DNA from: [Zimmermannella] bifida NBRC 103089
GTDB lineage: Bacteria; Actinomycetota; Actinomycetes; Actinomycetales; Microbacteriaceae
Reading direction: 5' to 3'
DNA: 64,000 nt
Assembly: GCF_001570925.1 (NCBI RefSeq)
Contig: NZ_BCSP01000006.1
Coordinates: forward strand, 1-64,000
Notes under the pieces: generated by a model
Databases searched by the model: none
Seen by the model: only the letters and a program-made list of their open reading frames with translations
What the model was told of the DNA's origin: nothing
Position numbers and translations under genes: made by a program
Part shown: piece by piece, positions 1-64,000 of the stretch
Position numbering within the stretch: position 1 is the stretch's first letter
How the letters are laid out: the number at the start of each line of letters is the position of its first letter

Positions 1-2
1 CC

Positions 3-398
3 GTCATTGATTCGAGTAGCGAGTCTCTACCAAAGATTGGGGACTTGCAGAACACGCTGTTGACATGTCAACCCATGTTCCCTGGGGCTCAAGCTGAGGT
101 GAATGATGAATCCGTCTACTATGACGGAGGGTTTGCTGTGTTTATAAAACCCGATACCGATGTAGAACAGTTGAAGGAAGAGCTGGCGTCTGCGCTTTCG
201 AATGAACAGGGGTGGACAGCCCAGGAAGGACATGAAGGCGACCCCTCAAGTCGTAGGCGTTGGTTTGCTCAGGACAACTTCACAGTTTCAGTTGGCGTTA
301 ATGAGAGCGCAGATACGGGCGAAATCACACTTAACGTTTCTGCCGTTAGTCCTTGCTTCATGCCAGAACCTCCCTACGAGCGCGGCGACAAGCTCTAG
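3..398 (+). CDS. Hypothetical protein, 3' part of a gene cut by the window edge
   Basis: The reading frame is open from the first bases of the window to a TAG at 396-398, so this is the C-terminal part (about 131 residues) of a longer protein. The visible sequence is acidic and mixed, with a segment around VFIKPDTDVEQLKEELASAL that looks like a compact alpha/beta domain, followed by a C-terminal stretch with alternating hydrophobic residues. No catalytic motif, membrane segment or sorting signal is visible. Base composition is less GC-rich than the neighbours. I do not recognise the family. The convergent HAD gene ends 22 bp downstream. Confidence 0.6.
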   Translation, partial: VIDSSSESLPKIGDLQNTLLTCQPMFPGAQAEVNDESVYYDGGFAVFIKPDTDVEQLKEELASALSNEQGWTAQEGHEGDPSSRRRWFAQDNFTVSVGVNESADTGEITLNVSAVSPCFMPEPPYERGDKL

Positions 399-419
399 CT
401 CACCAATTGGCGCCAACTG

Positions 420-1193
420 CTAGGCAGGCAGCCCCAGCAGTTCGCGCAGCTCAGCCGCGGTCGTCGCAACCGCAACGGCGCCTTCATCCTCGCCAACCTT
501 GCCGTAGCCCCAGGTCACGTAGATCGCGGGCACGCCGTTGGCAGCCGACCCGGTGACGTCATAGTGGCGGTCACCGATCATGATCGTGCGTGACAAATCC
601 GCATACGCACTGCGCAAACGCGCCAACGCCTCAGCGACCACATCCGCCTTTGCCGACCGCGATTCATCCGCACTCGCACCAGTAATGAAGTCAAAATACT
701 GTGCCAAGCCATAGTGCTCGAGCACCTTCGACGCCGCGGTCTCGGGCTTGCTCGTCGCGGTCGATTGGTGCACACCACGCGCATGCAGCTCGGCGATGAT
801 CTCGCCAACGCCCTCAAACGCGGGGGACTGCAGCAGTCCGTGCTCTTCGTAGATCTCGCGGTAGGTTTGCAGCGCGTGCGTGATCTCAATCGCGTCATCC
901 AAGCCCTGCTCGCGGAACGAATCAATAATCGGCGGGCCCACATAGCTCAGCAGCGTCGCGTCATCCGGAATCGGCATCCGGAACGTATCAAACGTCGCCC
1001 GCATGGCCGCCACAATTCCCGCGGCCGAATCACTAATCGTGCCGTCCAAATCCCACAGCACCGTCGTGAACGGCGGTAGCCCGTCGCCGAGCGGCATCGG
1101 TCGCGCAGTTGCCGTGCGAGCCGGTGGCTGCGTGGGGTGGGGAGGTTCGGTAATCACCACGTCGACCGACGGGGTGTCATCAATATTGGTCAT
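420..1193 (-). CDS. HAD-superfamily hydrolase, phosphoglycolate phosphatase-like
   Basis: Haloacid dehalogenase phosphatase of the Gph type, expected to be a cytosolic Mg-dependent phosphomonoesterase. Motif I is WDLDGT at about residues 47-52, motif II the TSKPE segment, and motif IV MIGDRHYD, so all catalytic aspartates are present. An alpha-helical cap lies between motifs I and II. The open frame reaches 1280, inside the upstream glycosyltransferase gene. ATGs at 1217 and 1193 are the plausible starts; neither has a strong Shine-Dalgarno. I chose 1193 because the domain starts only about 43 residues later. It follows the glycosyltransferase gene on the same strand and may be co-transcribed. 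The substrate cannot be told from sequence. Confidence 0.85.
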   Translation of the reverse strand: MTNIDDTPSVDVVITEPPHPTQPPARTATARPMPLGDGLPPFTTVLWDLDGTISDSAAGIVAAMRATFDTFRMPIPDDATLLSYVGPPIIDSFREQGLDDAIEITHALQTYREIYEEHGLLQSPAFEGVGEIIAELHARGVHQSTATSKPETAASKVLEHYGLAQYFDFITGASADESRSAKADVVAEALARLRSAYADLSRTIMIGDRHYDVTGSAANGVPAIYVTWGYGKVGEDEGAVAVATTAAELRELLGLPA

Positions 1194-1249
1194 AGTGTTC
1201 AAAGCAATCTCGGGCATGTGCCCGCGGACAAGTACGAATACGGGACGGG

Positions 1250-2341
1250 TTATCCCATCTGGTTGAGGGCCGCATCCCACAGCGTCGCCGCGGAACGCTC
1301 CCAGCTAAATCGGCCGATGTGCGCCAAACCTGCAGCACGCACCGCAGCACGTTCGGCATCGTCGTCGAGCGCCATCACGCCCTCGGCAAAGTCGCGCGGA
1401 TTGTGCGGGTCGAAATATTTCGCGCCAGCACCGGCAACTTCGTGGAAGATCGGCATATCGCTAATCACCGCCGGCACACCGAGCGCAAGCGACTCGGCCA
1501 CGGGTAGACCATACCCCTCATCGAGCGAAGCGGTCGCGAGCACCGCATCCCTTGCCAACAATCGCGCATATTCGGCATCGCTCACGCCCTCGTGGAACAC
1601 CACCTGCGCGCCAGCGGGAACCAGCGCCTCAAGCTCACGCTTGCGGGCGGGCTGGATGCGGCTGAGCAGGTGCAGCGTGCGCCCCGGCAGAAACCCCATG
1701 CCGCGGATCAGCGTCTCGACATTCTTGTAAGGCAAGAACGCGCCCATGTAGACGATGTTCTTCGGGGCGGATGCACCGGGTGTCGCGTTCGCGTCGAGAT
1801 GCTCGGCCAGGTTGTTCGGCGCGTTCGGCACCACCACGATGTCGTTGCGCGTGAGGTTGTGCTCGATGATCTGCTGCTTGGTGGTTTCGGAGACCGTGGC
1901 GATCAGATCGGCGCCGTTGAGCGCCATACGCTGCGGCACGTAGGTGAGGTGGTAGGCGCGCCAGCCAAGGCGCAGCAGCGGGTTGAGGTGACCCGGCGGC
2001 TTGGGGTGACGGTGGTAGATGAGATCGTGGAGCGTGTTGATCGCGATGTAGTTGCGGCCGGTAGTGCCGATGGTCTGCAACGGCGAGAACACGACATCAG
2101 GGCGGTACTTGTTGAGGCGCAGCGCCGCGATCGGCTCGAGCGGAGACTCGTTCGAGTGCAGCAGCAGCCAGCGCGCATCTTCGGGCAGGTGCGCGAGCTG
2201 GGCGCGGTCGTGGATGAGGAAGGTCACCTCATCGGGGTGCTGCGCGTGGATTGCCTGGGCAAGTTGCGCCGAATAGCGGCTGATGCCGTCGTGAAAGTCG
2301 GTGCGGATGTACCGCGCGTCAAAGAAGAATCGCACGGGCAC
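1250..2341 (-). CDS. Glycosyltransferase family 4 protein (GT-B fold)
   Basis: A 363-residue retaining glycosyltransferase of the GT4 type. The N-terminal Rossmann half begins FFFDARYI and includes the DGISRYS loop. The C-terminal nucleotide-sugar half contains NIVYMGAFLPYKNVETLI and the E-x7-E signature in DEGYGLPVAESLALGVP. No signal peptide or membrane segment is seen, so it should act at the cytoplasmic face on a nucleotide-sugar donor, often GDP-mannose in this family. The start is GTG at 2341. The HAD phosphatase gene lies just downstream. A role in glycan or glycolipid assembly is inferred; the acceptor is unknown. Confidence 0.88.
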   Translation of the reverse strand: MPVRFFFDARYIRTDFHDGISRYSAQLAQAIHAQHPDEVTFLIHDRAQLAHLPEDARWLLLHSNESPLEPIAALRLNKYRPDVVFSPLQTIGTTGRNYIAINTLHDLIYHRHPKPPGHLNPLLRLGWRAYHLTYVPQRMALNGADLIATVSETTKQQIIEHNLTRNDIVVVPNAPNNLAEHLDANATPGASAPKNIVYMGAFLPYKNVETLIRGMGFLPGRTLHLLSRIQPARKRELEALVPAGAQVVFHEGVSDAEYARLLARDAVLATASLDEGYGLPVAESLALGVPAVISDMPIFHEVAGAGAKYFDPHNPRDFAEGVMALDDDAERAAVRAAGLAHIGRFSWERSAATLWDAALNQMG

Positions 2342-2613
2342 ACCCTACCGAACCGGGCCGTGCATCCGGCGTACCGAACCGGGGAGTAGCGCCGAGCCCG
2401 AGCCCGAGCCCGGGCGCAGCGAGCATTCGCCGTGACTTGGGTTGTCGCCGGCTTTCGTGACTCGTTTTGTCCGTTTGGAGGACGTATTGCCCGTTCAATC
2501 GAGTAAACGAGTCATCAAGGCGGATGCGGTTGGCTGCGGCCAAGCCGGACGAGCCGGGATGCGGTTGGCAGCGGCTGGGCCGGGCTGCGATGGGGTCCGA
2601 GGTGCGGACGGGG

Positions 2614-3315
2614 CTAGAAGAGGCGAAGTTCGCCGGATTCTTCGCCGCGCATGTCGTCGTAGTCGAGCACCAGGCAGCGGATGCCGCGGTCTTCGGCGAG
2701 CGTCCGAGCCTGTGGCTTGATCTCCTGTGCCGCGAACACACCCTGCACGGGGGCCAGCAGCGGGTCGCGGTTCATCAGCTCGAGGTAGCGGGTGAGCTGT
2801 TCCACACCGTCGATCTCGCCACGACGCTTGATCTCAACGGCAACGGCGGCACCCTCCGCATCCCGTGCCAGAATGTCAACCGGGCCGATTGCGGTCATGT
2901 GCTCGCGGCGCACCAGCGTGTGGCCATCGCCGAGGCGCTCGATCTGCGCGGCGAGCAGCTCTTGCAGGTGGGCTTCGACGCCGTCCTTCGTGAGCCCGGG
3001 GTCGACGCCGAGTTCGTGGTGCGAGTCCGAAACGAACTCGAAGATGTTGACGCGCAGGGTGTCGCCCGACTTGCGGTGCTTGACCTCCCAGCACTCGACA
3101 ACGCCGGCCAGCTGCTGTTCTTCGCTCAGCTCAGCGACTTCGAATGTCGCCGGCGGGCTCATCCAGTTGAGTGGCTTGTAGCTGCCGCCGTCGCTGTGCA
3201 CGAGCAGCGAGCCATCGGCCTTGTGGATCAGCAGGCGGGTGGCTTCGGGCAGGTGGGCGGTGAGACGGCCGACGTAGTCGACCGAGCAACGAGCAATGAC
3301 AAGACGCACCCCCAA
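2614..3315 (-). CDS. nucS: Endonuclease NucS/EndoMS (mismatch-specific)
   Basis: A 233-residue protein of the usual NucS length. The N-terminal dimerisation domain begins with the family hallmark [16 protein letters not shown]. The C-terminal RecB-like nuclease domain shows the catalytic pattern PVDILARD, then VAVEIKRR (the D/E-x-K core). In Actinobacteria and archaea NucS cuts both strands at mismatches and replaces MutS/MutL repair, usually with the beta clamp. The C-terminus ends in a short tail GELRLF, which resembles the clamp-binding end of the family. It stands alone on the minus strand, with GGATGCG-rich spacer DNA on its 5' side. Confidence 0.95.
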
Positions 3316-3429
3316 AGGGTACCGGGATGCATCCGGCCAGCTGTGCGCCGCGCCAAGAATGCGGTGCAGCGAAGGCAGTCGGATGCGGTCGGCAGTTCCG
3401 CAGGGATGCGGTCGCTCGCGCAGCTGCCG

Positions 3430-4920
3430 CTAGCGGCTGGCGTCGACGCGGCGCGGTGCGGCGGGGGAGTCCTGGGCTGCCTCGCGGGGCGGCTGGGCGA
3501 CGGATGCGCGAGCCGACGCAATAGCGACCGGCGCACTTACCGGGGCAAGCTGCATCCACCGCGAACCCAGTGCCCGAACCCCGAGCGTGATCGCGCGCGA
3601 GCACATCATTGCGCCACCAAACGCGAGCCAAACCAGCGGTGCTTTGCTGTCTTGCTCCATGTCCATCGACATGGCCAGCGCCAGCGCACCGCCGAACACG
3701 GCAAGGTTGACCACGCCGCTCAGCGCCAGGTAAGCGTTGTCGGCTGCGCCAATCAGCACGCCGTCAAGCACGAACACCAGGCCGGCAATCGGCATCGGCA
3801 GCGCCACCACGAAGAGCACGATTCCCGAGAGTGCCTGCACCTTCGGGTCGTTGGTAAACCACGATCCGAGCCACGGCGAAACCGCGAGCAGCAGCGCACC
3901 GAGCGCCAAGCCGAACCCGAGACCCCAAACGCTGAGCTGCATAACGAGCGAGCGCACTCGTCGTTCGGCTTCGTCAACCGCAGCGGTGCTGTCAGTTGCG
4001 GCGCCGACGCCATCCCGTTCGCCGAGGTCGTGCCCGATCATTGCCTGCGCGGCGATCGCCAGCGCATCGAGGGCAAATGCGAGCAGGTTAAAGATGGTGA
4101 ACGCGATTTGGAAGGTCGCGAGCGTGGTGGTGCCGAGCTGTCCGGCAGCCCACACGGTCGCCACGAGGGCGATGCGCAGGGTCAGTGTGCGCAGCAGCAT
4201 GTAGGTGGATGCGCGCAGCTGCTCGGTTGGGTTGCCGATGCCGGGGGAGAGCGAGACGTGTTCTTCGCCCGCGGCCTTGAGGGCGATCGCGGCGTAGACG
4301 CAGGCCATCAGTGTTTCGACGACCGCGGTGCCGAGCGCGGATCCGGCGATGCCGAGCTGCAGTCCGAAGATAAAGACGTAGTTGAAACCGATGTTCGCCA
4401 CGGCGCCGCAGAGCGAGACGACCAGCGGCGTGCGGGTGTCTTGCAGGCCGCGCAGCAGTCCGGTGGCCGCGATCGAGACGAGCATGCCCGGCAGTCCCCA
4501 CAGCGAGATCGTGAGGTAGCTCATGGCGGCGGATGCGACGAACGGGTCGTCGGTCATGGTTGAGATCACGGGGCCGGCGGCGACCAGGCCAACCAGCAGC
4601 AGTGCCACGGCGCAGTACAGTGCCAGCCACATCCCGTCGATACCGGCGCGGATGGCGTCGGCACGGTTACCGGCACCCAGACGGCGGGCGACGACCGGGG
4701 TCGTGGTGTAGGCCAAGAAGATCATCAGCCCGACGAGCGTCGTGATGCACATCGACCCAATCGACAGGCCGGCGAGGACCGTCTCACCGAGGTGTCCGAC
4801 CATGGCGGTGTCAGTGGCCACGAAAATCGGTTGCGCAACCAGTGCCCCGAGGGCGGGAATGGCGAGGGCCAGGATGCGTCGGGAGGTACTGCGGGTGGCG
4901 ACACCTTGGTCTGTGGTCAC
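3430..4920 (-). CDS. MATE-family efflux transporter (DinF-like)
   Basis: A 496-residue polytopic membrane protein with about 12 hydrophobic segments in two homologous halves, typical of MATE cation/drug antiporters. The N-terminal segment ALAIPALGALVAQPIFVATDTAMVGHLG is the conserved TM1 region, with the D in the ATDTAMVG signature. MATE proteins export cationic drugs or metabolites using Na+ or H+ gradients. The start is GTG at 4920. The C-terminus has about 45 residues of Ala/Arg/Pro-rich cytosolic tail. The substrate is unknown. The DinF subgroup is suggested by the similarity of the first helix. Confidence 0.92.
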   Translation of the reverse strand: MTTDQGVATRSTSRRILALAIPALGALVAQPIFVATDTAMVGHLGETVLAGLSIGSMCITTLVGLMIFLAYTTTPVVARRLGAGNRADAIRAGIDGMWLALYCAVALLLVGLVAAGPVISTMTDDPFVASAAMSYLTISLWGLPGMLVSIAATGLLRGLQDTRTPLVVSLCGAVANIGFNYVFIFGLQLGIAGSALGTAVVETLMACVYAAIALKAAGEEHVSLSPGIGNPTEQLRASTYMLLRTLTLRIALVATVWAAGQLGTTTLATFQIAFTIFNLLAFALDALAIAAQAMIGHDLGERDGVGAATDSTAAVDEAERRVRSLVMQLSVWGLGFGLALGALLLAVSPWLGSWFTNDPKVQALSGIVLFVVALPMPIAGLVFVLDGVLIGAADNAYLALSGVVNLAVFGGALALAMSMDMEQDSKAPLVWLAFGGAMMCSRAITLGVRALGSRWMQLAPVSAPVAIASARASVAQPPREAAQDSPAAPRRVDASR

Positions 4921-5325
4921 GTGGCAATTGTCGCACGCTGTGAGTCTGCTGGGAAAGTGCCGGCCTGTTGTTGACGTAACGTTGCGCCCCGCACTGCCGC
5001 ACGCCCGGCCCGGCCGCCACGCTGCCCGGCCGCCCCGCAGACTTCGCGTTGTGGCCTACTTTGCCCACTTCGGGACGCGTTTACTGTGCAAAGTCGGCCA
5101 CAAGCGTGTGGTGGGGTGCATGTTGAGGCCGACTTGAGTGGGCTGCCAGTGGGCTGCCGATGGGCGCAGGATGCACAGGGCACGTTTCCGATGCCCGGTT
5201 CGTCTGCAGCGCAGGTTCCACGTGATCGGCGGGCATCCGGATATTGCGGCGCTGTCGGTCGAGGACCGGCCACAGGTTCCCTGTGATCGGCGGGCATCCA
5301 CGCGCATGTGGTTACGCTGGTGCGC
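4921..5325. other. Intergenic region with a 27-bp direct repeat
   Basis: About 405 bp between the divergent MATE and M13 peptidase genes, with no convincing gene. It contains two copies of a 27-bp sequence at 5212-5238 and 5273-5299 (25 of 27 identical, centre spacing 61 bp), each ending GTGATCGGCGGGCATCC, plus a short duplication of GTGGGCTGCC near 5134-5155. The right copy ends 26 bp before the peptidase ATG. The arrangement could be a regulator-binding site or a simple duplication. Confidence 0.5.
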
Positions 5326-7296
5326 ATGACTTCTGACGCATCGTTGCCCGCAGGAATCGACTACGAGTCCTTTGACCAGCAGATTCGACCGCAAGACGAC
5401 CTCTTTCGTCACGTCAACGGTCCCTGGATTGCGAACACCGAGATCCCGGCCGACAAGAGCAGCTATGGCTCGTTCCATATGCTCGTCGACGAGGCCGAAC
5501 TCGCCGTGCGCGAGATTCTCGAGCACGAAGCTCCCGAAGGTTCCCCGCTGCGCAAGGCCAATGATGCCTACGCCGCATTCATGAACGAAGACCGCCTGCG
5601 CGAACTCGGTACCACCCCGATCGACGCTGACGTACAAGCGGCCCTGAGCGCCGCATCCATCGACGACCTGCTCGAACTGCTCGGCCAGCACGAGCAGCGC
5701 GGTGGCGGCGGATTCCTGGGCATGTACGTCAGCCCAGACGCTGGCAACCCCGCAATCAACGCGCTCTACGTCACCCAATCGGGTCTGAGCCTGCCCGACG
5801 AGTCGTACTACCGCGAGGAACAGTACGCGCCGATCCGCGAACAGTTCGTGGCCCACCTCGAGCGGATGCTCACGCTCGTCGGCCTCGACGACGTTGCCAC
5901 CCGCGCGGCGGCGATCATGGCGCTCGAAACGGCGATCGCATCCCACCACTGGGATGTCGTGAAGACCCGCGAGGCCGACCTCACCTACAACCCGATGTCG
6001 CTGGATGCGTTCCTCGAGCCGTTCGGCGACCGCAATATGCGCGGGTGGCTGGCCGCACAGCAGGCACCCGAGGGCGTGTTCGAGCGCCTCGTGGTCTGCG
6101 AGCCGAGCTACATCACCGGTGTGGCGTCGATGCTCAACGACGAACACCTCGACCAGTGGCGCAACTGGTTGGCCTGGCGCATCATCGTCGGCAACGCGGC
6201 GCTGCTGACCCCCGAGATTTCGGCGGCGAATTTTGCGTTCTTCGGCACTGTTCTTACCGGCGTGCCAGAACAGCGCGCTCGCTGGAAGCGCGCCATCGGC
6301 TACGTCGAAGGCATGCTCGGTGAGGTCGTGGGCGAGGCGTACGTCGCCAAGCACTTCAAGCCCGAGGCCAAGGCGAAGATGGATGCGCTGGTCGCGGATC
6401 TCGTGGCGGCATACCGCGAGTCGATCACCCAGCTTTCGTGGATGGGTGAGGACACCAAGAAGCGCGCGCTCGCGAAGCTCGAGAAGTTCTACCCAAAGAT
6501 CGGTTACCCCGAGAAGTGGCTCGACTACTCGGCACTCGAGGTGTCGCGCGATGACGTCGTGGGCAACGCTCGCCGCTCGGCCAAGGTCGAAGCCGACCGC
6601 CACTATGCGCGCGTCGGCCAGCCGGTCGACAAAGACCTGTGGCTGATGACGCCGCAGACCGTGAACGCCTACTACATGCCGACCACGAACGAGATCGCGT
6701 TCCCCGCGGCCATCCTGCAACTGCCGTTCTTTGATGAAAACCGGGATGCGGCGGCAAACTACGGTGCGATCGGTGCCGTTATCGGCCACGAAATCGGACA
6801 CGGCTTTGACGACCAGGGCTCGAAGTACGACGGCGACGGCCTGCTCGAAGACTGGTGGACCGAAGCTGACCGCGCCGCGTTCGAGAAGCACACGAAGTCG
6901 CTCATCGACCAATACAGTGCACTGTCGCCCGAGGGTGTCGACGGCGAGAAGGTGAACGGCGAGCTCACCATTGGCGAGAACATCGGTGACCTCGGCGGGC
7001 TCGGGATTGCGTGGAAGGCATACCTGCTGCACATCGGCGGTGCCGACCAGCTCGCGGCGCATGAAATCGACGGTGTCAGCGCCGCGAAGCGGTTCTTTCT
7101 CTCGTGGGCGCAGGCTTGGCGCGAACAGCGTCGCCCCGAATACATGAAGATGCTGCTTGCGGTTGACCCGCACAGCCCGTCCGAGTTCCGCTGCAACCAG
7201 ATCGTGCGCAACCTCGAGCCGTTCTACGAGGCGTTTGACGTCACCGAATCGGATGCGCTGTGGCTCGACGAGAGCGCGCGTGTTGAGATTTGGTAA
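5326..7296 (+). CDS. M13-family zinc metallopeptidase (PepO/neprilysin-like)
   Basis: A 656-residue peptidase spanning the full M13 family: an N-terminal M13_N domain (about residues 15-390) and a C-terminal catalytic domain. The zinc site is HEIGHGFDDQG (HExxH at about 488-492) with the third ligand glutamate in GENIGDLGG at about 551. NAYYMP is the conserved substrate-binding region and the CxxW-like end is replaced by a C-terminal VEIW. No signal peptide or transmembrane anchor is visible, so it is predicted to be a soluble oligopeptidase, as in other actinobacterial PepO proteins. The start at 5326 is preferred over an upstream GTG because MTSDASLP matches the usual family N-terminus. Confidence 0.95.
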   Translation: MTSDASLPAGIDYESFDQQIRPQDDLFRHVNGPWIANTEIPADKSSYGSFHMLVDEAELAVREILEHEAPEGSPLRKANDAYAAFMNEDRLRELGTTPIDADVQAALSAASIDDLLELLGQHEQRGGGGFLGMYVSPDAGNPAINALYVTQSGLSLPDESYYREEQYAPIREQFVAHLERMLTLVGLDDVATRAAAIMALETAIASHHWDVVKTREADLTYNPMSLDAFLEPFGDRNMRGWLAAQQAPEGVFERLVVCEPSYITGVASMLNDEHLDQWRNWLAWRIIVGNAALLTPEISAANFAFFGTVLTGVPEQRARWKRAIGYVEGMLGEVVGEAYVAKHFKPEAKAKMDALVADLVAAYRESITQLSWMGEDTKKRALAKLEKFYPKIGYPEKWLDYSALEVSRDDVVGNARRSAKVEADRHYARVGQPVDKDLWLMTPQTVNAYYMPTTNEIAFPAAILQLPFFDENRDAAANYGAIGAVIGHEIGHGFDDQGSKYDGDGLLEDWWTEADRAAFEKHTKSLIDQYSALSPEGVDGEKVNGELTIGENIGDLGGLGIAWKAYLLHIGGADQLAAHEIDGVSAAKRFFLSWAQAWREQRRPEYMKMLLAVDPHSPSEFRCNQIVRNLEPFYEAFDVTESDALWLDESARVEIW

Positions 7297-7310
7297 CAAC
7301 TAGCTGAGTG

Positions 7311-7341
7311 GATGGGCGTGATCCCAAGGGTTGCGCCCATC
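7311..7341 (+). terminator. Hairpin terminator after the M13 peptidase gene
   Basis: Perfect 8-bp arms GATGGGCG and CGCCCATC around a 15-nt loop begin 15 bp after the peptidase stop codon. There is no clear U tract, as is common in high-GC actinobacteria. Confidence 0.55.
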
Positions 7342-7410
7342 TGCGGCCGTTAGCCTAGAGGCGAATCACCTAGGCAACGACATACATATTCCGCAACGGA
7401 AAGGTACGCC

Positions 7411-7725
7411 ATGAAGACCGCAAACAAGTTCGCACTGCTCGTTGGTGCTGCTGCTGGTTACGTCCTTGGTGCTCGCGCCGGACGCGAGCGTTACGAACAG
7501 ATCGCCGCGCAGGCCAGCAAGGTTTGGGAATCCAAGCCGGTACAGCAGCAGGTCAACAAGGCGCAGGGGCTTGTTGATCGCTACGTACCCAAGGCTGTTG
7601 AGGGCACATTCCGCGGCGCCGGTACCGTCGCTTCGGGACTGGTGAGCCAGGTCATGGGCGCAAACAAGCGCAAGCGTGCGGCAGCCTCGCAGCCGAGCGG
7701 CACCGTCGAGCGCCCGGCCAACTAA
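7411..7725 (+). CDS. Small YtxH-like envelope protein
   Basis: A 104-residue basic protein. The N-terminus has a short hydrophobic segment ALLVGAAAGYVLGARAGRERY, which is the glycine-rich motif of YtxH-type proteins. An amphipathic region follows and the tail is Lys/Arg-rich. The start ATG at 7411 follows the purine-rich sequence GGAAAGG. The gene heads a run of small membrane-associated proteins (a holin-like protein and a DUF3618 protein), which is often conserved together in Microbacteriaceae. The function is unknown; a role at the cell envelope is inferred from the membrane segment and the neighbours. Confidence 0.8.
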   Translation: MKTANKFALLVGAAAGYVLGARAGRERYEQIAAQASKVWESKPVQQQVNKAQGLVDRYVPKAVEGTFRGAGTVASGLVSQVMGANKRKRAAASQPSGTVERPAN

Positions 7726-7905
7726 TTCCTGTTCGCCGACCGCGGTAGCCGCCTGACGCCCAGGCGCGCCTGACACGTAGGCGCCAGGCCGACTAGGCTC
7801 GAACTGCGGGCACGATTTCGCTATTGCGACCAATCGGCAACGAACATGCGGCGCGCATCCGCGCGAATCGCCACCGAATTCATCCGCCTCGAAGGGACCA
7901 TTCAC

Positions 7906-8379
7906 GTGAGTGCGTACGACAAACCAGACCCCAAGCGCGGTCCGTTTCCGAACGCTGAAGAACCGATGCGGTTCGGCAAATTCAACCCGAAGTCGCGCAA
8001 GCCGCTCGCCAAGCTCGTCAGCAGCGTGCCGCAGCTGGCAATGAAGCTCGCGCAAGACGAGATGGAGCAGGCCAAGCAGGAGCTCACCTCCAAGGCCATC
8101 AAGGGCGGCACCGGCGCCGCGCTGTTCGGCGTCGTGGCGTTCTTTGGCCTGACGCTGTGGGCCGTGCTGATCACCTTTGCCATTCTCGGCTTGAACTCGT
8201 GGTTCGCACCCTGGCTCTCGGCGCTCATCGTCGCCGGCGCCTTGCTGGTGCTGATGATTATTGCGGCGATCGTCGCCATCGTTATGTTTAAGAAGATGCA
8301 GGGCATCAAGCCCGAACGCACGCTGGAATCGGTGCGTCAGGATCTGAACGCTGTAAAGGGGCTCGGTCGTTATGAGTAA
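7906..8379 (+). CDS. Phage-holin-like membrane protein (Actinobacterial Holin-X family)
   Basis: A 157-residue protein with a polar N-terminal domain and two adjacent transmembrane segments (GAALFGVVAFFGLTLWAVLITFAIL and LSALIVAGALLVLMIIAAIVAIVMF in part), the layout of the Holin-X/DUF1469 family. These are usually chromosomal and have no phage context. The start is GTG at 7906, supported by the Shine-Dalgarno GAAGGGA; an in-frame ATG at 7846 lacks one. The stop overlaps the next gene by 8 bp, so the two are translationally coupled. Function is unknown; it is probably an envelope component. Confidence 0.8.
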   Translation: MSAYDKPDPKRGPFPNAEEPMRFGKFNPKSRKPLAKLVSSVPQLAMKLAQDEMEQAKQELTSKAIKGGTGAALFGVVAFFGLTLWAVLITFAILGLNSWFAPWLSALIVAGALLVLMIIAAIVAIVMFKKMQGIKPERTLESVRQDLNAVKGLGRYE

Positions 8380-8644
8380 CGAAGCACAAGCAAAGCGCAG
8401 CTCGGCTGAACTGCGCCGCGACATTCAGGTAACCCGTCGCGAACTTGCCGAAACACTCAATGCCCTCGAGTACAAGCTCGATGTTCCAGCTCGCTTTGGT
8501 GAATGGAGCAGCGAACGCAAGCAGCAGTTCGTGGCTGCAAAAGAAGAGAACCCAACCAAGGTTTACGGCCTGCTTGGCGCTGCCGCGGCCGGAGTTGTGG
8601 GCATCGTGGCCGGCATGATCATGCTCGGTCGCCGCGGTCGCTAG
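8372..8644 (+). CDS. DUF3618 family protein
   Basis: A 90-residue protein with the DUF3618 signature: SSAELRRDIQVTRRELAETLNALEYKLDVP at residues 9-38, followed by a C-terminal transmembrane helix (VYGLLGAAAAGVVGIVAGMIML) and a short basic tail. It overlaps the holin-like gene by 8 bp. Proteins of this family nearly always sit beside Holin-X proteins in actinobacteria, which suggests a common membrane complex. That is inference; no function has been shown that I know of. Confidence 0.88.
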   Translation: MSNEAQAKRSSAELRRDIQVTRRELAETLNALEYKLDVPARFGEWSSERKQQFVAAKEENPTKVYGLLGAAAAGVVGIVAGMIMLGRRGR

Positions 8645-8652
8645 GGCATCTC

Positions 8653-9564
8653 GTGTCATCCAACGCCCCGTTGCGTGGATGGAAGATCCTCGTGCCGCGC
8701 GGGGGTTCATTCGGCAACGACGTTGCCGAAGCCGTTCGCGCGCGCGGGGCGTTTCCAATCATCGCGCCGCTCATCAACTTCGCGAGCCCGGCACCGCAAG
8801 ACGCGCCGCTGCTCATGGATTCGCTCGCGCGCTTGGCCCACGGTGAATACGACTGGCTCGCGGTCACGAGCGCCACTGCGGTCGACGTCATGCACTCAAT
8901 GAACGTGCAGGTACCGCCGACCACCCGTATCGTCGCCGCCGGCGAAACCACCGCATCCGCCCTCATTGCCGCTGGCTACCGCGTGGACTTTGCGCCTTCG
9001 CACGACAACTCGGCCAAGGGTCTGCTCGTGGAATGGCCCGAAAGCGGTCGCCGTATGCCGAAGATTCGTGTGCTCTGGCTACGCTCTGAGGCCTCGAAAC
9101 CCGACTTCGCGCGTGGCCTCTGGCGCCGCGGGCACAAGGTCGATTCGGTAGTTGCGTATCGCAGCGTTGGCGTGCCAGCGGCCGAGTCGATTCGCTACGA
9201 CATGCACCACAGTCGCATCAAGGCGGCGCTGGTGACTTCGGGTTCGGTCGCTGAACAGCTGATGAAGCAGTTCGCGCCGATTCCAGATGACATTCTCTTG
9301 GCCGCAATCGGGCCGCGGACCACGAAAGATGCGCGCGCCCAGGGGCTGCGGATCGACGTGGTTGCGCGCCAGCGTTCGGTCGCGTCGCTGCTCGACGGGC
9401 TCGAGTGGGCGGCAGCCGGTGAACCGCTGGCCGAAACCTCCGCCATTGACCTGCGCGAGCTGATGGAACTTGAGGCCGAGGAACGCGGGCTAGAAGTGCG
9501 CCGCGAGGACATTCCCGCAGTCGACGAAGAACGACCGAACACCGGGCTGATCGACCTGCCGTAA
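8653..9564 (+). CDS. hemD: Uroporphyrinogen-III synthase
   Basis: A 303-residue protein with the two-lobed HemD fold. The first lobe starts RGWKILVPRGG and contains DWLAVTSATAV. The second lobe contains LRSEASKPDFARGL, AALVTSGSVAEQL and LAAIGPRTTKDARAQGL. It closes hydroxymethylbilane to uroporphyrinogen III with inversion of ring D in haem synthesis. The start is GTG at 8653, 8 bp after the DUF3618 stop. The C-terminal 50 residues or so form an acidic extension beyond the usual fold. No other haem gene is adjacent, so the locus is detached from a hem operon. Confidence 0.9.
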   Translation: MSSNAPLRGWKILVPRGGSFGNDVAEAVRARGAFPIIAPLINFASPAPQDAPLLMDSLARLAHGEYDWLAVTSATAVDVMHSMNVQVPPTTRIVAAGETTASALIAAGYRVDFAPSHDNSAKGLLVEWPESGRRMPKIRVLWLRSEASKPDFARGLWRRGHKVDSVVAYRSVGVPAAESIRYDMHHSRIKAALVTSGSVAEQLMKQFAPIPDDILLAAIGPRTTKDARAQGLRIDVVARQRSVASLLDGLEWAAAGEPLAETSAIDLRELMELEAEERGLEVRREDIPAVDEERPNTGLIDLP

Positions 9565-9691
9565 GGCGATGCGGCGCGTTCGCACCCGATTTGCGTTCGC
9601 ATCCACAGAAATGATCGAGATTCTGGCGGTGACATCGGCACCCGCCGAGTCGATCACCTGCTGGTAGGTGCCCCGGCGCTACACTCGCGAC

Positions 9692-12600
9692 ATGGCACCA
9701 CAGCTTCCCCCGATGCAACCGGGTAACGCCGCCGATTCTGCCGGTCCCGCGGACCGCCGATTCGCACGCGCCGATCACGAATCGCAGCCTGGCGGACGGG
9801 AAATCGAGCAGGTTCGGGCACGCCGCGTTGAGCGTGCCGACCTGGTTCGTTCTATCCTGCAGCGCAAGCGCGCGCAGCCGGATGCGGACGTTGCGGCTGG
9901 CAGCGATCTGGCGGTTACTGGCCCGGATGCGGTACCCGCACAGCAGGCAGGCATGGTCGCGGTGAGTGCCGAGGACCTGCAGTGGCGCGTGCCCCAGTGG
10001 GATGACGCGCTCGCGACTCGGAATGTGGCCGGTGAGGATGCCGGTGCCGGAGTTGTTGCGGCATCGCCCGCGGTTGACGCTCACCAGCAGGGCCCCGGCG
10101 CCCAGCCGAGCCCTGGTGTGAATGCCAACGATTGGGGAATGCCGGCGGCCGGGACTGGGCCCGACGGCCAGCGTGACGAACTCGGTGCAGTTGGGGTCGC
10201 ATCCGGCGAACCAATCGCCATTGACCACGCCGCATCGCCCGCGCTCGAGATGCTCGGCAAGTGGTGGCGCGAAGACTGCGCCGCGCGCTACGAAATCGAA
10301 CGTGCCAAGCAAGCCGAACCTAACGCGCGCCGCCGCGCGAAGCTCGACGCCGACAGCGAGCTCAACCTCGCCATGCGCAGCGAGGGCGGCGAGGCGTTCA
10401 TGCTCGGCCTTGTCGATGACGTGCTGCGCCCCGACGATCTGCTCGCCTCTGGATTCGGTCTCAGCGACCTTGCCGACCGCATCCCCGAAACCCTGAGTTC
10501 GCGTGCCCGACGGGGCTTCCAGATCGGCGCATTTGCCGGTCCCGGCGTGCCGTTTGTTGCGGTACCTGCTGTGCGCCGGGCGGCGCGCCGACTCTTCGGC
10601 AGCGCCATCATCACCGGCGGTGACGAGGCACTGACGAAGGCCGCTGCCGCCGCGACCGAACTTGGCGCATCGGTCCGTGTCACCCCGCTCACCGATGCCG
10701 TACTTGGCGACCACGGCGTGCACCAATTGCGCGAACGGATGCGGACGCTCGTGTCGCGCGCAGACGTGCACGAAGTCGAACTCACCTGGCGCGACCTGGT
10801 GCCCAACGGCAGCGCCTGGGACTTTATTGGCGCCTGTGAACGCACCGCGATGCAGCTCGCCGAACTCGCCATGGTCGCCCGCCAAGCGCGGCCACCGCAG
10901 GCCGGAGCGCCGGTGCGCCTGATGGTGCGCGCCACCTGCTCGCGCGATGCCGAAGCTGTGGTCGAAACCTGCATGCGGGCCATGAAGATCGACGGGATGC
11001 ATGGCTCGCTACTCGGAGTCGCCCTGCCGGTTGACCTGCCCGAATGTTCGTCGCTCATTCGCCGAGTGGCCGGTAGCGCCCACATGCACCGCGAAGAGGG
11101 CGGACAGCCGCTGCGCATCAGCCTCTTTCGCATGACCGATCGCGGTGTCGAACGCGTGGATGCGCGCCGGCACGAATGGAAGATTGCCACGTTCGTTGAC
11201 GACGCCGACGTCGACGCGAACATGGTGCGCTGCATCGACACGGTGCTCGGCACCGAGCACCACGGCGTGCTCGAACTCGAACTCGACTTTGCGCCAGCGA
11301 TGGATGCGGTGCTCGCGGCCAGTCTCGCGGCGCAGCGTCGCGCACTTGTTCCGGTCTCGGTCATCGTGCCCAACGGCGTCGATGACGCAACGCTGCGCCG
11401 CATCGGTGAGATCGGCGCGCAGCCGAGCGTGCGCATCGCGCAACTGCCCGGTGATGACTTCCGCCCCGCCGTCGGCTACGCGCGCACGCTTATTCAACGA
11501 GCCGCTTGGGGCGAACAGGAACGCCTTGCGCAGCTTGCTGAAGTGACCGCGATCGCGCGGGCACAGGGTACGGCCATTGCGGGAATTACTCCTGGAACCC
11601 CCGCCGGCCCCGGAACTGCCGCCGACCCAGCCGGTGCCGATGCGGTACTGCAGCCCGTTGCCGCCCACGACGGGTACGGCCCACAGCAAGAACGTCTGCT
11701 CAGCGCAATTTCGCGGATGCACCAGCTCCCGGCAGGCAAGATGCGCACGCAGTCTCGAGTCGCGCCCGAGGACGCCCCCGGCATTACCGCGGCGATCGAG
11801 CTCGAACTCTTTCCAGACGGACTCTTTGACGACGAGGCCGCAAACGACGCGAGCCGCGAGGGCACGAACGGTGCAAGACGTGCCGAATCGGCCGCATCCG
11901 GCACTGAACTCAGTGCGGCTGACGCCGCACGCGCGAACGCGAACACGACCGTCCTCGGAAAACGCGACGGCGGTGCATCCGGTTTCGAACTGGCTGGTGA
12001 AACTGACACGGTAGACGAAACTAGCGGGCATCCCGAACCCGGCGCTGCACCTCGCGCCTACGACACGCAAGCGCAGCGCGAAAACCCGGCCGACACCGGC
12101 GCTGCACCAAACCTGACGGAAGTCGTATTGGGACTTCGCCGCGGGCGAATCCTGCGCAACACCTTCCGCAACACGCCCGATAGCGACCCAACACTGCCGG
12201 AGATTCGTGACTGGGCGCGCGCGATTCAGCGCCGCAGTGCTCGCAGCCAGCTTGGCATCGACGAAGCTGCATCACACCACCTGCAGTCCATCGAACAGGT
12301 CACCGAAATCATCGAGCGTGCCAACGCCGCCGGCACCTCGTGGCGCGAAACCTCGGGTTGGGAACGTGCCGCGCAGCTCGAACAGCTGGCCAAGGCGATC
12401 GACGCGAACCGTGCGCGACTCATCGAAGTTGCCATGAGCGAAACCTGCCTGACGTTCGCCGAAGTCGACAGCGATGTAAGCCGCTGCGTCGACCTCGCCA
12501 ACTATTACGCGCACCTCGCCCGGCAGCTTGACCGCATGCAGGGCGCCTCGTTCGACCCGGTGCGCATCACGCTGGTGATTCCCGGTTGGGTGCCGCCGGT

Positions 12601-14254
12601 TTCGTCGGTCGCCAACGGGCTGCTTTCGGCGCTCGCGGCCGGTAGCGCGGCGATCTTGGTGCCGGCCCCGCGCAGCGAACGCACGGCGGCGATCTTCGCG
12701 CGCGTGCTGTGGGCAACCGACCTGCCGGGCGACCTCGTGCAGCTCGCCGGTAATGACCACCAGCGTTTGAGCGAAGACCAGCTTGCGCGCGAGCTCATCG
12801 TCGATGAGCGCGTCGAGCGTGTGCTCATGCAGGGCCACTATGACACCGCCGCGCACTTTCTCGCGTGGCGCAGCGATCTACCGATGATCGGTGCATCCGG
12901 TGGCAAGTCATCGGCCATCGTGACCCCGGCTGCCGACTACGACCTGGCCGCGCGCGATATCGCCACCAGCGTGATCTCGTCGGGCGGGCAGAACCCATTG
13001 CGGCCGTCGGTGGTCATCCTCGTGGGCGCCGCGGGACGCAGCGAACGATTCACCGAACAGCTTGCCGATGCCCTCGCATCCAAGCGCGTCGGTTACCCGT
13101 CTGACCCGGTGGTGGATGCGGGACCGCTCGTTTCGCGCGCCGACCCCAAGGCGATGGAACAGCTCACCTCGCTTGCCGAGGGGGAGCGGTGGATTCTCGA
13201 ACCCCGAAGTGTCGACGACACCGGACGCCTGTGGACCGCCGGTATTCGCGTTGGCCTGACCCGCGAATCGACGGTGCTTACCAACGACGCCATGGTGCCG
13301 GTCGTGAACCTCATTACGGTGCGCACCCTGCGCGAGGCGATCGAGTTGCAGAACGACCTTGACTGCGGGCTCGGCGCCAGCCTGTTCTCACTCGACCGCG
13401 CCGAAATCGCCGAGTGGGTGCAGGGCGTTGAAGCCGGCAACCTGTACGTCAACCGCGACGTAATCGGCATGCGCGTCCAGCAGCAGCCGATCGGCGGCTG
13501 GAACCGCTCGATGATCGGCACGAAGCTCAAGACCGGTGGTCCGAACTCGCTCATGCACCTGGGGCGCTGGCGTGCCGACGAGCACGAACAGTCGAACACG
13601 TTGCACCTGCGGGGGCTTGAGACACCGATCTCGCGCCTGATTGAGGCGCTGCAAGGTGGGCTGAAGTTTGAAGAGTTCGAGCGGGTGCGTCGCACCGCGC
13701 TCAGCTGCCAGATCGCCTGGAACGAGACGTTCGGTGAGGTCACCGACATCAGTAACCTGCGCATCGAACGCAACCTGTTCCGCTATCGACCCGCGCCCTG
13801 CCTCATCCGCTTCTCATCGGATGCGAAGGCCGACGAACTCGGCCAGGTGCTGGTGGCTGCGGTGGCGGCCCGCGCGCCGATCATGATCTCGAGCGCTTGG
13901 GAACTGCCGACCGGTTTGGCTCGCGAGCTCGAGCAGCGTCAGGCATCGGTACGGATCGAGTCGGATGACGAGTTCTTGGCACGGCTGCGGAGCGAGGGAC
14001 TGCGTGAGGCGCCGCGGATGCGGTTGCTCGGTGGTTCGCGCAAGGCGGTGCAGAGCGCGCTCAAGAACGCGGTCGACATCGCGCTGTTCTCGGATGACGT
14101 GACGCTTGCGGGGCTGGTGGAGATGTTGCCGTTCCTGCGCGAGCAGTCGATCTCGATTACCGCGCACCGCCACGGCAACGTCGATGAGCGCGTGTTCTCG
14201 CTGTTCCCGCACGAGACGATTGTCGACCCGGATGCGAGCCTGCTCGGCAAGTAG
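9692..14254 (+). CDS. PutA-like protein with degenerate proline dehydrogenase and aldehyde dehydrogenase domains
   Basis: A 1520-residue protein, longer than typical bifunctional PutA (about 1150). Layout: a low-complexity N-terminus to about residue 190, a proline dehydrogenase-like barrel (about 220-610), an acidic Ala-rich linker (about 640-810), and an ALDH domain (about 830-1300) with the PutA-like C-terminal motifs QPIGGWNRS and KTGGPN, then a further alpha/beta tail. The catalytic residues are missing. The ALDH general-base Glu position reads IGASGGK (Ala near 1068). The catalytic Cys position reads GGQNPLRPS (Pro near 1102). The 34-residue spacing between them is kept. In the barrel the usual IKISS lysine reads VELTWRD, the DAEE aspartate reads RATCS, and the terminal Arg pair is not visible. 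It is an intact frame with normal codon use, so it looks like a pseudoenzyme and not a decaying gene. Confidence 0.75.
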   Translation: MAPQLPPMQPGNAADSAGPADRRFARADHESQPGGREIEQVRARRVERADLVRSILQRKRAQPDADVAAGSDLAVTGPDAVPAQQAGMVAVSAEDLQWRVPQWDDALATRNVAGEDAGAGVVAASPAVDAHQQGPGAQPSPGVNANDWGMPAAGTGPDGQRDELGAVGVASGEPIAIDHAASPALEMLGKWWREDCAARYEIERAKQAEPNARRRAKLDADSELNLAMRSEGGEAFMLGLVDDVLRPDDLLASGFGLSDLADRIPETLSSRARRGFQIGAFAGPGVPFVAVPAVRRAARRLFGSAIITGGDEALTKAAAAATELGASVRVTPLTDAVLGDHGVHQLRERMRTLVSRADVHEVELTWRDLVPNGSAWDFIGACERTAMQLAELAMVARQARPPQAGAPVRLMVRATCSRDAEAVVETCMRAMKIDGMHGSLLGVALPVDLPECSSLIRRVAGSAHMHREEGGQPLRISLFRMTDRGVERVDARRHEWKIATFVDDADVDANMVRCIDTVLGTEHHGVLELELDFAPAMDAVLAASLAAQRRALVPVSVIVPNGVDDATLRRIGEIGAQPSVRIAQLPGDDFRPAVGYARTLIQRAAWGEQERLAQLAEVTAIARAQGTAIAGITPGTPAGPGTAADPAGADAVLQPVAAHDGYGPQQERLLSAISRMHQLPAGKMRTQSRVAPEDAPGITAAIELELFPDGLFDDEAANDASREGTNGARRAESAASGTELSAADAARANANTTVLGKRDGGASGFELAGETDTVDETSGHPEPGAAPRAYDTQAQRENPADTGAAPNLTEVVLGLRRGRILRNTFRNTPDSDPTLPEIRDWARAIQRRSARSQLGIDEAASHHLQSIEQVTEIIERANAAGTSWRETSGWERAAQLEQLAKAIDANRARLIEVAMSETCLTFAEVDSDVSRCVDLANYYAHLARQLDRMQGASFDPVRITLVIPGWVPPVSSVANGLLSALAAGSAAILVPAPRSERTAAIFARVLWATDLPGDLVQLAGNDHQRLSEDQLARELIVDERVERVLMQGHYDTAAHFLAWRSDLPMIGASGGKSSAIVTPAADYDLAARDIATSVISSGGQNPLRPSVVILVGAAGRSERFTEQLADALASKRVGYPSDPVVDAGPLVSRADPKAMEQLTSLAEGERWILEPRSVDDTGRLWTAGIRVGLTRESTVLTNDAMVPVVNLITVRTLREAIELQNDLDCGLGASLFSLDRAEIAEWVQGVEAGNLYVNRDVIGMRVQQQPIGGWNRSMIGTKLKTGGPNSLMHLGRWRADEHEQSNTLHLRGLETPISRLIEALQGGLKFEEFERVRRTALSCQIAWNETFGEVTDISNLRIERNLFRYRPAPCLIRFSSDAKADELGQVLVAAVAARAPIMISSAWELPTGLARELEQRQASVRIESDDEFLARLRSEGLREAPRMRLLGGSRKAVQSALKNAVDIALFSDDVTLAGLVEMLPFLREQSISITAHRHGNVDERVFSLFPHETIVDPDASLLGK

Positions 14255-14297
14255 TCGCTGCGTTGGGTGAGCTGCGCACTTGTGTGCTCCGGGGCCT

Positions 14298-14374
14298 CGG
14301 GAAATTTGTTGCATATACGGGGCAGCAAGCCCATATACGGGCCGCCTACCCGTATATGCAACAGGATTCCAACG
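14298..14374 (-). repeat. 77-bp interspersed palindromic element, family A copy 1
   Basis: One of four copies of exactly 77 bp. The outer arms are close to GAAATTTGTTGCATA and its reverse complement, with a conserved centre around CCCATATACGGG. The end that reads CGTTGG (here at 14369-14374 on the minus strand) fixes the direction, and this copy is inverted relative to those at 48990 and 51854. It can fold into a long stem with an inner hairpin. Confidence 0.7.
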
Positions 14375-14412
14375 GGGTCGCGGTGACTGGCTGCGTTTGT
14401 TGGACTGACCGT

Positions 14413-14487
14413 GGCAAGAATTGTTGCCACATAGCGCCTTCATCGAAATAGTTGCTTCGGAGGCGCCCACAGGCAACAAATCTTGCC
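14413..14487. repeat. 75-bp palindromic element, family B copy 1
   Basis: Outer arms GGCAAGAATTGTTGCC (14413-14428) and GGCAACAAATCTTGCC (14472-14487) pair at 15 of 16 positions, with an inner pair AGCGCCTTC / GGAGGCGCC. It aligns without gaps to 43000-43074, which is also 75 bp. The arms share the TTGTTGC / GCAACAA core with family A. Confidence 0.65.
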
Positions 14488-14639
14488 GGGCAAAGTCGAG
14501 CACAAGCAGGCCGAAGTATGCGCGCATTACACATATTTATGCGTAGCTTCTAATTGTTTCACTACCAACATGTGTGCCCGTTGATCTTGATTGCCGAGAC
14601 TTGAGGGAGTTATTCCACCACTAGGTATTGGAGATGGGT

Positions 14640-15719
14640 ATGAAGGCTGCACGCTATTACGACAACAAGGACATCCGCATCGAAGAGGTGGATGCCCCTA
14701 CCGTGGTTCCCGGCACCGTCGGCATTGACGTTGCCTGGTGCGGCATCTGCGGCACCGACTTGCACGAATACCTTGAGGGTCCGTTGTTCATCCCGCCGCA
14801 CAACCATCCACACCCGATTTCGGGTGAGTCGGCACCGCTGACGCTCGGCCACGAAATGTCGGGTGTCGTGTATGAAGTCGGCGAAGGCGTCGAAGGACTC
14901 GCCGTTGGTGACCACGTGGTCGTTGAGCCGTACATCATCTCGGACGACGTCGACACTGGCGCCGACAGCAAGGACTACCACCTCTCGAAGGACATGAACT
15001 TCATCGGCCTCGGTGGTGGCGGCGGTGGCCTTGGTGAAAAGATCGTGGTGAAGGCTCGCTGGGCACACAAGATCGACAAGAAGGTGCCGCTCGACCAGGC
15101 CGCACTTATTGAGCCGTTGACGGTTGGTGCACACGCTGTCGAGCGTTCGGACGTCAAGGAAGGCGACCTTGCGATTATCGGTGGCGCTGGTCCGATCGGC
15201 CTGCTTACTGCTGCCGTGTTGAAGGCGAAGGGCGTTACTGTGGTGATGTCAGAGCTCAGCCCGTTGCGTCGCGAGAAGGCACTCGAAACCGGTGTCGCCG
15301 ACTACGCGTTTGACCCCCGCGAGACGGATGTCGTCGCTGAGGTTCGCAAGCTCAGCCGCGACGGCAAGGGTGCGGATGTCGCATTTGAGGCAACGTCGGT
15401 GCAGGTTGTACTCGACACGCTGATGGATGCAGTGCGCCCGACCGGCGTGATCGTCGTGATCTCGATTTGGAGCAAGCGCTCGGACTTCGACATGCACAAG
15501 CTCGTGATGAAGGAAATCGACCTGCGCGGCACAATCGCGTATGTAAACAACCACCCAGAGACCATCAAGATGGTCGAAGAGGGCAAGGTGAACCTCGAGC
15601 CGTTCATCACTGGCAAGATCGGCCTCGACGGGCTGGTAGACGAAGGCTTTGACACCTTGATCAATCGCAACGAAACCGCGGTGAAGATCCTGGTTTCGCC
15701 TTCGGGCGCCGGGCTCTAG
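14640..15719 (+). CDS. Zinc-dependent 2,3-butanediol dehydrogenase (MDR family)
   Basis: A 359-residue medium-chain alcohol dehydrogenase. The catalytic zinc ligands lie in CGICGTDLHEY and GHEMSG, the structural-zinc Cys cluster is absent, and the NAD-binding Rossmann motif is IIGGAGPIGLL. The pattern KAARYYDNKDIRIEEV with HPISGESAPLTLGHEMSG is characteristic of (R,R)-butanediol dehydrogenases, which interconvert acetoin or diacetyl and 2,3-butanediol with NAD(H). The start ATG at 14640 is preferred over the upstream TTG and ATG because GGAG lies 6-9 nt upstream. It is a single gene in its own transcription unit. Substrate specificity is inferred from family resemblance. Confidence 0.88.
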   Translation: MKAARYYDNKDIRIEEVDAPTVVPGTVGIDVAWCGICGTDLHEYLEGPLFIPPHNHPHPISGESAPLTLGHEMSGVVYEVGEGVEGLAVGDHVVVEPYIISDDVDTGADSKDYHLSKDMNFIGLGGGGGGLGEKIVVKARWAHKIDKKVPLDQAALIEPLTVGAHAVERSDVKEGDLAIIGGAGPIGLLTAAVLKAKGVTVVMSELSPLRREKALETGVADYAFDPRETDVVAEVRKLSRDGKGADVAFEATSVQVVLDTLMDAVRPTGVIVVISIWSKRSDFDMHKLVMKEIDLRGTIAYVNNHPETIKMVEEGKVNLEPFITGKIGLDGLVDEGFDTLINRNETAVKILVSPSGAGL

Positions 15720-15936
15720 GCTCGCTGCGGCATTGATGCCGCCAACTCTCGCGCCGTCGTTCCCGTTTTGGGTGCGGCGGCGCGCTTGTCGTCCGGTAAA
15801 CCAAGAAATTTGCCCCCTGCCAGCACTGATGGGCCAAATATGCGTTCTGACCCCCTGTGCGGGGCAGATTTCAGCAGCGACGAGTGTGCCGCAGCACAAT
15901 CAGCCTGCCAAACCGACGCGAACTAAGATCGAATGC

Positions 15937-17175
15937 ATGACTGCATCCGAGATCTCACCGAACGCCCAACTCGAAATCGACAAGGTCAACCGCTACACGG
16001 CGCATAACTACGCGCCGCTCGACCTGGTACTGACTTCGGGCGAAGGCGTGTGGGTCACGGATGTAGACGGCAACCGCTACCTCGACTGCCTCACCGCCTA
16101 CTCGGCTGCAACCTTCGGCCACGGCTACGGCAAGTTCATCGACGTCATGCGCGACCAGATGAGCAAGCTGTCGCTCACCTCGCGCGCGGTTTATGCCGAA
16201 GGCATCGGTGACTTCGCCGAGGCGCTCACCAAGCTCGCCGGCAAGGACATGGCGCTGTTCATGAACACCGGTGCCGAAGCCAACGAAACCGCGCTCAAGA
16301 TCGCCCGCAAGTGGGGCGTGCGCGTCAAGGGTCTGCCGCAGGGCGCGGGCAAGATCATCGGCATGGAGGGCAACTTCCACGGCCGCACCACCACGCTCAT
16401 CTCGCTGAGTGACGACCCGGTCGCAACCGCCGACTACGGTCCCTTCACTCCCGGATTCTCGCTGGTGCCGTTCAACGACATTGACGCCCTGCGCGACGCC
16501 ATCGACGACGAAACCGTTGCCGTCATCCTCGAACCGATCCAGGGCGAGGCCGGCATTATTGTTCCGGATGCGGGCTACCTCAAGCAGGTGCGCGAGCTCA
16601 CGGCAGAGCGCAACGTGTTGATGATCTGCGATGAGGTCCAGACCGGTATGGGCCGCACGGGTACCACGTTCCGCTTCCAGGCCGAGGGCATCGAGCCCGA
16701 CCTCATCGTGACCGCGAAGGCGCTTGGCGGGGGCATCCTGCCGGTATCGGCCGTCATTGGTAACGAGGACGTGTTGGGCGTGCTCGAGCCGGGAACCCAC
16801 GGCTCGACGTTCGGCGGTAACCCGCTCGCCGCTGCCGTCGGTACGGCAGTGTGCGAGGAACTCGCCACCGGAAAGCTGCAGGAAAACTGCCAGCAGCTGC
16901 ATCCGGTGCTTCGCGAAGGTCTTGAGGCGCTGATCGGCCGCGGTGTGACCGCAGTGCGCGGCGCCGGCGTCTGGATGGGTGTCGACATCGACCCGAAGAT
17001 CGGTACAGCTAAGGACGTTTGCGTCGACCTGCTCGCGAAGGGCGTGCTCGCCAAGGACACGCACGGCGTGACCGTGCGCCTTGCCCCGGCCATGATCATC
17101 GGCCGCGAAGAGATCGACATGCTGCTGCGCGCGTTCACCGAGGTCATCAACGCCCGTTGGGAGGCGGCAGCGTAA
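15937..17175 (+). CDS. rocD: Ornithine aminotransferase (ornithine-oxo-acid transaminase)
   Basis: A 412-residue class-III PLP aminotransferase. The signature elements are NTGAEANETALKIARKWG, NFHGRTTT, ILEPIQGEAGI, DEVQTGMGRTG, and the PLP lysine in VTAKALGGG (about K261). The start MTASEISPNAQLEIDKVNRYTAHNY is typical of RocD. It transfers the delta-amino group of ornithine to 2-oxoglutarate, giving glutamate semialdehyde/P5C and glutamate. This is notable because the large PutA-like protein two genes upstream belongs to the family that would oxidise P5C but seems inactive. The alpha/beta hydrolase starts 2 bp after the stop, so the two are probably co-transcribed. Confidence 0.93.
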   Translation: MTASEISPNAQLEIDKVNRYTAHNYAPLDLVLTSGEGVWVTDVDGNRYLDCLTAYSAATFGHGYGKFIDVMRDQMSKLSLTSRAVYAEGIGDFAEALTKLAGKDMALFMNTGAEANETALKIARKWGVRVKGLPQGAGKIIGMEGNFHGRTTTLISLSDDPVATADYGPFTPGFSLVPFNDIDALRDAIDDETVAVILEPIQGEAGIIVPDAGYLKQVRELTAERNVLMICDEVQTGMGRTGTTFRFQAEGIEPDLIVTAKALGGGILPVSAVIGNEDVLGVLEPGTHGSTFGGNPLAAAVGTAVCEELATGKLQENCQQLHPVLREGLEALIGRGVTAVRGAGVWMGVDIDPKIGTAKDVCVDLLAKGVLAKDTHGVTVRLAPAMIIGREEIDMLLRAFTEVINARWEAAA

Positions 17176-17177
17176 CC

Positions 17178-18185
17178 ATGGGTGTCGCGGACCGCTTCTA
17201 CACGCCCGGCCAAGATACGACCGTTGACGGCATCGAGGTCGACTACACCGAACACATCCTGCAGCTGCACGGTGATTACGTGCACGTGTACGAGTGGTTG
17301 CCGCAGCTTGCCCCGGGGCAGCGCGCGAATGCGCTCGTGCACATTTCGCACGGTGTCGGTGAGCACGTGCGGCGGTATCAGCGGTTCATTCGCGAGCTGA
17401 CCGCGGCCGGGTATGTGGTGATCGGTCACGATCAGCTCGGCCACGGGCGCACTGGTGTGCGCAACTATGGACTGGGGCAGCTTGGTCCGGTGGGGATGCC
17501 GGGCGCGCGTCGGGTGGTGCACGATGTGATTTCGTGGGCGAAGGAGCGTCACCCGCAGCTGCCGTTTGTCGAGTTTTCGCACTCGTGGGGCTCGCTGATG
17601 GCGCAGCAGTTGTTTGCGTGGCGTCCGCGGTTTGCGGATGCGATCGTGTTTTCGGGTTCGTCGCTCGCGTTCCCGGGGTTCATCAACGTGGGCGAGTACA
17701 ACGATCACTGGAATGATCTGGGGATTGCGAAGCCGCACCGCATGGACTGGATCTCGCGCGACGAGACCGAGATCAAGCGCTTGAACGATGACCTGTACGG
17801 CTTTGACGTGACGAAGTCGGTGGTGTTCCAGCCTCGGCACGCAATTCACCTAGCGACCCGCCTGCCGCTGCCTCGCTGCGGTCGCGCGGCCGAGGTACCC
17901 GTCTACATTCTTGTGGGCGACGAAGACCCGATGGGCTACTGGGGTAGGGGTGCGCGGGCGCTCGACTGGGTGATGCGCAAGCTGTACCGGATGCGGAACG
18001 TCACGCTGCGTATCATGCCCGGTTCGCGTCACGAAGTGTTGAACGACCTCGACCGCGATCGGGCGACGGCCGAGCTGATCGATTGGTTGAACTGGCGGTT
18101 TGTGTCCCCCGAGGCCGGGAATGCGGCGGCCCCGAATGCGGTGGCCGAGACTGCCGCGGCACCTGCCGAAACACGCGCAAAGTAG
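17178..18185 (+). CDS. Alpha/beta hydrolase (monoacylglycerol lipase-like)
   Basis: A 335-residue serine hydrolase of the lysophospholipase/monoglyceride lipase type. The oxyanion region is HISHGVGEHVRRYQRFI. YVVIGHDQLGHGRT is the conserved lid-side motif. The nucleophile elbow is FSHSWGSLM, in which the first Gly of GxSxG is Ser. The acid is probably in LVGDEDPMG and the histidine in GSRHEVLND near the end. The C-terminal 25 residues are Ala-rich. No signal peptide is seen. It begins 2 bp after rocD and ends 16 bp before the lipoate ligase gene, forming a probable three-gene unit. Confidence 0.85.
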   Translation: MGVADRFYTPGQDTTVDGIEVDYTEHILQLHGDYVHVYEWLPQLAPGQRANALVHISHGVGEHVRRYQRFIRELTAAGYVVIGHDQLGHGRTGVRNYGLGQLGPVGMPGARRVVHDVISWAKERHPQLPFVEFSHSWGSLMAQQLFAWRPRFADAIVFSGSSLAFPGFINVGEYNDHWNDLGIAKPHRMDWISRDETEIKRLNDDLYGFDVTKSVVFQPRHAIHLATRLPLPRCGRAAEVPVYILVGDEDPMGYWGRGARALDWVMRKLYRMRNVTLRIMPGSRHEVLNDLDRDRATAELIDWLNWRFVSPEAGNAAAPNAVAETAAAPAETRAK

Positions 18186-18201
18186 AAAGGGGCCGCATCC
18201 G

Positions 18202-19254
18202 ATGCACGGTGAATACAAGGTGCCCGGCGGCAAGCTGGTCGTCGTCGATTTCGAGGCGGATGCGGATGCGCGGTGCTCGCAGGTGCGCGTCGCTGGCGAC
18301 TTCTTCTTGGAACCTGACGACGCGCTCGAAGCGATCAATGCCGCACTCAACGGGATGCCCCTCGCATCCACCCACGACGAACTTGCCGAAGCGGTGCGCC
18401 GCGCGCTGCCCGCGGATGCGCAACTGCTCGGGTTTTCGCCCGAGGCGGTCGCGGTGGCGGTGCGCCGCGCGATTACCGGCGCGCGTGACTGGCGCGAATA
18501 CGATTGGCAGATTATTCGCCACGAGCCGCTGCCCGCGGCGATGCAGGTGGCGCTCGACCAGGTGCTGACCGAAGAGGTCGCGGCGGGGCGGCGTGCGCCG
18601 ACGTTGCGGTTCTGGGAGTGGAACGAGTCGGCGGCGATTATCGGCTCGTTTCAGTCGGTGAAGAACGAGGTCGATGTGGATGCGGCGGCTCGCTATGGCG
18701 TGCAGGTGTTGCGTCGGATTTCGGGTGGCGGTGCCATGTTTATGGAGGCCGGCTCGATCGTGACGTACTCGCTGTATTTGCCGGGTGAGTTGGTGGCGGG
18801 CATGTCGTTTGCTGAGTCGTATGCGTTTTTGGACGCGTGGGTGCTCGATGCGCTGCAGGGGATTGGCATTAATGCGCGGTATGAGCCGTTGAACGACATC
18901 ACTTCGCCCGAGGGCAAGATCGGTGGGGCCGCGCAAAAGCGGCTCGGTTCGGGTGCGGTGCTGCATCACGCGACATTGTCGTATGACATTGATGCCGACC
19001 GGATGCTCGAGGTGCTGCGCATTGGGCGCGAGAAGATGAGCGATAAGGGGCACCGTTCGGCGAAGAAGCGGGTGTCGCCGTTGAAATCACAGACGGGTTT
19101 GCCACGTGCAGAGATTCTTGATGCGCTCGAGGCGAAGTTTGTTGAGTTACACGGTGGCGAGCGGGATGCATTGACCCCGGCTGAGCTTGAGCGTGCGGCT
19201 GAGCTTGTGAAATCGAAGTTCACGAACCCGGAGTGGGTGTATCGGGTGCCGTAG
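18202..19254 (+). CDS. Lipoate-protein ligase family protein with N-terminal accessory domain
   Basis: A 350-residue protein. The first 80 or so residues (GEYKVPGGKLVVVDFEA... and DFFLEPDDALEAINAAL) resemble the small accessory domain found at the C-terminus of E. coli LplA. The biotin/lipoate ligase (BPL/LPL) domain follows, with RRISGGGAMFMEAGSIVTYSL as the lipoyl-AMP loop and DITSPEGKIGGAAQKRLGSGAVLHH as the ligase motif with its lysine. It should attach lipoate to E2 or GcvH proteins, or act as an octanoyltransferase. GAAAGG lies 11-16 nt before ATG 18202. The accessory domain sits N-terminal, the reverse of E. coli LplA. Confidence 0.85.
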   Translation: MHGEYKVPGGKLVVVDFEADADARCSQVRVAGDFFLEPDDALEAINAALNGMPLASTHDELAEAVRRALPADAQLLGFSPEAVAVAVRRAITGARDWREYDWQIIRHEPLPAAMQVALDQVLTEEVAAGRRAPTLRFWEWNESAAIIGSFQSVKNEVDVDAAARYGVQVLRRISGGGAMFMEAGSIVTYSLYLPGELVAGMSFAESYAFLDAWVLDALQGIGINARYEPLNDITSPEGKIGGAAQKRLGSGAVLHHATLSYDIDADRMLEVLRIGREKMSDKGHRSAKKRVSPLKSQTGLPRAEILDALEAKFVELHGGERDALTPAELERAAELVKSKFTNPEWVYRVP

Positions 19255-19377
19255 GTTTGCTTTCTCACAAGGCAGTTTGATCTAGGGTTAATTCCATTGA
19301 ATATCTATAACTGGCCAATAGGTAGTAAATGGTATGTGCGCAATCATTATGAGTTGTCATATGCCTAGCCTCAAATG

Positions 19378-19411
19378 TGGGATTTCTGTTCAACTCTCCC
19401 AACTAAGCTTC
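19378..19411 (+). repeat. 34-bp island-flanking direct repeat, left copy
   Basis: Begins TGGGATTTCTGTTCAACTCT and ends CCCAACTAAGCTTC. It is identical over 34 bp to 32723-32756. The interior has a CCCAAC that pairs with the near-start TGGG. The repeat pair encloses every recognisably mobile gene in the window. Confidence 0.75.
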
Positions 19412-19642
19412 AGCAAGCTCAACCAATCAGTTGCCCACTGGGCACACTAACCCGCCACGACCGAGGATGATGCATTTAAGCTCATAGGCTGCGCATAGAA
19501 AAATGGCGGCCCATTAACGGTCGTTTTTGACCAGATAACCAAGAACCAGGAATCCCCGGCGTATGACTGTTAGTTTCAATTGGCGGTTTATCACCGTTAA
19601 AAATGGCGCATCGCACAGCACCACCCACTTTGGTTTTAGATG

Positions 19643-19693
19643 GTTGAAGGCGGGGCGCTAATTTCCCGGTGGAAATAGTGCCCCGCCTTCAAC
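19643..19693. terminator. Strong hairpin terminator of the metal ATPase gene
   Basis: Perfect 14-bp arms GTTGAAGGCGGGGC and GCCCCGCCTTCAAC, with an inner ATTTC/GAAAT pair, lie 17 bp past the ATPase stop (minus strand). It could also stop transcription from the lplA side. Confidence 0.7.
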
Positions 19694-19709
19694 GGCAACG
19701 AAGCCAGCG

Positions 19710-21650
19710 CTAGTGCAGGACGTTGCCCGGCTGCTGGGTGAGCTGCTTGCGGTGGATACGGGCAGCACGAAGGCCGTTGGCAATCACGATGACTTCTGCG
19801 ACCTCGTGGACCAGCACTACCGCGGCTAATCCAAGCACTCCGGTAATAGCCAAGGGCAGCAGGACAACGATGATCGCCATTGACAGGACGATGTTCTGAT
19901 TCATGATCGCTCGGCCCCGTCGGGCATGGGACAAGGCTTGCGGGATCAGTCTCAAGTCATGGCCGGTGAAGGCTACGTCGGCTGATTCTATGGCGGCATC
20001 GGCACCGGTAGCGCCCATCGCAATTCCCACGGTAGCGCTAGCCAAGGCAGGGGCATCGTTGATCCCGTCACCGATCATCCCTGTAGGAACCTGTTGCACC
20101 GACGAAGCGATTTCACGGGCCTTGTCTTCAGGTCGCAGTTCGGCATGAACGGTGTCTATACCGGCGATTGAAGCCAGCGCGTGGGCAGTACGGGAGTTAT
20201 CGCCGGTGAGCATCACCACGTCGATTCCCTGGTTATGCAGGTCTCGAATTGCCTCGGCGGCTTCAGGGCGTAGTTCATCGCGCACGCCGATGACGCCAAT
20301 GACCTGCTCTGCACGGGTGACCATGACGCAGGTTTGCCCGGAGGCCTCCATGGATTCAACAGCGGAAGCAAGCGATCCTGGGGCAATCCATCGAGGACTG
20401 CCGACCCCGACCTGAACACCATCCAGGACGCCGGTAATGCCGTGTCCTGGCTCTTCGTTAACCGCCGATGCCTCCGGGATCGCGGGTACTGCTGCGGTGA
20501 TGGCCGTAGCTAGAGGGTGGGTGCTGTGCTGTTCCAGGGCGGCAGCAACGGCGAGCACCTCTTCGCGAGTCGAATCATAAACGGTCTGGACTTGCGTGAC
20601 CATTGGCTGATTGCGTGTGAGTGTTCCAGTTTTATCTACCGCGATGCGGCGCAGGGAACCAAGCCGTTCGAAGGCTGCTCCGCTTTTGATGATGACACCG
20701 AACTTGCTGGCAGCTCCGATGGCGGAAACAACGGTGACAGGAACGGCGATGGCCATCGCGCAAGGCGAGGCTGCGACCAGCACGATCAGTGCGCGGGTGA
20801 TCCAGGTTACGGGATCGCCGAAGATCGCTCCAAGCACAGCAACCAGTACGGCCAGGACGATGACACCGGGAACCAGCGGGCGGGCAATGCGGTCAGCGAG
20901 CCGTGCCCGTTCGCCACGTTCCGACTGGGCTTGCTCGACCAGGCTCACCAACGTGGTCAGGGAGTTGTCCGTGCCGTTTGCCGTTGCAGTGACCACTAGC
21001 GCGCCGGATGAATTGATGGAACCAGCAGCAACCTGGTCACCTACGGTTACTTCGACGGGGATTGATTCCCCCGTGATAGCGGAGGTGTCCAAGCTGCTTG
21101 ATCCTTGGCTGACCACGCCATCGGTTGCCAAGCGTTCACCAGGCTTCACGCGCAGGGCATCGCCAATCTTGATCTCTGCTGCACTGACCACGACCGGTGC
21201 GTCGTCACGGATGACGGTGGCCGTTTCCGGGACGAGCTTCAACAAAGAGCGCAGGCCCGAGCGTGCCCTGTCCATGGCTTTGTCTTCCAGGGCTTCGGCA
21301 ATGGAATACAGGAATGCCAGGGCTGCGGCTTCTTCGATATATCCGAGGATGACCGCACCGGTGGCGCTGATGGTCATCAGCAGCCCAATGCCGAGTTTCC
21401 GTTTCGTGAACAGGTTTCGCAGGGCGCCGGGAGCAAAGGTAAAAGCGCCCAGCAGCAGGCCGATCCAAAACAGCGCCAAGGTCACGATGGCGGCGCTTTC
21501 GCCGTGGGTGCTCCATTCAAGGACGAGCCCGGCGAGGAAGAAAACGCCTGAGGCTATGGGGACGAGCACGTGCCAATCCCGCCACCAGGGCAGTTCCTCT
21601 TCGAATTCTTCGGTGGGTTCCGGTGAATCGCAACCGCAGGCGGAACTCAT
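19710..21650 (-). CDS. P1B-type heavy-metal-exporting ATPase with SPC motif
   Basis: A 646-residue P-type ATPase without an N-terminal HMA metal-binding domain; the N-terminus is a short Cys- and Glu-containing segment CGCDSPEPTEEFEEELPWW. It has the TGES actuator motif, the membrane metal site SPCAMAIAVP, the phosphorylation motif DKTGTLT, the HP motif in STHPLA, and the hinge GDGINDAPAL. CadA/ZntA enzymes normally have CPC. SPC is the hallmark of the P1B-4 group, which exports Co, Fe or related divalent ions, so the ion is uncertain. The paired CmtR repressor points to Cd/Pb. The start overlaps the cmtR stop by 4 bp (ATGA), so the two form one operon. Confidence 0.9.
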   Translation of the reverse strand: MSSACGCDSPEPTEEFEEELPWWRDWHVLVPIASGVFFLAGLVLEWSTHGESAAIVTLALFWIGLLLGAFTFAPGALRNLFTKRKLGIGLLMTISATGAVILGYIEEAAALAFLYSIAEALEDKAMDRARSGLRSLLKLVPETATVIRDDAPVVVSAAEIKIGDALRVKPGERLATDGVVSQGSSSLDTSAITGESIPVEVTVGDQVAAGSINSSGALVVTATANGTDNSLTTLVSLVEQAQSERGERARLADRIARPLVPGVIVLAVLVAVLGAIFGDPVTWITRALIVLVAASPCAMAIAVPVTVVSAIGAASKFGVIIKSGAAFERLGSLRRIAVDKTGTLTRNQPMVTQVQTVYDSTREEVLAVAAALEQHSTHPLATAITAAVPAIPEASAVNEEPGHGITGVLDGVQVGVGSPRWIAPGSLASAVESMEASGQTCVMVTRAEQVIGVIGVRDELRPEAAEAIRDLHNQGIDVVMLTGDNSRTAHALASIAGIDTVHAELRPEDKAREIASSVQQVPTGMIGDGINDAPALASATVGIAMGATGADAAIESADVAFTGHDLRLIPQALSHARRGRAIMNQNIVLSMAIIVVLLPLAITGVLGLAAVVLVHEVAEVIVIANGLRAARIHRKQLTQQPGNVLH

Positions 21651-22015
21651 GCTTGCTCCTCGTGTTCTCGATCGGCGCTGGTGGCGCAGTCAGGGCAGGA
21701 AGGGTCCAGGCAAGGTACTTCATCATCGACGGCCAACGTCACGTCAACCAGGGCGCTCAGGGCGGTGGTGAGGTGAGGATCGGTGATTTCGTACCGGGTT
21801 TTGCGGCCTTCCATTTTCGCCACGACAATTCCGCAGCCGCGCAGGCAGGTCAAATGGTTGGAAACGTTGGCGCGGCTCAATCCCAGGGCCTGGGCAAGTT
21901 CCGCTGGGTATCCGGGTTCGTGCAGCAAGGACAGGAGGATGCGTGACCGGGTGGGGTCGGCCATGGCGCGGCCAAGCCGGTTCATCGCATCGATCCGTGA
22001 TTCAATGTTCATCAT
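21647..22015 (-). CDS. ArsR/SmtB-family metal-sensing repressor, CmtR-like
   Basis: A 122-residue winged-helix repressor closely resembling mycobacterial CmtR. It has RLGRALADPTR-like N-terminal residues and the recognition helix LSRANVSNHLTCLRGCGIVV, whose two cysteines match CmtR Cys57 and Cys61. A C-terminal VPCLDPSC supplies the Cys102 equivalent, so the Cd/Pb site is complete. It should repress the operon until metal binds. ATG 22015 or 22012 can serve as start. A short palindrome lies directly upstream. Translation of the ATPase is coupled through an ATGA overlap. Confidence 0.9.
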   Translation of the reverse strand: MMNIESRIDAMNRLGRAMADPTRSRILLSLLHEPGYPAELAQALGLSRANVSNHLTCLRGCGIVVAKMEGRKTRYEITDPHLTTALSALVDVTLAVDDEVPCLDPSCPDCATSADREHEEQA

Positions 22016-22019
22016 ACGA

Positions 22020-22030
22020 TGTACTGTACA
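22020..22030. promoter_or_regulatory. Candidate CmtR operator
   Basis: TGTACTGTACA, a palindrome with 5-bp arms around a single central base, lies 5 bp upstream of the cmtR start. The position suits autorepression of the repressor-ATPase operon. The assignment is inferred from position and symmetry. Confidence 0.45.
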
Positions 22031-22105
22031 GCACTTGATGTATTAGTGGCACCGCTCAAAATCGGTCGTTTCTGAACCGCATCGAGTGCGCTGCACCCCG
22101 ACCGC

Positions 22106-22134
22106 TGTGACTCGCGCCAGTAAATGTCGTGATT
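22106..22134 (+). repeat. Left terminal inverted repeat of the composite transposon
   Basis: TGT-initiated end matching the reverse complement of 32269-32297 with three mismatches in 29. It is directly preceded by the 9-bp duplication CCCGACCGC at 22097-22105. Confidence 0.8.
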
Positions 22135-22212
22135 CTCAGATCGTTTCTTGTCGTAGCCAACGTCTGCCGGCATTGCTTGGAATCGAATGAAGACCTGGCA
22201 TAGCCTCGTTCT

Positions 22213-22962
22213 GTGCAGTTCTCTCATATCCCTAGTGGTCTGGTTTGTCTCGCAGACGCTCGACGAGGGACCGAGAGGCACGTCGCCCTCGTCTCTTTCT
22301 GGTTGAGCACCGTTGCTGTTAGCGCGACCGATTTCTTGGCTGGGCGGATCACAGAAACCACTCCAGACGGTCACTCTTTTCCCGCGACCGGTGTGACCTG
22401 GCGAGAGGCTATTGCGTGGTGCAATAGTGCGTCTGAGCATGAGGGGTTACAGCCTGCATACCTCATCGACAGCGACACTGTCCATTGGAATCCGCAGTCC
22501 GAAGGTTATCGACTACCCACCGAAGCAGAGTGGGTTCACGGCAGCATGGGTGGTTCTGCAGGGCCCCGCTACGGTCCGCTGAACCAGATTGCTTGGACAG
22601 AAGAGGACGGCACGACTGGTCCACAGCCCTCTGGAAGCAAAGACGCGAACGCCTATGGACTATTCGACACGCTCGGCAACGTTTGGGAGTGGTGCTGGGA
22701 CCGTCTAGACCCTGCACGGTACGGCGACTACAGACTCCTCAAAGGTGGCGGCTGGGCAGACCCACAGTGGAGTTGCCGGGTGGGTGTCCGCCGAGGAAAT
22801 GCCCCCGACGCCATCGTGGACGATGTTGGCTTTCGTGTTGCTCGCGGAGCTGTGTCTCGGAGCGAGGCCGCCGATGGCGGGCAGGGGTGGTCGGAGCGTG
22901 ACGACCGTCAGCGTGCGATGCTCGGCGGCCCGCTACCCGTGGGGTGGACGCCGCTGAATTAG
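22213..22962 (+). CDS. SUMF1/FGE-sulfatase-domain protein
   Basis: A 249-residue protein with the formylglycine-generating-enzyme fold: VSFWLSTVAVSATDF, VTWREAIAWCNSAS, GYRLPTEAEWVHG, NAYGLFDTLGNVWEWCWD and RLLKGGGWADPQWSCRVGVRRG are all family landmarks. True oxidases of this family use two cysteines about five residues apart in the final segment. Here only one (WSCR) is visible, so formylglycine formation is doubtful; other SUMF1-domain proteins are non-enzymatic or act in different chemistry. The start is GTG at 22213. It lies inside the left transposon end, and no sulfatase is nearby. Confidence 0.75.
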   Translation: MQFSHIPSGLVCLADARRGTERHVALVSFWLSTVAVSATDFLAGRITETTPDGHSFPATGVTWREAIAWCNSASEHEGLQPAYLIDSDTVHWNPQSEGYRLPTEAEWVHGSMGGSAGPRYGPLNQIAWTEEDGTTGPQPSGSKDANAYGLFDTLGNVWEWCWDRLDPARYGDYRLLKGGGWADPQWSCRVGVRRGNAPDAIVDDVGFRVARGAVSRSEAADGGQGWSERDDRQRAMLGGPLPVGWTPLN

Positions 22963-23012
22963 ACACATCACAAACGACCGTTCATGAGTCAGTCGATTCA
23001 CTCCTCGGCTAG

Positions 23013-23050
23013 TGTGACTGTCTGCGCCGTTTGGCGGATAAATTGCAGAA
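23013..23050 (+). repeat. Possible inner left end of transposition module A
   Basis: TGTGACTGTCTGCGCCGTTT begins at 23013, sharing the TGTGACT and GCGCC blocks with the outer ends, 51 bp beyond the SUMF1 gene and just past the 3' end of tniB of module A. It may be a separate element end or an additional transposase-binding site. Confidence 0.4.
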
Positions 23051-23063
23051 GTAGGTGGCGGTT

Positions 23064-23876
23064 TCATGCGCCGATCACGAGCGTGCTGGCAGCGGCTTCG
23101 ATGACGTCATCAGTGATGGTTTCAAGGTCGTTGATCCTTAGCACTCGCCCGATCTGAGGGAAGAGCCGTTCGAGAAGGCGAAAGTTGCCTCGGGTGATGC
23201 GCTCGATACAAGCGATTGCTTGGGCGTCCGTAAACTCCTCGGGGTCGAGCGTGCGTCCCAACACCTTCCATTGACGGGTGAGAACGAACAGGAGCTCGTC
23301 GCGGGCAAGGTTGCGGTAGCGATGAGAGAATCCGATTCGGCTGTAGAGCTGCGGATAGTGCCGAAATCGCTTGTCGATGCCGGGCATCCCTATGAAAACA
23401 ACTGCGATCTGCTGGCGGTCATGGCGGTCGCGAAGTATCTCGAGTGCGGTTGAGTTGAGTCGTTCTGCCTCGTCAACGATGAGCAGTTCCACCAAGTCTC
23501 GTGGGTTGCCCCGCATTAACGGGCTCGTGATCTTGCCAATTTCTCGGAGGTGCTCGTCGATGCAAATGCCGAGCCGCCCCTGCAGGTGGTCAATCTCCTG
23601 GATGAGTTGGGCTGGCTTTGGAAGTACGGAGGGTGTGTAGAACAGTGTGCGGGAACGAGATGCTGCTGCGTAGCGCGCAGCATCTCCGTCGGTGCGCGGT
23701 CCCCACTCAACCAGGAATGGTTCGAGCAAGTCCCACCGGGCGTAGCGCCGACCAGACTGAGTTTTCCCCACTCCGGCATCTCCTTGACAGATTCCAATAG
23801 TGCGTTCTTTGCGGACGGCGTTCGCAAACTCTTTGAAGCGGCGGTGTTCTTTTGTGATGATGAAGTCGCGGCTCAT
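23064..23876 (-). CDS. TniB-like AAA+ transposition ATPase (module A)
   Basis: A 270-residue ATP-binding partner of a TniA transposase. Walker A is GDAGVGKTQS (about residues 33-42) and Walker B is LLIVDEAERL. It also has a sensor-like FIGMPGIDKRF and the segment YPQLYSRIGFSHRYR, typical of TniB/Tn552 p271. In this family the ATPase forms filaments on target DNA and recruits the transposase. ATG 23876 overlaps the tniA stop by 4 bp. A longer frame upstream is only a shadow of tniA. It is related to, but clearly divergent from, the TniB of module B. Confidence 0.9.
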   Translation of the reverse strand: MSRDFIITKEHRRFKEFANAVRKERTIGICQGDAGVGKTQSGRRYARWDLLEPFLVEWGPRTDGDAARYAAASRSRTLFYTPSVLPKPAQLIQEIDHLQGRLGICIDEHLREIGKITSPLMRGNPRDLVELLIVDEAERLNSTALEILRDRHDRQQIAVVFIGMPGIDKRFRHYPQLYSRIGFSHRYRNLARDELLFVLTRQWKVLGRTLDPEEFTDAQAIACIERITRGNFRLLERLFPQIGRVLRINDLETITDDVIEAAASTLVIGA

Positions 23877-25261
23877 GATTCGTCCTCTTCGTATGTCCGA
23901 AGTTTGACTCGGCGGGTTCCGGGAGGCTCTGCAGGGATTTCGTCGCGAGGGGCCGCACGGGGAACTCGTTCGTTTATCTCTTTGCGGAGCTGTCGGCGGC
24001 GTGCCCGGCGAGCTGTCTCGATGTCTCGGAGGCTGAGCCTTTGATTGGGGTGACTTTCGTCGACGGCGACGCAAATGTAGGTGTCGTGGTCGTACACGCG
24101 AATTTCGGAGAGATCTCTGGGGTCGTATCTGATTGTGATGCTGCGTCCCACGAAGGGTGCGAGCGTCGGTGCGACGTAGCGCTGGCCTTGGAAGTGGATT
24201 CCGTCTCGCTGAACTACTCGGCTTTTCGGCACGGTGAGTAGAAGCCCGTCCAGTTGTTCGAGGTTGTCGGGGAGGCGGGGCATCCAACCGTTGCCGATCC
24301 ATGCGGACTTGGGGCTGGTGCCAAGTTCGCTGTGCACTCGGTCGTTGTATGCTGCAACGAAATTGCCAATCGCATGATCGAGCTCTGCGAACGTGAGTGC
24401 TGGTTTTGGTGCGGGTGAGCCCTTTGTGAGCTTGCCGGGTAGATGCGGGAGGAGTTCGGTGTTAATCGTGCCGAAGAACCGCTCCACCTTTCCACGCCCT
24501 TGCGGCCTGCCAACGCTTGAGTAGATCACTCGGATCTTGAGCGCAATAGATGTGTGTTCCAGATGGAGGCTCGTGAAGTCGCTGCCGTGATCGACGTGGA
24601 GGACTTCCGGAATTCCGCACATGGCCCAAGTGGGGTCACTTTTGCGCCAGATCGCTTGCCGTAGCGCAAGGGCGGTGTTGATTGCAGACGGGGAGCCCAC
24701 AAACACTGTGTACCCACAGATCGCTCGTGAGTAGTCATCGAGGATGATCGTCAACCAGGGTCGTTCAGGGCGCCCATGAGCCCCTCGTATGAGAATGTCG
24801 AGTTGAGTGTGGTCGGCCTGCCAGGTCGCGTTGGGGTGTTCGGCTCGTCGCCGGAACACGAGCTCGTACTTGTCGCGGTACGAGGCCGGCCCTTCGAGCG
24901 CGAGTGTGACGAGTCCGGGATCAAGGCTCTGCACGATCGAACGAATCGTGGAATAACTCGGACGCGCGAAGCTGTTGCGTCCGGCCTCGGCGCACGCAAG
25001 CCGATGTAGCGTCGCGATCGACGGCCTCGGGCGAGTGAGTGCTAGTCGCTCGACAAGGGTGATGAGTTCCTGCTGTGTTCGCCGCGTTCCGCGATCGCTT
25101 CTGGGCTCATCATGTAGTGCATCGATGCCCCCGTCGAGGTAGAGACGTTTCCATCGCTGAAGAGTTCTTTCGCCGACGTTGGTCTCTCGTGCCAGCGTGG
25201 TGAGCGGGATTGCGTCCTCAACATGGAGCCGCAGAATTCGCCACCGCGCTAGCGCATCCAT
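23873..25261 (-). CDS. TniA-like DDE transposase (module A)
   Basis: A 462-residue Mu/Tn7-type transposase. It has an N-terminal helix-turn-helix (TLARETNVGERTLQRWKRLY), an integrase core with the DDE triad in WQADHT, LHVDHGSDF and GRGKVERFF, and a C-terminal beta-barrel region (DGIHFQGQRYVAPTLAPFVG). It cuts and joins the element ends with the help of TniB. The start lies 1 bp after the resolvase stop and the stop overlaps tniB, so resolvase-tniA-tniB form one operon on the minus strand. A TniQ target-selection protein is absent, as in Tn552. Confidence 0.93.
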   Translation of the reverse strand: MDALARWRILRLHVEDAIPLTTLARETNVGERTLQRWKRLYLDGGIDALHDEPRSDRGTRRTQQELITLVERLALTRPRPSIATLHRLACAEAGRNSFARPSYSTIRSIVQSLDPGLVTLALEGPASYRDKYELVFRRRAEHPNATWQADHTQLDILIRGAHGRPERPWLTIILDDYSRAICGYTVFVGSPSAINTALALRQAIWRKSDPTWAMCGIPEVLHVDHGSDFTSLHLEHTSIALKIRVIYSSVGRPQGRGKVERFFGTINTELLPHLPGKLTKGSPAPKPALTFAELDHAIGNFVAAYNDRVHSELGTSPKSAWIGNGWMPRLPDNLEQLDGLLLTVPKSRVVQRDGIHFQGQRYVAPTLAPFVGRSITIRYDPRDLSEIRVYDHDTYICVAVDESHPNQRLSLRDIETARRARRRQLRKEINERVPRAAPRDEIPAEPPGTRRVKLRTYEEDES

Positions 25262-25262
25262 G

Positions 25263-25862
25263 TCACACCCGGTGAGCTGCTACTTTCGCTTCCGCAGCGC
25301 GTTGGTGTCGATACAGGGTGGCTCTCGACCATCCCACAAGTCGTGCCGCTTCTTCTGCCGTACGACCCTTTGCACGCGCTTCTTGCACGATCCCGAGTTT
25401 CTCTTTGATCATGGATGGATTCACGGGAGGTCGGCCGAACTTCGTTCCCGACTGCTTGGCCGCGGCTATCCCCGCATTCACCCGTTCAGTGATGAGTTCC
25501 CGCTCGTACTCAGCCAAAGTCGCGAGCATTCCAAGCATCATTCGACCTGAGGACGTTTCCGGGTCTATCCCGTCAGAAATGGAGCGCACCTTCACTCCGC
25601 GCTCCCGCAAAAGGTTCACTGTACTCAGCACGTCGATCAAGGATCGGCCGAGTCTGTCGATGCGCCACACCACTACGGTGTCGCCTTCTGCCGCATACTC
25701 GAGAAGCTTCTTCATCCCGGGTCGTTGGATTGCCGTACGGGAGCCTGATGTCACATCGGAGAACACGTCACGTGCCTCCACTCCTGCCCCGGTGAGCGCA
25801 TCATGTTGAAGCCGAGCATCCTGACTATTCGTGCTCACCCGCGTGTACCCCAACGACCTCAT
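25263..25862 (-). CDS. Serine recombinase/resolvase (module A)
   Basis: A 199-residue resolvase. The catalytic serine is in YTRVSTNSQD (about Ser10). The conserved core has VVVWRIDRLGRSLIDVL and the helix E residues of ERELITERVNAG. The C-terminal helix-turn-helix is TAEEAARLVGWSRATLYRH. It should resolve transposition cointegrates at a res site, probably in the 140 bp between this gene and the ECF sigma gene (25863-26003). It heads the module A operon. Confidence 0.93.
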   Translation of the reverse strand: MRSLGYTRVSTNSQDARLQHDALTGAGVEARDVFSDVTSGSRTAIQRPGMKKLLEYAAEGDTVVVWRIDRLGRSLIDVLSTVNLLRERGVKVRSISDGIDPETSSGRMMLGMLATLAEYERELITERVNAGIAAAKQSGTKFGRPPVNPSMIKEKLGIVQEARAKGRTAEEAARLVGWSRATLYRHQRAAEAKVAAHRV

Positions 25863-26003
25863 GTCACCAGTATGACTCGTAAACCCCGTGCCTGGTTACT
25901 GGCAAGACAATTTCTGGCGAGATGAGTTATTGAGACAATACGGGTCGCGAATTCGTGAGCTTGGCCGGATGTGCCAAAAGACAGAGTCAGGTGTCTTGTT
26001 TAG

Positions 26004-27212
26004 CTATAGAATTTCGACACGACTGGCGTTGCTGAGGAGATGGCGCAGGGCGTGCCGCTCGTGTTCGTACTCGCACATGTCGATGGCTCGTCCGAGGAGA
26101 TCGTCGGCACCCGGATCATCGCCTTCTTGGCGGAGTATATGGGCTCCGAGAACCAGTACACGGTGATGGTTCGGCAGCTCGCTGCGCAACCTGTCTACTT
26201 CGGCGATGGCGACGGACCGCCCGGCAGCTGCCCGCCCCGCGGCCTCTTCCAGTCGGTCCAGCGGCGAATCGCCCAACTGGGCGAGGCGATCGTGTGCAGC
26301 TTCGATGAGGCCCCAGTTCGTGCGTTCAATATCGGGGGCTAATGAGTGTGCCGCCTCGATCGTGGCGTACGCTCGAAGTTCCTCCGCATACCCTGCGCTG
26401 GGAGCCAATGCTGTGTAGCGGCGTAGCGCCGCTGTCGTCTCGTCCGAGCGCCAGAGGGAACGGTCCTGTTCGGCCAGGGTGAGTAGACGCCCGCTGGTAT
26501 CGATGCGGGCTGCGCGACGAGCATGGGTCAGTGAAACAAGTACATCGAGTGCACTGAGCGCGGGCTGCGGGTAGTTCCAGGCCGTCTGCTGCACCAGCGA
26601 TACAAGGTCGCCGGTCGCCTTGTCGTTGGCAAAGTAGGCTGCCGTGTACGCAACTGAGAGTGCGCGAGCGACGTCGTCGGACCTTTCTGGGTAGTCACGT
26701 GAAGACGTCAGGGCGAACCCCGCCAGTGTTGCACGCTTCTTGGCGCGGGTGATGCGCGCCGCCATGGTCGATGTGCTCACGAGAAACATACGTGCGATCC
26801 GCTCGGTAGACAGGCCCAGCACGAAACGCAGCGCCAAAATTGGTCGAGATTCGCTCCCCAACGCGGGGTGGCAGGCAAGCCAGAGCATTTCAACTCGATC
26901 GTCAATCATGCTGGGCGCTTTCTCGGCGGCCTCGATTGATTCCTCGGCCACGACCAAGTGCCGCCGTCGTGCCAACGCTTGTTCACGACGCAACTCATCG
27001 ATCAGCACGCGCTGCGCAGTGCGACGAATCCAGGCGACAGGATGGGCTGGCATCTGTTTCTTCCACGCACCCAGTGCGCGCTCGCAAGCATTGGAAAGCG
27101 CGTCCTCCGCGAGATCCACCCGCCCGGAGAACACGATGAGGGAGCGCAGTAGCGACGCCCAGTGCTCACGTACCAGCGCCGCTACCGCGTCGTCCGGGTT
27201 ATGCAACCTCAT
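26004..27212 (-). CDS. ECF sigma factor with C-terminal TPR-like domain (ECF42 type, DUF6596)
   Basis: A 402-residue sigma factor. Region 2 lies at about residues 10-75 (DLAEDALSNACERAL, PVAWIRRTAQRVLIDELRR) and region 4 at about 115-165 (ILALRFVLGLSTERIARMFLVSTSTMAARITRAKK). A long C-terminal helical-repeat domain (about 180-402), with NWGLIEAAHDRLAQL and VLVLGAHILRQEG, is the ECF42/DUF6596 hallmark. No anti-sigma factor is present, as usual for this group; the C-terminal domain is thought to control it. Its start overlaps the YCII gene stop by 4 bp. It is transposon cargo and may direct expression of its own partner gene. Confidence 0.9.
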   Translation of the reverse strand: MRLHNPDDAVAALVREHWASLLRSLIVFSGRVDLAEDALSNACERALGAWKKQMPAHPVAWIRRTAQRVLIDELRREQALARRRHLVVAEESIEAAEKAPSMIDDRVEMLWLACHPALGSESRPILALRFVLGLSTERIARMFLVSTSTMAARITRAKKRATLAGFALTSSRDYPERSDDVARALSVAYTAAYFANDKATGDLVSLVQQTAWNYPQPALSALDVLVSLTHARRAARIDTSGRLLTLAEQDRSLWRSDETTAALRRYTALAPSAGYAEELRAYATIEAAHSLAPDIERTNWGLIEAAHDRLAQLGDSPLDRLEEAAGRAAAGRSVAIAEVDRLRSELPNHHRVLVLGAHILRQEGDDPGADDLLGRAIDMCEYEHERHALRHLLSNASRVEIL

Positions 27213-27559
27213 CCCATCGAGTCGACAGGCCGCATCTCCATGTCATACGGCGGCAGAACGTCCGATACTTCGAGCAACAAGTCCAGGTTCGGAGTTTCAA
27301 CGAGGTAGAAGCCGCCTAACCCCTCGTACGCGGTAGCATATGGTCCTTCAGAGATCACCCGTTTGCCCCCCGATCTGCGCACAGTGGTGGCTGCTTCCCC
27401 GTTCTGGAGAGCTTCGCCTGCGAGGATCTCGACGCCACGCGCGGCGCACTCACTCCCGAACTGCTCGAATCGTTCCATGAGCGCAACCTGTTCAGCCTCG
27501 TTCAGCCCGTCCCAGGCCGGAACATCGCCATCGCCCGTCAGTAGCAGCATGTACTTCAT
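27209..27559 (-). CDS. YCII/DGPF-domain protein, ECF42 partner
   Basis: A 116-residue YciI-related protein, with MKYMLLLTGDGDV at the start and EGPYATAYEGLGGFYLVETPNLDLLLEVS carrying the DGPF-type motif. ECF42 sigma factors are almost always paired with one or more such proteins, which are often their transcriptional targets. ATG 27559 has a good Shine-Dalgarno (AGGAG). It is first in a two-gene operon with an ATGA-type overlap to the sigma factor. The biochemical function of the family is unclear. Confidence 0.9.
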   Translation of the reverse strand: MKYMLLLTGDGDVPAWDGLNEAEQVALMERFEQFGSECAARGVEILAGEALQNGEAATTVRRSGGKRVISEGPYATAYEGLGGFYLVETPNLDLLLEVSDVLPPYDMEMRPVDSMG

Positions 27560-27824
27560 GTTTGTCTCCTCTCGATGGCGTACGCACGCCATCACCATAG
27601 TGACGTAGGAGCATCAACGAAATCGACACCACTCCAAGAACAACTCAGACATCTTTCAGTCGTACCCCCGAACTGCAACCTTCATAGATGCCATTGAGCG
27701 CAGAACAATAACCGCCAAACACCACCAACATTCACACCGTCGGTGCTCGTGCCGGAATCGATCGTTTTCGGCCTACTCGGCTCGCGGTGATGAACCTATG
27801 CGCCGGCAATCTGCTGGATGGCCT

Positions 27825-27846
27825 GGTTACCTTCCGGATGGTAACC
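27825..27846. promoter_or_regulatory. Palindromic TetR operator
   Basis: A 22-bp near-perfect palindrome has outer arms GGTTACC and GGTAACC and the self-complementary centre TCCGGA, with a single mismatched pair. It ends 7 bp before the TetR ATG. The location supports autoregulation of the TetR-SMR operon. Confidence 0.7.
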
Positions 27847-27853
27847 TACACTC

Positions 27854-28384
27854 ATGCGCACCGATCCTCGCCCCGCGATCCTGGCGGCCGCCTTCTCTCA
27901 GCTCGACGAGGGGCGGGCGGTGTCTCTGGATTCCGTGGCCCGGAGTGTGGGGCTGACCAAGCCGGGGGTGATGTATCACTTCCCCACGAAGGAAGCCCTC
28001 ATGCTCGCCCTGGTGGACTCCGTTTTGGACCGCTGGGAAGAGGCGCTGGTCGCACGCCTCGGGTCGTCACCGGAGGGCGCGGCGCCGGCCGCGCGCATCG
28101 GCGCGTACGTCGACTGGTCACTGTCCGGGGGGTTCGATGAAACCGACCTGATGGCGATGAGTGATCCGAAGCTGCGCCGCTCGCTCACGCAACGCTGGGC
28201 CGAACGTCTCGCGCCCTGGCTTGTCGTGCCTGATGACGTCGCCCCGGCCGAACGCACCCGGTTGCTCGCCGCCCGCCTTCTGGCCGACGGCGGGTGGCTT
28301 GCCGAAGCCGCCAACGTCTCCCCCCCTACCCCCGGCGACCTGGCGCAGCTCCGCGCCTTCGCCCACAACCTCCTGAAGGACTGA
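27854..28384 (+). CDS. TetR-family repressor of the SMR efflux pair
   Basis: A 176-residue TetR-type regulator. The N-terminal HTH is LDEGRAVSLDSVARSVGLTKPGVMYHFPTKEALML in part (about residues 18-52). The ligand-binding region is shorter than usual and Ala/Arg-rich. The stop lies 2 bp before the first SMR gene, and a palindromic operator sits directly upstream of the start. It probably represses the operon until a cationic drug or similar ligand binds. Confidence 0.9.
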   Translation: MRTDPRPAILAAAFSQLDEGRAVSLDSVARSVGLTKPGVMYHFPTKEALMLALVDSVLDRWEEALVARLGSSPEGAAPAARIGAYVDWSLSGGFDETDLMAMSDPKLRRSLTQRWAERLAPWLVVPDDVAPAERTRLLAARLLADGGWLAEAANVSPPTPGDLAQLRAFAHNLLKD

Positions 28385-28386
28385 CT

Positions 28387-28734
28387 ATGAAGAAATGGCT
28401 CCTGCTTGCCGGCGCGATCATCAGTGAAGTCGCCGGCTCTCTCGCCCTCCAAGCCGGCCAGGACCACCCGGCCTGGTACATCCTGGTCGCGATCGGCTAC
28501 GTCGGCGCGTTCACGCTTCTCGCGCTCGTTCTACGCGAGGGGATGGCCCTCGGGGTTGCATACGGGATCTGGGGCGCGATGGGCGTCGCGTTGACCGCAC
28601 TGCTGGCCGCACTCCTGTTTGGACAGCCCTTGACCGGCGTGATGATCCTCGGCCTGGCGTTGATCATCGGCGGTGTTCTCACCGTCGAACTCGGATCGCA
28701 AGCGGCGCAGCGCAAGAGGGAGGCGAGCATCTGA
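28387..28734 (+). CDS. Small multidrug resistance (SMR) transporter, subunit 1
   Basis: A 115-residue four-helix SMR protein. TM1 carries the essential membrane glutamate (GAIISEVAGSLALQAG, about E14). TM3 has the GVAYGIWGAMGVALTA signature and TM4 is LIIGGVLTVELG. A basic tail of about 12 residues follows. The stop and the next start overlap (TGATG), so this is a coupled pair. Paired SMR proteins such as EbrAB or YkkCD work as heterodimeric proton antiporters for quaternary ammonium compounds and dyes. Assembly as a heterodimer is inferred from the gene pairing. Confidence 0.92.
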   Translation: MKKWLLLAGAIISEVAGSLALQAGQDHPAWYILVAIGYVGAFTLLALVLREGMALGVAYGIWGAMGVALTALLAALLFGQPLTGVMILGLALIIGGVLTVELGSQAAQRKREASI

Positions 28735-29054
28735 TGGTCTGGCTCTTCCTCATCCTCGCGATCGTCCTCGAAGTCGGCGCGGCACTCTCCCTGCGCCTCG
28801 CAACCGACGGCCGGAAACTGTTCTACATCGCCGTCGTCGTGGGCTACCTCGGCGCGTTCTTCTTCCTCACCCAAGTCCTTGCCCTCGGGCTCGGCATCGG
28901 TGTTGCCTACGGCATCTGGGCCGCCTCCGGCGTCGCCCTCACCGCCGTGGCCAGCAAGTTCCTGTTCAAAGAGCCCTTCACCTGGGTCATGGCGCTCGGC
29001 ATCGCCCTCATCATCGGCGGCGTCCTCCTCGTCGAACTCGGCGCGGCCCACTAG
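28734..29054 (+). CDS. Small multidrug resistance (SMR) transporter, subunit 2
   Basis: A 106-residue partner SMR protein with four helices. The key glutamate lies in FLILAIVLEVGAALSLRLA (about E14), TM3 has GVAYGIWAASGVALTA, and TM4 ends LLVELGAAH. It has no basic tail, unlike subunit 1, so the two may insert with opposite topology as in other asymmetric SMR pairs. The overlap with the upstream gene implies near-equal translation. It is likely to confer resistance to quaternary ammonium disinfectants. Confidence 0.92.
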   Translation: MVWLFLILAIVLEVGAALSLRLATDGRKLFYIAVVVGYLGAFFFLTQVLALGLGIGVAYGIWAASGVALTAVASKFLFKEPFTWVMALGIALIIGGVLLVELGAAH

Positions 29055-29069
29055 CCTGCCGACACGGCC

Positions 29070-29267
29070 ATGACCGTCGCTCGCACCCTCGCGGCAATTC
29101 GCCGCGCCCTCCTGGAAGATCCTGCCGTCGACATCCGATTCGTGGACGCAATCACCGTCGACAGTCATCTTCTGAGCACGCACGGCCAGGCCCTCATCCT
29201 GTTCGTACACCCACAGCATCGCGAAGTCGTCGACGAGCTGCGCAACGCCTCCCGCCCATTGGACTAG
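29070..29267 (+). CDS. Small hypothetical protein downstream of the SMR pair
   Basis: A 65-residue open frame starting 16 bp after the second SMR gene. It has an amphipathic beginning (ARTLAAIRRALLEDP), a mixed core (VDIRFVDAITVDSHLL) and a C-terminal helix HREVVDELRN. It looks like a small folded protein, but I do not recognise a family and there is no strong ribosome binding site. It could also be the remnant of a longer gene cut by the neighbouring module B. Confidence 0.4.
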   Translation: MTVARTLAAIRRALLEDPAVDIRFVDAITVDSHLLSTHGQALILFVHPQHREVVDELRNASRPLD

Positions 29268-29335
29268 TGCGGTCGGCCGGGGTCATCACCGCGGCCGCCT
29301 ATGTAAAACAAGCGGCGTTCACGTTACACTGAGGC

Positions 29336-29902
29336 ATGGCCACGATCGGTTACGCCCGAGTCTCAACCCGAGACCAGAATCCCGACGGCCAAACGGATGC
29401 GCTCAATGCGGCGGGCTGCGACAAGATTTTCGTCGAGCACGCATCCGGCACCCTGGCGAAACGGCCGGCACTGACGGAAGCCCTCGGATATCTGCGCGAG
29501 GGGGACTCGCTCGTCGTGACGAAACTTGACCGGCTCGGCCGGTCGGTGAGAAACCTCAAACAGGTCGCGGACGAATTGCAACAGCGCGGGGTCGGTTTGA
29601 AGGCACTCTCGCAGGGCATCGACACGACGACGCCGGGAGGTCGCCTGTTCTTCCACATGCTCGCTGCGATCGCGGAGTTCGAACACGACCTCATCGTCGA
29701 ACGCACCCACGACGGCCTCGCGGCCGCCCGCGCCCGGGGCCGGAAGGGCGGCCCGAAGTTCAAGATGACGCCGACGAAGATCCGGCAGGCCCGGGCGATG
29801 TACGACGAGGGCGGCCACACCGTCCAAGAGATTGCCGACACGTTCGGAGTGTCCCGGCCCACGATCTACCGGCACTTGGCCGAGCACGTCGAGCGGGCCT
29901 AA
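29336..29902 (+). CDS. Serine recombinase/resolvase (module B)
   Basis: A 188-residue resolvase/invertase. The catalytic serine is in YARVSTRDQNPDGQ, the core has LVVTKLDRLGRSVRNLKQVADEL and EHDLIVERTHDGLAAAR, and the HTH is TVQEIADTFGVSRPTIYRHL. It differs from the module A resolvase throughout, so the two modules have separate origins. It reads toward tniA of module B, with 9 bp between the genes. A res site probably lies in the 68 bp upstream. Confidence 0.93.
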   Translation: MATIGYARVSTRDQNPDGQTDALNAAGCDKIFVEHASGTLAKRPALTEALGYLREGDSLVVTKLDRLGRSVRNLKQVADELQQRGVGLKALSQGIDTTTPGGRLFFHMLAAIAEFEHDLIVERTHDGLAAARARGRKGGPKFKMTPTKIRQARAMYDEGGHTVQEIADTFGVSRPTIYRHLAEHVERA

Positions 29903-29911
29903 CGAGGAATC

Positions 29912-31348
29912 ATGGCGCACCTCAGCGACCGGCAGAAAGCCGAGCTTGTGCGCCAACACCAGGACGGGGTGCCGTGGACGCGCATTGCGGAACACTCCGG
30001 CGTTGCCGTACGGACCCTGCAACGCTGGGCAGCCCGGATGGAAACGGGACAGCTCTCACGGGCACCTCGCAGCGATAAGGGTTCGAGGCGCATCGACGCC
30101 GAGCTGGTGAAGGCGATTGAGGCGCTTGCTGTGCGGCGACCCGCGCCGACGATCGCGTATATCCACCGCCGCATCGGTGATATCGCCAGGGGCCGAGGAC
30201 TATCCGTCCCGGGGTACACCACGGTCCGCGAAATCGTGCACGCGCTCGACCCGGGCCTGACCGCTCTCGCGGACGGCGGGGACGCGGCCTATCGAGACAA
30301 GTTCGAGCTGGTCTACCGCCGCACAACCTCTGCGCCGAATGAACAGTGGCAGATGGACCACACTCTGCTCGATGTGATGATCCTAGATGACCGGCAACAG
30401 CCTGTCCGTCCCTGGCTCACGATCGTGCTCGACGACTACTCACGAGCGATCGCGGGCTACGCGGTCAGCGTCTCAGCACCCACGGCCGAGCATTCCGCAT
30501 TGGCTTTCCACCAGGCCATTACTCGGAAACGAAACCCGAAGTGGGTGGTGTCGGGCCTCCCGGACATCCTCTACAGCGACCACGGATCCGACTTCACCTC
30601 GACCAGAATCGAACACGTCTGTCTCGACGTGCACGTGCGGTTGATTCACTCACGGATCGGCGTCCCGCAGGGGCGCGGCAAGATCGAACGGTTCTACCGA
30701 ACGATCACGACCGAGCTGCTGCCGCACCTGCCCGGCTTCATCCCGCACGGCACCGGTGGATCGCCCATCACCGAGCCAACGTGGACCTTGCACCAGCTCG
30801 ATGACGTTCTCGAGCGATTCATCGTCGACGAATACAACGAACGCATCCACTCATCGACGGGTGCTGCCCCGCACGAGCGATGGCGCAGCGACAGTTTCAT
30901 CCCTCGAACACCCGCCCGCCCGGAAGACATCGATCTGCTTCTACTCACCGCAGCGACAACCCGCCGTGTGCAACGTGACGGGATCCGTTTCGCATCCACC
31001 CGATACTTCTCCCCAGTCCTCGCCGCGTACGTCGGGGAAGACGTCACGGTGCGGTACGACCCACGTGACCTCGGGGAAGTACGAATCTTCCACGACAACG
31101 CATTCCTCTGCCGCGCAATTGCCCCCGAACGCTCCTCGGAGACTGTTTCCTTCGCGGATCTACAAACTGCGAGGAACACGCGACGTCGCACCCTGAAACA
31201 GCAACTCCGGGAGCTCACGACTCACGCAGACTCCCTCCCCGAAGACACTCGCCACCAACCTGATATTGCAACGGCCTTCGGCAACCCACCTGTCCAGGCC
31301 GCGATACCTCGCGCACGACACGGATTGAGGACCTACGCCAGTGACTGA
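29912..31348 (+). CDS. TniA-like DDE transposase (module B)
   Basis: A 478-residue Mu/Tn7-type transposase. N-terminal HTH region: WTRIAEHSGVAVRTLQRW. DDE triad: WQMDHTLLD, LYSDHGSDF, and GRGKIERFY. C-terminal domain: DGIRFASTRYFSPVLAAYVG. By eye it is roughly half identical to the module A transposase over the catalytic core. The start ATG 29912 follows GAGGA. Its stop overlaps tniB by 8 bp. It lies nearest the right end of the composite element and is the better candidate for having mobilised the whole unit. Confidence 0.93.
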   Translation: MAHLSDRQKAELVRQHQDGVPWTRIAEHSGVAVRTLQRWAARMETGQLSRAPRSDKGSRRIDAELVKAIEALAVRRPAPTIAYIHRRIGDIARGRGLSVPGYTTVREIVHALDPGLTALADGGDAAYRDKFELVYRRTTSAPNEQWQMDHTLLDVMILDDRQQPVRPWLTIVLDDYSRAIAGYAVSVSAPTAEHSALAFHQAITRKRNPKWVVSGLPDILYSDHGSDFTSTRIEHVCLDVHVRLIHSRIGVPQGRGKIERFYRTITTELLPHLPGFIPHGTGGSPITEPTWTLHQLDDVLERFIVDEYNERIHSSTGAAPHERWRSDSFIPRTPARPEDIDLLLLTAATTRRVQRDGIRFASTRYFSPVLAAYVGEDVTVRYDPRDLGEVRIFHDNAFLCRAIAPERSSETVSFADLQTARNTRRRTLKQQLRELTTHADSLPEDTRHQPDIATAFGNPPVQAAIPRARHGLRTYASD

Positions 31349-32258
31349 CGCAGACAGCAAACCCCGGTCTCTTCTCTTCACGCCTGACGATGACGGACGC
31401 CGATTCCTCAACGGCCATTTCGACGAGTTCACCGATGCACCCCCGCCCCACGCGGACAGCTTGGCCGCATTCGTGACTACCCGTGAGTACCGACGGTTCA
31501 CAGAGTTTGCGGACACCGTCCGATCACACCGCTACATCGGCCTCTGCTACGGACCGCCCGGCGTTGGGAAGACACGCTCCGCCCGCAACTACGCAGGCAC
31601 TGACGAGTGGGAGCAGTGGTACCCGCTTTCCCGCGGCGAAGGCGCACTGCCACCTGTGCCCGAAGCGGTGCAACGAAGTCGCACGGCGTTCTTCACGCCC
31701 ACCGTCGCCGCGACCATCAAGCAGATCGATCAAGGCTTGCCCCGGGCATGCCAGCAGATCTCCTGGGCCATCGACTATACCCAGCACGGGCACGTTGATC
31801 CTTTCGTGCACGTGGAGTCTCAACACAGTGGGAACACCGAACTGCTCATCATCGACGAAGCCGACCGACTCAAAACCGCTGGCCTCGAACAAGTCCGCGA
31901 CTTTTACGACCGCCACCGGATGGGCGTCATCCTCATCGGCATGCCCGGCATCGAGAAACGGCTCGCCCGATACCCCCAGCTCTACAGCCGCATTGGCTTC
32001 GCTCACGAGTACCGGGCGCTACGCAGTGACGAGCTCACGGCCGTTGTCGCGCAGCGTCTCCCGGACCCCGACCCAGACGACTCCGGTCTCGCGCACACCG
32101 CTGCTCTCGCCGCGATCGTCCGCGCCACCAATGGAAACTTCCGTCTCGCCGACCGGCTCGTCACCCAGATCAACCGCATACTCGAGATCAACAAGCAGAC
32201 GCGCCTCATCCCTGAGGCCGTCGACGCCGCCCAGGAAGCACTCCTCATCGGACGATAA
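31341..32258 (+). CDS. TniB-like AAA+ transposition ATPase (module B)
   Basis: A 305-residue ATPase. Walker A is GPPGVGKTRS (about residues 73-82) and Walker B is LLIIDEADRL, with a sensor ILIGMPGIEKRL and the shared segment YPQLYSRIGFAHEYR. It has about 40 more N-terminal residues than TniB of module A. It ends 39 bp before the right transposon terminus, so the right end is compact, whereas the left end carries a SUMF1 cargo gene. Confidence 0.92.
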   Translation: MTDADSKPRSLLFTPDDDGRRFLNGHFDEFTDAPPPHADSLAAFVTTREYRRFTEFADTVRSHRYIGLCYGPPGVGKTRSARNYAGTDEWEQWYPLSRGEGALPPVPEAVQRSRTAFFTPTVAATIKQIDQGLPRACQQISWAIDYTQHGHVDPFVHVESQHSGNTELLIIDEADRLKTAGLEQVRDFYDRHRMGVILIGMPGIEKRLARYPQLYSRIGFAHEYRALRSDELTAVVAQRLPDPDPDDSGLAHTAALAAIVRATNGNFRLADRLVTQINRILEINKQTRLIPEAVDAAQEALLIGR

Positions 32259-32268
32259 GCGACGCGGG

Positions 32269-32297
32269 AAACACGACATTTACCGGCGCAAGTCACA
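32269..32297 (-). repeat. Right terminal inverted repeat of the composite transposon
   Basis: Ends GCGCAAGTCACA at 32297. Matches the left end in inverse orientation with three mismatches in 29. It is followed at once by CCCGACCGC (32298-32306), the same nine bases that precede the left end. Confidence 0.8.
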
Positions 32298-32308
32298 CCC
32301 GACCGCAA

Positions 32309-32400
32309 TTTGAGCCGGGTAGCCCGGCTCAAAACCCCGGCTCAAAACCCCGGCTCAAAACCCCGGCTCAAAACCCCGGCTCAAAACCCCGGCTCAAAAC
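32309..32400. repeat. Palindrome followed by six perfect 13-bp tandem repeats
   Basis: TTTGAGCCGGG and CCCGGCTCAAA (11-bp arms, 3-nt spacer) span 32309-32333. From 32323 to 32400 the unit CCCGGCTCAAAAC occurs six times in a row without change. The array sits 3-12 bp outside the right transposon end. A related CCGCTCAAAA lies outside the left end near 22052. Confidence 0.8.
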
Positions 32401-32479
32401 CTAATCGGTTCAAAACTGAACCTCGATCGTTTATGCACCGCCAAGTAAATTGGAGCTAACACGAGACAAGGAGGCCATG

Positions 32480-32680
32480 ATGCCTAAAGCGCAAGTGAAG
32501 CCGGATACGGCGCCGCCGGACACCCAGCGCACCCTTGATTTTGTTCATGGTGTACTTGGTGCGGCCGGTCAGACGATGACCGATCCAGTGCTGGTTGATC
32601 TGTTGGAGCGCTACGTACGGGGCGAGATTAGCGAAGCTGAGTATGACCGCGCCACAGTCGAGCACGTGTTGCGTTCATGA
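32480..32680 (+). CDS. VbhA-like antitoxin of a Fic toxin-antitoxin module
   Basis: A 66-residue protein whose C-terminal half (TMTDPVLVDLLERYVRGEISEAEYDRATVEHVL) matches the VbhA antitoxin domain, in which a short helix blocks the ATP site of a Fic AMP-transferase. ATG 32480 is favoured over ATG 32477 because AAGGAGG at 32468-32474 is then correctly spaced. The stop overlaps the start of the fic gene (ATGA), the normal layout. Its toxin is truncated, so it is probably an orphan. Confidence 0.75.
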   Translation: MPKAQVKPDTAPPDTQRTLDFVHGVLGAAGQTMTDPVLVDLLERYVRGEISEAEYDRATVEHVLRS

Positions 32681-32751
32681 GGGCACACCAGTTCGGTGCC
32701 TGGGATGATTACTTCATCCCGTTGGGATTTCTGTTCAACTCTCCCAACTAA
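32677..32751 (+). pseudogene. 5' remnant of a fic toxin gene, truncated after about 15 codons
   Basis: The frame begins at the ATG overlapping the antitoxin stop. It encodes MRAHQFGAWDDYFIP, which matches the usual start of Fic proteins just before their conserved PGT segment. At 32720 the sequence switches to the island repeat and the frame ends at TAA 32749-32751. No later piece of fic is visible in the window. The break therefore marks the junction at which another sequence replaced the toxin. Confidence 0.7.
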
Positions 32752-32756
32752 GCTTC
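32723..32756 (+). repeat. 34-bp island-flanking direct repeat, right copy
   Basis: Identical to 19378-19411. Here it extends on the 5' side to GTTGGGA, which pairs with TCCCAAC at 32742-32748 to give an inverted repeat of 7-bp arms. It starts where the fic homology stops. Confidence 0.75.
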
Positions 32757-32783
32757 CGACGTACGTTGTACTCACGCTTGGCA

Positions 32784-32800
32784 CGTTGGGATTTCTGTTC
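32784..32800 (+). repeat. Partial third copy of the island repeat
   Basis: CGTTGGGATTTCTGTTC, identical over 17 bp to 32720-32736 and offset by 64 bp. It is followed by unrelated sequence. This tandem partial copy suggests a second recombination or insertion event at the right boundary. Confidence 0.6.
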
Positions 32801-32940
32801 GGGTGTAAGCCTCGCAGGCCTGAGCGTGGGTTTCATTACTCCCGCGCGGAACGACTATTCTCCCTGCAGTGGTGGCTGTGTTGCTGGCGTTGATAGTGAC
32901 CCAGCGGCTGTCATGGGTGCGAACCCACGGAAAACCACGT

Positions 32941-32964
32941 GTGGCCCGCACAATCGCGGGCCAC
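32941..32964 (-). terminator. Hairpin terminator downstream of purL
   Basis: Perfect 9-bp arms GTGGCCCGC and GCGGGCCAC around ACAATC, 58 bp past the purL stop on the minus strand. Confidence 0.6.
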
Positions 32965-33021
32965 ACAGCGAACTCAATAACTGATAACTGCCGGGCTCAG
33001 TGAGCCGTGGGCAACACCGAA

Positions 33022-35325
33022 CTAGTCGAGCTTGCCCGAATCGCGCACCAACTCACCGAATCGCTTCGGCAGCGTCTCTGCGCGAGCAGCGGCAAGCTCC
33101 GAAACCGGCACCGCAAACTGTCCCTGCACGTCCAGCACATCACCGTCGGTCACGCCGATGCGCAACACCGGGAAGTTTCGGGCCTCGCACATGTACGTGA
33201 ACTTCACGTCTTCTTCGCGCGGTACCGCGACCAGGATGCGAGCGGTCGATTCCGAGAACAGTGCGGTAGCGGCATCCACACCGTCACGCTCGCACAGCTC
33301 ATCAAGCACGATGCGCGCACCGATGCCGTAACGCGACATCTCGGCCAGCGCCAGCGCCAGACCACCCTCAGAAAGGTCGTGGGCAGCGTTCAGCAGACCC
33401 TGCTGCGAAGCACCGAGCATCAGACCAGCCAGCGCAGCTTCACCAGCGAGGTCAACCTTCGGCGGCAGACCACCGAGGTGACCGTGAATCACATCAGCCC
33501 ACATCGAGCCCGAAAGCTCTTCGGCGGTGGTGCCGAGCAGGTAGAGGTTGTCGCCCTCGTCTTGCCACGCACCGGCCACGCGGCGTGCAACATTGTCGAA
33601 ACGACCGAGCACGGCAACCACTGGCGACGGGTGAATCGGCACATCACCGGTCTGGTTGTAGAACGACACGTTACCGCCGGTCACCGGCACCTTCAGCTCG
33701 AGGCAAGCGTCAGCGAGACCCTCAACGGCCTCCTTGAACTGCCACATCACCTCGGGGTTCTCTGGCGAACCAAAGTTCAGGCAGTCCGAAACCGCCATCG
33801 GCACGGCACCGGTCGTAGCGACGTTACGGAATGCTTCGGCCAGCGCGAGCTGCGCACCCGCACGCGGGTCGAGCTGCGAGTAGCGACCATTCGCATCCAG
33901 CGACACCGCCACACCCATGCCGGTAGCTTCATCCACACGAATCACGCCCGAGTCTTCGGGGTATGCAAACGCGGTGTTACCGAGCACGTAGCGGTCGTAC
34001 TGGTCGGTGATCCACGACGGGTCGGCCGCATTCGGCGACGACAGGATGCGCATGAACTGGTCGCGCAGTTCGTCACCGGTCTGCGGGCGGGCAAGCGCCT
34101 CGGCACGGTCAGCCTGCAGCGCGTCGAGCCAAGCCGGGTACGCAACCGGGCGGTCGTAAACGGGCGAGTCAACGGCGACGGTGCGTGGGTCAACATCAAC
34201 GATGCGGCCACCGCGCCAGTCAATCGTCAGGCGACCCGAGTCGTTCACTTCGCCGAGCACCGAGGTCTCAACCTGCCACTTTTCGGTGACCGCGAGGAAC
34301 GCTTCGAGCTTCTCAGGGCGAACAATCGCCATCATGCGTTCCTGCGATTCCGACATCAGAATCTCTTCGGCAGTCAGCGTCGAGTCGCGCAGCAGCACCG
34401 AGTCGAGGTCGATGTGCATACCCCCGTCACCGGCCGCCGCGAGCTCCGAGGTGGCGCACGAAATACCGGCGGCACCGAGGTCCTGAATACCCTCAACGGC
34501 GTCGTTCGCGAACAGCTCGAGGCAGCACTCGATCAGTACCTTCTCGGCGAACGGGTCGCCAACCTGCACGGCAGGACGCTTGGTTGGGCCGCCCTCATCG
34601 AACGTGTCCGACGCAAGAATCGAGGCGCCACCAATCCCGTCACCACCGGTGCGCGCACCAAAGAGCACAACCTTGTTGCCGGCACCGCGAGCGTTCGCCA
34701 GGTGCAGGTCGTCGTGCTTCAGCACACCAACAGCCAGCGCGTTCACGAGCGGGTTCACCTGGTAGGTCTTGTCGAACCAGGTCTCGCCACCGATGTTCGG
34801 CAGGCCAAGGCAGTTGCCGTAGAACGAGATACCGCCGACAACGCCGTTCACGACGCGCGAGGTGTCGGCCTCGTCGATGTCACCGAAACGCAGCGCATCC
34901 ATGACCGCAACGGGGCGGGCACCCATCGAAATAATGTCGCGAACGATACCGCCAACGCCGGTCGCGGCGCCCTGGAACGGCTCGATGTAGCTCGGGTGGT
35001 TGTGCGACTCAACCTTGAAGGTCACGGCCCAGTTGTCACCGAGGTCGATCACACCGGCGTTCTCGCCCATGCCCACGAGCAGGTGCTCGCGCATGTCATC
35101 GGTAACCTTCTTGCCGAATTCGCGCAGGTACTTCTTCGACGACTTGTACGAACAGTGCTCCGACCACATCACCGAGTACATGGCGAGCTCACCCGACGTT
35201 GGGCGGCGGCCCAGAATCTCGCGGATCTTGGCATACTCGTCGGCTTTCAGACCGAGCGCCTCGAACGGCTGCGACTTCTCGGGGGTTTGCTCAGCGTGTT
35301 CGACGGTGTCGAGAATGTCGTGCAA
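33022..35325 (-). CDS. purL: Phosphoribosylformylglycinamidine synthase subunit PurL
   Basis: A 767-residue small-type PurL, the synthase subunit of the PurLQS complex that converts FGAR to FGAM with ATP and ammonia from PurQ. Landmarks are [18 protein letters not shown] near the N-terminus, the ATP/Mg loop [24 protein letters not shown], and [11 protein letters not shown]. The start is TTG at 35325, backed by AGGAG 7-11 nt upstream. It is separated from purQ and purS by two unrelated genes (DUF3817 and EamA). Confidence 0.96.
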
Positions 35326-35486
35326 CTCGGGCTCCTGACTTGAGGGGGCACATCGGAAGGTCTGCGGTCAGTCTACCGGGATGCGCGGGGTACCGGGGAT
35401 GCGCGGGGTACACGTTCGCCGTGTTCGGTACCGGATGCATCCGGTCACGTGCACGTGCATCCGCTACGGGATGCGACCGGCCGCGA

Positions 35487-35945
35487 CTAGCCGCGGGTGA
35501 GCGCGGGCACAAAGATCACGACGAACACCACGAACGCGATCACACTCAGCGTGATTGGGTGGCGGCGCGCCCAGGGGACGACTCCGCCCATGCGCGCGAC
35601 CAGCGGAGCGGGAGTCCAGGTCACGGTGACCTCGTCGTCCCAGCCACCGGCGAGCATCCCCTTCTTGTGCATCCACCAGTCATAGGCGAGCGTCATGAAC
35701 GGCGGAATCGACGCCAAGCCACCGCACACTACGGCCCATAGCGGCCAGCGGTAGTGCGCCGAAATCACGACACCCGAAAACAGGTACGAGAGGAATACGG
35801 TTCCGTGCGCGGCTCCGGCAAACGCCACCAGCGGCGTACCGATCTCGGGCGCCCAGAGGTACTTGAACCCCATCGCCACCAGCAACAGCGCCCAGGTAAT
35901 GGCTTCGGCAATCGAGGCGGTACGGAGCAGGCGCGCGGGAGTCAT
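35487..35945 (-). CDS. DUF3817 membrane protein
   Basis: A 152-residue protein with about four transmembrane helices. The segment RTASIAEAITWALLLVAMGFKY with the following GAAHGTVFLSYLF and CGGLASIPPFMTL is the DUF3817 pattern. ATG 35945 is chosen over a longer upstream frame because the domain starts there. A further C-terminal helix (ITLSVIAFVVFVVIFVPAL) ends the protein. Function is unknown. The family is common in actinobacteria, frequently close to purine or GMP genes. Confidence 0.88.
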   Translation of the reverse strand: MTPARLLRTASIAEAITWALLLVAMGFKYLWAPEIGTPLVAFAGAAHGTVFLSYLFSGVVISAHYRWPLWAVVCGGLASIPPFMTLAYDWWMHKKGMLAGGWDDEVTVTWTPAPLVARMGGVVPWARRHPITLSVIAFVVFVVIFVPALTRG

Positions 35946-36000
35946 GTCTTCCAGGATACCGCTGGGGTATTCACCGCGGGGTGCTCGGCCCCGGCCGTGC

Positions 36001-37224
36001 CTAGCTCGGTTTGCGGCCGGATGCGGAGGGCCCGCTCGACGTGCGGATCGTGCGGTTCGCGTGTGCCCGCATCCGCTTGAACCGCCGCCGCTTGCGCCGC
36101 TCACCCGAAGTGCTCGCCAACGAAATGAACATCACCGTCGCGATGATTGCGATGACGCCCACCCACTGCAAGAGCGAAATCTGCTCGTTCAACAGGATCA
36201 GACCGGCCATGATCGCAATCAGCGGCTGCATCAGCAGCAGCATCGAGCCGGTAGCCGAATCAAGTCGGGCCAGGGCATTCGAAGTCGCAATCCAGCCAAT
36301 AACCTGACCGAGCAAGGCCGTCGCCGCGAGAATCAACACCGCCGTCATCGGTGGCGTCAGGTTCGGCGCACCGAACGCGGTTGAGACGCTCGTGCCCACA
36401 ATCGTGGTCGACAGCGTCGCCAAGAACACCTGCGTCGACGCGTGTCCGGCAGCCCGCGCACGGCCAAGAATCAGGATGTACACCGAGTACGCAAATCCGC
36501 CGGCAACCGCCAGCAGCACCCCGATAAACACATCGCCGGTCAGGTCGCCGCTCTCGATAATGCCGCTGAGCAGCAGCACCCCCGTGAGCATGATCGGGAT
36601 CGCCGCAATGAACGCCACCGAGAGCTTCTCGCGGAAAATCACCAGCGCAATCAGCGGCACGATAATCACCTGCAAATTACCGGCGACCGTCGCAATACCC
36701 GCGCCCGCGAGCATCACGCCCTGCGTCCACAGGCCCACATCCAGGCCAAAGAACACGCCACCGAGCAGGTGCAGCAGCAGCGTCCGGCGCGGCATTGGAC
36801 CGTTCAGGCGCCGCTCCCAGATCGCCAAGAACAGCAGCGGAACCAGCGCGAGCCCAAAGCGGAACAGCACCGAGGTCGCGGTATTTTCCCCGGCCATCCG
36901 AATAAATACCGGGCTAAACCCAACCGTGAACGACCCGATCAACGCGACCAGGCGCGCATCCACCTTATTTAGGAACCCGAAAATGTCTTTCGGAACCGGC
37001 CGCCCCGCCTCGCGCAGCTGATGCGCTTCTTCGGCAGTGAGCGACGTCGTAATCAGCGTCGTGGTGGATGCGATGGGCGGGATCGCGCGCAGCAGCTCGC
37101 CGGCGTCGGGTGCCGGTTCGATCGGCATGCCAATGGCGGTGGTGTTGATGCGCTCAACGTGGTCGCGCTGACGCTCGCGAGGTTTTGCCCAGTGTGAGCG
37201 ATCGGGCTCGTCCCACTCGCGCAT
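36001..37224 (-). CDS. EamA-family (DMT) transporter
   Basis: A 407-residue drug/metabolite transporter with ten transmembrane helices in two EamA repeats (first around VALIGSFTVGFSPVFIRMAGE, second around VLLAVAGGFAYSVYILILGRARAAG). A hydrophilic N-terminus of about 90 residues, with no recognisable domain, precedes the membrane part and is unusually long. The C-terminus is a strongly basic tail (GERRKRRRFKRMR). The start ATG 37224 has AGGAGG upstream. It probably exports a metabolite; the substrate is unknown. Confidence 0.9.
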   Translation of the reverse strand: MREWDEPDRSHWAKPRERQRDHVERINTTAIGMPIEPAPDAGELLRAIPPIASTTTLITTSLTAEEAHQLREAGRPVPKDIFGFLNKVDARLVALIGSFTVGFSPVFIRMAGENTATSVLFRFGLALVPLLFLAIWERRLNGPMPRRTLLLHLLGGVFFGLDVGLWTQGVMLAGAGIATVAGNLQVIIVPLIALVIFREKLSVAFIAAIPIMLTGVLLLSGIIESGDLTGDVFIGVLLAVAGGFAYSVYILILGRARAAGHASTQVFLATLSTTIVGTSVSTAFGAPNLTPPMTAVLILAATALLGQVIGWIATSNALARLDSATGSMLLLMQPLIAIMAGLILLNEQISLLQWVGVIAIIATVMFISLASTSGERRKRRRFKRMRAHANRTIRTSSGPSASGRKPS

Positions 37225-37312
37225 GCGACCTCCTGCGACGAATTAAGCGGCTGAACGTTGGCAGGCACCGCGGCGCTGGCCGCAAGGTGATGCCTGCAAA
37301 CCTATCGAACGA

Positions 37313-37349
37313 ATATGACCGCCAGGGGAGTACCCACTGGCGGTCATAT
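37313..37349 (-). terminator. Hairpin terminator of the purS-purQ unit
   Basis: Perfect 13-bp arms ATATGACCGCCAG and CTGGCGGTCATAT around an 11-nt loop, 39 bp past the purQ stop. Confidence 0.7.
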
Positions 37350-37387
37350 GTCGCAATGTCAAACGCTCGGCGACGTGGCCGAACGAA

Positions 37388-38080
37388 TTACGAAACGAGC
37401 TGCTGAATGAGTCCCGCGAACATTGGCAGACCGTCGATACCCGAACGCATCCGCTCGTCGTTGTCGGGGCCGTAGCCGCGCTCAACGGCGTGCTCAGGGT
37501 GCGGCATGAGACCAACAACATTGCCAGCTTCGTTGCGCAGACCCGCAATGTCGTTCATCGAACCGTTCGGGTTGACGTCGAGGTAGCGGAAGGTGACGAG
37601 GCCTTCGCCTTCGATGCGCTTGAGCGTCTCGTCGTCGGCGATGAAGCCGCCCTCACCGTTCTTGAGCGGGATGATGATTTCTTCGTTGGTTTCGTAGCCG
37701 CGGGTCCACGGGGTGTCAGTGTTTTCGACGCGCAGACGCTGGTCGCGGCAGATGAAACGGCCGTGGTCGTTGCGAATCAGACCACCTGGCAGCAGGTGGG
37801 ATTCGACGAGCATCTGGAAACCGTTGCAGATACCGAGCACGGGCAGACCCTTGCCAGCAGCTGCTTTGATTTCGGCCATGATCGGTGCGTGAGAGGCGAT
37901 GGCACCGCAGCGCAGGTAGTCGCCGTAGCTAAAGCCGCCGGGCAGCACTACCGCGTCGACGCCCTGCAGGTCGTGGTCGGCGTGCCAAAGGGCAACCGCT
38001 TCGCCACCCGCGAGCGTGATCGCGCGCTGTGCGTCACGGTCGTCGAGCGAACCGGGGAAAGTAACAACTCCAACGCGCAC
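37388..38080 (-). CDS. purQ: Phosphoribosylformylglycinamidine synthase subunit PurQ
   Basis: A 230-residue class-I glutamine amidotransferase that delivers ammonia to PurL. The nucleophile is in [12 protein letters not shown] and the His/Glu pair in [13 protein letters not shown]. The N-terminus [18 protein letters not shown] is typical. GTG 38080 is the start, 2 bp after the purS stop, so the two are translated together. Confidence 0.96.
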
Positions 38081-38082
38081 GG

Positions 38083-38451
38083 CTATGCCTGCTCGCCTGC
38101 GTTGGCTGTTTCGTTGGCGACGGCCTGTGCGTCGTTAGCGGCGCCGGTGGGCAGGAAGCCGTCGTCGGTAACCGTTTCGGTGTCGGCCGGGTCGATCTCG
38201 ACCTCGTCAACGACCTCGATCGAGATGACGTCTTCGATCACGCCGTTCGAGAGCAGGTCGTCGGCGATGGCGGCAATTTCTTCCATTAGCTCGGCGGTGA
38301 CTTCGGCCTCGCTGGTGATCTCGAATCGCTTGCCGATGCGAACATCGGTGATGTGAGGGTTTCCGGCGGCAGCGAGCGAGCGCTGAACAGCCTTACCTGC
38401 TGGGTCGAGTAGTTCGCGCTTGGGCATTACCTCGACGACGATTTTCGGCAT
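38083..38451 (-). CDS. purS: Phosphoribosylformylglycinamidine synthase subunit PurS with C-terminal extension
   Basis: A 122-residue protein. The first 80 or so residues form the PurS domain ([20 protein letters not shown], then [13 protein letters not shown]), which bridges PurL and PurQ. The usual PurS ends near residue 80-85. Here an acidic, Ala-rich tail of about 35 residues follows ([19 protein letters not shown] and beyond). The tail is probably disordered. It is first in the purS-purQ unit. Confidence 0.93.
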
Positions 38452-38708
38452 CCGAGACTCCTGTCACTGAAACGTAGACGTACGCAGTCAATCCTAACGG
38501 TCACCGCAGGGCAGCGGTGCCACCGTGTTTGCCGCCGATGTTTGCTGCCCGGTTTCGCGTTGCAATTCGCGGCGCAATTCGGTGTTCCGGATGCGGTGTG
38601 CTCGTTCGCGTTCAGGGCAACCGGTTACGTTTAGCGCCAGAACTGCGCGCCACCAGGTGCGCCCCAGCCCGACCGACCGCTGTATCCGCGGACATTAATG
38701 AGGACTGC

Positions 38709-40007
38709 ATGACGCACGCATCCGAATCCACCAGAACCAACGCAACGACCGACGCTGCGGTACCCACCGCATCCACCGAACGCCCGCCGAGCCACGCAGA
38801 ACTGCAACGGGACGCCGAAGTGCAAGGCCGCATCCCGCTGCCGAACCGCCTCGGTGAGCTGTGGACCGATGCGTTTGGCGTCGCCGCAACCCGGGCGCTG
38901 CAGGCCGTGATCTTGCTGCTGCTCGGTGGCCTGGTGATTTGGGGTCTGCTGCAGGTGTCGATCATCGTGATCCCGGTGCTGCTGGCGCTGATTATCGCCT
39001 CGGCCATCGCACCCGTGATCGCGTGGCTTGGGCGCCGGGGACTGCCGCGCACGCTGTCGACCGTGATCGTGTTTGTTGGCGCAGTCGTCGTGTTCGGCGG
39101 GTTGATTTGGCTGGTTGTCGAGCAGGTGCGGATGCAGTGGGATGAGCTCGTGCGCACCACGACCGAGGGCGTCGGGCAGCTCGTGGCCGGTTGGAACAAG
39201 ACCTTTCCGCAATTCCCGATCAACGACGAAGCCATGGGACAGGCGTTGACCGCGATTCAGGATGGCGCGAAGAACATCAGCTTCGGTTCGGTGAGCTCGG
39301 GCATCGCCTCGGGGCTGAGCGCGTTCGGCTCGTTCGTTACCAGCCTGGTGTTGTTCTTGGTGGTGCTGTTCTTCTTTACGAAGGACGGTCCGACGCTGTG
39401 GTCGTTTGTGATTCGCCCGCTTCGTGCCGCCCAGCACCGCCGCGCTGAGCTCATGGGTGTGCGAGCCGTGGCCGTGATGGGTGGCTACGTGCGTGGCACC
39501 GTGATCGTGGCGCTCGTGGATGCGGTGTTCATCGGCATCGGCCTGTTCATCGTTGGGGTGCCGCTGGCGCTGCCGCTGTCGGTCGTGGTGTTTATCTTGG
39601 CGTTCATCCCGGTGGTGGGCGCAACGCTTGCGGGCGTGATCGCGGCGGCGGTGACGCTGGTCACGAACGGCCCGACCGAGGCGGTCATCGTGGCGGTCAT
39701 CGTGCTGGTGGTGAACCAGCTTGAGGGCAACCTGCTGCAGCCGGTGGTGCTTGGGCGCTCGCTGAAGCTGCACGAGCTGGTGGTGCTGCTCGCGCTGATG
39801 ACCGGAACCGTGCTCGGCGGCATTATCGGCACGCTGCTTTCGGTGCCGCTGATGGCGATCGTCTGGGCGCTGGTGAAGGCATGGAACGAGACGCTGCCGG
39901 AACTTGAGCGTGATGCTGACGGCGACGGGGTTGCCGATGCTGATCGGGATGCGGGTGGTGACACAACGGTTGGCGCCGAGTCGGGCGCGAAGACTGCCGA
40001 CGCTTAG
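38709..40007 (+). CDS. AI-2E/PerM-family membrane protein
   Basis: A 432-residue protein with about eight transmembrane helices and the AI-2E transporter family layout: paired N-terminal helices (LQAVILLLLGGLVIWGLLQV), a long extracytoplasmic amphipathic segment, and C-terminal helices containing FILAFIPVVGATLAGVIAA and the conserved NQLEGNLLQPVVLG motif. ATG 38709 is preferred; upstream frame lacks homology. Some family members export the autoinducer-2 precursor or act as Na+/H+ antiporters, but most are uncharacterised. Confidence 0.9.
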   Translation: MTHASESTRTNATTDAAVPTASTERPPSHAELQRDAEVQGRIPLPNRLGELWTDAFGVAATRALQAVILLLLGGLVIWGLLQVSIIVIPVLLALIIASAIAPVIAWLGRRGLPRTLSTVIVFVGAVVVFGGLIWLVVEQVRMQWDELVRTTTEGVGQLVAGWNKTFPQFPINDEAMGQALTAIQDGAKNISFGSVSSGIASGLSAFGSFVTSLVLFLVVLFFFTKDGPTLWSFVIRPLRAAQHRRAELMGVRAVAVMGGYVRGTVIVALVDAVFIGIGLFIVGVPLALPLSVVVFILAFIPVVGATLAGVIAAAVTLVTNGPTEAVIVAVIVLVVNQLEGNLLQPVVLGRSLKLHELVVLLALMTGTVLGGIIGTLLSVPLMAIVWALVKAWNETLPELERDADGDGVADADRDAGGDTTVGAESGAKTADA

Positions 40008-40154
40008 CCAGACGCTGCTAGCTAGGCCGACGCCGCAAACGCTTAGGTGCGTGCTGCCGCTCATCAAATTGCGGTGAATCGGCGCGGATGCGGCGGTTTT
40101 CGCCCCAAATGATGAGTCGCGGCACGTTCGGGCGCGGGTCAGCCGGGAAAACGA

Positions 40155-40186
40155 AGGGCGGGGACATCAAGTGATGTCCCCGCCCT
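40155..40186. terminator. Bidirectional terminator between convergent genes
   Basis: Perfect 15-bp arms AGGGCGGGGACATCA and TGATGTCCCCGCCCT around AG, followed by AGGTTTATTT. It serves the AI-2E gene on the plus strand and purD-purC on the minus strand. Confidence 0.8.
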
Positions 40187-40259
40187 AGGTTTATTTGGCC
40201 CGCTGCGTGTTTGGCGTGCGGCTTGGCGCGTGGTGTTCCAGCCCGCCAGGCTCAGCGAA

Positions 40260-42476
40260 CTAGCGCGTCAGGCGATCGATGAGCTCGCGGTAGCGAGCCT
40301 GCGTCTGCGCCACGATCGATGCTGGCAGTACCGGTGGCACACCCTCACCGTTCCAGTTGGCCTTGAGCCAGTTACGCACGATCTGCTTGTCAAACGACGC
40401 CAGGCGCTCGTTCAGTGGCAGCGATTCGTCGCGGTAGCTGGCCGCATCCCAGAAGCGCGACGAGTCCGAGGTGAGCACCTCATCGGCGAGCACAACCTCG
40501 TCGCTGCCCAGCTCGTGACCGAACTCAAACTTCGTGTCGGCGAGCACCAGGCCGCGCTCGGCAGCAATCGTGCTGGCCGCGGTGAACAGGCGCAGCGAGA
40601 CGTCGCGCAGGCGAGCGGCAACCTGCTCGCCAACCAGTTCAACGGTCTGCTCATAGGTGATGTTCTCGTCGTGCTCACCTTGCGGCGCCTTGTATGCAGG
40701 CGTGTAGATCGGTGCCGGCAGGCGGTCGCCGTCCTGCATTCCGGCAGGCAGCGGCACACCGCAGATCGCGCCGGTGCGCTCGTACTCGGCGAAGCCCGAA
40801 CCGGTCAGGTAGCCGCGCACCACGCACTCAATCGGGTACATCTCGAGCTTGGCCACGCGCATGGCGCGAGCCGCAAGCTCAGGCGAGAGCGCCGCATCCC
40901 AGCCCGCGTCTTCGCGCAGGTGGTTGGCAACCGGAAGCTGGCTGAACCAGAACCGGCTGAGTTCGTTCAGCATGGCCCCCTTGCCGGGAATCTCCGGCTC
41001 GAGCAGGTGGTCAAAGGCCGAAACACGGTTGCTGGCCACTACGAGCAGCGCCGATGCGTCGGCATCCGACTCGTAAATCTCGCGAACCTTGCCCGAGTAC
41101 ACGTGACGCCAACCGTCAAGCTGCGCCGGTGCATCCTGAACTACCGCCGGAGCCGGGGCAGCCTCGGCAACTGCAGCCATGGCACCCGTGCGGGCACGGA
41201 TGACGTCCTGCAGTGCGGCACCGGCCTGGGCGATGTCGGTGCGGAACTGGCCGCCTTCGAGACGGATGCGGTCCATCGCGGTGTACGCGTTGCGTCGCGC
41301 TTCCTGCAGCGATTCGGCACCGGCCACCACGTTGAGTACGCGGCCACCGGTTGCGGTCACCACACCGTCGTTCTCGGCTGTCGCGGCGTGCAGCACCAGC
41401 GCGCCAGTAGCTTCAGCATCCTCGAGCCCGGTGATTTCACGGCCCGAACGCACCTGCTCGGGGTAGCCCTCCGAAGCGAGCACAACCGTGACGAACGACT
41501 TGTCGTTGAGCGACAGTTCGGGTGCGTGCTGGTCGAGGGTGCCGTTGGCGGATGCGAGCAGCAGTTCCGAGAGCGGCTCGGTCAGGCGCTGCAGCACGAC
41601 CTGGGTTTCGGGGTCGCCGAAACGGGCGTTGAATTCGATGACGCGAATGGCGCTGTGGTTCACGATCAGGCCGCAGTAGAGCAGACCCTGGAACGGGACG
41701 CCGTCGGCACGCATGGTGTCGACGATCGGTTGCGCAACCTCGCGCTCAATGGTGCGCATGAACTCGCGCTCGCCACCGAACTGGTCGATCAGGAACGGAA
41801 CCGGGGTGTACGCGCCCATGCCGCCGGTGTTGGGGCCGGCGTCGTTGTTGTTGAGTCGCTTGAAGTCCTGTGCCGGTGGCAGTGCGCGAACGGTCTCGCC
41901 GTCGGTGATGCAGAACAGCGATACCTCTTGGCCATCGAGGAACTCCTCAACCAGCACGGGACCGTGTGGCAGCCACACTTCGGCGTGACGCAGGGCGGCG
42001 TCGCGTTCTTCGGTAACGATGACACCCTTGCCGGATGCGAGTCCGTCGGCCTTGATGACGTACGGCGCACCGTACTGGTCGAGGGTCGCGGCAACTTCGG
42101 CGAGGTCGGTGAGGCGCACGGCACGACCGGTTGGCACACCAGCACGCTGCATGACATCCTTCGCGAACGTCTTCGAGCCTTCGAGCTGCGCAGCGGCCTT
42201 CGACGGGCCGAATACCGGCATACCGAGCTCGCGCACGGCGTCGGCAACGCCCGCAACGAGCGGCGCCTCCGGGCCGATCACGACCAAGTCGATAGCCTCA
42301 TCCTTAACGAACTCGGCAATGAGATCGGGGTTGGATTGATCGATGCGAATCCGTTCGGCTTCGCGCGCAATGCCGGTGTTACCCGGGGCGACGACGAGCT
42401 GATGTGCATTCTCTTGAGCGAGCGAGTGCACGATGGCGTGTTCGCGCGCGCCTGAACCAAGTACCAGAATCTTCAC
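40260..42476 (-). CDS. purDC: Fused PurD-PurC: phosphoribosylamine-glycine ligase and SAICAR synthase
   Basis: A 738-residue single frame. Residues 1 to about 425 are a complete PurD (MKILVLGSGAREHAI; KADGLASGKGVIV; NARFGDPETQ). A linker of about 20 residues rich in Ala and Pro follows. Residues from about 450 are a complete PurC (HVYSGKVREIYE; NRVSAFD; ECVVRGYLTGSGFAEY; LADTKFEFG; LTSDSSRFW). The enzyme should make GAR from phosphoribosylamine and SAICAR from CAIR, two non-consecutive steps. The linker and both active sites are intact, so this is a real fusion. purD starts 31 bp from the divergent SCP-like gene. Confidence 0.93.
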   Translation of the reverse strand: MKILVLGSGAREHAIVHSLAQENAHQLVVAPGNTGIAREAERIRIDQSNPDLIAEFVKDEAIDLVVIGPEAPLVAGVADAVRELGMPVFGPSKAAAQLEGSKTFAKDVMQRAGVPTGRAVRLTDLAEVAATLDQYGAPYVIKADGLASGKGVIVTEERDAALRHAEVWLPHGPVLVEEFLDGQEVSLFCITDGETVRALPPAQDFKRLNNNDAGPNTGGMGAYTPVPFLIDQFGGEREFMRTIEREVAQPIVDTMRADGVPFQGLLYCGLIVNHSAIRVIEFNARFGDPETQVVLQRLTEPLSELLLASANGTLDQHAPELSLNDKSFVTVVLASEGYPEQVRSGREITGLEDAEATGALVLHAATAENDGVVTATGGRVLNVVAGAESLQEARRNAYTAMDRIRLEGGQFRTDIAQAGAALQDVIRARTGAMAAVAEAAPAPAVVQDAPAQLDGWRHVYSGKVREIYESDADASALLVVASNRVSAFDHLLEPEIPGKGAMLNELSRFWFSQLPVANHLREDAGWDAALSPELAARAMRVAKLEMYPIECVVRGYLTGSGFAEYERTGAICGVPLPAGMQDGDRLPAPIYTPAYKAPQGEHDENITYEQTVELVGEQVAARLRDVSLRLFTAASTIAAERGLVLADTKFEFGHELGSDEVVLADEVLTSDSSRFWDAASYRDESLPLNERLASFDKQIVRNWLKANWNGEGVPPVLPASIVAQTQARYRELIDRLTR

Positions 42477-42507
42477 CAGGACAGGTTACCGAACCGAGGA
42501 GGTAAAC

Positions 42508-42960
42508 ATGCGAGTCCGGATCGACGATGCCGCAGGAATCGCCGCGCTTTCGGCATGGTGGCAGGCGACGCGCGAATTCGAATCCGATGAACTCCGTACC
42601 GCCGAAACGGGTGCGGCTGCCGCATCGCCGACCGCGCGCTTGCCACGAGCAACCCTCGCCACCGCAGTTCGGTACACGCTGCAGCGGCTTACCGACCTTG
42701 CCCCGGGTAAGTCGGTTGAGGTGCGAGTGCCGCCGTTTGGCGCGGTGCAGTGCGTCGAAGGGCCAGGGCACACGCGCGGTACGCCGCCGAACGTTATTGA
42801 GATGGATGCGGCGACCTGGCTCGCGCTTGCCGTTGGCGAGATGTCGTGGGATGCGGCACGCAGCGCGGGCGACGGGCGCGTGCAGGCTTCGGGCGTGCGC
42901 GCTGATCTGACCGGGCTGGTGCCGGTGCTCGGCCTAGCTGAGCGCGACCGGCTTCGCTAG
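42508..42960 (+). CDS. Sterol-carrier-family protein (SCP2-like)
   Basis: A 150-residue protein of the actinobacterial sterol carrier family. The signature SVEVRVPPFGAVQCVEGPGHTRGTPPNVIEMDAATWLALAVG covers residues 70-115 or so. GGAGG precedes ATG 42508 at good spacing. It is divergent from purD and is commonly found beside purine genes in this bacterial group. The SCP2 fold binds hydrophobic ligands, but the ligand here is unknown. Confidence 0.9.
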   Translation: MRVRIDDAAGIAALSAWWQATREFESDELRTAETGAAAASPTARLPRATLATAVRYTLQRLTDLAPGKSVEVRVPPFGAVQCVEGPGHTRGTPPNVIEMDAATWLALAVGEMSWDAARSAGDGRVQASGVRADLTGLVPVLGLAERDRLR

Positions 42961-42999
42961 GCGAGACTCGCTCGCCTGACTTGGTGGCATCGGCGTTGC

Positions 43000-43074
43000 C
43001 GCAAAATTTGTTGCCCCACAGCGGCTTCGAAGCAATATTTGTCGTGAAGGTCGTCAGAGGCAACAGATGTTGAC
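43000..43074. repeat. 75-bp palindromic element, family B copy 2
   Basis: Aligns without gaps to 14413-14487. Outer arms CGCAAAATTTGTTGCC (43000-43015) and GGCAACAGATGTTGAC (43059-43074) are more degraded than in copy 1. It lies 40 bp after the SCP-like gene. Confidence 0.6.
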
Positions 43075-43158
43075 GGTTAGGTAGCAGCAGTTGGTCGCGA
43101 GGCGCCCGGGATGCGGGTGCGATGTTCGAAAACGCGACCGGATGCGAGAATGGGCGGT

Positions 43159-43569
43159 ATGGAAAACGCGCAAGGGGCCGCATCCGGCCAATCTGACCCC
43201 CAGGCCTCGCCATATGTAGCGGACAACGCGGCAGCCGCATCCGAGTCGGCCGCAACGGAATCCGCCAACGAGACCGCAACCGCACCGGCACCGGTGGCAT
43301 TCCCCGAACACGCCACCGCCACGGTTCGCCGCGGCGTGAACATGCGCGGATTCTTGGCGCTCGGTGTGGTCGTGGGCGTGGTGCTCGCGATCGTGCTCAC
43401 CTACGCATTCCCGCCGCACCCGGACTTCAGTCGCGGCCAGGTGCTCGGCTTTTTGCTGGTGTTCGTCACGGCAGTGTCGGCGATCGTGTTCATCGGCATC
43501 GGCGCGATTATCGAGTTTGTGATCGGCCGCAACAAGCGCGAAATCGAGCTGCAGAAAGCCGACCGCTAA
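43159..43569 (+). CDS. Hypothetical two-helix membrane protein
   Basis: A 136-residue protein. The first 55 residues are disordered and Ala/Ser/Thr-rich. Two transmembrane segments follow (FLALGVVVGVVLAIVLTYAF and VLGFLLVFVTAVSAIVFIG), separated by PPHPDFSRGQ, and a charged C-terminus GRNKREIELQKADR closes the protein. ATG 43159 is chosen as the first Met near the conserved part. This pattern is seen in uncharacterised actinobacterial membrane proteins next to purF. Function unknown. Confidence 0.75.
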   Translation: MENAQGAASGQSDPQASPYVADNAAAASESAATESANETATAPAPVAFPEHATATVRRGVNMRGFLALGVVVGVVLAIVLTYAFPPHPDFSRGQVLGFLLVFVTAVSAIVFIGIGAIIEFVIGRNKREIELQKADR

Positions 43570-43576
43570 GGGACGT

Positions 43577-43653
43577 TCAGAATGCTGTTGCAAATAGGCA
43601 CCGGCACACCGTATATCAGCGTGCCGGTCCCTATTCGCAACAAATTTCCAACG
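43577..43653 (-). repeat. 77-bp interspersed palindromic element, family A copy 2
   Basis: Exactly 77 bp, with the CGTTGG end at 43648-43653 on the minus strand. The inner arms are stronger than in other copies (CCGGCAC / GTGCCGG, 43601-43607 and 43620-43626). It lies between the convergent hypothetical gene and purF, where it may double as a terminator. Confidence 0.7.
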
Positions 43654-43676
43654 GGGCGTCTCACCCCTCGGGAGTT

Positions 43677-45134
43677 CTAGCTCGTGTGGTTCGTCTCGAG
43701 CCACGCCAGATATTCGGGCGTCACCGTGCCGGTGACGCACTCACCGGTGAAGCAGGACATGTCGAGCTGCGTGATGTCCGAGCCCGCCGTAATCGACTCG
43801 AAGAGGTCCTCGACCGTCGAGAAAATCACCTTGTCGGCACCGATCACCGAGCTCACCTCTTCGATCGTGCGGCCGGATGCGATCAGCTCGCCGCGCGTAG
43901 GCATGTTGATGCCGTAGACGTGCGGGTACCGAACCGGGGGAGCGGCCGAAGCGAAGAACACCTTCTTGGCACCGGCGGCGCGGGCCATCTCGACGATCTC
44001 CTTCGAGGTCGTGCCGCGCACGATCGAGTCGTCGATCAGCAGCACGTTCTTGCCCGCAAACTCACGCGGCAGCGCGTTGAGCTTCTGGCGCACCGACTTC
44101 TTGCGCACCTTCTGGCCGGGCATGATGAACGTGCGGCCGATGTAGCGGTTCTTGTAGAAGCCCTCGCGGTACGGCGCGTTGAGCACCTGCGCGAGTTGCA
44201 TCGCGGCCGGACGTGCCGAGTCTGGAATCGGCATCACGACGTCAATCTCGTCCAGCGAGATTTCTTCGACGACGCGGCGCGCGAGCTTCTCGCCCATGCG
44301 CAGACGGGTGTCGTACACCGAAATACCATCAAGCACCGAGTCGGGTCGGGCGAGGTAGACGTACTCGAATGAGCACGGTGCCAGCGCCTTGGTCTCCACA
44401 ACCTGCTTCGACGACATCTCGCCGGCATACGAAATGAAGATCGCTTCACCCGGGCGCACGTCACGCACGATGTCGTATCCGCCCGAATCGAGCACGAGCG
44501 ATTCCGAAGCCACGACCCACTCTTCGCGACCGTTCTCATCCACGCGGCGGCCGAGCACCAGCGGACGGATACCGTACGGGTCGCGGAAAGCGAGCAACCC
44601 GTATCCGGCAATCAGCGTGATCGCCGCGTACGAGCCCTCAACGCGGTTGTGCAGCGTGGCAACAGCGTCAAAAATCTCGTCGGTGGTGAGTTCGCTGCCG
44701 TGGATCGAGTCCTGCAGCGCGTTGGCGAGCACGTTGAGCAGAATCTCGGTGTCGCTCGACGAGTTCAGGTGTCGGCGGTCGATGCGGAAGAGCTCGTCGG
44801 TGAGCTCGCGCGTGTTCGTGAGGTTACCGTTGTGCACCAGCACGAGACCGTACGGGGCGTTCACGTAGAACGGCTGCACCTCGTCTTCGCGCTTGGCCGA
44901 GCCGCTCGTGGCGTAACGCACGTGGCCGAGGCCGACGTTACCGGCGAGCGAGCGCATGTCGCGGGTGCGGTACGCCTCGCGCACCTGGCCCTTGGCCTTC
45001 ACCATGTGCAGGAACTTGCCCTCGGCGGTGGCGATACCGGTCGAGTCCTGACCGCGGTGCTGCAGCAGAAGCAGCGAGTCGTACACCTGCTGGTTAACGG
45101 GAGAAGTTGAGACGTGACCGACGATGCCGCACAA
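43677..45134 (-). CDS. purF: Amidophosphoribosyltransferase
   Basis: A 485-residue PurF, the first enzyme of purine synthesis. The start is TTG at 45134, immediately followed by the Cys codon that becomes the N-terminal nucleophile (CGIVGHVS); a GGAAG Shine-Dalgarno supports it, and the much longer frame upstream is not real. Glutaminase features: LQHRGQDSTGI and VRYATSG. The phosphoribosyltransferase motif is VLLIDDSIVRGTT. The CSFEYVYLARPDS segment and the cluster CFTGECVTG near the C-terminus match [Fe-S]-type PurF. Confidence 0.95.
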   Translation of the reverse strand: MCGIVGHVSTSPVNQQVYDSLLLLQHRGQDSTGIATAEGKFLHMVKAKGQVREAYRTRDMRSLAGNVGLGHVRYATSGSAKREDEVQPFYVNAPYGLVLVHNGNLTNTRELTDELFRIDRRHLNSSSDTEILLNVLANALQDSIHGSELTTDEIFDAVATLHNRVEGSYAAITLIAGYGLLAFRDPYGIRPLVLGRRVDENGREEWVVASESLVLDSGGYDIVRDVRPGEAIFISYAGEMSSKQVVETKALAPCSFEYVYLARPDSVLDGISVYDTRLRMGEKLARRVVEEISLDEIDVVMPIPDSARPAAMQLAQVLNAPYREGFYKNRYIGRTFIMPGQKVRKKSVRQKLNALPREFAGKNVLLIDDSIVRGTTSKEIVEMARAAGAKKVFFASAAPPVRYPHVYGINMPTRGELIASGRTIEEVSSVIGADKVIFSTVEDLFESITAGSDITQLDMSCFTGECVTGTVTPEYLAWLETNHTS

Positions 45135-45355
45135 AGTGGGGTGCTTCCTTACGTAGAGGCGCGGGCGCAGCAGAACGAGCTGCGCAGTACATCCCTCTAT
45201 TCTGCCACCGCGCGGGCCGCTTGCCGAGACGTATTTTCGATTTGCTGCTGGATGGACGGGGTGGCGTGCGCGAGGCTGAGCGCGCGGGGCCGGGCTGCGC
45301 GCGTTGGTGGCTGCAGCGCGCACCGCTCGTCTTGCCGTAACCCGTTCGCGCCACC

Positions 45356-46189
45356 ATGGAACGCATGGTTGATTTCGAGTCGAATGGCACAGCACCAGGC
45401 GCACCTGCGGCCCCGGATGCGCACGGTACACGTCGCGTGCTGTGGCACGGTTTCTACAACGCGCGCGATCTCGGCGGGCTGCCGCTGACGGGCGGTGGCA
45501 CCACCCGATTCGGTGGCTACGTGCGCTCGGCCGATCTGCGCTTCGCCACACCAGCAGGCCTGCGCGACATGGCGCAGGCGGGCGTGGGGACCGTCGTCGA
45601 CCTACGAAACGATTTTGAAACGCATCCCGTACCCCGCAGCCCCGAAGACGAAGCGGCCAACGCGCATCGTGTGCCACCCACCCGCGAAGCCGACCTACCC
45701 GAGGGCGTATTTGGCGTGCGCGTGCCGCTCGACAACCCCGACCGCGTCGAGTTCTGGCAGCGGATGCGCGCCGAAGGCCGCTTGGGCACCCCGCGTTTTT
45801 TCGCTCCCGTGCTGCGCGAACACCCCGAACGCGTGGTCGCCGCACTGCGCGTCATCGCCGCGGCACCGGGCGGTGTGCTCTACCACTGCGCCGTCGGCCG
45901 CGACCGCACCGGCCTGGTCACCTTTGCGCTGCTGGCGCTCGCGGGTGTGCGCGCCGATGCCATCGCATCCGACTATGCCCTGAGTGCGGGGGAGCTCGCA
46001 CCGTTCTTTGCGCGGCTCGACTATCCGAATCAGGCGGCGAACATCGACGCGATTCTCGCCGAACAGGGACACACGCTCGAGTCGGCGGTTGCCGAACAGC
46101 TCGACGCGGTTGATGTGGCGCAGGTGTTGCGGGATGCGGGGCTCAGCGACGGCGAGATTCGCACGTTGCGTGCGCGGCTCGTGCCGTAG
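45356..46189 (+). CDS. Tyrosine-protein phosphatase (PTP family)
   Basis: A 277-residue Y_phosphatase3-type enzyme. The N-terminal FYNARDLGGLPLTGGGTTRFGGYVRSADL is the family-specific entry motif. The catalytic P-loop is VLYHCAVGRDRTGLV (HCxxGxxRTG). The general acid is probably in the DLRNDFETHP region. Related enzymes act on phosphotyrosine or phosphoinositides, as MptpB does. Met at 45356 or 45365 may start translation; neither has a clear Shine-Dalgarno. Confidence 0.88.
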   Translation: MERMVDFESNGTAPGAPAAPDAHGTRRVLWHGFYNARDLGGLPLTGGGTTRFGGYVRSADLRFATPAGLRDMAQAGVGTVVDLRNDFETHPVPRSPEDEAANAHRVPPTREADLPEGVFGVRVPLDNPDRVEFWQRMRAEGRLGTPRFFAPVLREHPERVVAALRVIAAAPGGVLYHCAVGRDRTGLVTFALLALAGVRADAIASDYALSAGELAPFFARLDYPNQAANIDAILAEQGHTLESAVAEQLDAVDVAQVLRDAGLSDGEIRTLRARLVP

Positions 46190-46249
46190 TGCTGCGGAGC
46201 GATCACGCGCATCCTGCTCGACGCAGCAGAACCCGATACGCTTGACGGC

Positions 46250-47353
46250 ATGAGCGACGATCTTTACGCATCGGCCGGTGTAGACACGCGCGCGGGTGAC
46301 CGCGCCGTCGAGCTGATGAAGCAGGCGGTACAGGCAACGCACGGCCCCGAGGTTCTTGGTGGCGTGGGCGGATTCGCGGGCATGTTCGATGCCTCGAAGA
46401 TGCTGAAGATGCGTCGTCCGCTGCTGGCAACCTCGACCGACGGTGTCGGCACCAAGGTGGCTATCGCCCAGGCAATCGACAAGCACGACACTATCGGCCA
46501 GGACCTCGTGGGCATGGTCGTTGACGACATCGTCGTGGTCGGCGCCGAACCGATGTTCATGACCGACTACATCGCCTGCGGCCGCGTGGTGCCCGAGCGC
46601 ATCGCCGCAATCGTCGAAGGTATCGCCCGCGCCTGCGCCGCAACCGGCACCGCACTCACCGGTGGCGAAACCGCGGAACACCCGGGTCTGCTCGGACCAG
46701 ACGACTACGACGTCGCCGGTGCCGCAACCGGTGTTGTCGAAGCCGATCGCGTGCTGGGCGCCGACCGCGTCAAGGACGGCGACGCCATCATCGCGCTGGC
46801 CGCATCCGGTCTGCACTCGAACGGTTACTCGCTCGTGCGCCGCATCCTGGCCGACAAGGGCATCGACTACGCACAGTTCGCCGACGACTTCGGCACCAGC
46901 TGGGGCGAAGCGCTGCTCGAACCAACCCGTCTCTACACCGGCGAGCTCGTTCGCGTGCTGAACCTGCCCGAACTCGACGGCAAGATCCACGCCATGTCGC
47001 ACGTCACTGGTGGCGGTATCGCCGCGAACCTCGCGCGCGTACTGCCAAAGGGCGCCTGGGTTGAGCTCGACCGCGCGCTGTGGTCGCCATTGCCCGTCTT
47101 CCGCGTACTCACCGACCTCGCGGGCGCATCGCTCGAATCGGTTGAGGGCACTTGGAACCTTGGCATCGGCATGTTCGTTGTCGTGGATGCGGCAGCTGCA
47201 GATGCCGTGATGGCTGCCTGCCGCGCAGAGGGTCACGACGCCTGGCTCGCCGGTTCGGTATCGATGGCCGAGCGCGACTTCGCTGGCTTCGAGCAGGGCG
47301 CTAAGGGCGTTGACGGCGGTGCCGTGCGCCTGGTTGGCAGCTACGCGAACTAG
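46250..47353 (+). CDS. purM: Phosphoribosylformylglycinamidine cyclo-ligase (AIR synthetase)
   Basis: A 367-residue PurM that closes FGAM to AIR with ATP. Landmarks: YASAGVDTRAGDRAVELMK at the start, STDGVGTKVAIAQ, VGMVVDDIVVVGAEPMFMTDYIACG, GGETAEHPGL, LAASGLHSNGYSLVR and HVTGGGIAANLARVLP. It follows the PurL product step. It lies on the opposite strand to purF, so the purine genes form a cluster of several units. Confidence 0.96.
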   Translation: MSDDLYASAGVDTRAGDRAVELMKQAVQATHGPEVLGGVGGFAGMFDASKMLKMRRPLLATSTDGVGTKVAIAQAIDKHDTIGQDLVGMVVDDIVVVGAEPMFMTDYIACGRVVPERIAAIVEGIARACAATGTALTGGETAEHPGLLGPDDYDVAGAATGVVEADRVLGADRVKDGDAIIALAASGLHSNGYSLVRRILADKGIDYAQFADDFGTSWGEALLEPTRLYTGELVRVLNLPELDGKIHAMSHVTGGGIAANLARVLPKGAWVELDRALWSPLPVFRVLTDLAGASLESVEGTWNLGIGMFVVVDAAAADAVMAACRAEGHDAWLAGSVSMAERDFAGFEQGAKGVDGGAVRLVGSYAN

Positions 47354-47423
47354 CGAACTAGCGACCTGGCGACCTGGCGACCTCACGCACCCAACGCGCG
47401 AATCGCGCATCCGGTAACAACGA

Positions 47424-47453
47424 CGAAGCGGCCCGCATCTGCGAGCCGCTTCG
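47424..47453. terminator. Hairpin terminator between purM and ferritin
   Basis: Perfect 9-bp arms CGAAGCGGC and GCCGCTTCG around a 12-nt loop, followed by a T-containing run; it serves the convergent purM and ferritin genes. Confidence 0.65.
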
Positions 47454-47501
47454 TTCGGGTTTGGGCGGGTGTTTGCCCGTGCGTTGGATGCGCGGTGCCG
47501 G

Positions 47502-48017
47502 TTATTCGGCAGCTGGCAGTTCGCCGCCCGGACGCGAGCCGAGTTCTTGGTCGAGCTTGAGCAGGCCGGTGCCGTCTTCGCCAATGAGCTTGACGCGGCC
47601 GATGATCTCGCCCACGGTGGCTTCTTCTTCGAGCTGCTCGCTGATGAACCAGTGCAGCAGCGGCAGCGAATCAATGTCGCCTTCAGCTTGCGCGATCTTG
47701 TAGAGACCGCGGATAGCTTCGGATACCTTCTGTTCGTGTGCGAGCGAGGCTTCGAATGCGGCGAGCACGGTCGTAACCGTCTCGGCCTCGACGGTCATAT
47801 TGCCGTAGCGAGGGTGCGCATCCCGATCGAGCATGTGCGCGATGAACTTGCCAGCGTGCACGCGCTCTTCGTCGGCCTGGGCGCGGAACCACGAGGCGAT
47901 ACCGGGCAGGTCGATGGCCTCCATATCGATGGCGAGCTGCTCATAGGTGAGCGCCGCGACCGTTTCGAGGGTGACCTGGTCGTTGAATGCGGATTCGAGT
48001 TTTCCAGTGAGCTTCAT
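47502..48017 (-). CDS. Ferritin
   Basis: A 171-residue ferritin-like four-helix bundle that stores iron. Helix A ends in ALTYEQLAIDMEAI, helix B includes WFRAQADEERVHAGKFIAHM (ExxH ferroxidase ligands), and helix D includes HWFISEQLEEEATVGEII. The first helix is less typical than in E. coli FtnA. The last 15 residues after KLDQELG are Pro/Gly-rich and probably flexible. It is a single gene convergent with purM. Confidence 0.9.
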   Translation of the reverse strand: MKLTGKLESAFNDQVTLETVAALTYEQLAIDMEAIDLPGIASWFRAQADEERVHAGKFIAHMLDRDAHPRYGNMTVEAETVTTVLAAFEASLAHEQKVSEAIRGLYKIAQAEGDIDSLPLLHWFISEQLEEEATVGEIIGRVKLIGEDGTGLLKLDQELGSRPGGELPAAE

Positions 48018-48104
48018 GCCCTCACGCTAGCGAGCGCGGTTGTGAGGGTGCTCAGTGCTTGTGGATGCGGTGCTTGTGGATGCGGTGCTCGCGGTGCGGT
48101 GCGA

Positions 48105-48485
48105 CTACTGCGCTTGTTCGGCGACGCGGGATGCGGCGCGCTCACCGACGACAAGCTGGGCGATGGCCCCGGCGGCCGTGCAAGCGACTGAAATGCCGCA
48201 GCTGATGAGGAACGGCATGACGGTGAGGCCGAGGCACATGGTGGCGACGCCGCCGACGGCGCCGATGCCGTTGAGGACGTAGACCCAGGGGAGTGCGGCG
48301 CGGTGGGCGGCTTCCCAGGTGGCGTCGGAGAGTCGGGTGGATGAGGTGCGAATGCCGCCCATGCTGGCGCGGTCCATGCGCCCGGTTGCGGCCATTCGGG
48401 TTGCGAATATGGCAAGCAAATTGCCCACGAGCAGCAAGAGGCCGAGCACGATTGCGATGGCGATTCCGGGTGGGTTGAGTGCCAC
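48105..48485 (-). CDS. Small membrane protein, possibly SdpI-like
   Basis: A 126-residue protein with three hydrophobic segments (AIAIVLGLLLLVGNLLAIF, WVYVLNGIGAVGGVATMCLGL and LISCGISVACTAAGAIAQLVV). The short loop RTSSTRLSDATWEAAHRAALPW between the first two resembles the SdpI immunity-like family, where a Trp-x3-His motif is usual. The start appears to be GTG at 48485, preceded by GAGGA. The family assignment is tentative. Confidence 0.65.
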   Translation of the reverse strand: MALNPPGIAIAIVLGLLLLVGNLLAIFATRMAATGRMDRASMGGIRTSSTRLSDATWEAAHRAALPWVYVLNGIGAVGGVATMCLGLTVMPFLISCGISVACTAAGAIAQLVVGERAASRVAEQAQ

Positions 48486-48560
48486 GGGTCCTCGTTCCTC
48501 GCGATGCTCGTGCTCAGCAGTGTGGCTCGCGGGCAGATTGCTGCTCGCGGATGCGGTTAG

Positions 48561-48779
48561 TTACGCGCGTCGGAGCTGGTAGTCGTCGTTGTCGTCGTCC
48601 GACCCGTTATACGGGTCGTCGAGGTATTCCGACCACTTCGAAATTTCGTCAGCTTCCGCAGCGGCATCGCGCTTGCTTTGGAGCTCGCGCTGCAGCTTCT
48701 CGTAGTCAGTCTCGGGGATGTTGTACTTCAACTCCCGAGCGACCTTGGTGTGCTTCGCCTTCTGACGGCCACGCCCCAT
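48561..48779 (-). CDS. DUF3073 family protein
   Basis: A 72-residue protein beginning MGRGRQKAKHTKVARELKY, the invariant DUF3073 start, followed by an acidic C-terminus (YLDDPYNGSDDDNDDYQLRRA). The basic head and acidic tail are typical. ATG 48779 is chosen because it matches the family start. The family is near-universal in actinobacteria and of unknown function. Confidence 0.93.
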   Translation of the reverse strand: MGRGRQKAKHTKVARELKYNIPETDYEKLQRELQSKRDAAAEADEISKWSEYLDDPYNGSDDDNDDYQLRRA

Positions 48780-48867
48780 ATTGCGTAACCCCCTCAATAG
48801 CTAAGGTGCCGGTCGAATGCTCAACCGCGCACCAGATGTCCAAGATTAAATCAGTGGCAATCACTTT

Positions 48868-48985
48868 ACCACGCGCTGGCGCGTGGTAATTATTGGCACA
48901 GCACCACGCGCTCGCGCGTGGGAAATATTGGCGCTGCACCACGCGTGTGCGCGTGGTAATCATCGGCGCAGCACCACGCGCATCC
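48868..48985. repeat. 35-bp tandem hairpin repeats, three units plus a partial
   Basis: Units at 48868-48902, 48903-48937 and 48938-48972 and a partial one from 48973. Each unit is exactly 35 bp, starts with a hairpin of CCACGCG and CGCGTGG arms around 1-2 bases, and continues AAT(A)TTGGC-x-C-x-GC. It adjoins the family-A element at 48990. The array lies upstream of the flavoprotein gene. Confidence 0.7.
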
Positions 48986-48989
48986 AGGC

Positions 48990-49066
48990 CGTTGGAAATT
49001 TGTTGCATATATGGGCAAGCAAGCCGTATATGCACGTGCCGGGGCGTATTTGCAACAAATTTCTGG
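48990..49066 (+). repeat. 77-bp interspersed palindromic element, family A copy 3
   Basis: Begins CGTTGGAAATTTGTTGCATA and ends GCAACAAATTTCTGG. Exactly 77 bp, same orientation as the copy at 51854. Conserved centre GCCGTATATG at 49023-49032. Confidence 0.75.
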
Positions 49067-49210
49067 GCGCCCTGTGGCGAAACCCAGTCGTTCCGGTACC
49101 AAACCCAGCAACCCCGCATCCGCATCCCCGAAAATGAATGCCGGTGCGCGACGGATAATGGATCGAGCGCCCAGCAACGCCGCTATCGCCGACGCACGAA
49201 AGGACTGTCA

Positions 49211-50359
49211 ATGCTCACGACCACGCAGCCAATTGACATCGCGGTGATCGGCGCCGGTGGTTCCGGCCTCACCGCCGCCTATTCGCTGCGCGCGCTCGGC
49301 CTCACCCCGCTCAAAGACTTCGTGGTCATCGACAGTCACCGCGGTCCCGGCGGCTATTGGCAGCAGGGATGGGAGTTCCTCACGCTCGGTCGCGCGCTCA
49401 AGCAGGGCGAGTTGATCGATCTTCCCGGTCAGGATGAACTGGGCGTCAGTTTCCATTCGCTCGACCAGAACCAGCCCGCGCGCGACGCCGTTCCCTATGC
49501 CTGGCGCATGTACGAAAACGCGTACGACCTCTTTGTTGCGCACGGTGTTCGCGGCACCGCAGTGCGCACGAGCCGTCGCAACAACCTGTTCCGCATCGAG
49601 TACAACAACCGGCTCAGCCACACTTCGGGTGCGCTCACCGCGCGGGTGCTCATTAATGCCACGACGACCTGGTCGCGGCCGTTTATTCCGGCCTATGCGG
49701 GCCTCGGTGAGTTCACCGGCACGACGCACCACGCTTACCGGCTCAACACCCTTGATGAGCTCGCGGGCAAGCGCGTGCTCGTGGTCGGCGGCGGTCGGGT
49801 TGCGGTCGAGTTGCTGCTGCAGCTTGAACGCGTTGGCATCGACACGCTGTGGTCGACCCGTCGCGAACCCGACTTTCACGAGCTGCCGAAGCTTTCGCTG
49901 GCACCGCGCCCGCGGCTCACGGTCGGTGAGGTGTCGGATGCGAAGCTTCGTCGCGTGCAGCGCATGGCGTCGCGCGGCAAGTACCTGCCGAGCGATGTCT
50001 CGGTGCGCGGCATTCCGGTCACGCGCGAGATTTTCGAGGCGCGGCGGCGCGGACTGCTGCACTCGCTCGGGGCGATCAGCCGGTTCACCGCGCACGGTGT
50101 CGAGTTTGCCTCGGGTCAGCGCGAGCCGGTCGATGCCGTGATTTGGGCAACCGGCGGTCGCCACGCATCCCGCCATCTCGCACCGTTGAAACTGCGCGAT
50201 CCGGGTAGCGCGCTCAAGGTGGATGCGGCCGGTTGGTCGCGCCGGAACGAGCGCGTGGCGTTCCTCGGGTACTCGCCCGGCATGCACGTGGCCGACGCGC
50301 TCAACGAGGCGATGAACATCGGCGAGGATGCGATCGAGCTGCTCGAGTCCGACCACTAG
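49211..50359 (+). CDS. FAD/NAD(P)-binding oxidoreductase, flavin monooxygenase-like
   Basis: A 382-residue flavoprotein. The FAD Rossmann motif is IDIAVIGAGGSGLTAAYSLRALG, with HRGPGGYWQQGWEFLTL following. The NADPH-binding second Rossmann motif is RVLVVGGGRVAVELLLQLERVG, and the C-terminal FAD contact is VAFLGYSPGMHVADALNEA. AAAGGA precedes ATG 49211. It resembles flavin-containing monooxygenases/thioredoxin-reductase-like hydroxylases, although the strict FMO FxGxxxHxxxY fingerprint is only loosely kept as FTGTTHHAYRL. Substrate unknown. Confidence 0.85.
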   Translation: MLTTTQPIDIAVIGAGGSGLTAAYSLRALGLTPLKDFVVIDSHRGPGGYWQQGWEFLTLGRALKQGELIDLPGQDELGVSFHSLDQNQPARDAVPYAWRMYENAYDLFVAHGVRGTAVRTSRRNNLFRIEYNNRLSHTSGALTARVLINATTTWSRPFIPAYAGLGEFTGTTHHAYRLNTLDELAGKRVLVVGGGRVAVELLLQLERVGIDTLWSTRREPDFHELPKLSLAPRPRLTVGEVSDAKLRRVQRMASRGKYLPSDVSVRGIPVTREIFEARRRGLLHSLGAISRFTAHGVEFASGQREPVDAVIWATGGRHASRHLAPLKLRDPGSALKVDAAGWSRRNERVAFLGYSPGMHVADALNEAMNIGEDAIELLESDH

Positions 50360-50406
50360 GTCGGGCTGGATGTGCGGTGCAGTTTGGGCGGCTACCGTCA
50401 GGTACC

Positions 50407-50892
50407 GTGACTGAACCGCTGACTGGACCTGACGCATCCGCTGCCACTGCGCCTGAGGCGACTGAACCTGCCGCGAGCGACCCGCGCACGATCGTGGTTG
50501 CCGCCATCGTGTTTCGCGACGCCGAAGGCCGCGTGCTGACCGTGCGTAAGCGCGGCACCGACCGCTTCATGCTGCCCGGTGGCAAGCCCGAAGCCGGCGA
50601 GACACCAATCGAGACCGCCGTGCGCGAAGTCGAAGAAGAGCTGCGGATGCGGGTGGATGCGGCGCAGTTGTGGCAACTCGGCGTGTTTCATGCGGCGGCC
50701 GCGAACGAGGCCGGGCACCGCGTGACGAGCACGGTGTTCGTGCACTCGGCGGATCCGAAATGCTTGCGGGAAGGGTTGCCGGAACCTGCCGCCGAGATCG
50801 CTGAAGTTCGGTGGACCGATCCGAGCCAGGAGCATGCAGACATTGCGCCGCTGCTGGCGACGCAGGTTTTCCCGGCGCTGCTTGCGCGGTAG
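50407..50892 (+). CDS. Nudix hydrolase
   Basis: A 161-residue Nudix protein. The first 25 residues are an Ala/Thr/Pro-rich tail. The Nudix box GGKPEAGETPIETAVREVEEEL has all catalytic Glu and Arg residues (about residues 58-79). VVAAIVFRDAEGRVLTVRKRG is the usual strand preceding it. It should hydrolyse a nucleoside diphosphate linked to another moiety; MutT-like sanitising activity is possible. The start is GTG at 50407. Confidence 0.92.
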   Translation: MTEPLTGPDASAATAPEATEPAASDPRTIVVAAIVFRDAEGRVLTVRKRGTDRFMLPGGKPEAGETPIETAVREVEEELRMRVDAAQLWQLGVFHAAAANEAGHRVTSTVFVHSADPKCLREGLPEPAAEIAEVRWTDPSQEHADIAPLLATQVFPALLAR

Positions 50893-50902
50893 CTAGTCGC
50901 GG

Positions 50903-51292
50903 CTAATTCGTGAGCGCGCCGGTGACCGCGAACGCCGCCAGCGCGAGGGCGAAGCATCCCACAAATTGGCCGAGCGTGTTGCCGATTGCGGCCGCGCGAC
51001 GCCCGCGCTGCCAGAGCTGCAGGGTGTCGACCATGGCGGTGCTGTACGTGGTGAATCCGCCGAGGAAGCCGAGGGTGAAGGCGTTTGGGCCGATCTGCAC
51101 GCCCTGCTGGAACGCGAACTGGCTGAAAATGCCGATACCGATCGCACCGAGCGCGTTGATGCTGGCGGTGGCGAGCGCCGGCGGAGTGCTTGCGCGTTCG
51201 CGCAGCAGTGTGTCGACGATGTAGCGGCTTGCGGCGCCGAGACCGCCAAGCGCCACGATGAGCGCCCACCAAGCAATGCTGTACGGGATCAC
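50903..51292 (-). CDS. crcB: Fluoride channel subunit CrcB (second gene)
   Basis: A 129-residue four-helix Fluc/CrcB protein. Conserved features: LGGLGAASRYIVDTLL, ATASINALGAIGIGIFSQF and LGFLGGFTTYSTAMVDTL, with the fluoride-coordinating Phe-Thr-Tyr-Ser region. The start GTG 51292 overlaps the stop of the upstream crcB by 4 bp (GTGA). Gram-positive bacteria often need two different CrcB chains to build the dual-topology pore. Confidence 0.92.
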   Translation of the reverse strand: MIPYSIAWWALIVALGGLGAASRYIVDTLLRERASTPPALATASINALGAIGIGIFSQFAFQQGVQIGPNAFTLGFLGGFTTYSTAMVDTLQLWQRGRRAAAIGNTLGQFVGCFALALAAFAVTGALTN

Positions 51293-51810
51293 TGTTGCGG
51301 CTCCGTTGTGGTGCCGGTTGCTGTGCTCGAACCCGTGCCGGTTCCGGTGGCGGATGCGGTGGTGCCAGTTGCGGGGTTGTCGGCCGCTGCCGCGGTGGTT
51401 CCGGTGTCGAGCGCGCCCAGCCGCCAGCCGAAGTAGGCGAAGAACGGGCCGGTGGCGACGGACACGATGGCAATCACCAGCCAGGTGAGTGGGAGCTCCT
51501 GCGTGCGCCACCAGACATCGGCGTAGAGCGCCGAATAGCTGGTGAAACCGCCGATGGCGCCGGTACCGATCAGCAGTCGCAGTTCGGGCGCGATGAGATT
51601 GCGCAGCGCCATGGCGACGACCGCGCCGAGGGCAAAGGCACCGATGGCGTTCATGATGAGCGTGGCGCTGAGCCACGTCGTGTCGTTGAACGGGATCAAT
51701 CCCACGCGCATCCCAACCCCGAACATCCCGCCCAAAAACACGAGCCCGGCATTGCGCAGCAGGCGCGGCAGCGGGGTGCGCGCCGTGGGGGCGGTCGGGT
51801 TGTGGGTCAC
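51289..51810 (-). CDS. crcB: Fluoride channel subunit CrcB (first gene)
   Basis: A 173-residue CrcB. The channel part is residues 17-135 or so: FLGGMFGVGMRVGLIPF, ATLIMNAIGAFALGAVVAM and GTGAIGGFTSYSALYAD. A low-complexity tail of about 35 residues (ADNPATGTTASATGTGTG and beyond) is extra to the family and likely disordered. It is translationally coupled to the second gene and exports fluoride with it. No fluoride riboswitch is recognised upstream. Confidence 0.9.
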   Translation of the reverse strand: MTHNPTAPTARTPLPRLLRNAGLVFLGGMFGVGMRVGLIPFNDTTWLSATLIMNAIGAFALGAVVAMALRNLIAPELRLLIGTGAIGGFTSYSALYADVWWRTQELPLTWLVIAIVSVATGPFFAYFGWRLGALDTGTTAAAADNPATGTTASATGTGTGSSTATGTTTEPQQ

Positions 51811-51853
51811 GTTCGCAGTCTAGCTAGTGCGGCCGCACGCGGCCTTTGGCGTG

Positions 51854-51930
51854 CGTTGGAAATTTGTTGCATATGCAGGCAGGCAAGCCGTATATGGGGT
51901 TGCCGAGGCATATGTGCAACAAATTTCTGG
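51854..51930 (+). repeat. 77-bp interspersed palindromic element, family A copy 4
   Basis: Begins CGTTGGAAATTTGTTGCATA and ends GCAACAAATTTCTGG. Exactly 77 bp, with an inner GGCAA / TTGCC pair and centre GCCGTATATG. It lies just upstream of the crcB pair (minus strand) and downstream of the next minus-strand gene. Confidence 0.75.
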
Positions 51931-51966
51931 TGCTGGGGCGGCGCTGGGCCTGGAACTGGGGCAGGC

Positions 51967-52263
51967 TTAGGCGAGGCGGGTGGTGTTTGGCCGGGCCGGG
52001 GTGCTGGGTTCGGGCTGCGTGCCGCGCTCGGATGCAGGGCGGTCGGCAGGATCGGCGGCCGGCACGGCGGCTTCGGTAGCGTCATCCGCGGTCTCGAGCC
52101 GCCGCAGCTTCGGGGTAGCGGTCCAGTCCAAATGCTCGGGCCGCTCGACCTGCCAGGCCGCAGGGCCACCACGACCGGCACGGAACCGCGCGCGAACCAT
52201 GCGCACTCGCGATTCGCGACCGGATGCATCCGGTACCGAAACTGAGAATTCTGCACCTGGCAT
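51967..52263 (-). CDS. Hypothetical protein
   Basis: A 98-residue protein. The first half (MPGAEFSVSVPDASGRESRV..., then VRARFRAGRGGPAAWQVERPEHLDW) looks like a small beta-rich basic unit; the second half is a disordered Ala/Pro/Asp tail. ATG 52263 is the only reasonable start. I do not know the family. GC-rich shadow frames overlap it on the other strand, so the call is moderate. It is divergent from the RND pump gene. Confidence 0.5.
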   Translation of the reverse strand: MPGAEFSVSVPDASGRESRVRMVRARFRAGRGGPAAWQVERPEHLDWTATPKLRRLETADDATEAAVPAADPADRPASERGTQPEPSTPARPNTTRLA

Positions 52264-52368
52264 AGTGGCTCCGTTCTGTGGTGGCGAGCGCGTCCGCCCG
52301 CTGCCTGGCCAATCTATCGCGCTGGCGGAACGCCTGGCTGGTTACTTCTGGATGGCAGGATTGCTTGT

Positions 52369-55300
52369 ATGGGCAAGCTTGCAAACCTCAGTCTCGGCAA
52401 CCGCGCACTCATCGCGCTGGTGACTCTTACCATCGCGCTCTTTGGTGCTCTGACAATGGCGGGGATGAAGCAAGAACTGCTGCCCTCGATCTCACTGCCG
52501 CGGGTTTCGGTCATCACCACGTACCCGGGTGCATCGCCCGAGATTGTCGACAAGGATGTGTCGTCGAAGGTTGAGAGCGCGCTGCAGGGACTGCAGGGGC
52601 TCGAGGCGACGACAACGACCTCGAGTGCGAGCAGCTCGATCGTGGTGGCCGAGTTCGAGTTCGGTACCGACCTCGTCTACGCCGAGCAGCGGATGCAGCA
52701 GGCCATTAACCGCATCGACGCGCAGCTGCCAGATGACGCCGAGTGGAATGTGCTTTCGGGGTCGATCGATGATTTCCCGGTGCTGCAGCTTGCGGTGACC
52801 GGTGGTGATCCGACCGAGAACGCGACGCGCCTGCGCGAACAAACGCTCGGTGATCTGCGTGCGCTCGACGGTGTTCGCAGCGCCGATGTCTTCGGTGACC
52901 GCAAGGAGCGCATTGCGATCACGCTGCGTAACGATGATCTGCTCGCTAAGGGTGTCTCGCCGCAGGATGTGACGGACACGCTTGAGAACGCGGGTGTGCT
53001 GATCCCCGCGGGCCAGCTCAAAGAAGGCAAGGATGCGCTGACGGTCGAGACCGGCCAGGTGCTGAACTCGGCTGAGGACCTGGCGAAGTTGCCGATCGTC
53101 GGTGGCGGTTCGGCTGGCCAGGGTGGCGGCGCCCAGGGTGGCGCGACCCAAGACCCAGCAGCCCAAGACCCAGCAGCGCAGGACCCAGCAGCGCAGGGCA
53201 CCGAAGCCGCCCCGGAAACTGGCGGCACCGCATCCGGCATCGTCACCCTCGGCGACGTCGCGGACATTAAACAAGACCTGCAGCCCGCGCAGTCGTTCTC
53301 GCGCGTCAACGGCGAAGACTCGCTGACGCTCTCGATCACCAAGCGCCCCTCGGCGAACACGGTCGAGGTGTCGGAGCTGGTGCGCGAGCAGATTCCCGCG
53401 ATTGAGGATGCGCTCGGCGACGGCGTGCAGGTGCGCGTCGTTACCGACCAGGCCCCGTTCATTACGCAGTCGATCGACACGCTCGTGCAAGAAGGTCTAC
53501 TCGGGCTCGGCTTCGCCGTGCTGGTGATTTTCGTGTTCCTGCTGTCGTTCCGCGCCACGCTCATCACCGCGATTTCGATTCCGGTGTCGCTGCTGGTGAC
53601 GTTCATCGCGCTGTTCTTCTTGGATTACTCGCTGAACATGCTCACGCTCGCGGCGCTGACGATCGCGATCGGTCGCGTGGTCGACGACTCGATCGTGGTG
53701 GTCGAGAACATTCGCCGGCACCTGGAACTCAACCCAACCGCATCCCTGCGCGGCGGCGAACGCAAGCAGGTCATTGCCGAGGCCGTGCGCGAGGTCGCGA
53801 CCGCGATTACGGCATCGACGCTCGCGACGGTGGCCGTGTTCTTGCCGGTCGTGTTCGTGGGCGACATCACCGGCGAGCTGTTCCGTCCGTTTGCGCTGAC
53901 GAATTCGATCGCGCTGCTGGCATCGCTGTTCGTGGCGCTCACGATCGTGCCGGTGCTCGCGTACTGGTTCTTGGGTCGCAGCAAGGTCAAGGCGGGCAAG
54001 CACGCGGCGGTTGCATCTGATACGGCGGATGCGACGGGCACCGTTGACGAGACGGATGCGGTTGCCGAGACCGACGAAACGGTTGCGGCCGCGACGGGTG
54101 CAAGTGCATCCGCCGACACCGAAACCGAACAACCGCGCGAGCTCGAACCCGCGCCCGAGCGCGAAGCTCGAAACTGGCTGCAGCGCCTGTACGAACCGAT
54201 CCTCAAGGGCGCGCTCGCAAAGTCCGCGCTCGTGCTCGTTGGTGCGGTGCTCGTGCTGGTTGGTACCGGTGCGCTCGCACCGCTCATGCAGACGAACTTC
54301 CTCGGCGCGTTTGGTCAGACCACGTTCAACCTGATGCAAAAAGTGACCCCTGGCGCATCCCTCGAAACGATGACGGATGCGGCCAAGGGCGTCGAAGACA
54401 TCATTGAGCAGACCGACGGCATCGAGATCGCGCAGTCGAGCTTCGGCAGCGACCCGTCGATGGCCATGTTCGCGTCGGCCGGGCCGATGATCCGCTGGTC
54501 GATCACCACGAACGATGTGGTCGACCCCGACGCGGTGCAGAAACAGCTGCTCGACGAAATCGCCAAGCACGAAGAACTCGGCGAAGTCGCCGTGGCGCAG
54601 GGCGGCCAGTTTGATTCCGACCTGACCGTGCGCGTCGAAGCCGCGACGATGGACCAGCTGCGTGCGGCCGAAGCCCTCGCCACCGAGAAGCTCGAGACAC
54701 TCGACGACGTTAAGCAGGTCACGAGCTCGCTCGACGAGACCCGCCCGTTCGTGAGCCTCGACATCGACCCCGAAAAGGCGGCGCAGCTCGGGCTCTCAGA
54801 AGGCATGATCGCGGGACAGGTTGCCCAGGCGCTGCAGCCGGTGCCGATTGGCAGCGTCATGATTCAGGGAACCTCGCTGCAGATGTACTTCGTGGGTGAG
54901 GGGGATGCGCCGGCAAGCGTTGACGAGTTGCGCAACCTTGAAATTCAGGCCGGGATGCAGATGGTGCCGCTGTCTGAGGTCGCGACGGTCGAGACGAAGG
55001 ACGGCCCGGCGCAGCTCACCGCTGAATCGGGCACGCTCATCACCGAACTCACCGTCGTGAGCGACAACGAAAACCTCGGCGAACTCGGCAGCAAGGTCGA
55101 AGCCGCGCTCGATGATGTCGACTTCGCCGACGGTGCTCGCGCGTCGATGGGCGGTAGCGCCGCCGACCAGCGCAGCGCCTTCACCCAGCTCGGCTACGCG
55201 CTGCTCGCGGCCATGCTCATCACCTATATCGTGATGGTCGCGACGCTCAAGAGTCTGCTGCAGCCACTGCTGCTGATGATCTCGGTACCGTTTGCGGCAA

Positions 55301-55740
55301 CCGGCGCGATCATCATGCAGGTCGTTTCGGGCGTGCCGCTCGGTGTCGCCTCGCTCATCGGTGTGCTGATGCTGATCGGCGTCGTGGTCACCAATGCGAT
55401 CGTGCTGGTCGACCTGGTGAACCAGTACCGCGCTCACGGTCTGGATGTGCGCGACGCCACCTTTGCCGGTGCGAGTCGACGCGTGCGCCCGATTGTGATG
55501 ACGGCGCTCGCGACGATTCTGGCGCTGACGCCGATGGCGACCGGCATCACCGGCCACGGTGGCGTGATCTCGCAGCCGATGGCGATCGTGGTGATCGGCG
55601 GTCTGCTCTCGTCGACGGTGCTGACGCTGATCGTGCTGCCGTCGCTGTACTTGGTGGTGGAACGTCGCCTGGCGCGTCGTGCTGCGCGCCGCGAGGCTCG
55701 GGTTGAAGCGCAATTGGTGAAGGCGGGCATGACTGAGTAG
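52369..55740 (+). CDS. RND-family (AcrB/ACR_tran-type) efflux transporter
   Basis: A 1123-residue RND pump with 12 predicted helices in two halves. TM1 is followed by a large extracytoplasmic loop (TTYPGASPEIVDKDVSSKVES). TM4 contains the proton-relay aspartates in IGRVVDDSIVVVENIRRHLE. The second half includes LLMISVPFAATGAIIMQVVSG. Two insertions are unusual: an Ala/Gln/Pro-rich stretch with three QDPAA repeats in the first loop, and an acidic Ala/Thr-rich cytosolic linker between the halves. No adaptor or outer-membrane partner is nearby, as in other Gram-positives. Substrates may be drugs or lipids. Confidence 0.9.
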   Translation: MGKLANLSLGNRALIALVTLTIALFGALTMAGMKQELLPSISLPRVSVITTYPGASPEIVDKDVSSKVESALQGLQGLEATTTTSSASSSIVVAEFEFGTDLVYAEQRMQQAINRIDAQLPDDAEWNVLSGSIDDFPVLQLAVTGGDPTENATRLREQTLGDLRALDGVRSADVFGDRKERIAITLRNDDLLAKGVSPQDVTDTLENAGVLIPAGQLKEGKDALTVETGQVLNSAEDLAKLPIVGGGSAGQGGGAQGGATQDPAAQDPAAQDPAAQGTEAAPETGGTASGIVTLGDVADIKQDLQPAQSFSRVNGEDSLTLSITKRPSANTVEVSELVREQIPAIEDALGDGVQVRVVTDQAPFITQSIDTLVQEGLLGLGFAVLVIFVFLLSFRATLITAISIPVSLLVTFIALFFLDYSLNMLTLAALTIAIGRVVDDSIVVVENIRRHLELNPTASLRGGERKQVIAEAVREVATAITASTLATVAVFLPVVFVGDITGELFRPFALTNSIALLASLFVALTIVPVLAYWFLGRSKVKAGKHAAVASDTADATGTVDETDAVAETDETVAAATGASASADTETEQPRELEPAPEREARNWLQRLYEPILKGALAKSALVLVGAVLVLVGTGALAPLMQTNFLGAFGQTTFNLMQKVTPGASLETMTDAAKGVEDIIEQTDGIEIAQSSFGSDPSMAMFASAGPMIRWSITTNDVVDPDAVQKQLLDEIAKHEELGEVAVAQGGQFDSDLTVRVEAATMDQLRAAEALATEKLETLDDVKQVTSSLDETRPFVSLDIDPEKAAQLGLSEGMIAGQVAQALQPVPIGSVMIQGTSLQMYFVGEGDAPASVDELRNLEIQAGMQMVPLSEVATVETKDGPAQLTAESGTLITELTVVSDNENLGELGSKVEAALDDVDFADGARASMGGSAADQRSAFTQLGYALLAAMLITYIVMVATLKSLLQPLLLMISVPFAATGAIIMQVVSGVPLGVASLIGVLMLIGVVVTNAIVLVDLVNQYRAHGLDVRDATFAGASRRVRPIVMTALATILALTPMATGITGHGGVISQPMAIVVIGGLLSSTVLTLIVLPSLYLVVERRLARRAARREARVEAQLVKAGMTE
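53149..53193 (+). repeat. 15-bp in-frame tandem repeat within the RND pump gene
   Basis: Three copies of CA(A/G)GACCCAGCAGC(C/G) encode QDPAA three times in the first periplasmic-type loop. In-frame units of this kind tend to vary in number between strains. Confidence 0.7.
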
Positions 55741-56185
55741 CGCGGTGTCCGGACTCGCCGCTCCCTGCAGTCTCGCCGCTCCCTGCAGCGCGGTCCTGGT
55801 GCGGAGCCCGGACGCGGAGCTCGGAGCTCCAACATGGTGCAGCTCAGCGGCGGCCGGGGTGCTGTGCACCTCCGAGGGCTGAATATTGCACCACTATGGA
55901 GATTTCCTGGGGCTGCTGATCGACCCAGCTGATCGCGCGAGCAAGGCTAGGGGTGTGCCTACCAAGGGCGATTACCAGAGCAAGGCACCGCGGCGATTAA
56001 CGTGCTCAAAATCGTCGTCATAGTGCTGTGAGCGCAACATAAGCGCGATTTTGAGCAAGTTATTTGTGATGTTGATTCGTAGCCGTTGCTGCAGCGTCGC
56101 GTTTGGCAGCCGCTCGGCCCCCATCTCGTAGGCTTATTGCCGTAGCGAGCGCGCTTGCGCTCACTCGGCGAGGGGAACAAGAGAC
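55741..56185. other. Intergenic region with a direct duplication and a long inverted repeat
   Basis: About 445 bp with no gene. CTCGCCGCTCCCTGCAG occurs twice in a row at 55754-55789. TGCTCAAAATCG (56003-56014) is perfectly inverted at 56046-56057 across 31 nt. Neither is near a known gene end. The inverted repeat could be a promoter-distal hairpin or a binding site. Confidence 0.5.
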
Positions 56186-57832
56186 ATGGCGAGATCACGC
56201 GGATACAAGGCACCGGGCAACTACGTGCCTTCTAAGAAACGCGGTGGCAAGCTTGAACGCCTCGGGCCCGGCGCTCGCCGGGGCAAGTCCGGTAGCGCAG
56301 GCGGCGACGGACAGCAGGGACGCAGTGAGGACGCACGCGGCGAGCGCGCCGGCGGCGGTCGCGCACACGCCAGCGGGGCGGAAGCCCGTGGTCGCGGCGG
56401 CGCGCGTGGGCGAGCTGACAACCCGGGTCGCGGTTCGAACGCCGACCGGCGGGCGGCGAACGCCAAGCGCGGCACCGGCCGGGGCGAGGCGGCTCGCGGC
56501 GTGCGTGCCGAACGGAACCATGCCGGGAACGGGCGGGGTGCGCAGGCACGTGGCGGTGCATCACCGGCCGGTGCGCGAACCGCCAATATCCGCAATGCCA
56601 AGCCCGAACACAAGCAATATGCCGAAACCGCACCCGCACGCCTGAACACCACCAAGATCAGCGCCGAAGCCGTTGACGGCGTCACCTTTGCCGACCTTGG
56701 ACTCGACCCGCGACTCGTGGAAGCGCTCGCGGGCTTGGGTGCCGAACAGCCGTACCCGATTCAAGTCGCGACGATTCCCGACACCCTTGCCGGCCGCAAC
56801 GTCCTCGGCCGCGGCCGCACCGGCTCGGGCAAGACCATCGCATTCGGCGCCGCGCTCGTGCAGCGACTGTTCCTAATGCGCGGCAGCCGCGCCCAGCAGG
56901 AAGGCCGCGCACCGGGCGCACTGATCCTGGCTCCAACCCGCGAACTCGCCGTGCAGATCGATAAGACGATCCGCCCCATGGCCCACGCGCTCGGACTCTA
57001 CACCGCGCAGCTCTACGGTGGCGTGCCGCACAAGAACCAGCTCATCGCCCTCGAACGCGGCGTCGACATCGTGATCGGCACCCCCGGCCGCTGCGAAGAC
57101 CTCGCCCAGCGCGGCTACCTCGACCTCAGCCACGTGATCATCACCGTGCTCGACGAAGCCGACGAGATGAGTGCCATGGGCTTCATCGACCAGGTCGAGC
57201 GCCTGCTCGATCGCACCCGCAATACCGGTCAGCGCCTGCTGTTTTCGGCAACGCTGGATGCGGATGTGCGGCAGGTCGTCGACCGTTACCTGCCCAGCCC
57301 GGTCGCGTACGAAATCGAAGACGATATGCCCACGATCGACCACCGCGTCTACATCGTGGTGCGCGACGACAAGGACGCGATCACCGCGCACCTCGCTCGC
57401 ACCCCGGGCCTTGTACTGATCTTCATGCGCACCAAACTCGGTGTGGAACGCATGGTGGAAGCGTTGAAGGAACACGAGGTGCGCTCGATTCCGCTGCACG
57501 GTGACCTGTCGCAAGACAAGCGCACCGCGAACCTGCAGAAGTTCGCCACCGGCAAGGTGCAGGTGCTTGTCGCTACCGACATGGCCGCGCGCGGATTGCA
57601 CGTGCCGAATGTTCGCCTGGTCGTGCAGGCGGATCCGCCAGACAAGTTCAAGACGTATCTGCACCGCGCCGGTCGCACCGGGCGCGCGGGGGAGCCGGGC
57701 ACCGTGGTGACGCTCGTTGCACCGTCGCGCCGCGAGCGGATGCAGGACCTGCTCGAGTTGGCGGAGCTCGGTGATGTGCCGATGATTCCGGCCAGCCCGG
57801 GCGGTACCGAACTGGATGAGTTCGGTCGCTAG
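56186..57832 (+). CDS. DEAD-box RNA helicase with Arg/Gly-rich N-terminus
   Basis: A 548-residue helicase. The first 150 residues are Arg/Gly/Ala-rich and disordered (RSRGYKAPGNYVPSKKRGG start, then RGG-like runs), a probable RNA-binding extension. The core starts at about 168 with the Q motif TFADLGLDP. Motif I is GRGRTGSGKT, Ia PTRELA, Ib GTPGR, II DEADEM, III SAT and VI HRAGRTGR. It should remodel RNA in ribosome assembly or cold adaptation. ATG 56186 is preceded by purine-rich DNA. Confidence 0.95.
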   Translation: MARSRGYKAPGNYVPSKKRGGKLERLGPGARRGKSGSAGGDGQQGRSEDARGERAGGGRAHASGAEARGRGGARGRADNPGRGSNADRRAANAKRGTGRGEAARGVRAERNHAGNGRGAQARGGASPAGARTANIRNAKPEHKQYAETAPARLNTTKISAEAVDGVTFADLGLDPRLVEALAGLGAEQPYPIQVATIPDTLAGRNVLGRGRTGSGKTIAFGAALVQRLFLMRGSRAQQEGRAPGALILAPTRELAVQIDKTIRPMAHALGLYTAQLYGGVPHKNQLIALERGVDIVIGTPGRCEDLAQRGYLDLSHVIITVLDEADEMSAMGFIDQVERLLDRTRNTGQRLLFSATLDADVRQVVDRYLPSPVAYEIEDDMPTIDHRVYIVVRDDKDAITAHLARTPGLVLIFMRTKLGVERMVEALKEHEVRSIPLHGDLSQDKRTANLQKFATGKVQVLVATDMAARGLHVPNVRLVVQADPPDKFKTYLHRAGRTGRAGEPGTVVTLVAPSRRERMQDLLELAELGDVPMIPASPGGTELDEFGR

Positions 57833-58046
57833 AACCGGGAGCGCCAAGCACCAGAAACGGTCAGGCACCAGGAGCGCCAAGCACCAGGCCACTCAGCAAA
57901 CGAAACCGGCACCGACGCACGGGCGTTCGCCCACAGCATCCCCACCGATGCTGAAGTTTGCCTCTGGTTAACCTGTCCGTAAGGTCTGGTGCAGGCGACT
58001 CAGATTGTCTTGTCAGCGACTCGTTACATATCAAGGAGACTCGAGC

Positions 58047-60209
58047 ATGCGACTTCGCGGATTGACGGCAGCCGTTGGCGCCGCCGCCCTACTCAGCGGC
58101 GGATTCGTATTCGCCGCCCCAGCCTTCGCCGCCCCGGTGAGTGGCACGGTGCAGATCAATGAGGCCGAGTCCAACGGTGGCACACCCGGTGACTGGATCG
58201 AGCTGCACAACACTGGCGCCGAAGCGGTTGACCTCAGCGGTTACATTCTGCGCGACAACGACGATGCGCACACCTACGTCATTCCCGACGGCACCACGAT
58301 CGAGGCCGGCGGCTTCCTTGTATTTGACGAGCTCGACAAGGCCGGTAACGGTCACTTCGACTTCGGCCTCGGCAAAGAGGACACCGTTCGCTTCTACACG
58401 CCAGACGGCACGCTCGTAGACGAGCTCGCGTGGGTCGGCCACGCCGCCGACACCATCGGCATCGACCCCGCCACCGGCGAAATCGTGCCGACCGTATCGA
58501 CCAAGGGTGAAGCCAACACGGCCGCGCCGGTTTCGAGCCTCGACGGCGTCGTGCTCAACGAGATCGACTCGGCTCCCGCCGATGCCGTTGAGCTCTACAA
58601 CAAGGGCACCACGTCGATCGACCTCACCGGCGCGGAACTGCGCGACAACTCGAACGACCACCGCTGGCGCTTCCCCGCCGGCACCGTCATCGAACCCGAC
58701 GCGTTCCTCGTGGTTGACAGCAAGTCGGCCGGCCAGGTGTTCCAGGAAGGCCAGTGGGTCGACGGCACGTTCGAGTCGGCAATCGGCATCGGTAGCGGCG
58801 ACTCGATGCGCCTCATCGAGACCGAAACCGACCTCGTCATCGACGAATTCAGCTGGACCGAACACGCCTCGTACAACGGCAGCGAAGCGGATGCGACGCT
58901 CTCGCGCTGCGAAGACGGCATCGGCAAGTGGAAGATCGGTACCCCGACGCTCGGCGCCGCGAACGTTTGCGTTGCAAAGATCCCCGCACCAAACACCGAC
59001 CCGCTGCCCGAACTCGGCGACGACATCACCGTTATCGACGAAACCCCGATGTTCCTCGAAGATTCCTCGGGTCTCGACTACGCCGACGGCCACCTGTGGG
59101 CGATTGACAACGGCACCGGCACGTTCTGGAAGCTCGTCGTCAACGACGACGGCACCGTAACCCCTGCCGAAGGCTGGGAATCGGGCAAGCGCATCCAGTT
59201 TGCGAAGGATGCGGGCAACCCGGATGCAAAGGGTCCCGACACCGAGGGCATCACGCTCGATGGCCAAGGCATGGTCTACGCCGCCTCCGAGCGCGACAAT
59301 GCCGCCAAGGACGTGAACATGAACACGATCCTGCGCGTTGACCCAAACGCCGCCGGTCCCGACCTGCCCGCCGTAGCTGAATGGGACCTCACCGCGCAGC
59401 TGCCTGCGGTTGAAGCCAACACCGGTATTGAAGCCGTCGAGTGGGTTTCGAACGACGTTCTCGCTGGCAAGCTTGTTGACGCCAACACCGGCGCCGCATA
59501 CGACCCGGCCACCTACCCCGAGGCAACCGCTGACGGTCTGTTCTTCGTTGCACTCGAAGCCAACGGTCACGTATACGCCTTTGCCCTCAACGCCGATGGC
59601 ACCGCAGCACTCGTCGCTGACATCGACCCGGGACTTGGCGGCGCCATGGCGCTCGACTACGACCACCTCACCAATCAGCTCTGGGTCGTGGCCGACAACG
59701 GCTTCGAGGGCCGCATGGCCGCACTCACCTTCAACGGCGAGGCAACCCCGGCAGTCAAGCAGTACGCCGGTAGCGCGAGTATGACGAAGCTCAACAACGA
59801 AGGTTTCGCCACGGTTCCGGTCGATCAGTGCATCGACGGCAACCGCCCGGCCTACTGGTTCGAAGATGGCGTCAAGGTTGGCGCGCTGAAGCTCGGCGCC
59901 GTACCTTGCGAAATCGCCGCGGCTCCGGTCGAAAACCCGGTTGAGTCGACACCTGCAGTATCGACCGCATCCGCCGAACCTGCAGCCGCAGAAGCAGGCG
60001 ACTCGAACACTGCCGAAGGCCTGGCCGAGACCGGTGCCGACAACCTCACCTGGATGCTGGTTGTTGCTGGTGCCATCGTGGTGATCGGTGGTGGCCTGTT
60101 CTTGCTCAGCCGTCGCGGTCGCCAGGACGACGAAGACGATCTGAGCGACGACACTCCGGCAGGCGACACCCCGGCAGGCAACGCAGCCGACGCCGACCCA
60201 ACCGCCTAG
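58047..60209 (+). CDS. Cell-wall-anchored lamin-tail-domain protein with LAETG sorting signal
   Basis: A 720-residue secreted protein. Signal peptide: MRLRGLTAAVGAAALLSGGF with cleavage probably after AFA (about residue 30). Two lamin-tail domains follow (about residues 33-150 and 168-310; VQINEAESNGGTPGDWIELHN and VVLNEIDSAPADAVELYN). A beta-propeller-like region (about 330-610) carries repeated LDYADGHLWAIDNG-type blades, and the C-terminus has LAETG, a hydrophobic helix and a basic tail. This is a sortase substrate of the actinobacterial LAxTG type, attached to peptidoglycan. Ligand unknown. AAGGAG lies upstream of ATG 58047. Confidence 0.9.
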   Translation: MRLRGLTAAVGAAALLSGGFVFAAPAFAAPVSGTVQINEAESNGGTPGDWIELHNTGAEAVDLSGYILRDNDDAHTYVIPDGTTIEAGGFLVFDELDKAGNGHFDFGLGKEDTVRFYTPDGTLVDELAWVGHAADTIGIDPATGEIVPTVSTKGEANTAAPVSSLDGVVLNEIDSAPADAVELYNKGTTSIDLTGAELRDNSNDHRWRFPAGTVIEPDAFLVVDSKSAGQVFQEGQWVDGTFESAIGIGSGDSMRLIETETDLVIDEFSWTEHASYNGSEADATLSRCEDGIGKWKIGTPTLGAANVCVAKIPAPNTDPLPELGDDITVIDETPMFLEDSSGLDYADGHLWAIDNGTGTFWKLVVNDDGTVTPAEGWESGKRIQFAKDAGNPDAKGPDTEGITLDGQGMVYAASERDNAAKDVNMNTILRVDPNAAGPDLPAVAEWDLTAQLPAVEANTGIEAVEWVSNDVLAGKLVDANTGAAYDPATYPEATADGLFFVALEANGHVYAFALNADGTAALVADIDPGLGGAMALDYDHLTNQLWVVADNGFEGRMAALTFNGEATPAVKQYAGSASMTKLNNEGFATVPVDQCIDGNRPAYWFEDGVKVGALKLGAVPCEIAAAPVENPVESTPAVSTASAEPAAAEAGDSNTAEGLAETGADNLTWMLVVAGAIVVIGGGLFLLSRRGRQDDEDDLSDDTPAGDTPAGNAADADPTA

Positions 60210-60226
60210 TTCGGTAGCAACGCACA

Positions 60227-60252
60227 CTGACCCTCGCTTCGGCGGGGGCCAG
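60227..60252. terminator. Hairpin terminator between convergent genes
   Basis: CTGACCCTCGC and GCGGGGGCCAG pair around a stable TTCG tetraloop, 17 bp past the stop of the surface protein gene. Confidence 0.6.
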
Positions 60253-60410
60253 TTGCTTTCCGGGCATGGGGCACCCGTACGGATGCGGGGCGCAGGCAGG
60301 TGCGGTACCAGCGCAACGGTGTGAGACCAGTTGCTGTCGCGCCCGTTTGGTGCGGCATCAGGCCCGTACTGCACGTGTGCAGCCGGGCACCCCGCAACTC
60401 GGCACGGGAA

Positions 60411-61316
60411 TTAACCGAGCAACACCAGCGCGGCGGCACACGCGGCCAAATAGCCCAGCGCAACGACCGCATCCAGCCACGTGGCACGCAAGCGAACGCG
60501 TTCCGTGCGCGTGGGCGCAAAACCGAACCCGCGCACATCCATCGCCAACGCCACTCGATCCGCATGGCGAAGGGATGCGGCCAGTAGCGGTACCAGCGTC
60601 GCCAGCTGGCTGCGTACCCAGCCGATTGGTCCGCGTCCGAACCCGATGCCGCGGGCGCGCTGCGCCTGTCGAATCGTGGCGAGCTCGGTGCGGAAGCGCG
60701 GCACGAAGCGGAACGCCGCCAGCCCCGCATAGCCAAGTCGGTACGGCAGGTGCAGGTGCTGCACCATCGCGCGAATCAGGTCACCGCCTGAGGTCGTTGA
60801 GCCGCCCAAGAACGACACCGCCACGAGCGCCACGAGGCGAAGCCCCGTGGCCGCGCCCTCAGCGAGCGCACCCGCATAAAAGCGCCAATCGCCAATGCGC
60901 AGCAGCTCGGGCGAATTCGCCACGAGCTCGGGGCGAATCCACACGCCAAGGGTGACGGCCAGAATCGCAACCAGCAGCGGGGCCAGTACCAATAGCAGCA
61001 GCCGCTGTCGCCAGCGCATCCGCGACCCTACGAGCACGAGCAGCAGGGTAATGCCAATAATGGCGGCCGGAATGGCGTGATTGTGCACGAAGCACAGCGC
61101 CACCAGCACCGGAATGACCATCACAAGTTTGGTGAAGGGATGCACTCGGTGCAGGAACGGCAAGCGCAGCGCGAAGGCTTCGGCTTGCGTTGCGCGGTCG
61201 AGGCGAGCGTCGATGCGGGCGATTGCGGCATCGCGCTCGGCGGTGCTGAGTTCGGTGCTGAGCTCGGTGCGGAGTTCGGCGGCGTTGAGCTTCGGCGTTA
61301 CCGGTTCGCGGATCAT
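60411..61316 (-). CDS. ECF transporter transmembrane subunit EcfT (YkoC-like)
   Basis: A 301-residue integral membrane subunit of an energy-coupling factor transporter. It has about five hydrophobic segments. The family signatures are LPFLHRVHPFTKLVMVIPV at the start, and the coupling motifs RAMVQHLHLPYRLGYAGLAAFRFVP and QRARGIGFGRG near the C-terminus, where the A-R-G helices contact the ATPases. It is the last gene of a three-gene operon and overlaps the ATPase gene by 4 bp. Confidence 0.92.
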   Translation of the reverse strand: MIREPVTPKLNAAELRTELSTELSTAERDAAIARIDARLDRATQAEAFALRLPFLHRVHPFTKLVMVIPVLVALCFVHNHAIPAAIIGITLLLVLVGSRMRWRQRLLLLVLAPLLVAILAVTLGVWIRPELVANSPELLRIGDWRFYAGALAEGAATGLRLVALVAVSFLGGSTTSGGDLIRAMVQHLHLPYRLGYAGLAAFRFVPRFRTELATIRQAQRARGIGFGRGPIGWVRSQLATLVPLLAASLRHADRVALAMDVRGFGFAPTRTERVRLRATWLDAVVALGYLAACAAALVLLG

Positions 61317-63136
61317 GCGCGACCACCCGACCTACCCGCGGGCGGGGCGCCAACGAGCGCGCGCAATGCTGACATACGCGTCACCTCACGCAGCACCGCG
61401 GGAGTAGCGTCGGCCAGGCATTCGGCCAGTGGCGGCAGGCCGATGCCAAGGCGCGCGAACTCTGGCGATCGCAGCACCGTGCCCGTGGCGCCGTCGGCAA
61501 TGATGCGGCCGTCGGAGATGGCAACGACGCGGTCGCAGTGGTCGGCCACGAGCTGCAGATCGTGCGTGGCGAGGATGACGGTGGTGCCATCGTCGACCAG
61601 TTCGTGCAGCATGGCCACGAGCTCGGCGGCTCGCGCGCGATCCTGCCCAAAGGTCGGTTCGTCGAGCACCAGGATGCGGGCGCCCGAGATCAGCGCGGCA
61701 GCAACCGAGAGGCGTCGCTTCTGGCCGCCGCTGAGGGTAAACGGATGCGCATCGGCCAGTTCGCGCAGATCAAACCGGTCGAGGGACGCGTCGACGCGGG
61801 CCTGGATCTCGGCGCGGTCGAGTCGCTGTGCGCGCAGCTCGATGGCAAGCTCGTCGCGCACCGTGTCGGTGAGGAACTGGTGCTCGGGGTTCTGGAACAC
61901 GAACCCGAGGCGTTCGCGAAGCGCGCGTGGACGCAACGTGGCTGCATCCTGCCCCTCGAGCTGCACCGTGCCGCGCGGCGGCGGAGTAATGCCCGCGATC
62001 GCCTGCAGTAGCGTGGTTTTGCCCGCACCGTTCGGGCCGACCACGGCGGTGAGCGAGGCCGGTGGGATGCGCAGCGAGACGTTGTCGAGGCGCGTGCGGT
62101 TGCCGGTGCGCACCGTCAGCGAACGCACCTCGATGGCGGGGCAGTCGGCAGCAGGTGCCACAGGTTCGGTACGGGGCATCGAGGGGAGCCCCGCGGTGAT
62201 CGAGGCCGCAGCTGCGCCCAAAAGCGTGCGCAACTGGTCGCCGTGAACCGGGAGCTGCGCATCCGCTGCCAGCCAACCGGCGTCTTGCAGCACCAGCGCC
62301 GATTCGGTGGCAACCGGCAGCCACACGCCAAGTTCGCGCAGCAGCGCAACCTGCTCGGTAAACACCTGCTGCGGGGTGCCGTGCGCGGCCATACGGCCGT
62401 CACGGTCGAGCACCAGCACGCGGTCTGCAATGCGCAGCGCCTGGTCGACATTGTGCTCCACCAGCACGATCGCCACGTCGCCGGTGGCAAGCAGTTCGGC
62501 GAGCACGTCATAGACCGCGGCGGTGGATGCCGGGTCGAGGTTGGCGGTGGGTTCGTCCAAGATCAGCACTTCGGCACCCTGTGCGAGTGCGCCGGCAATC
62601 GCCAGGCGCTGTCGCTGGCCGCCCGAAAGCGTCTCGGGGGCGTCATCGCGCCGTTCCCAAAGCCCGGTTGCGCGCAGGGCCCGAGCAACGCGGGCCTCGA
62701 TTTCAGCAACCGGATGCCCAAAGTTTTCGGGTGCGAACGCGACTTCGTCGTAGACGGTACCGGCCACAATCTGCGCGTCCGCATCCTGCATTACCAGCGC
62801 GACGTGCTGCGCCGCGTGCGGCACGTCAAGCTCGGCGAGTGGCGCACCGCTGAGGGTGACGTCACCGCGAGTTTGCGCCCAGATCGCCTTGGGGATAAGC
62901 CCGGTGCAGGCCATCGCGAGTGTCGATTTGCCGCAGCCGCTCGGCCCCATGATCAGCAGCGCTTCGCCGGGCTGTACCGAGAATGAGGCTCGCACTGGAG
63001 CTGCGGCGGCCGCGCCGCGGTGCTTCACACTGAGTTCGCTAACGCGCAGACCGCGTTCGTTCGGCCGTAATGCGTTGGGCTGGGGTGCGTTGGGCCGTGG
63101 CGCGTTGTGCTGTGGTTTGGGGGTGGATGCGGTCAT
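61313..63136 (-). CDS. Fused double ATPase of an ECF transporter (YkoD-like)
   Basis: A 607-residue protein of two ABC ATPase domains in one chain. First: Walker A GPSGCGKST (about residues 61-69), signature LSGGQRQR, Walker B VLILDEPT. Second: Walker A GPNGAGKTT, signature LSGGQKRR, Walker B ILVLDEPT. This is the EcfA1-EcfA2 fusion seen in YkoD. It powers uptake through EcfT and the S component. It overlaps the S component and EcfT genes by 4 bp each, indicating tight coupling. The first residues contain a PNALRPNERG repeat-like tail. Confidence 0.93.
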   Translation of the reverse strand: MTASTPKPQHNAPRPNAPQPNALRPNERGLRVSELSVKHRGAAAAAPVRASFSVQPGEALLIMGPSGCGKSTLAMACTGLIPKAIWAQTRGDVTLSGAPLAELDVPHAAQHVALVMQDADAQIVAGTVYDEVAFAPENFGHPVAEIEARVARALRATGLWERRDDAPETLSGGQRQRLAIAGALAQGAEVLILDEPTANLDPASTAAVYDVLAELLATGDVAIVLVEHNVDQALRIADRVLVLDRDGRMAAHGTPQQVFTEQVALLRELGVWLPVATESALVLQDAGWLAADAQLPVHGDQLRTLLGAAAASITAGLPSMPRTEPVAPAADCPAIEVRSLTVRTGNRTRLDNVSLRIPPASLTAVVGPNGAGKTTLLQAIAGITPPPRGTVQLEGQDAATLRPRALRERLGFVFQNPEHQFLTDTVRDELAIELRAQRLDRAEIQARVDASLDRFDLRELADAHPFTLSGGQKRRLSVAAALISGARILVLDEPTFGQDRARAAELVAMLHELVDDGTTVILATHDLQLVADHCDRVVAISDGRIIADGATGTVLRSPEFARLGIGLPPLAECLADATPAVLREVTRMSALRALVGAPPAGRSGGRA

Positions 63137-63831
63137 CGTCCGGTTGGCTGCGGTGGTTCTGGCAGCGCGCCGTCGGTTGTCGCGTCAGCGCCGTCGTCCC
63201 AATCGTCGGTCGTCGCGTCGGTTTCTGTGTCGGTCAGACCGCGAGCGACGCCGGCACGATCGAGTGCCCGTGCCAACCAGAGCGCCACGGCGGTAAACAT
63301 CGGCGGCGAAATGATGAACGCGCCAACGATGATTCCTGCGGCAAGCGGCGTGAACTGCTCACCGCGCAGGATGCCGAATGCGGCGCCGGAGACGAGCAGC
63401 CCCTGGACGATGGCGGCAACGGCGAAGAGCCACGGTTTCCAAACGCGATACCGGGCGACGGCAAACGGCACCTCTTGCATCGCGCCAACGGCCAAGCTCA
63501 CCACAAACGCCATGAATAGGATCGGCTGAAACGGTGCCGAGACCAATCCGGCGAGGGCCGAAGTCAGCATCGCAACGCCGGGGCGACGGAACATTGCCTG
63601 GGCGAGCGTGCCCGGCAAGAAATAGATACCCATCGTCAGGCCGTATACGAACGGCACCGTGTTGACGGCGATGCCGCCGATCAGTGCGTGGGCGGTGAAG
63701 AGCACGCCTCCGGCTACACCAATGGCCGCGCAGGTCATCAGCAGCCGGGTGCTGAGCGGTCGACCGCGTTCGAGCCGAGCGGCAGCGGCCGGTGCGCTGG
63801 ACGGTTCTTGGGGCGGGATATGCGACGTCAC
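63133..63831 (-). CDS. ECF transporter S component (YkoE/thiamine-precursor type)
   Basis: A 232-residue membrane protein with about five or six helices. A disordered N-terminus of 27 residues precedes LLMTCAAIGVAGGVLFTAHAL, then VPFVYGLTMGIYFLPGTLAQ and APFQPILFMAFVVSLAVGAMQEVPFAVARYR, which match the YkoE group that binds hydroxymethylpyrimidine or thiamine. The last 35 residues are acidic. It is the first gene of the operon. Upstream (63832-64000) no TPP riboswitch can be recognised, so the vitamin assignment rests on family resemblance alone. Confidence 0.88.
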   Translation of the reverse strand: MTSHIPPQEPSSAPAAAARLERGRPLSTRLLMTCAAIGVAGGVLFTAHALIGGIAVNTVPFVYGLTMGIYFLPGTLAQAMFRRPGVAMLTSALAGLVSAPFQPILFMAFVVSLAVGAMQEVPFAVARYRVWKPWLFAVAAIVQGLLVSGAAFGILRGEQFTPLAAGIIVGAFIISPPMFTAVALWLARALDRAGVARGLTDTETDATTDDWDDGADATTDGALPEPPQPTGR

Positions 63832-64000
63832 GATACCTGCAAGTGTAGTCGCGAACGCTGCCCACGCTCTATTGGAAACCGGCGATCAACGGTGGAATTA
63901 CGCGGAACGCGAGACACCGCATCCGATTGAAAATGCATATTGTGCACCGTGGGTTTCCCGTTTCGCTAACAACTCGTTACTCGCCGCCGATAGGTTTCAC

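Follow-up and report, generated by a model that had tools for sequence, protein, structure and literature searches.

A PutA-like gene in Gulosibacter raises the question of why a bacterium would keep a full-length copy of a bifunctional enzyme in which the residues of both reactions have been replaced. The gene, termed here dead putA (its product dead PutA, or pseudo-PutA), lies in the window, a stretch of 64,000 nucleotides from [Zimmermannella] bifida NBRC 103089, a Gulosibacter genome with an assembly of 2.13 Mb (G000). Coordinates are collected in Table 1. The initial annotation described a full-length PutA-like protein and a long, intact gene with extra segments, and both descriptions hold. 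The frame of 1520 residues is open, and Corynebacterium freiburgense PutA (5ux5), the best solved relative of dead PutA (residues 211-596 and 824-1378), is the best sequence and structure match over the barrel, the ALDH domain and the C-terminal domain, whereas an N-terminal tail (residues 1-174) and a long linker (residues 606-823) are added in dead PutA. This match, together with the domain layout, identifies the window protein as a PutA homologue extended by 174 residues at its N-terminus and with 218 residues in its linker. The frame remains open back to a GTG at 9668, and all nine complete Gulosibacter copies align on a start at the ATG of position 9692.

Table 1. Features of the dead putA locus, in positions of the window.
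Feature	Coordinates	Strand	Remark
Dead PutA paralogue (pseudo-PutA)	9692..14254	+	open frame, 1520 aa
TACACT, -10-like hexamer 6 bases before ATG, candidate leaderless promoter	9680..9685	+	
N-terminal motif ARRVERADLVRSILQRKR, residues 43-60, inside variable tail	9818..9871	+	9 Gulosibacter and 2 g94 copies aligned
PRODH-like (beta-alpha)8 barrel, residues 175-605, catalytic residues replaced	10214..11506	+	pLDDT 94 model
Barrel signature R329 E361 R413 P446 R480 E530 I558 R581	10676..11434	+	
Enlarged linker, residues 606-823 (218 residues), largely disordered by prediction	11507..12160	+	
Linker motif ERLLSAISRMHQ...RVAPEDAPGITAAIELELFPDGL, residues about 663-714	11678..11833	+	alignments
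Linker motif TTVLG, residues 752-756 (TTILG in some)	11945..11959	+	9 Gulosibacter copies
Motif NPADTGAAPNLTEVVLGLRRGRILRNTFRN ahead of ALDH domain, residues 798-827	12083..12172	+	Gulosibacter and g94 alignments
ALDH-like domain, residues 824-1295, catalytic residues replaced	12161..13576	+	Pfam Aldedh E 3e-62
Ala1068 replacing general-base Glu	12893..12895	+	Glu in 0/21 orthologues
Pro1102 replacing nucleophile Cys	12995..12997	+	Cys in 0/21 orthologues
C-terminal domain, residues 1296-1520	13577..14251	+	103/225 columns invariant in 9 Gulosibacter copies
rocD, ornithine aminotransferase	15937..17175	+	TIGR01885 above cut-off

In the Pfam scan of the window copy, only Aldedh lies above its cut-off (residues 862-1288, E 3e-62) and Pro_dh gives no match; the Pro_dh cut-off is reached or passed by the orthologues of G002, G105 and G167. 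Structure prediction with alignment to PutA, the check proposed at the outset, recovered a PutA-type barrel, an ALDH fold and the C-terminal domain. The AlphaFold2 model of the barrel has a pLDDT of 94.1 with all eight barrel strands present, and superposes on 5ux5 with a Z of 36.8 (329 aligned residues, rmsd 2.6), while 5ux5 is also the first Foldseek match for the ALDH and C-terminal part. By prediction, the PutA fold is thus retained in the dead protein. The C. freiburgense enzyme, which we take to be of class 3B, retains the usual PRODH and GQKC motifs, whereas both sets are replaced in dead PutA. A Walker-A reading of GASGGKS was dismissed by eye, as the first Gly is out of place and the fold is that of an ALDH, and no defence-system model matched.

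At the ALDH active site, the canonical ETSGKN and GQKCSA read ASGGKS and GQNPLR. Ala and Pro accordingly occupy the Glu and Cys positions, as first noticed, and Ala1068 and Pro1102 stand 34 residues apart, the spacing also seen between Glu782 and Cys816 of the intact PutA that this genome encodes. Val967 replaces the oxyanion Asn in the window copy. The suspected replacement of the PRODH Lys, Asp and Arg pair is borne out by alignments to solved PutAs, E. coli PutA among them, which place Thr365, Arg413 and Thr599-Leu600 at these sites; Lys361 (KGAN) was set aside as the catalytic PRODH Lys, since the alignment to solved PutAs gives Lys251 (SIKVSS). None of the 21 orthologues has an intact ALDH Cys or Glu, and all 21 also lack the oxyanion Asn as well as the PRODH catalytic Lys and Asp. 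Of the PRODH Arg pair, the second member is retained in all ten dead copies of a second genus, g94, and in 3 of the 11 from Gulosibacter. The excerpted text on SmPutA lists Cys844, Glu810, Asn707, Lys265, Arg488, Arg489 and Tyr473 as functional residues (PMC12398946), and a role for such residues in PutA is also supported by excerpted text elsewhere (PMC5786444).

The nucleotide site has fared differently in the two genera. Lys990, an NAD contact, is retained in 9/11 Gulosibacter and 8/10 g94 copies (17/21) and is Val in the window copy and in G008. Glu1199 is kept in 8/10 g94 copies and is Asp, once Ala, in Gulosibacter, whose dead copies also carry Thr1047 to Gln and Gly1202 to Val. Since Lys990 in both genera and Glu1199 in g94 are mostly retained, nucleotide binding may persist. 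Judging from these residues, both genera have lost the ALDH catalytic core, with the cofactor site altered further in Gulosibacter. A relocated active site, in a protein that is still an enzyme, would account for the retained Lys990 and for the strong constraint on the ALDH domain, but no candidate nucleophile was identified, and the Gulosibacter changes at positions 1199, 1047 and 1202 also speak against it; this reading is very unlikely. Among 256 columns that are invariant (in at least 40 of 41 active-classed rows), 103 are retained in at least eight of the nine complete Gulosibacter dead copies.

A survey of 150 genomes of the host family (85 genera) located two g94 genomes that scored clearly above all others outside Gulosibacter. 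Dead PutA is present in 11/11 Gulosibacter genomes and in 10/10 genomes of g94, where it shows 49-55% identity in the best piece; the Gulosibacter carriers include G. chungangensis KCTC 13959 and Gulosibacter sp. 10. The frame is long and open in 9/11 Gulosibacter genomes and in all g94 listings. A frame or assembly error as the cause of the lost sites was rejected on the intact frames of the nine Gulosibacter genomes. The fragment copies of G001 (two contigs) and G009 (three frame pieces) were read piece by piece, and the active putA and the glcD gene of G009 are also in pieces, which suggests poor assembly.

The same open frames weigh against a slowly decaying pseudogene, a reading that the lost catalytic residues would otherwise invite. 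In two close g94 pairs (dS 0.41-0.43), Nei-Gojobori estimates of dN/dS for dead PutA are 0.060 and 0.068, and those for the active-type PutA of the same pairs are 0.071 and 0.067. A ~1500-residue bacterial metabolic protein that has lost the residues of both reactions is therefore as tightly constrained as its living copy when close pairs are compared, and dead PutA is kept under purifying selection. The proposed measurement of dN/dS and conservation in relatives thus speaks for a maintained gene. For two g94 pairs that are distant, the estimates are 0.41 and 0.33 for dead PutA and, in one case, 0.41 for active PutA. In Gulosibacter the dead copies range from 0.13 to 0.57 (seven pairs) and the active copies from 0.13 to 0.41 (six pairs), and as dS is biased or high in many of these pairs, only the comparison of dead with active copies matters. 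The value of 0.57 could be taken as a sign of decay, although active PutA itself reaches 0.41, and new residues are fixed in dead PutA rather than random. Decay is contradicted by the close-pair dN/dS and the fixed residues, and is extremely unlikely.

The dead copies appear to descend from one old duplicate. In a quick tree of 61 rows, which included 18 of the 21 dead copies (10 Gulosibacter, 8 g94), they form one side of a branch with an SH-aLRT of 100 and a stem of 0.62. The active PutAs, from Gulosibacter and from the single g94 genome represented, are placed away from them. Dead PutA is probably a neofunctionalised pseudoenzyme, as far as residues and trees can tell: before the split of Gulosibacter and g94, one of two PutA copies lost the residues of both reactions, and with them, presumably, enzyme activity. 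The favoured role for the duplicate is that of a non-enzymatic scaffold.

Partial losses of a similar kind occur elsewhere in the family. Outside Gulosibacter and g94, 42 genomes carry two copies (at a strict threshold, with the top candidates scored), and both copies were read in 27. In 10 of these 27, from nine genera, one copy has lost key residues; these damaged second copies are L053, L054, L055, L056, L058, L067, L134, L151, L153 and L155. The PRODH Lys is lost in all ten, with an unsure alignment for the very divergent L067, and the ALDH Cys or Glu is also lost in eight, L054 and L153 retaining both. Nine of the damaged copies placed on the tree imply six changes, at least five of which are forced by starred branches, so second-copy losses apparently arose several times independently. 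For the damaged pair G136-G063, dN/dS is 0.26 against 0.14 for the active copies, which suggests that the damaged second copies may be younger or looser cases.

The PRODH barrel of dead PutA carries a signature of its own. Eight sites, one per strand and each on the strand or one residue past its end, read N, Y, D, Q, K, G, E and Y in 75/75 active-classed rows, and no orthologue among the 21 retains any of these residues. The replacements are N329R, Y361E, D413R, Q446P, K480R, G530E, E558V (Ile in the window copy) and Y581R, and the resulting pattern R-E-R-P-R-E-[VIL]-R is nearly fixed across the 21 copies; E361 is Q in two Gulosibacter copies, R480 is H in a single g94 copy, and three Gulosibacter copies carry I or L in place of V558. 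Rows were classed as active on ten key residues that include a single signature site, K480, so the 75/75 is not a product of sorting at the other sites, although the exclusion of damaged copies helps. V302F and D591R are also fixed in 21/21 dead copies. The ten damaged copies of other genera share none of the new signature residues except one P446 (L055). As a point against the favoured reading, barrel identity is lower for dead than for active PutA in 6/6 species pairs. The fixed replacements make the barrel look remodelled rather than decayed, and it would either be packed by buried Arg-Glu pairs or bind a new ligand.

The second of these options can be extended to a metabolite sensor, in which the former flavin pocket, now lined by Arg and Glu, would bind a new and perhaps anionic ligand and the linker would relay the change. 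Such a pocket would suit the conserved Arg (four) and Glu (two) that lie on the barrel strands or next to them, and also the fixed changes of Asp591 to Arg and Val302 to Phe, but buried salt bridges would account for the same residues, and we hold a sensor to be rather unlikely. A wider proposal is similarly doubtful: that a bifunctional enzyme became a non-catalytic signalling or scaffold protein, its flavin barrel rebuilt as an Arg/Glu-lined sensor pocket for an anionic ligand, that it persists in small genomes after its catalytic sister is gone, and that like conversions have begun several times. With its active, partly dead and fully rewired members, this one family offers a natural series for asking why enzymes outlast catalysis.

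The favoured scaffold would draw on the added segments of dead PutA. Invariant columns among nine Gulosibacter copies number 203/472 in the ALDH domain, 103/225 in the C-terminal domain (the highest share), 75/431 in the barrel, 34/218 in the linker and 10/174 in the N-terminus. Disorder is predicted for much of the linker, with a pLDDT below 50 at about 100 of the 174 modelled residues (650-823). Within these variable regions lie short conserved motifs. The N-terminal motif has the core ARRVERADLVR (variants occur), and the first linker block has TAxIxxELFP at its end, where one g94 copy reads DLFP and one Gulosibacter copy DMFP. TTVLG is missing from both aligned g94 copies, and the motif ahead of the ALDH domain follows the pattern NPxxTG...LTxVVLGLxRGRxLRNTFR (variants occur). 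In such a role, the rigid body would be supplied by the PutA core together with the C-terminal domain, and the motifs of the tail and linker would bind a partner. If dead PutA is a pseudoenzyme, the chances of this mechanism are about even.

Compared between species pairs, the C-terminal domain of dead PutA is more conserved than that of active PutA in 4/6 pairs (71% against 42% for G007-G000), two of which use the G000 active copy, a long branch; in the other two it is about equal or slightly lower (79% against 80% and 67% against 69%). ALDH domain identity is higher for dead than for active PutA in 2/6 pairs and lower in 4/6.

Precedents for such a fate can be found among related proteins. 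Human ALDH16A1 is described in excerpted text as a pseudoenzyme with an ALDH fold without catalytic residues and a proposed protein-binding role (PMC10650815); the likeness to dead PutA is by analogy, and the same excerpt describes no PRODH half. Certain PutA proteins have a second, regulatory job beyond catalysis (PMC9132996, PMC5293562), although, according to excerpts of these papers, they keep catalysis and regulate through DNA binding, unlike dead PutA. No DNA-binding family was found in dead PutA by Pfam or among the matches listed (the best 25 of 40) for NCBIfam. Reviews of pseudoenzymes, in the portions available, are based mostly on signalling families. No report of dead PutA was found among the top-ranked matches of open-licence PubMed Central, obtained in part by blunt word matching, and the available part of a Gulosibacter paper does not mention proline or ornithine (PMC9477822).

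The initial annotation had suggested a structural, regulatory or channelling partner of an active PutA, close to rocD, and had called for a search for a second, catalytic putA. Such a gene is present in the window genome on contig C17, with its residues intact and as the sole Pro_dh match there. Pro_dh matches besides the dead gene occur in 10/11 Gulosibacter genomes; the ten key residues are intact in eight full copies, as are the readable sites in two fragments. In g94, a second, active-type PutA match is present in 9/10 genomes, with residues read for G105 only (L120). An active-type match therefore accompanies dead PutA in 19/21 genomes, and where both occur a partnership may exist. This co-occurrence would fit a regulatory or channelling partner in a mixed oligomer, as would the invariant-column share peaking in the C-terminal domain, but dead PutA persists in genomes without a living copy. 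Searches of G008 (a single contig, 99% complete) gave neither a Pro_dh match at E 0.001 nor a second PutA match, and in G167 (99% complete) the sole Pro_dh match (27 bits) and the sole PutA matches are the dead protein itself. Partnership with PutA or RocD is thus not what retains the gene in these two genomes. Furthermore, the active PutAs of Gulosibacter do not form one clade. No P5C dehydrogenase exceeds the family cut-off in G008, which says little, as the PutA of G000 also falls below it.

Dependence on RocD was rejected. The gene for RocD was found in 9/11 Gulosibacter and 2/10 g94 genomes (11/21 carriers) and not found in the other 10/21, including G167 and, at E 1e-60, G008; among the Gulosibacter genomes the absence is firm only for G008, since the other one, G001, is highly fragmented. 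The earlier suggestion of a partner of active PutA or RocD is therefore weakened by G008, G167 and the ten genomes in which rocD was not found, while its account of an intact protein under purifying selection, in a genome with an active-type PutA, stands. A mixed oligomer is accordingly quite improbable. The content of G008 and G167 shows that dead PutA was kept for a task that needs neither active PutA nor RocD. In Gulosibacter sp. 10, an extra proline dehydrogenase match (G010:C49:13787-14539) lies in a 377-aa frame that is apparently stand-alone.

Regarding the neighbourhood, rocD is indeed close in the window, two genes downstream of dead putA with a dehydrogenase gene between. Four other genera have an intact PutA close to a rocD match (L061, L062, L064, L079), so the dead gene may occupy the ancestral place of putA near rocD. 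Upstream, TANNCT lies 6-7 bases 5′ of the aligned ATG in 9/9 complete Gulosibacter copies. A -10 box this close to the start codon is expected for a leaderless actinobacterial transcript, and such a transcript from the ATG at 9692 is possible on the strength of this hexamer; a generic promoter scan called no promoter at 9680-9692. The gene set comprising hemD and the upstream genes is seen in Gulosibacter loci and in 0/2 g94 loci, and no neighbour gene accompanies dead putA at every locus.

A glcD-like FAD oxidase gene lies no more than about 2.5 kb downstream of dead putA in 6/11 Gulosibacter and 2/2 g94 loci read. As it is nearby in only 8/13 loci and was not found in G000 and G008 (E 1e-60), a required operon partner was rejected. 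The glcD-like genes of G002, G004 and G010 lie elsewhere in the genome only, and none was seen beside active PutAs in the scanned loci, which were often short. In G007 the glcD-like gene overlaps the stop codon of dead putA, and at L034:2707-4074 (-) the glcD-like FAD oxidase gene comes immediately after dead putA, its start overlapping the stop (TAATG).
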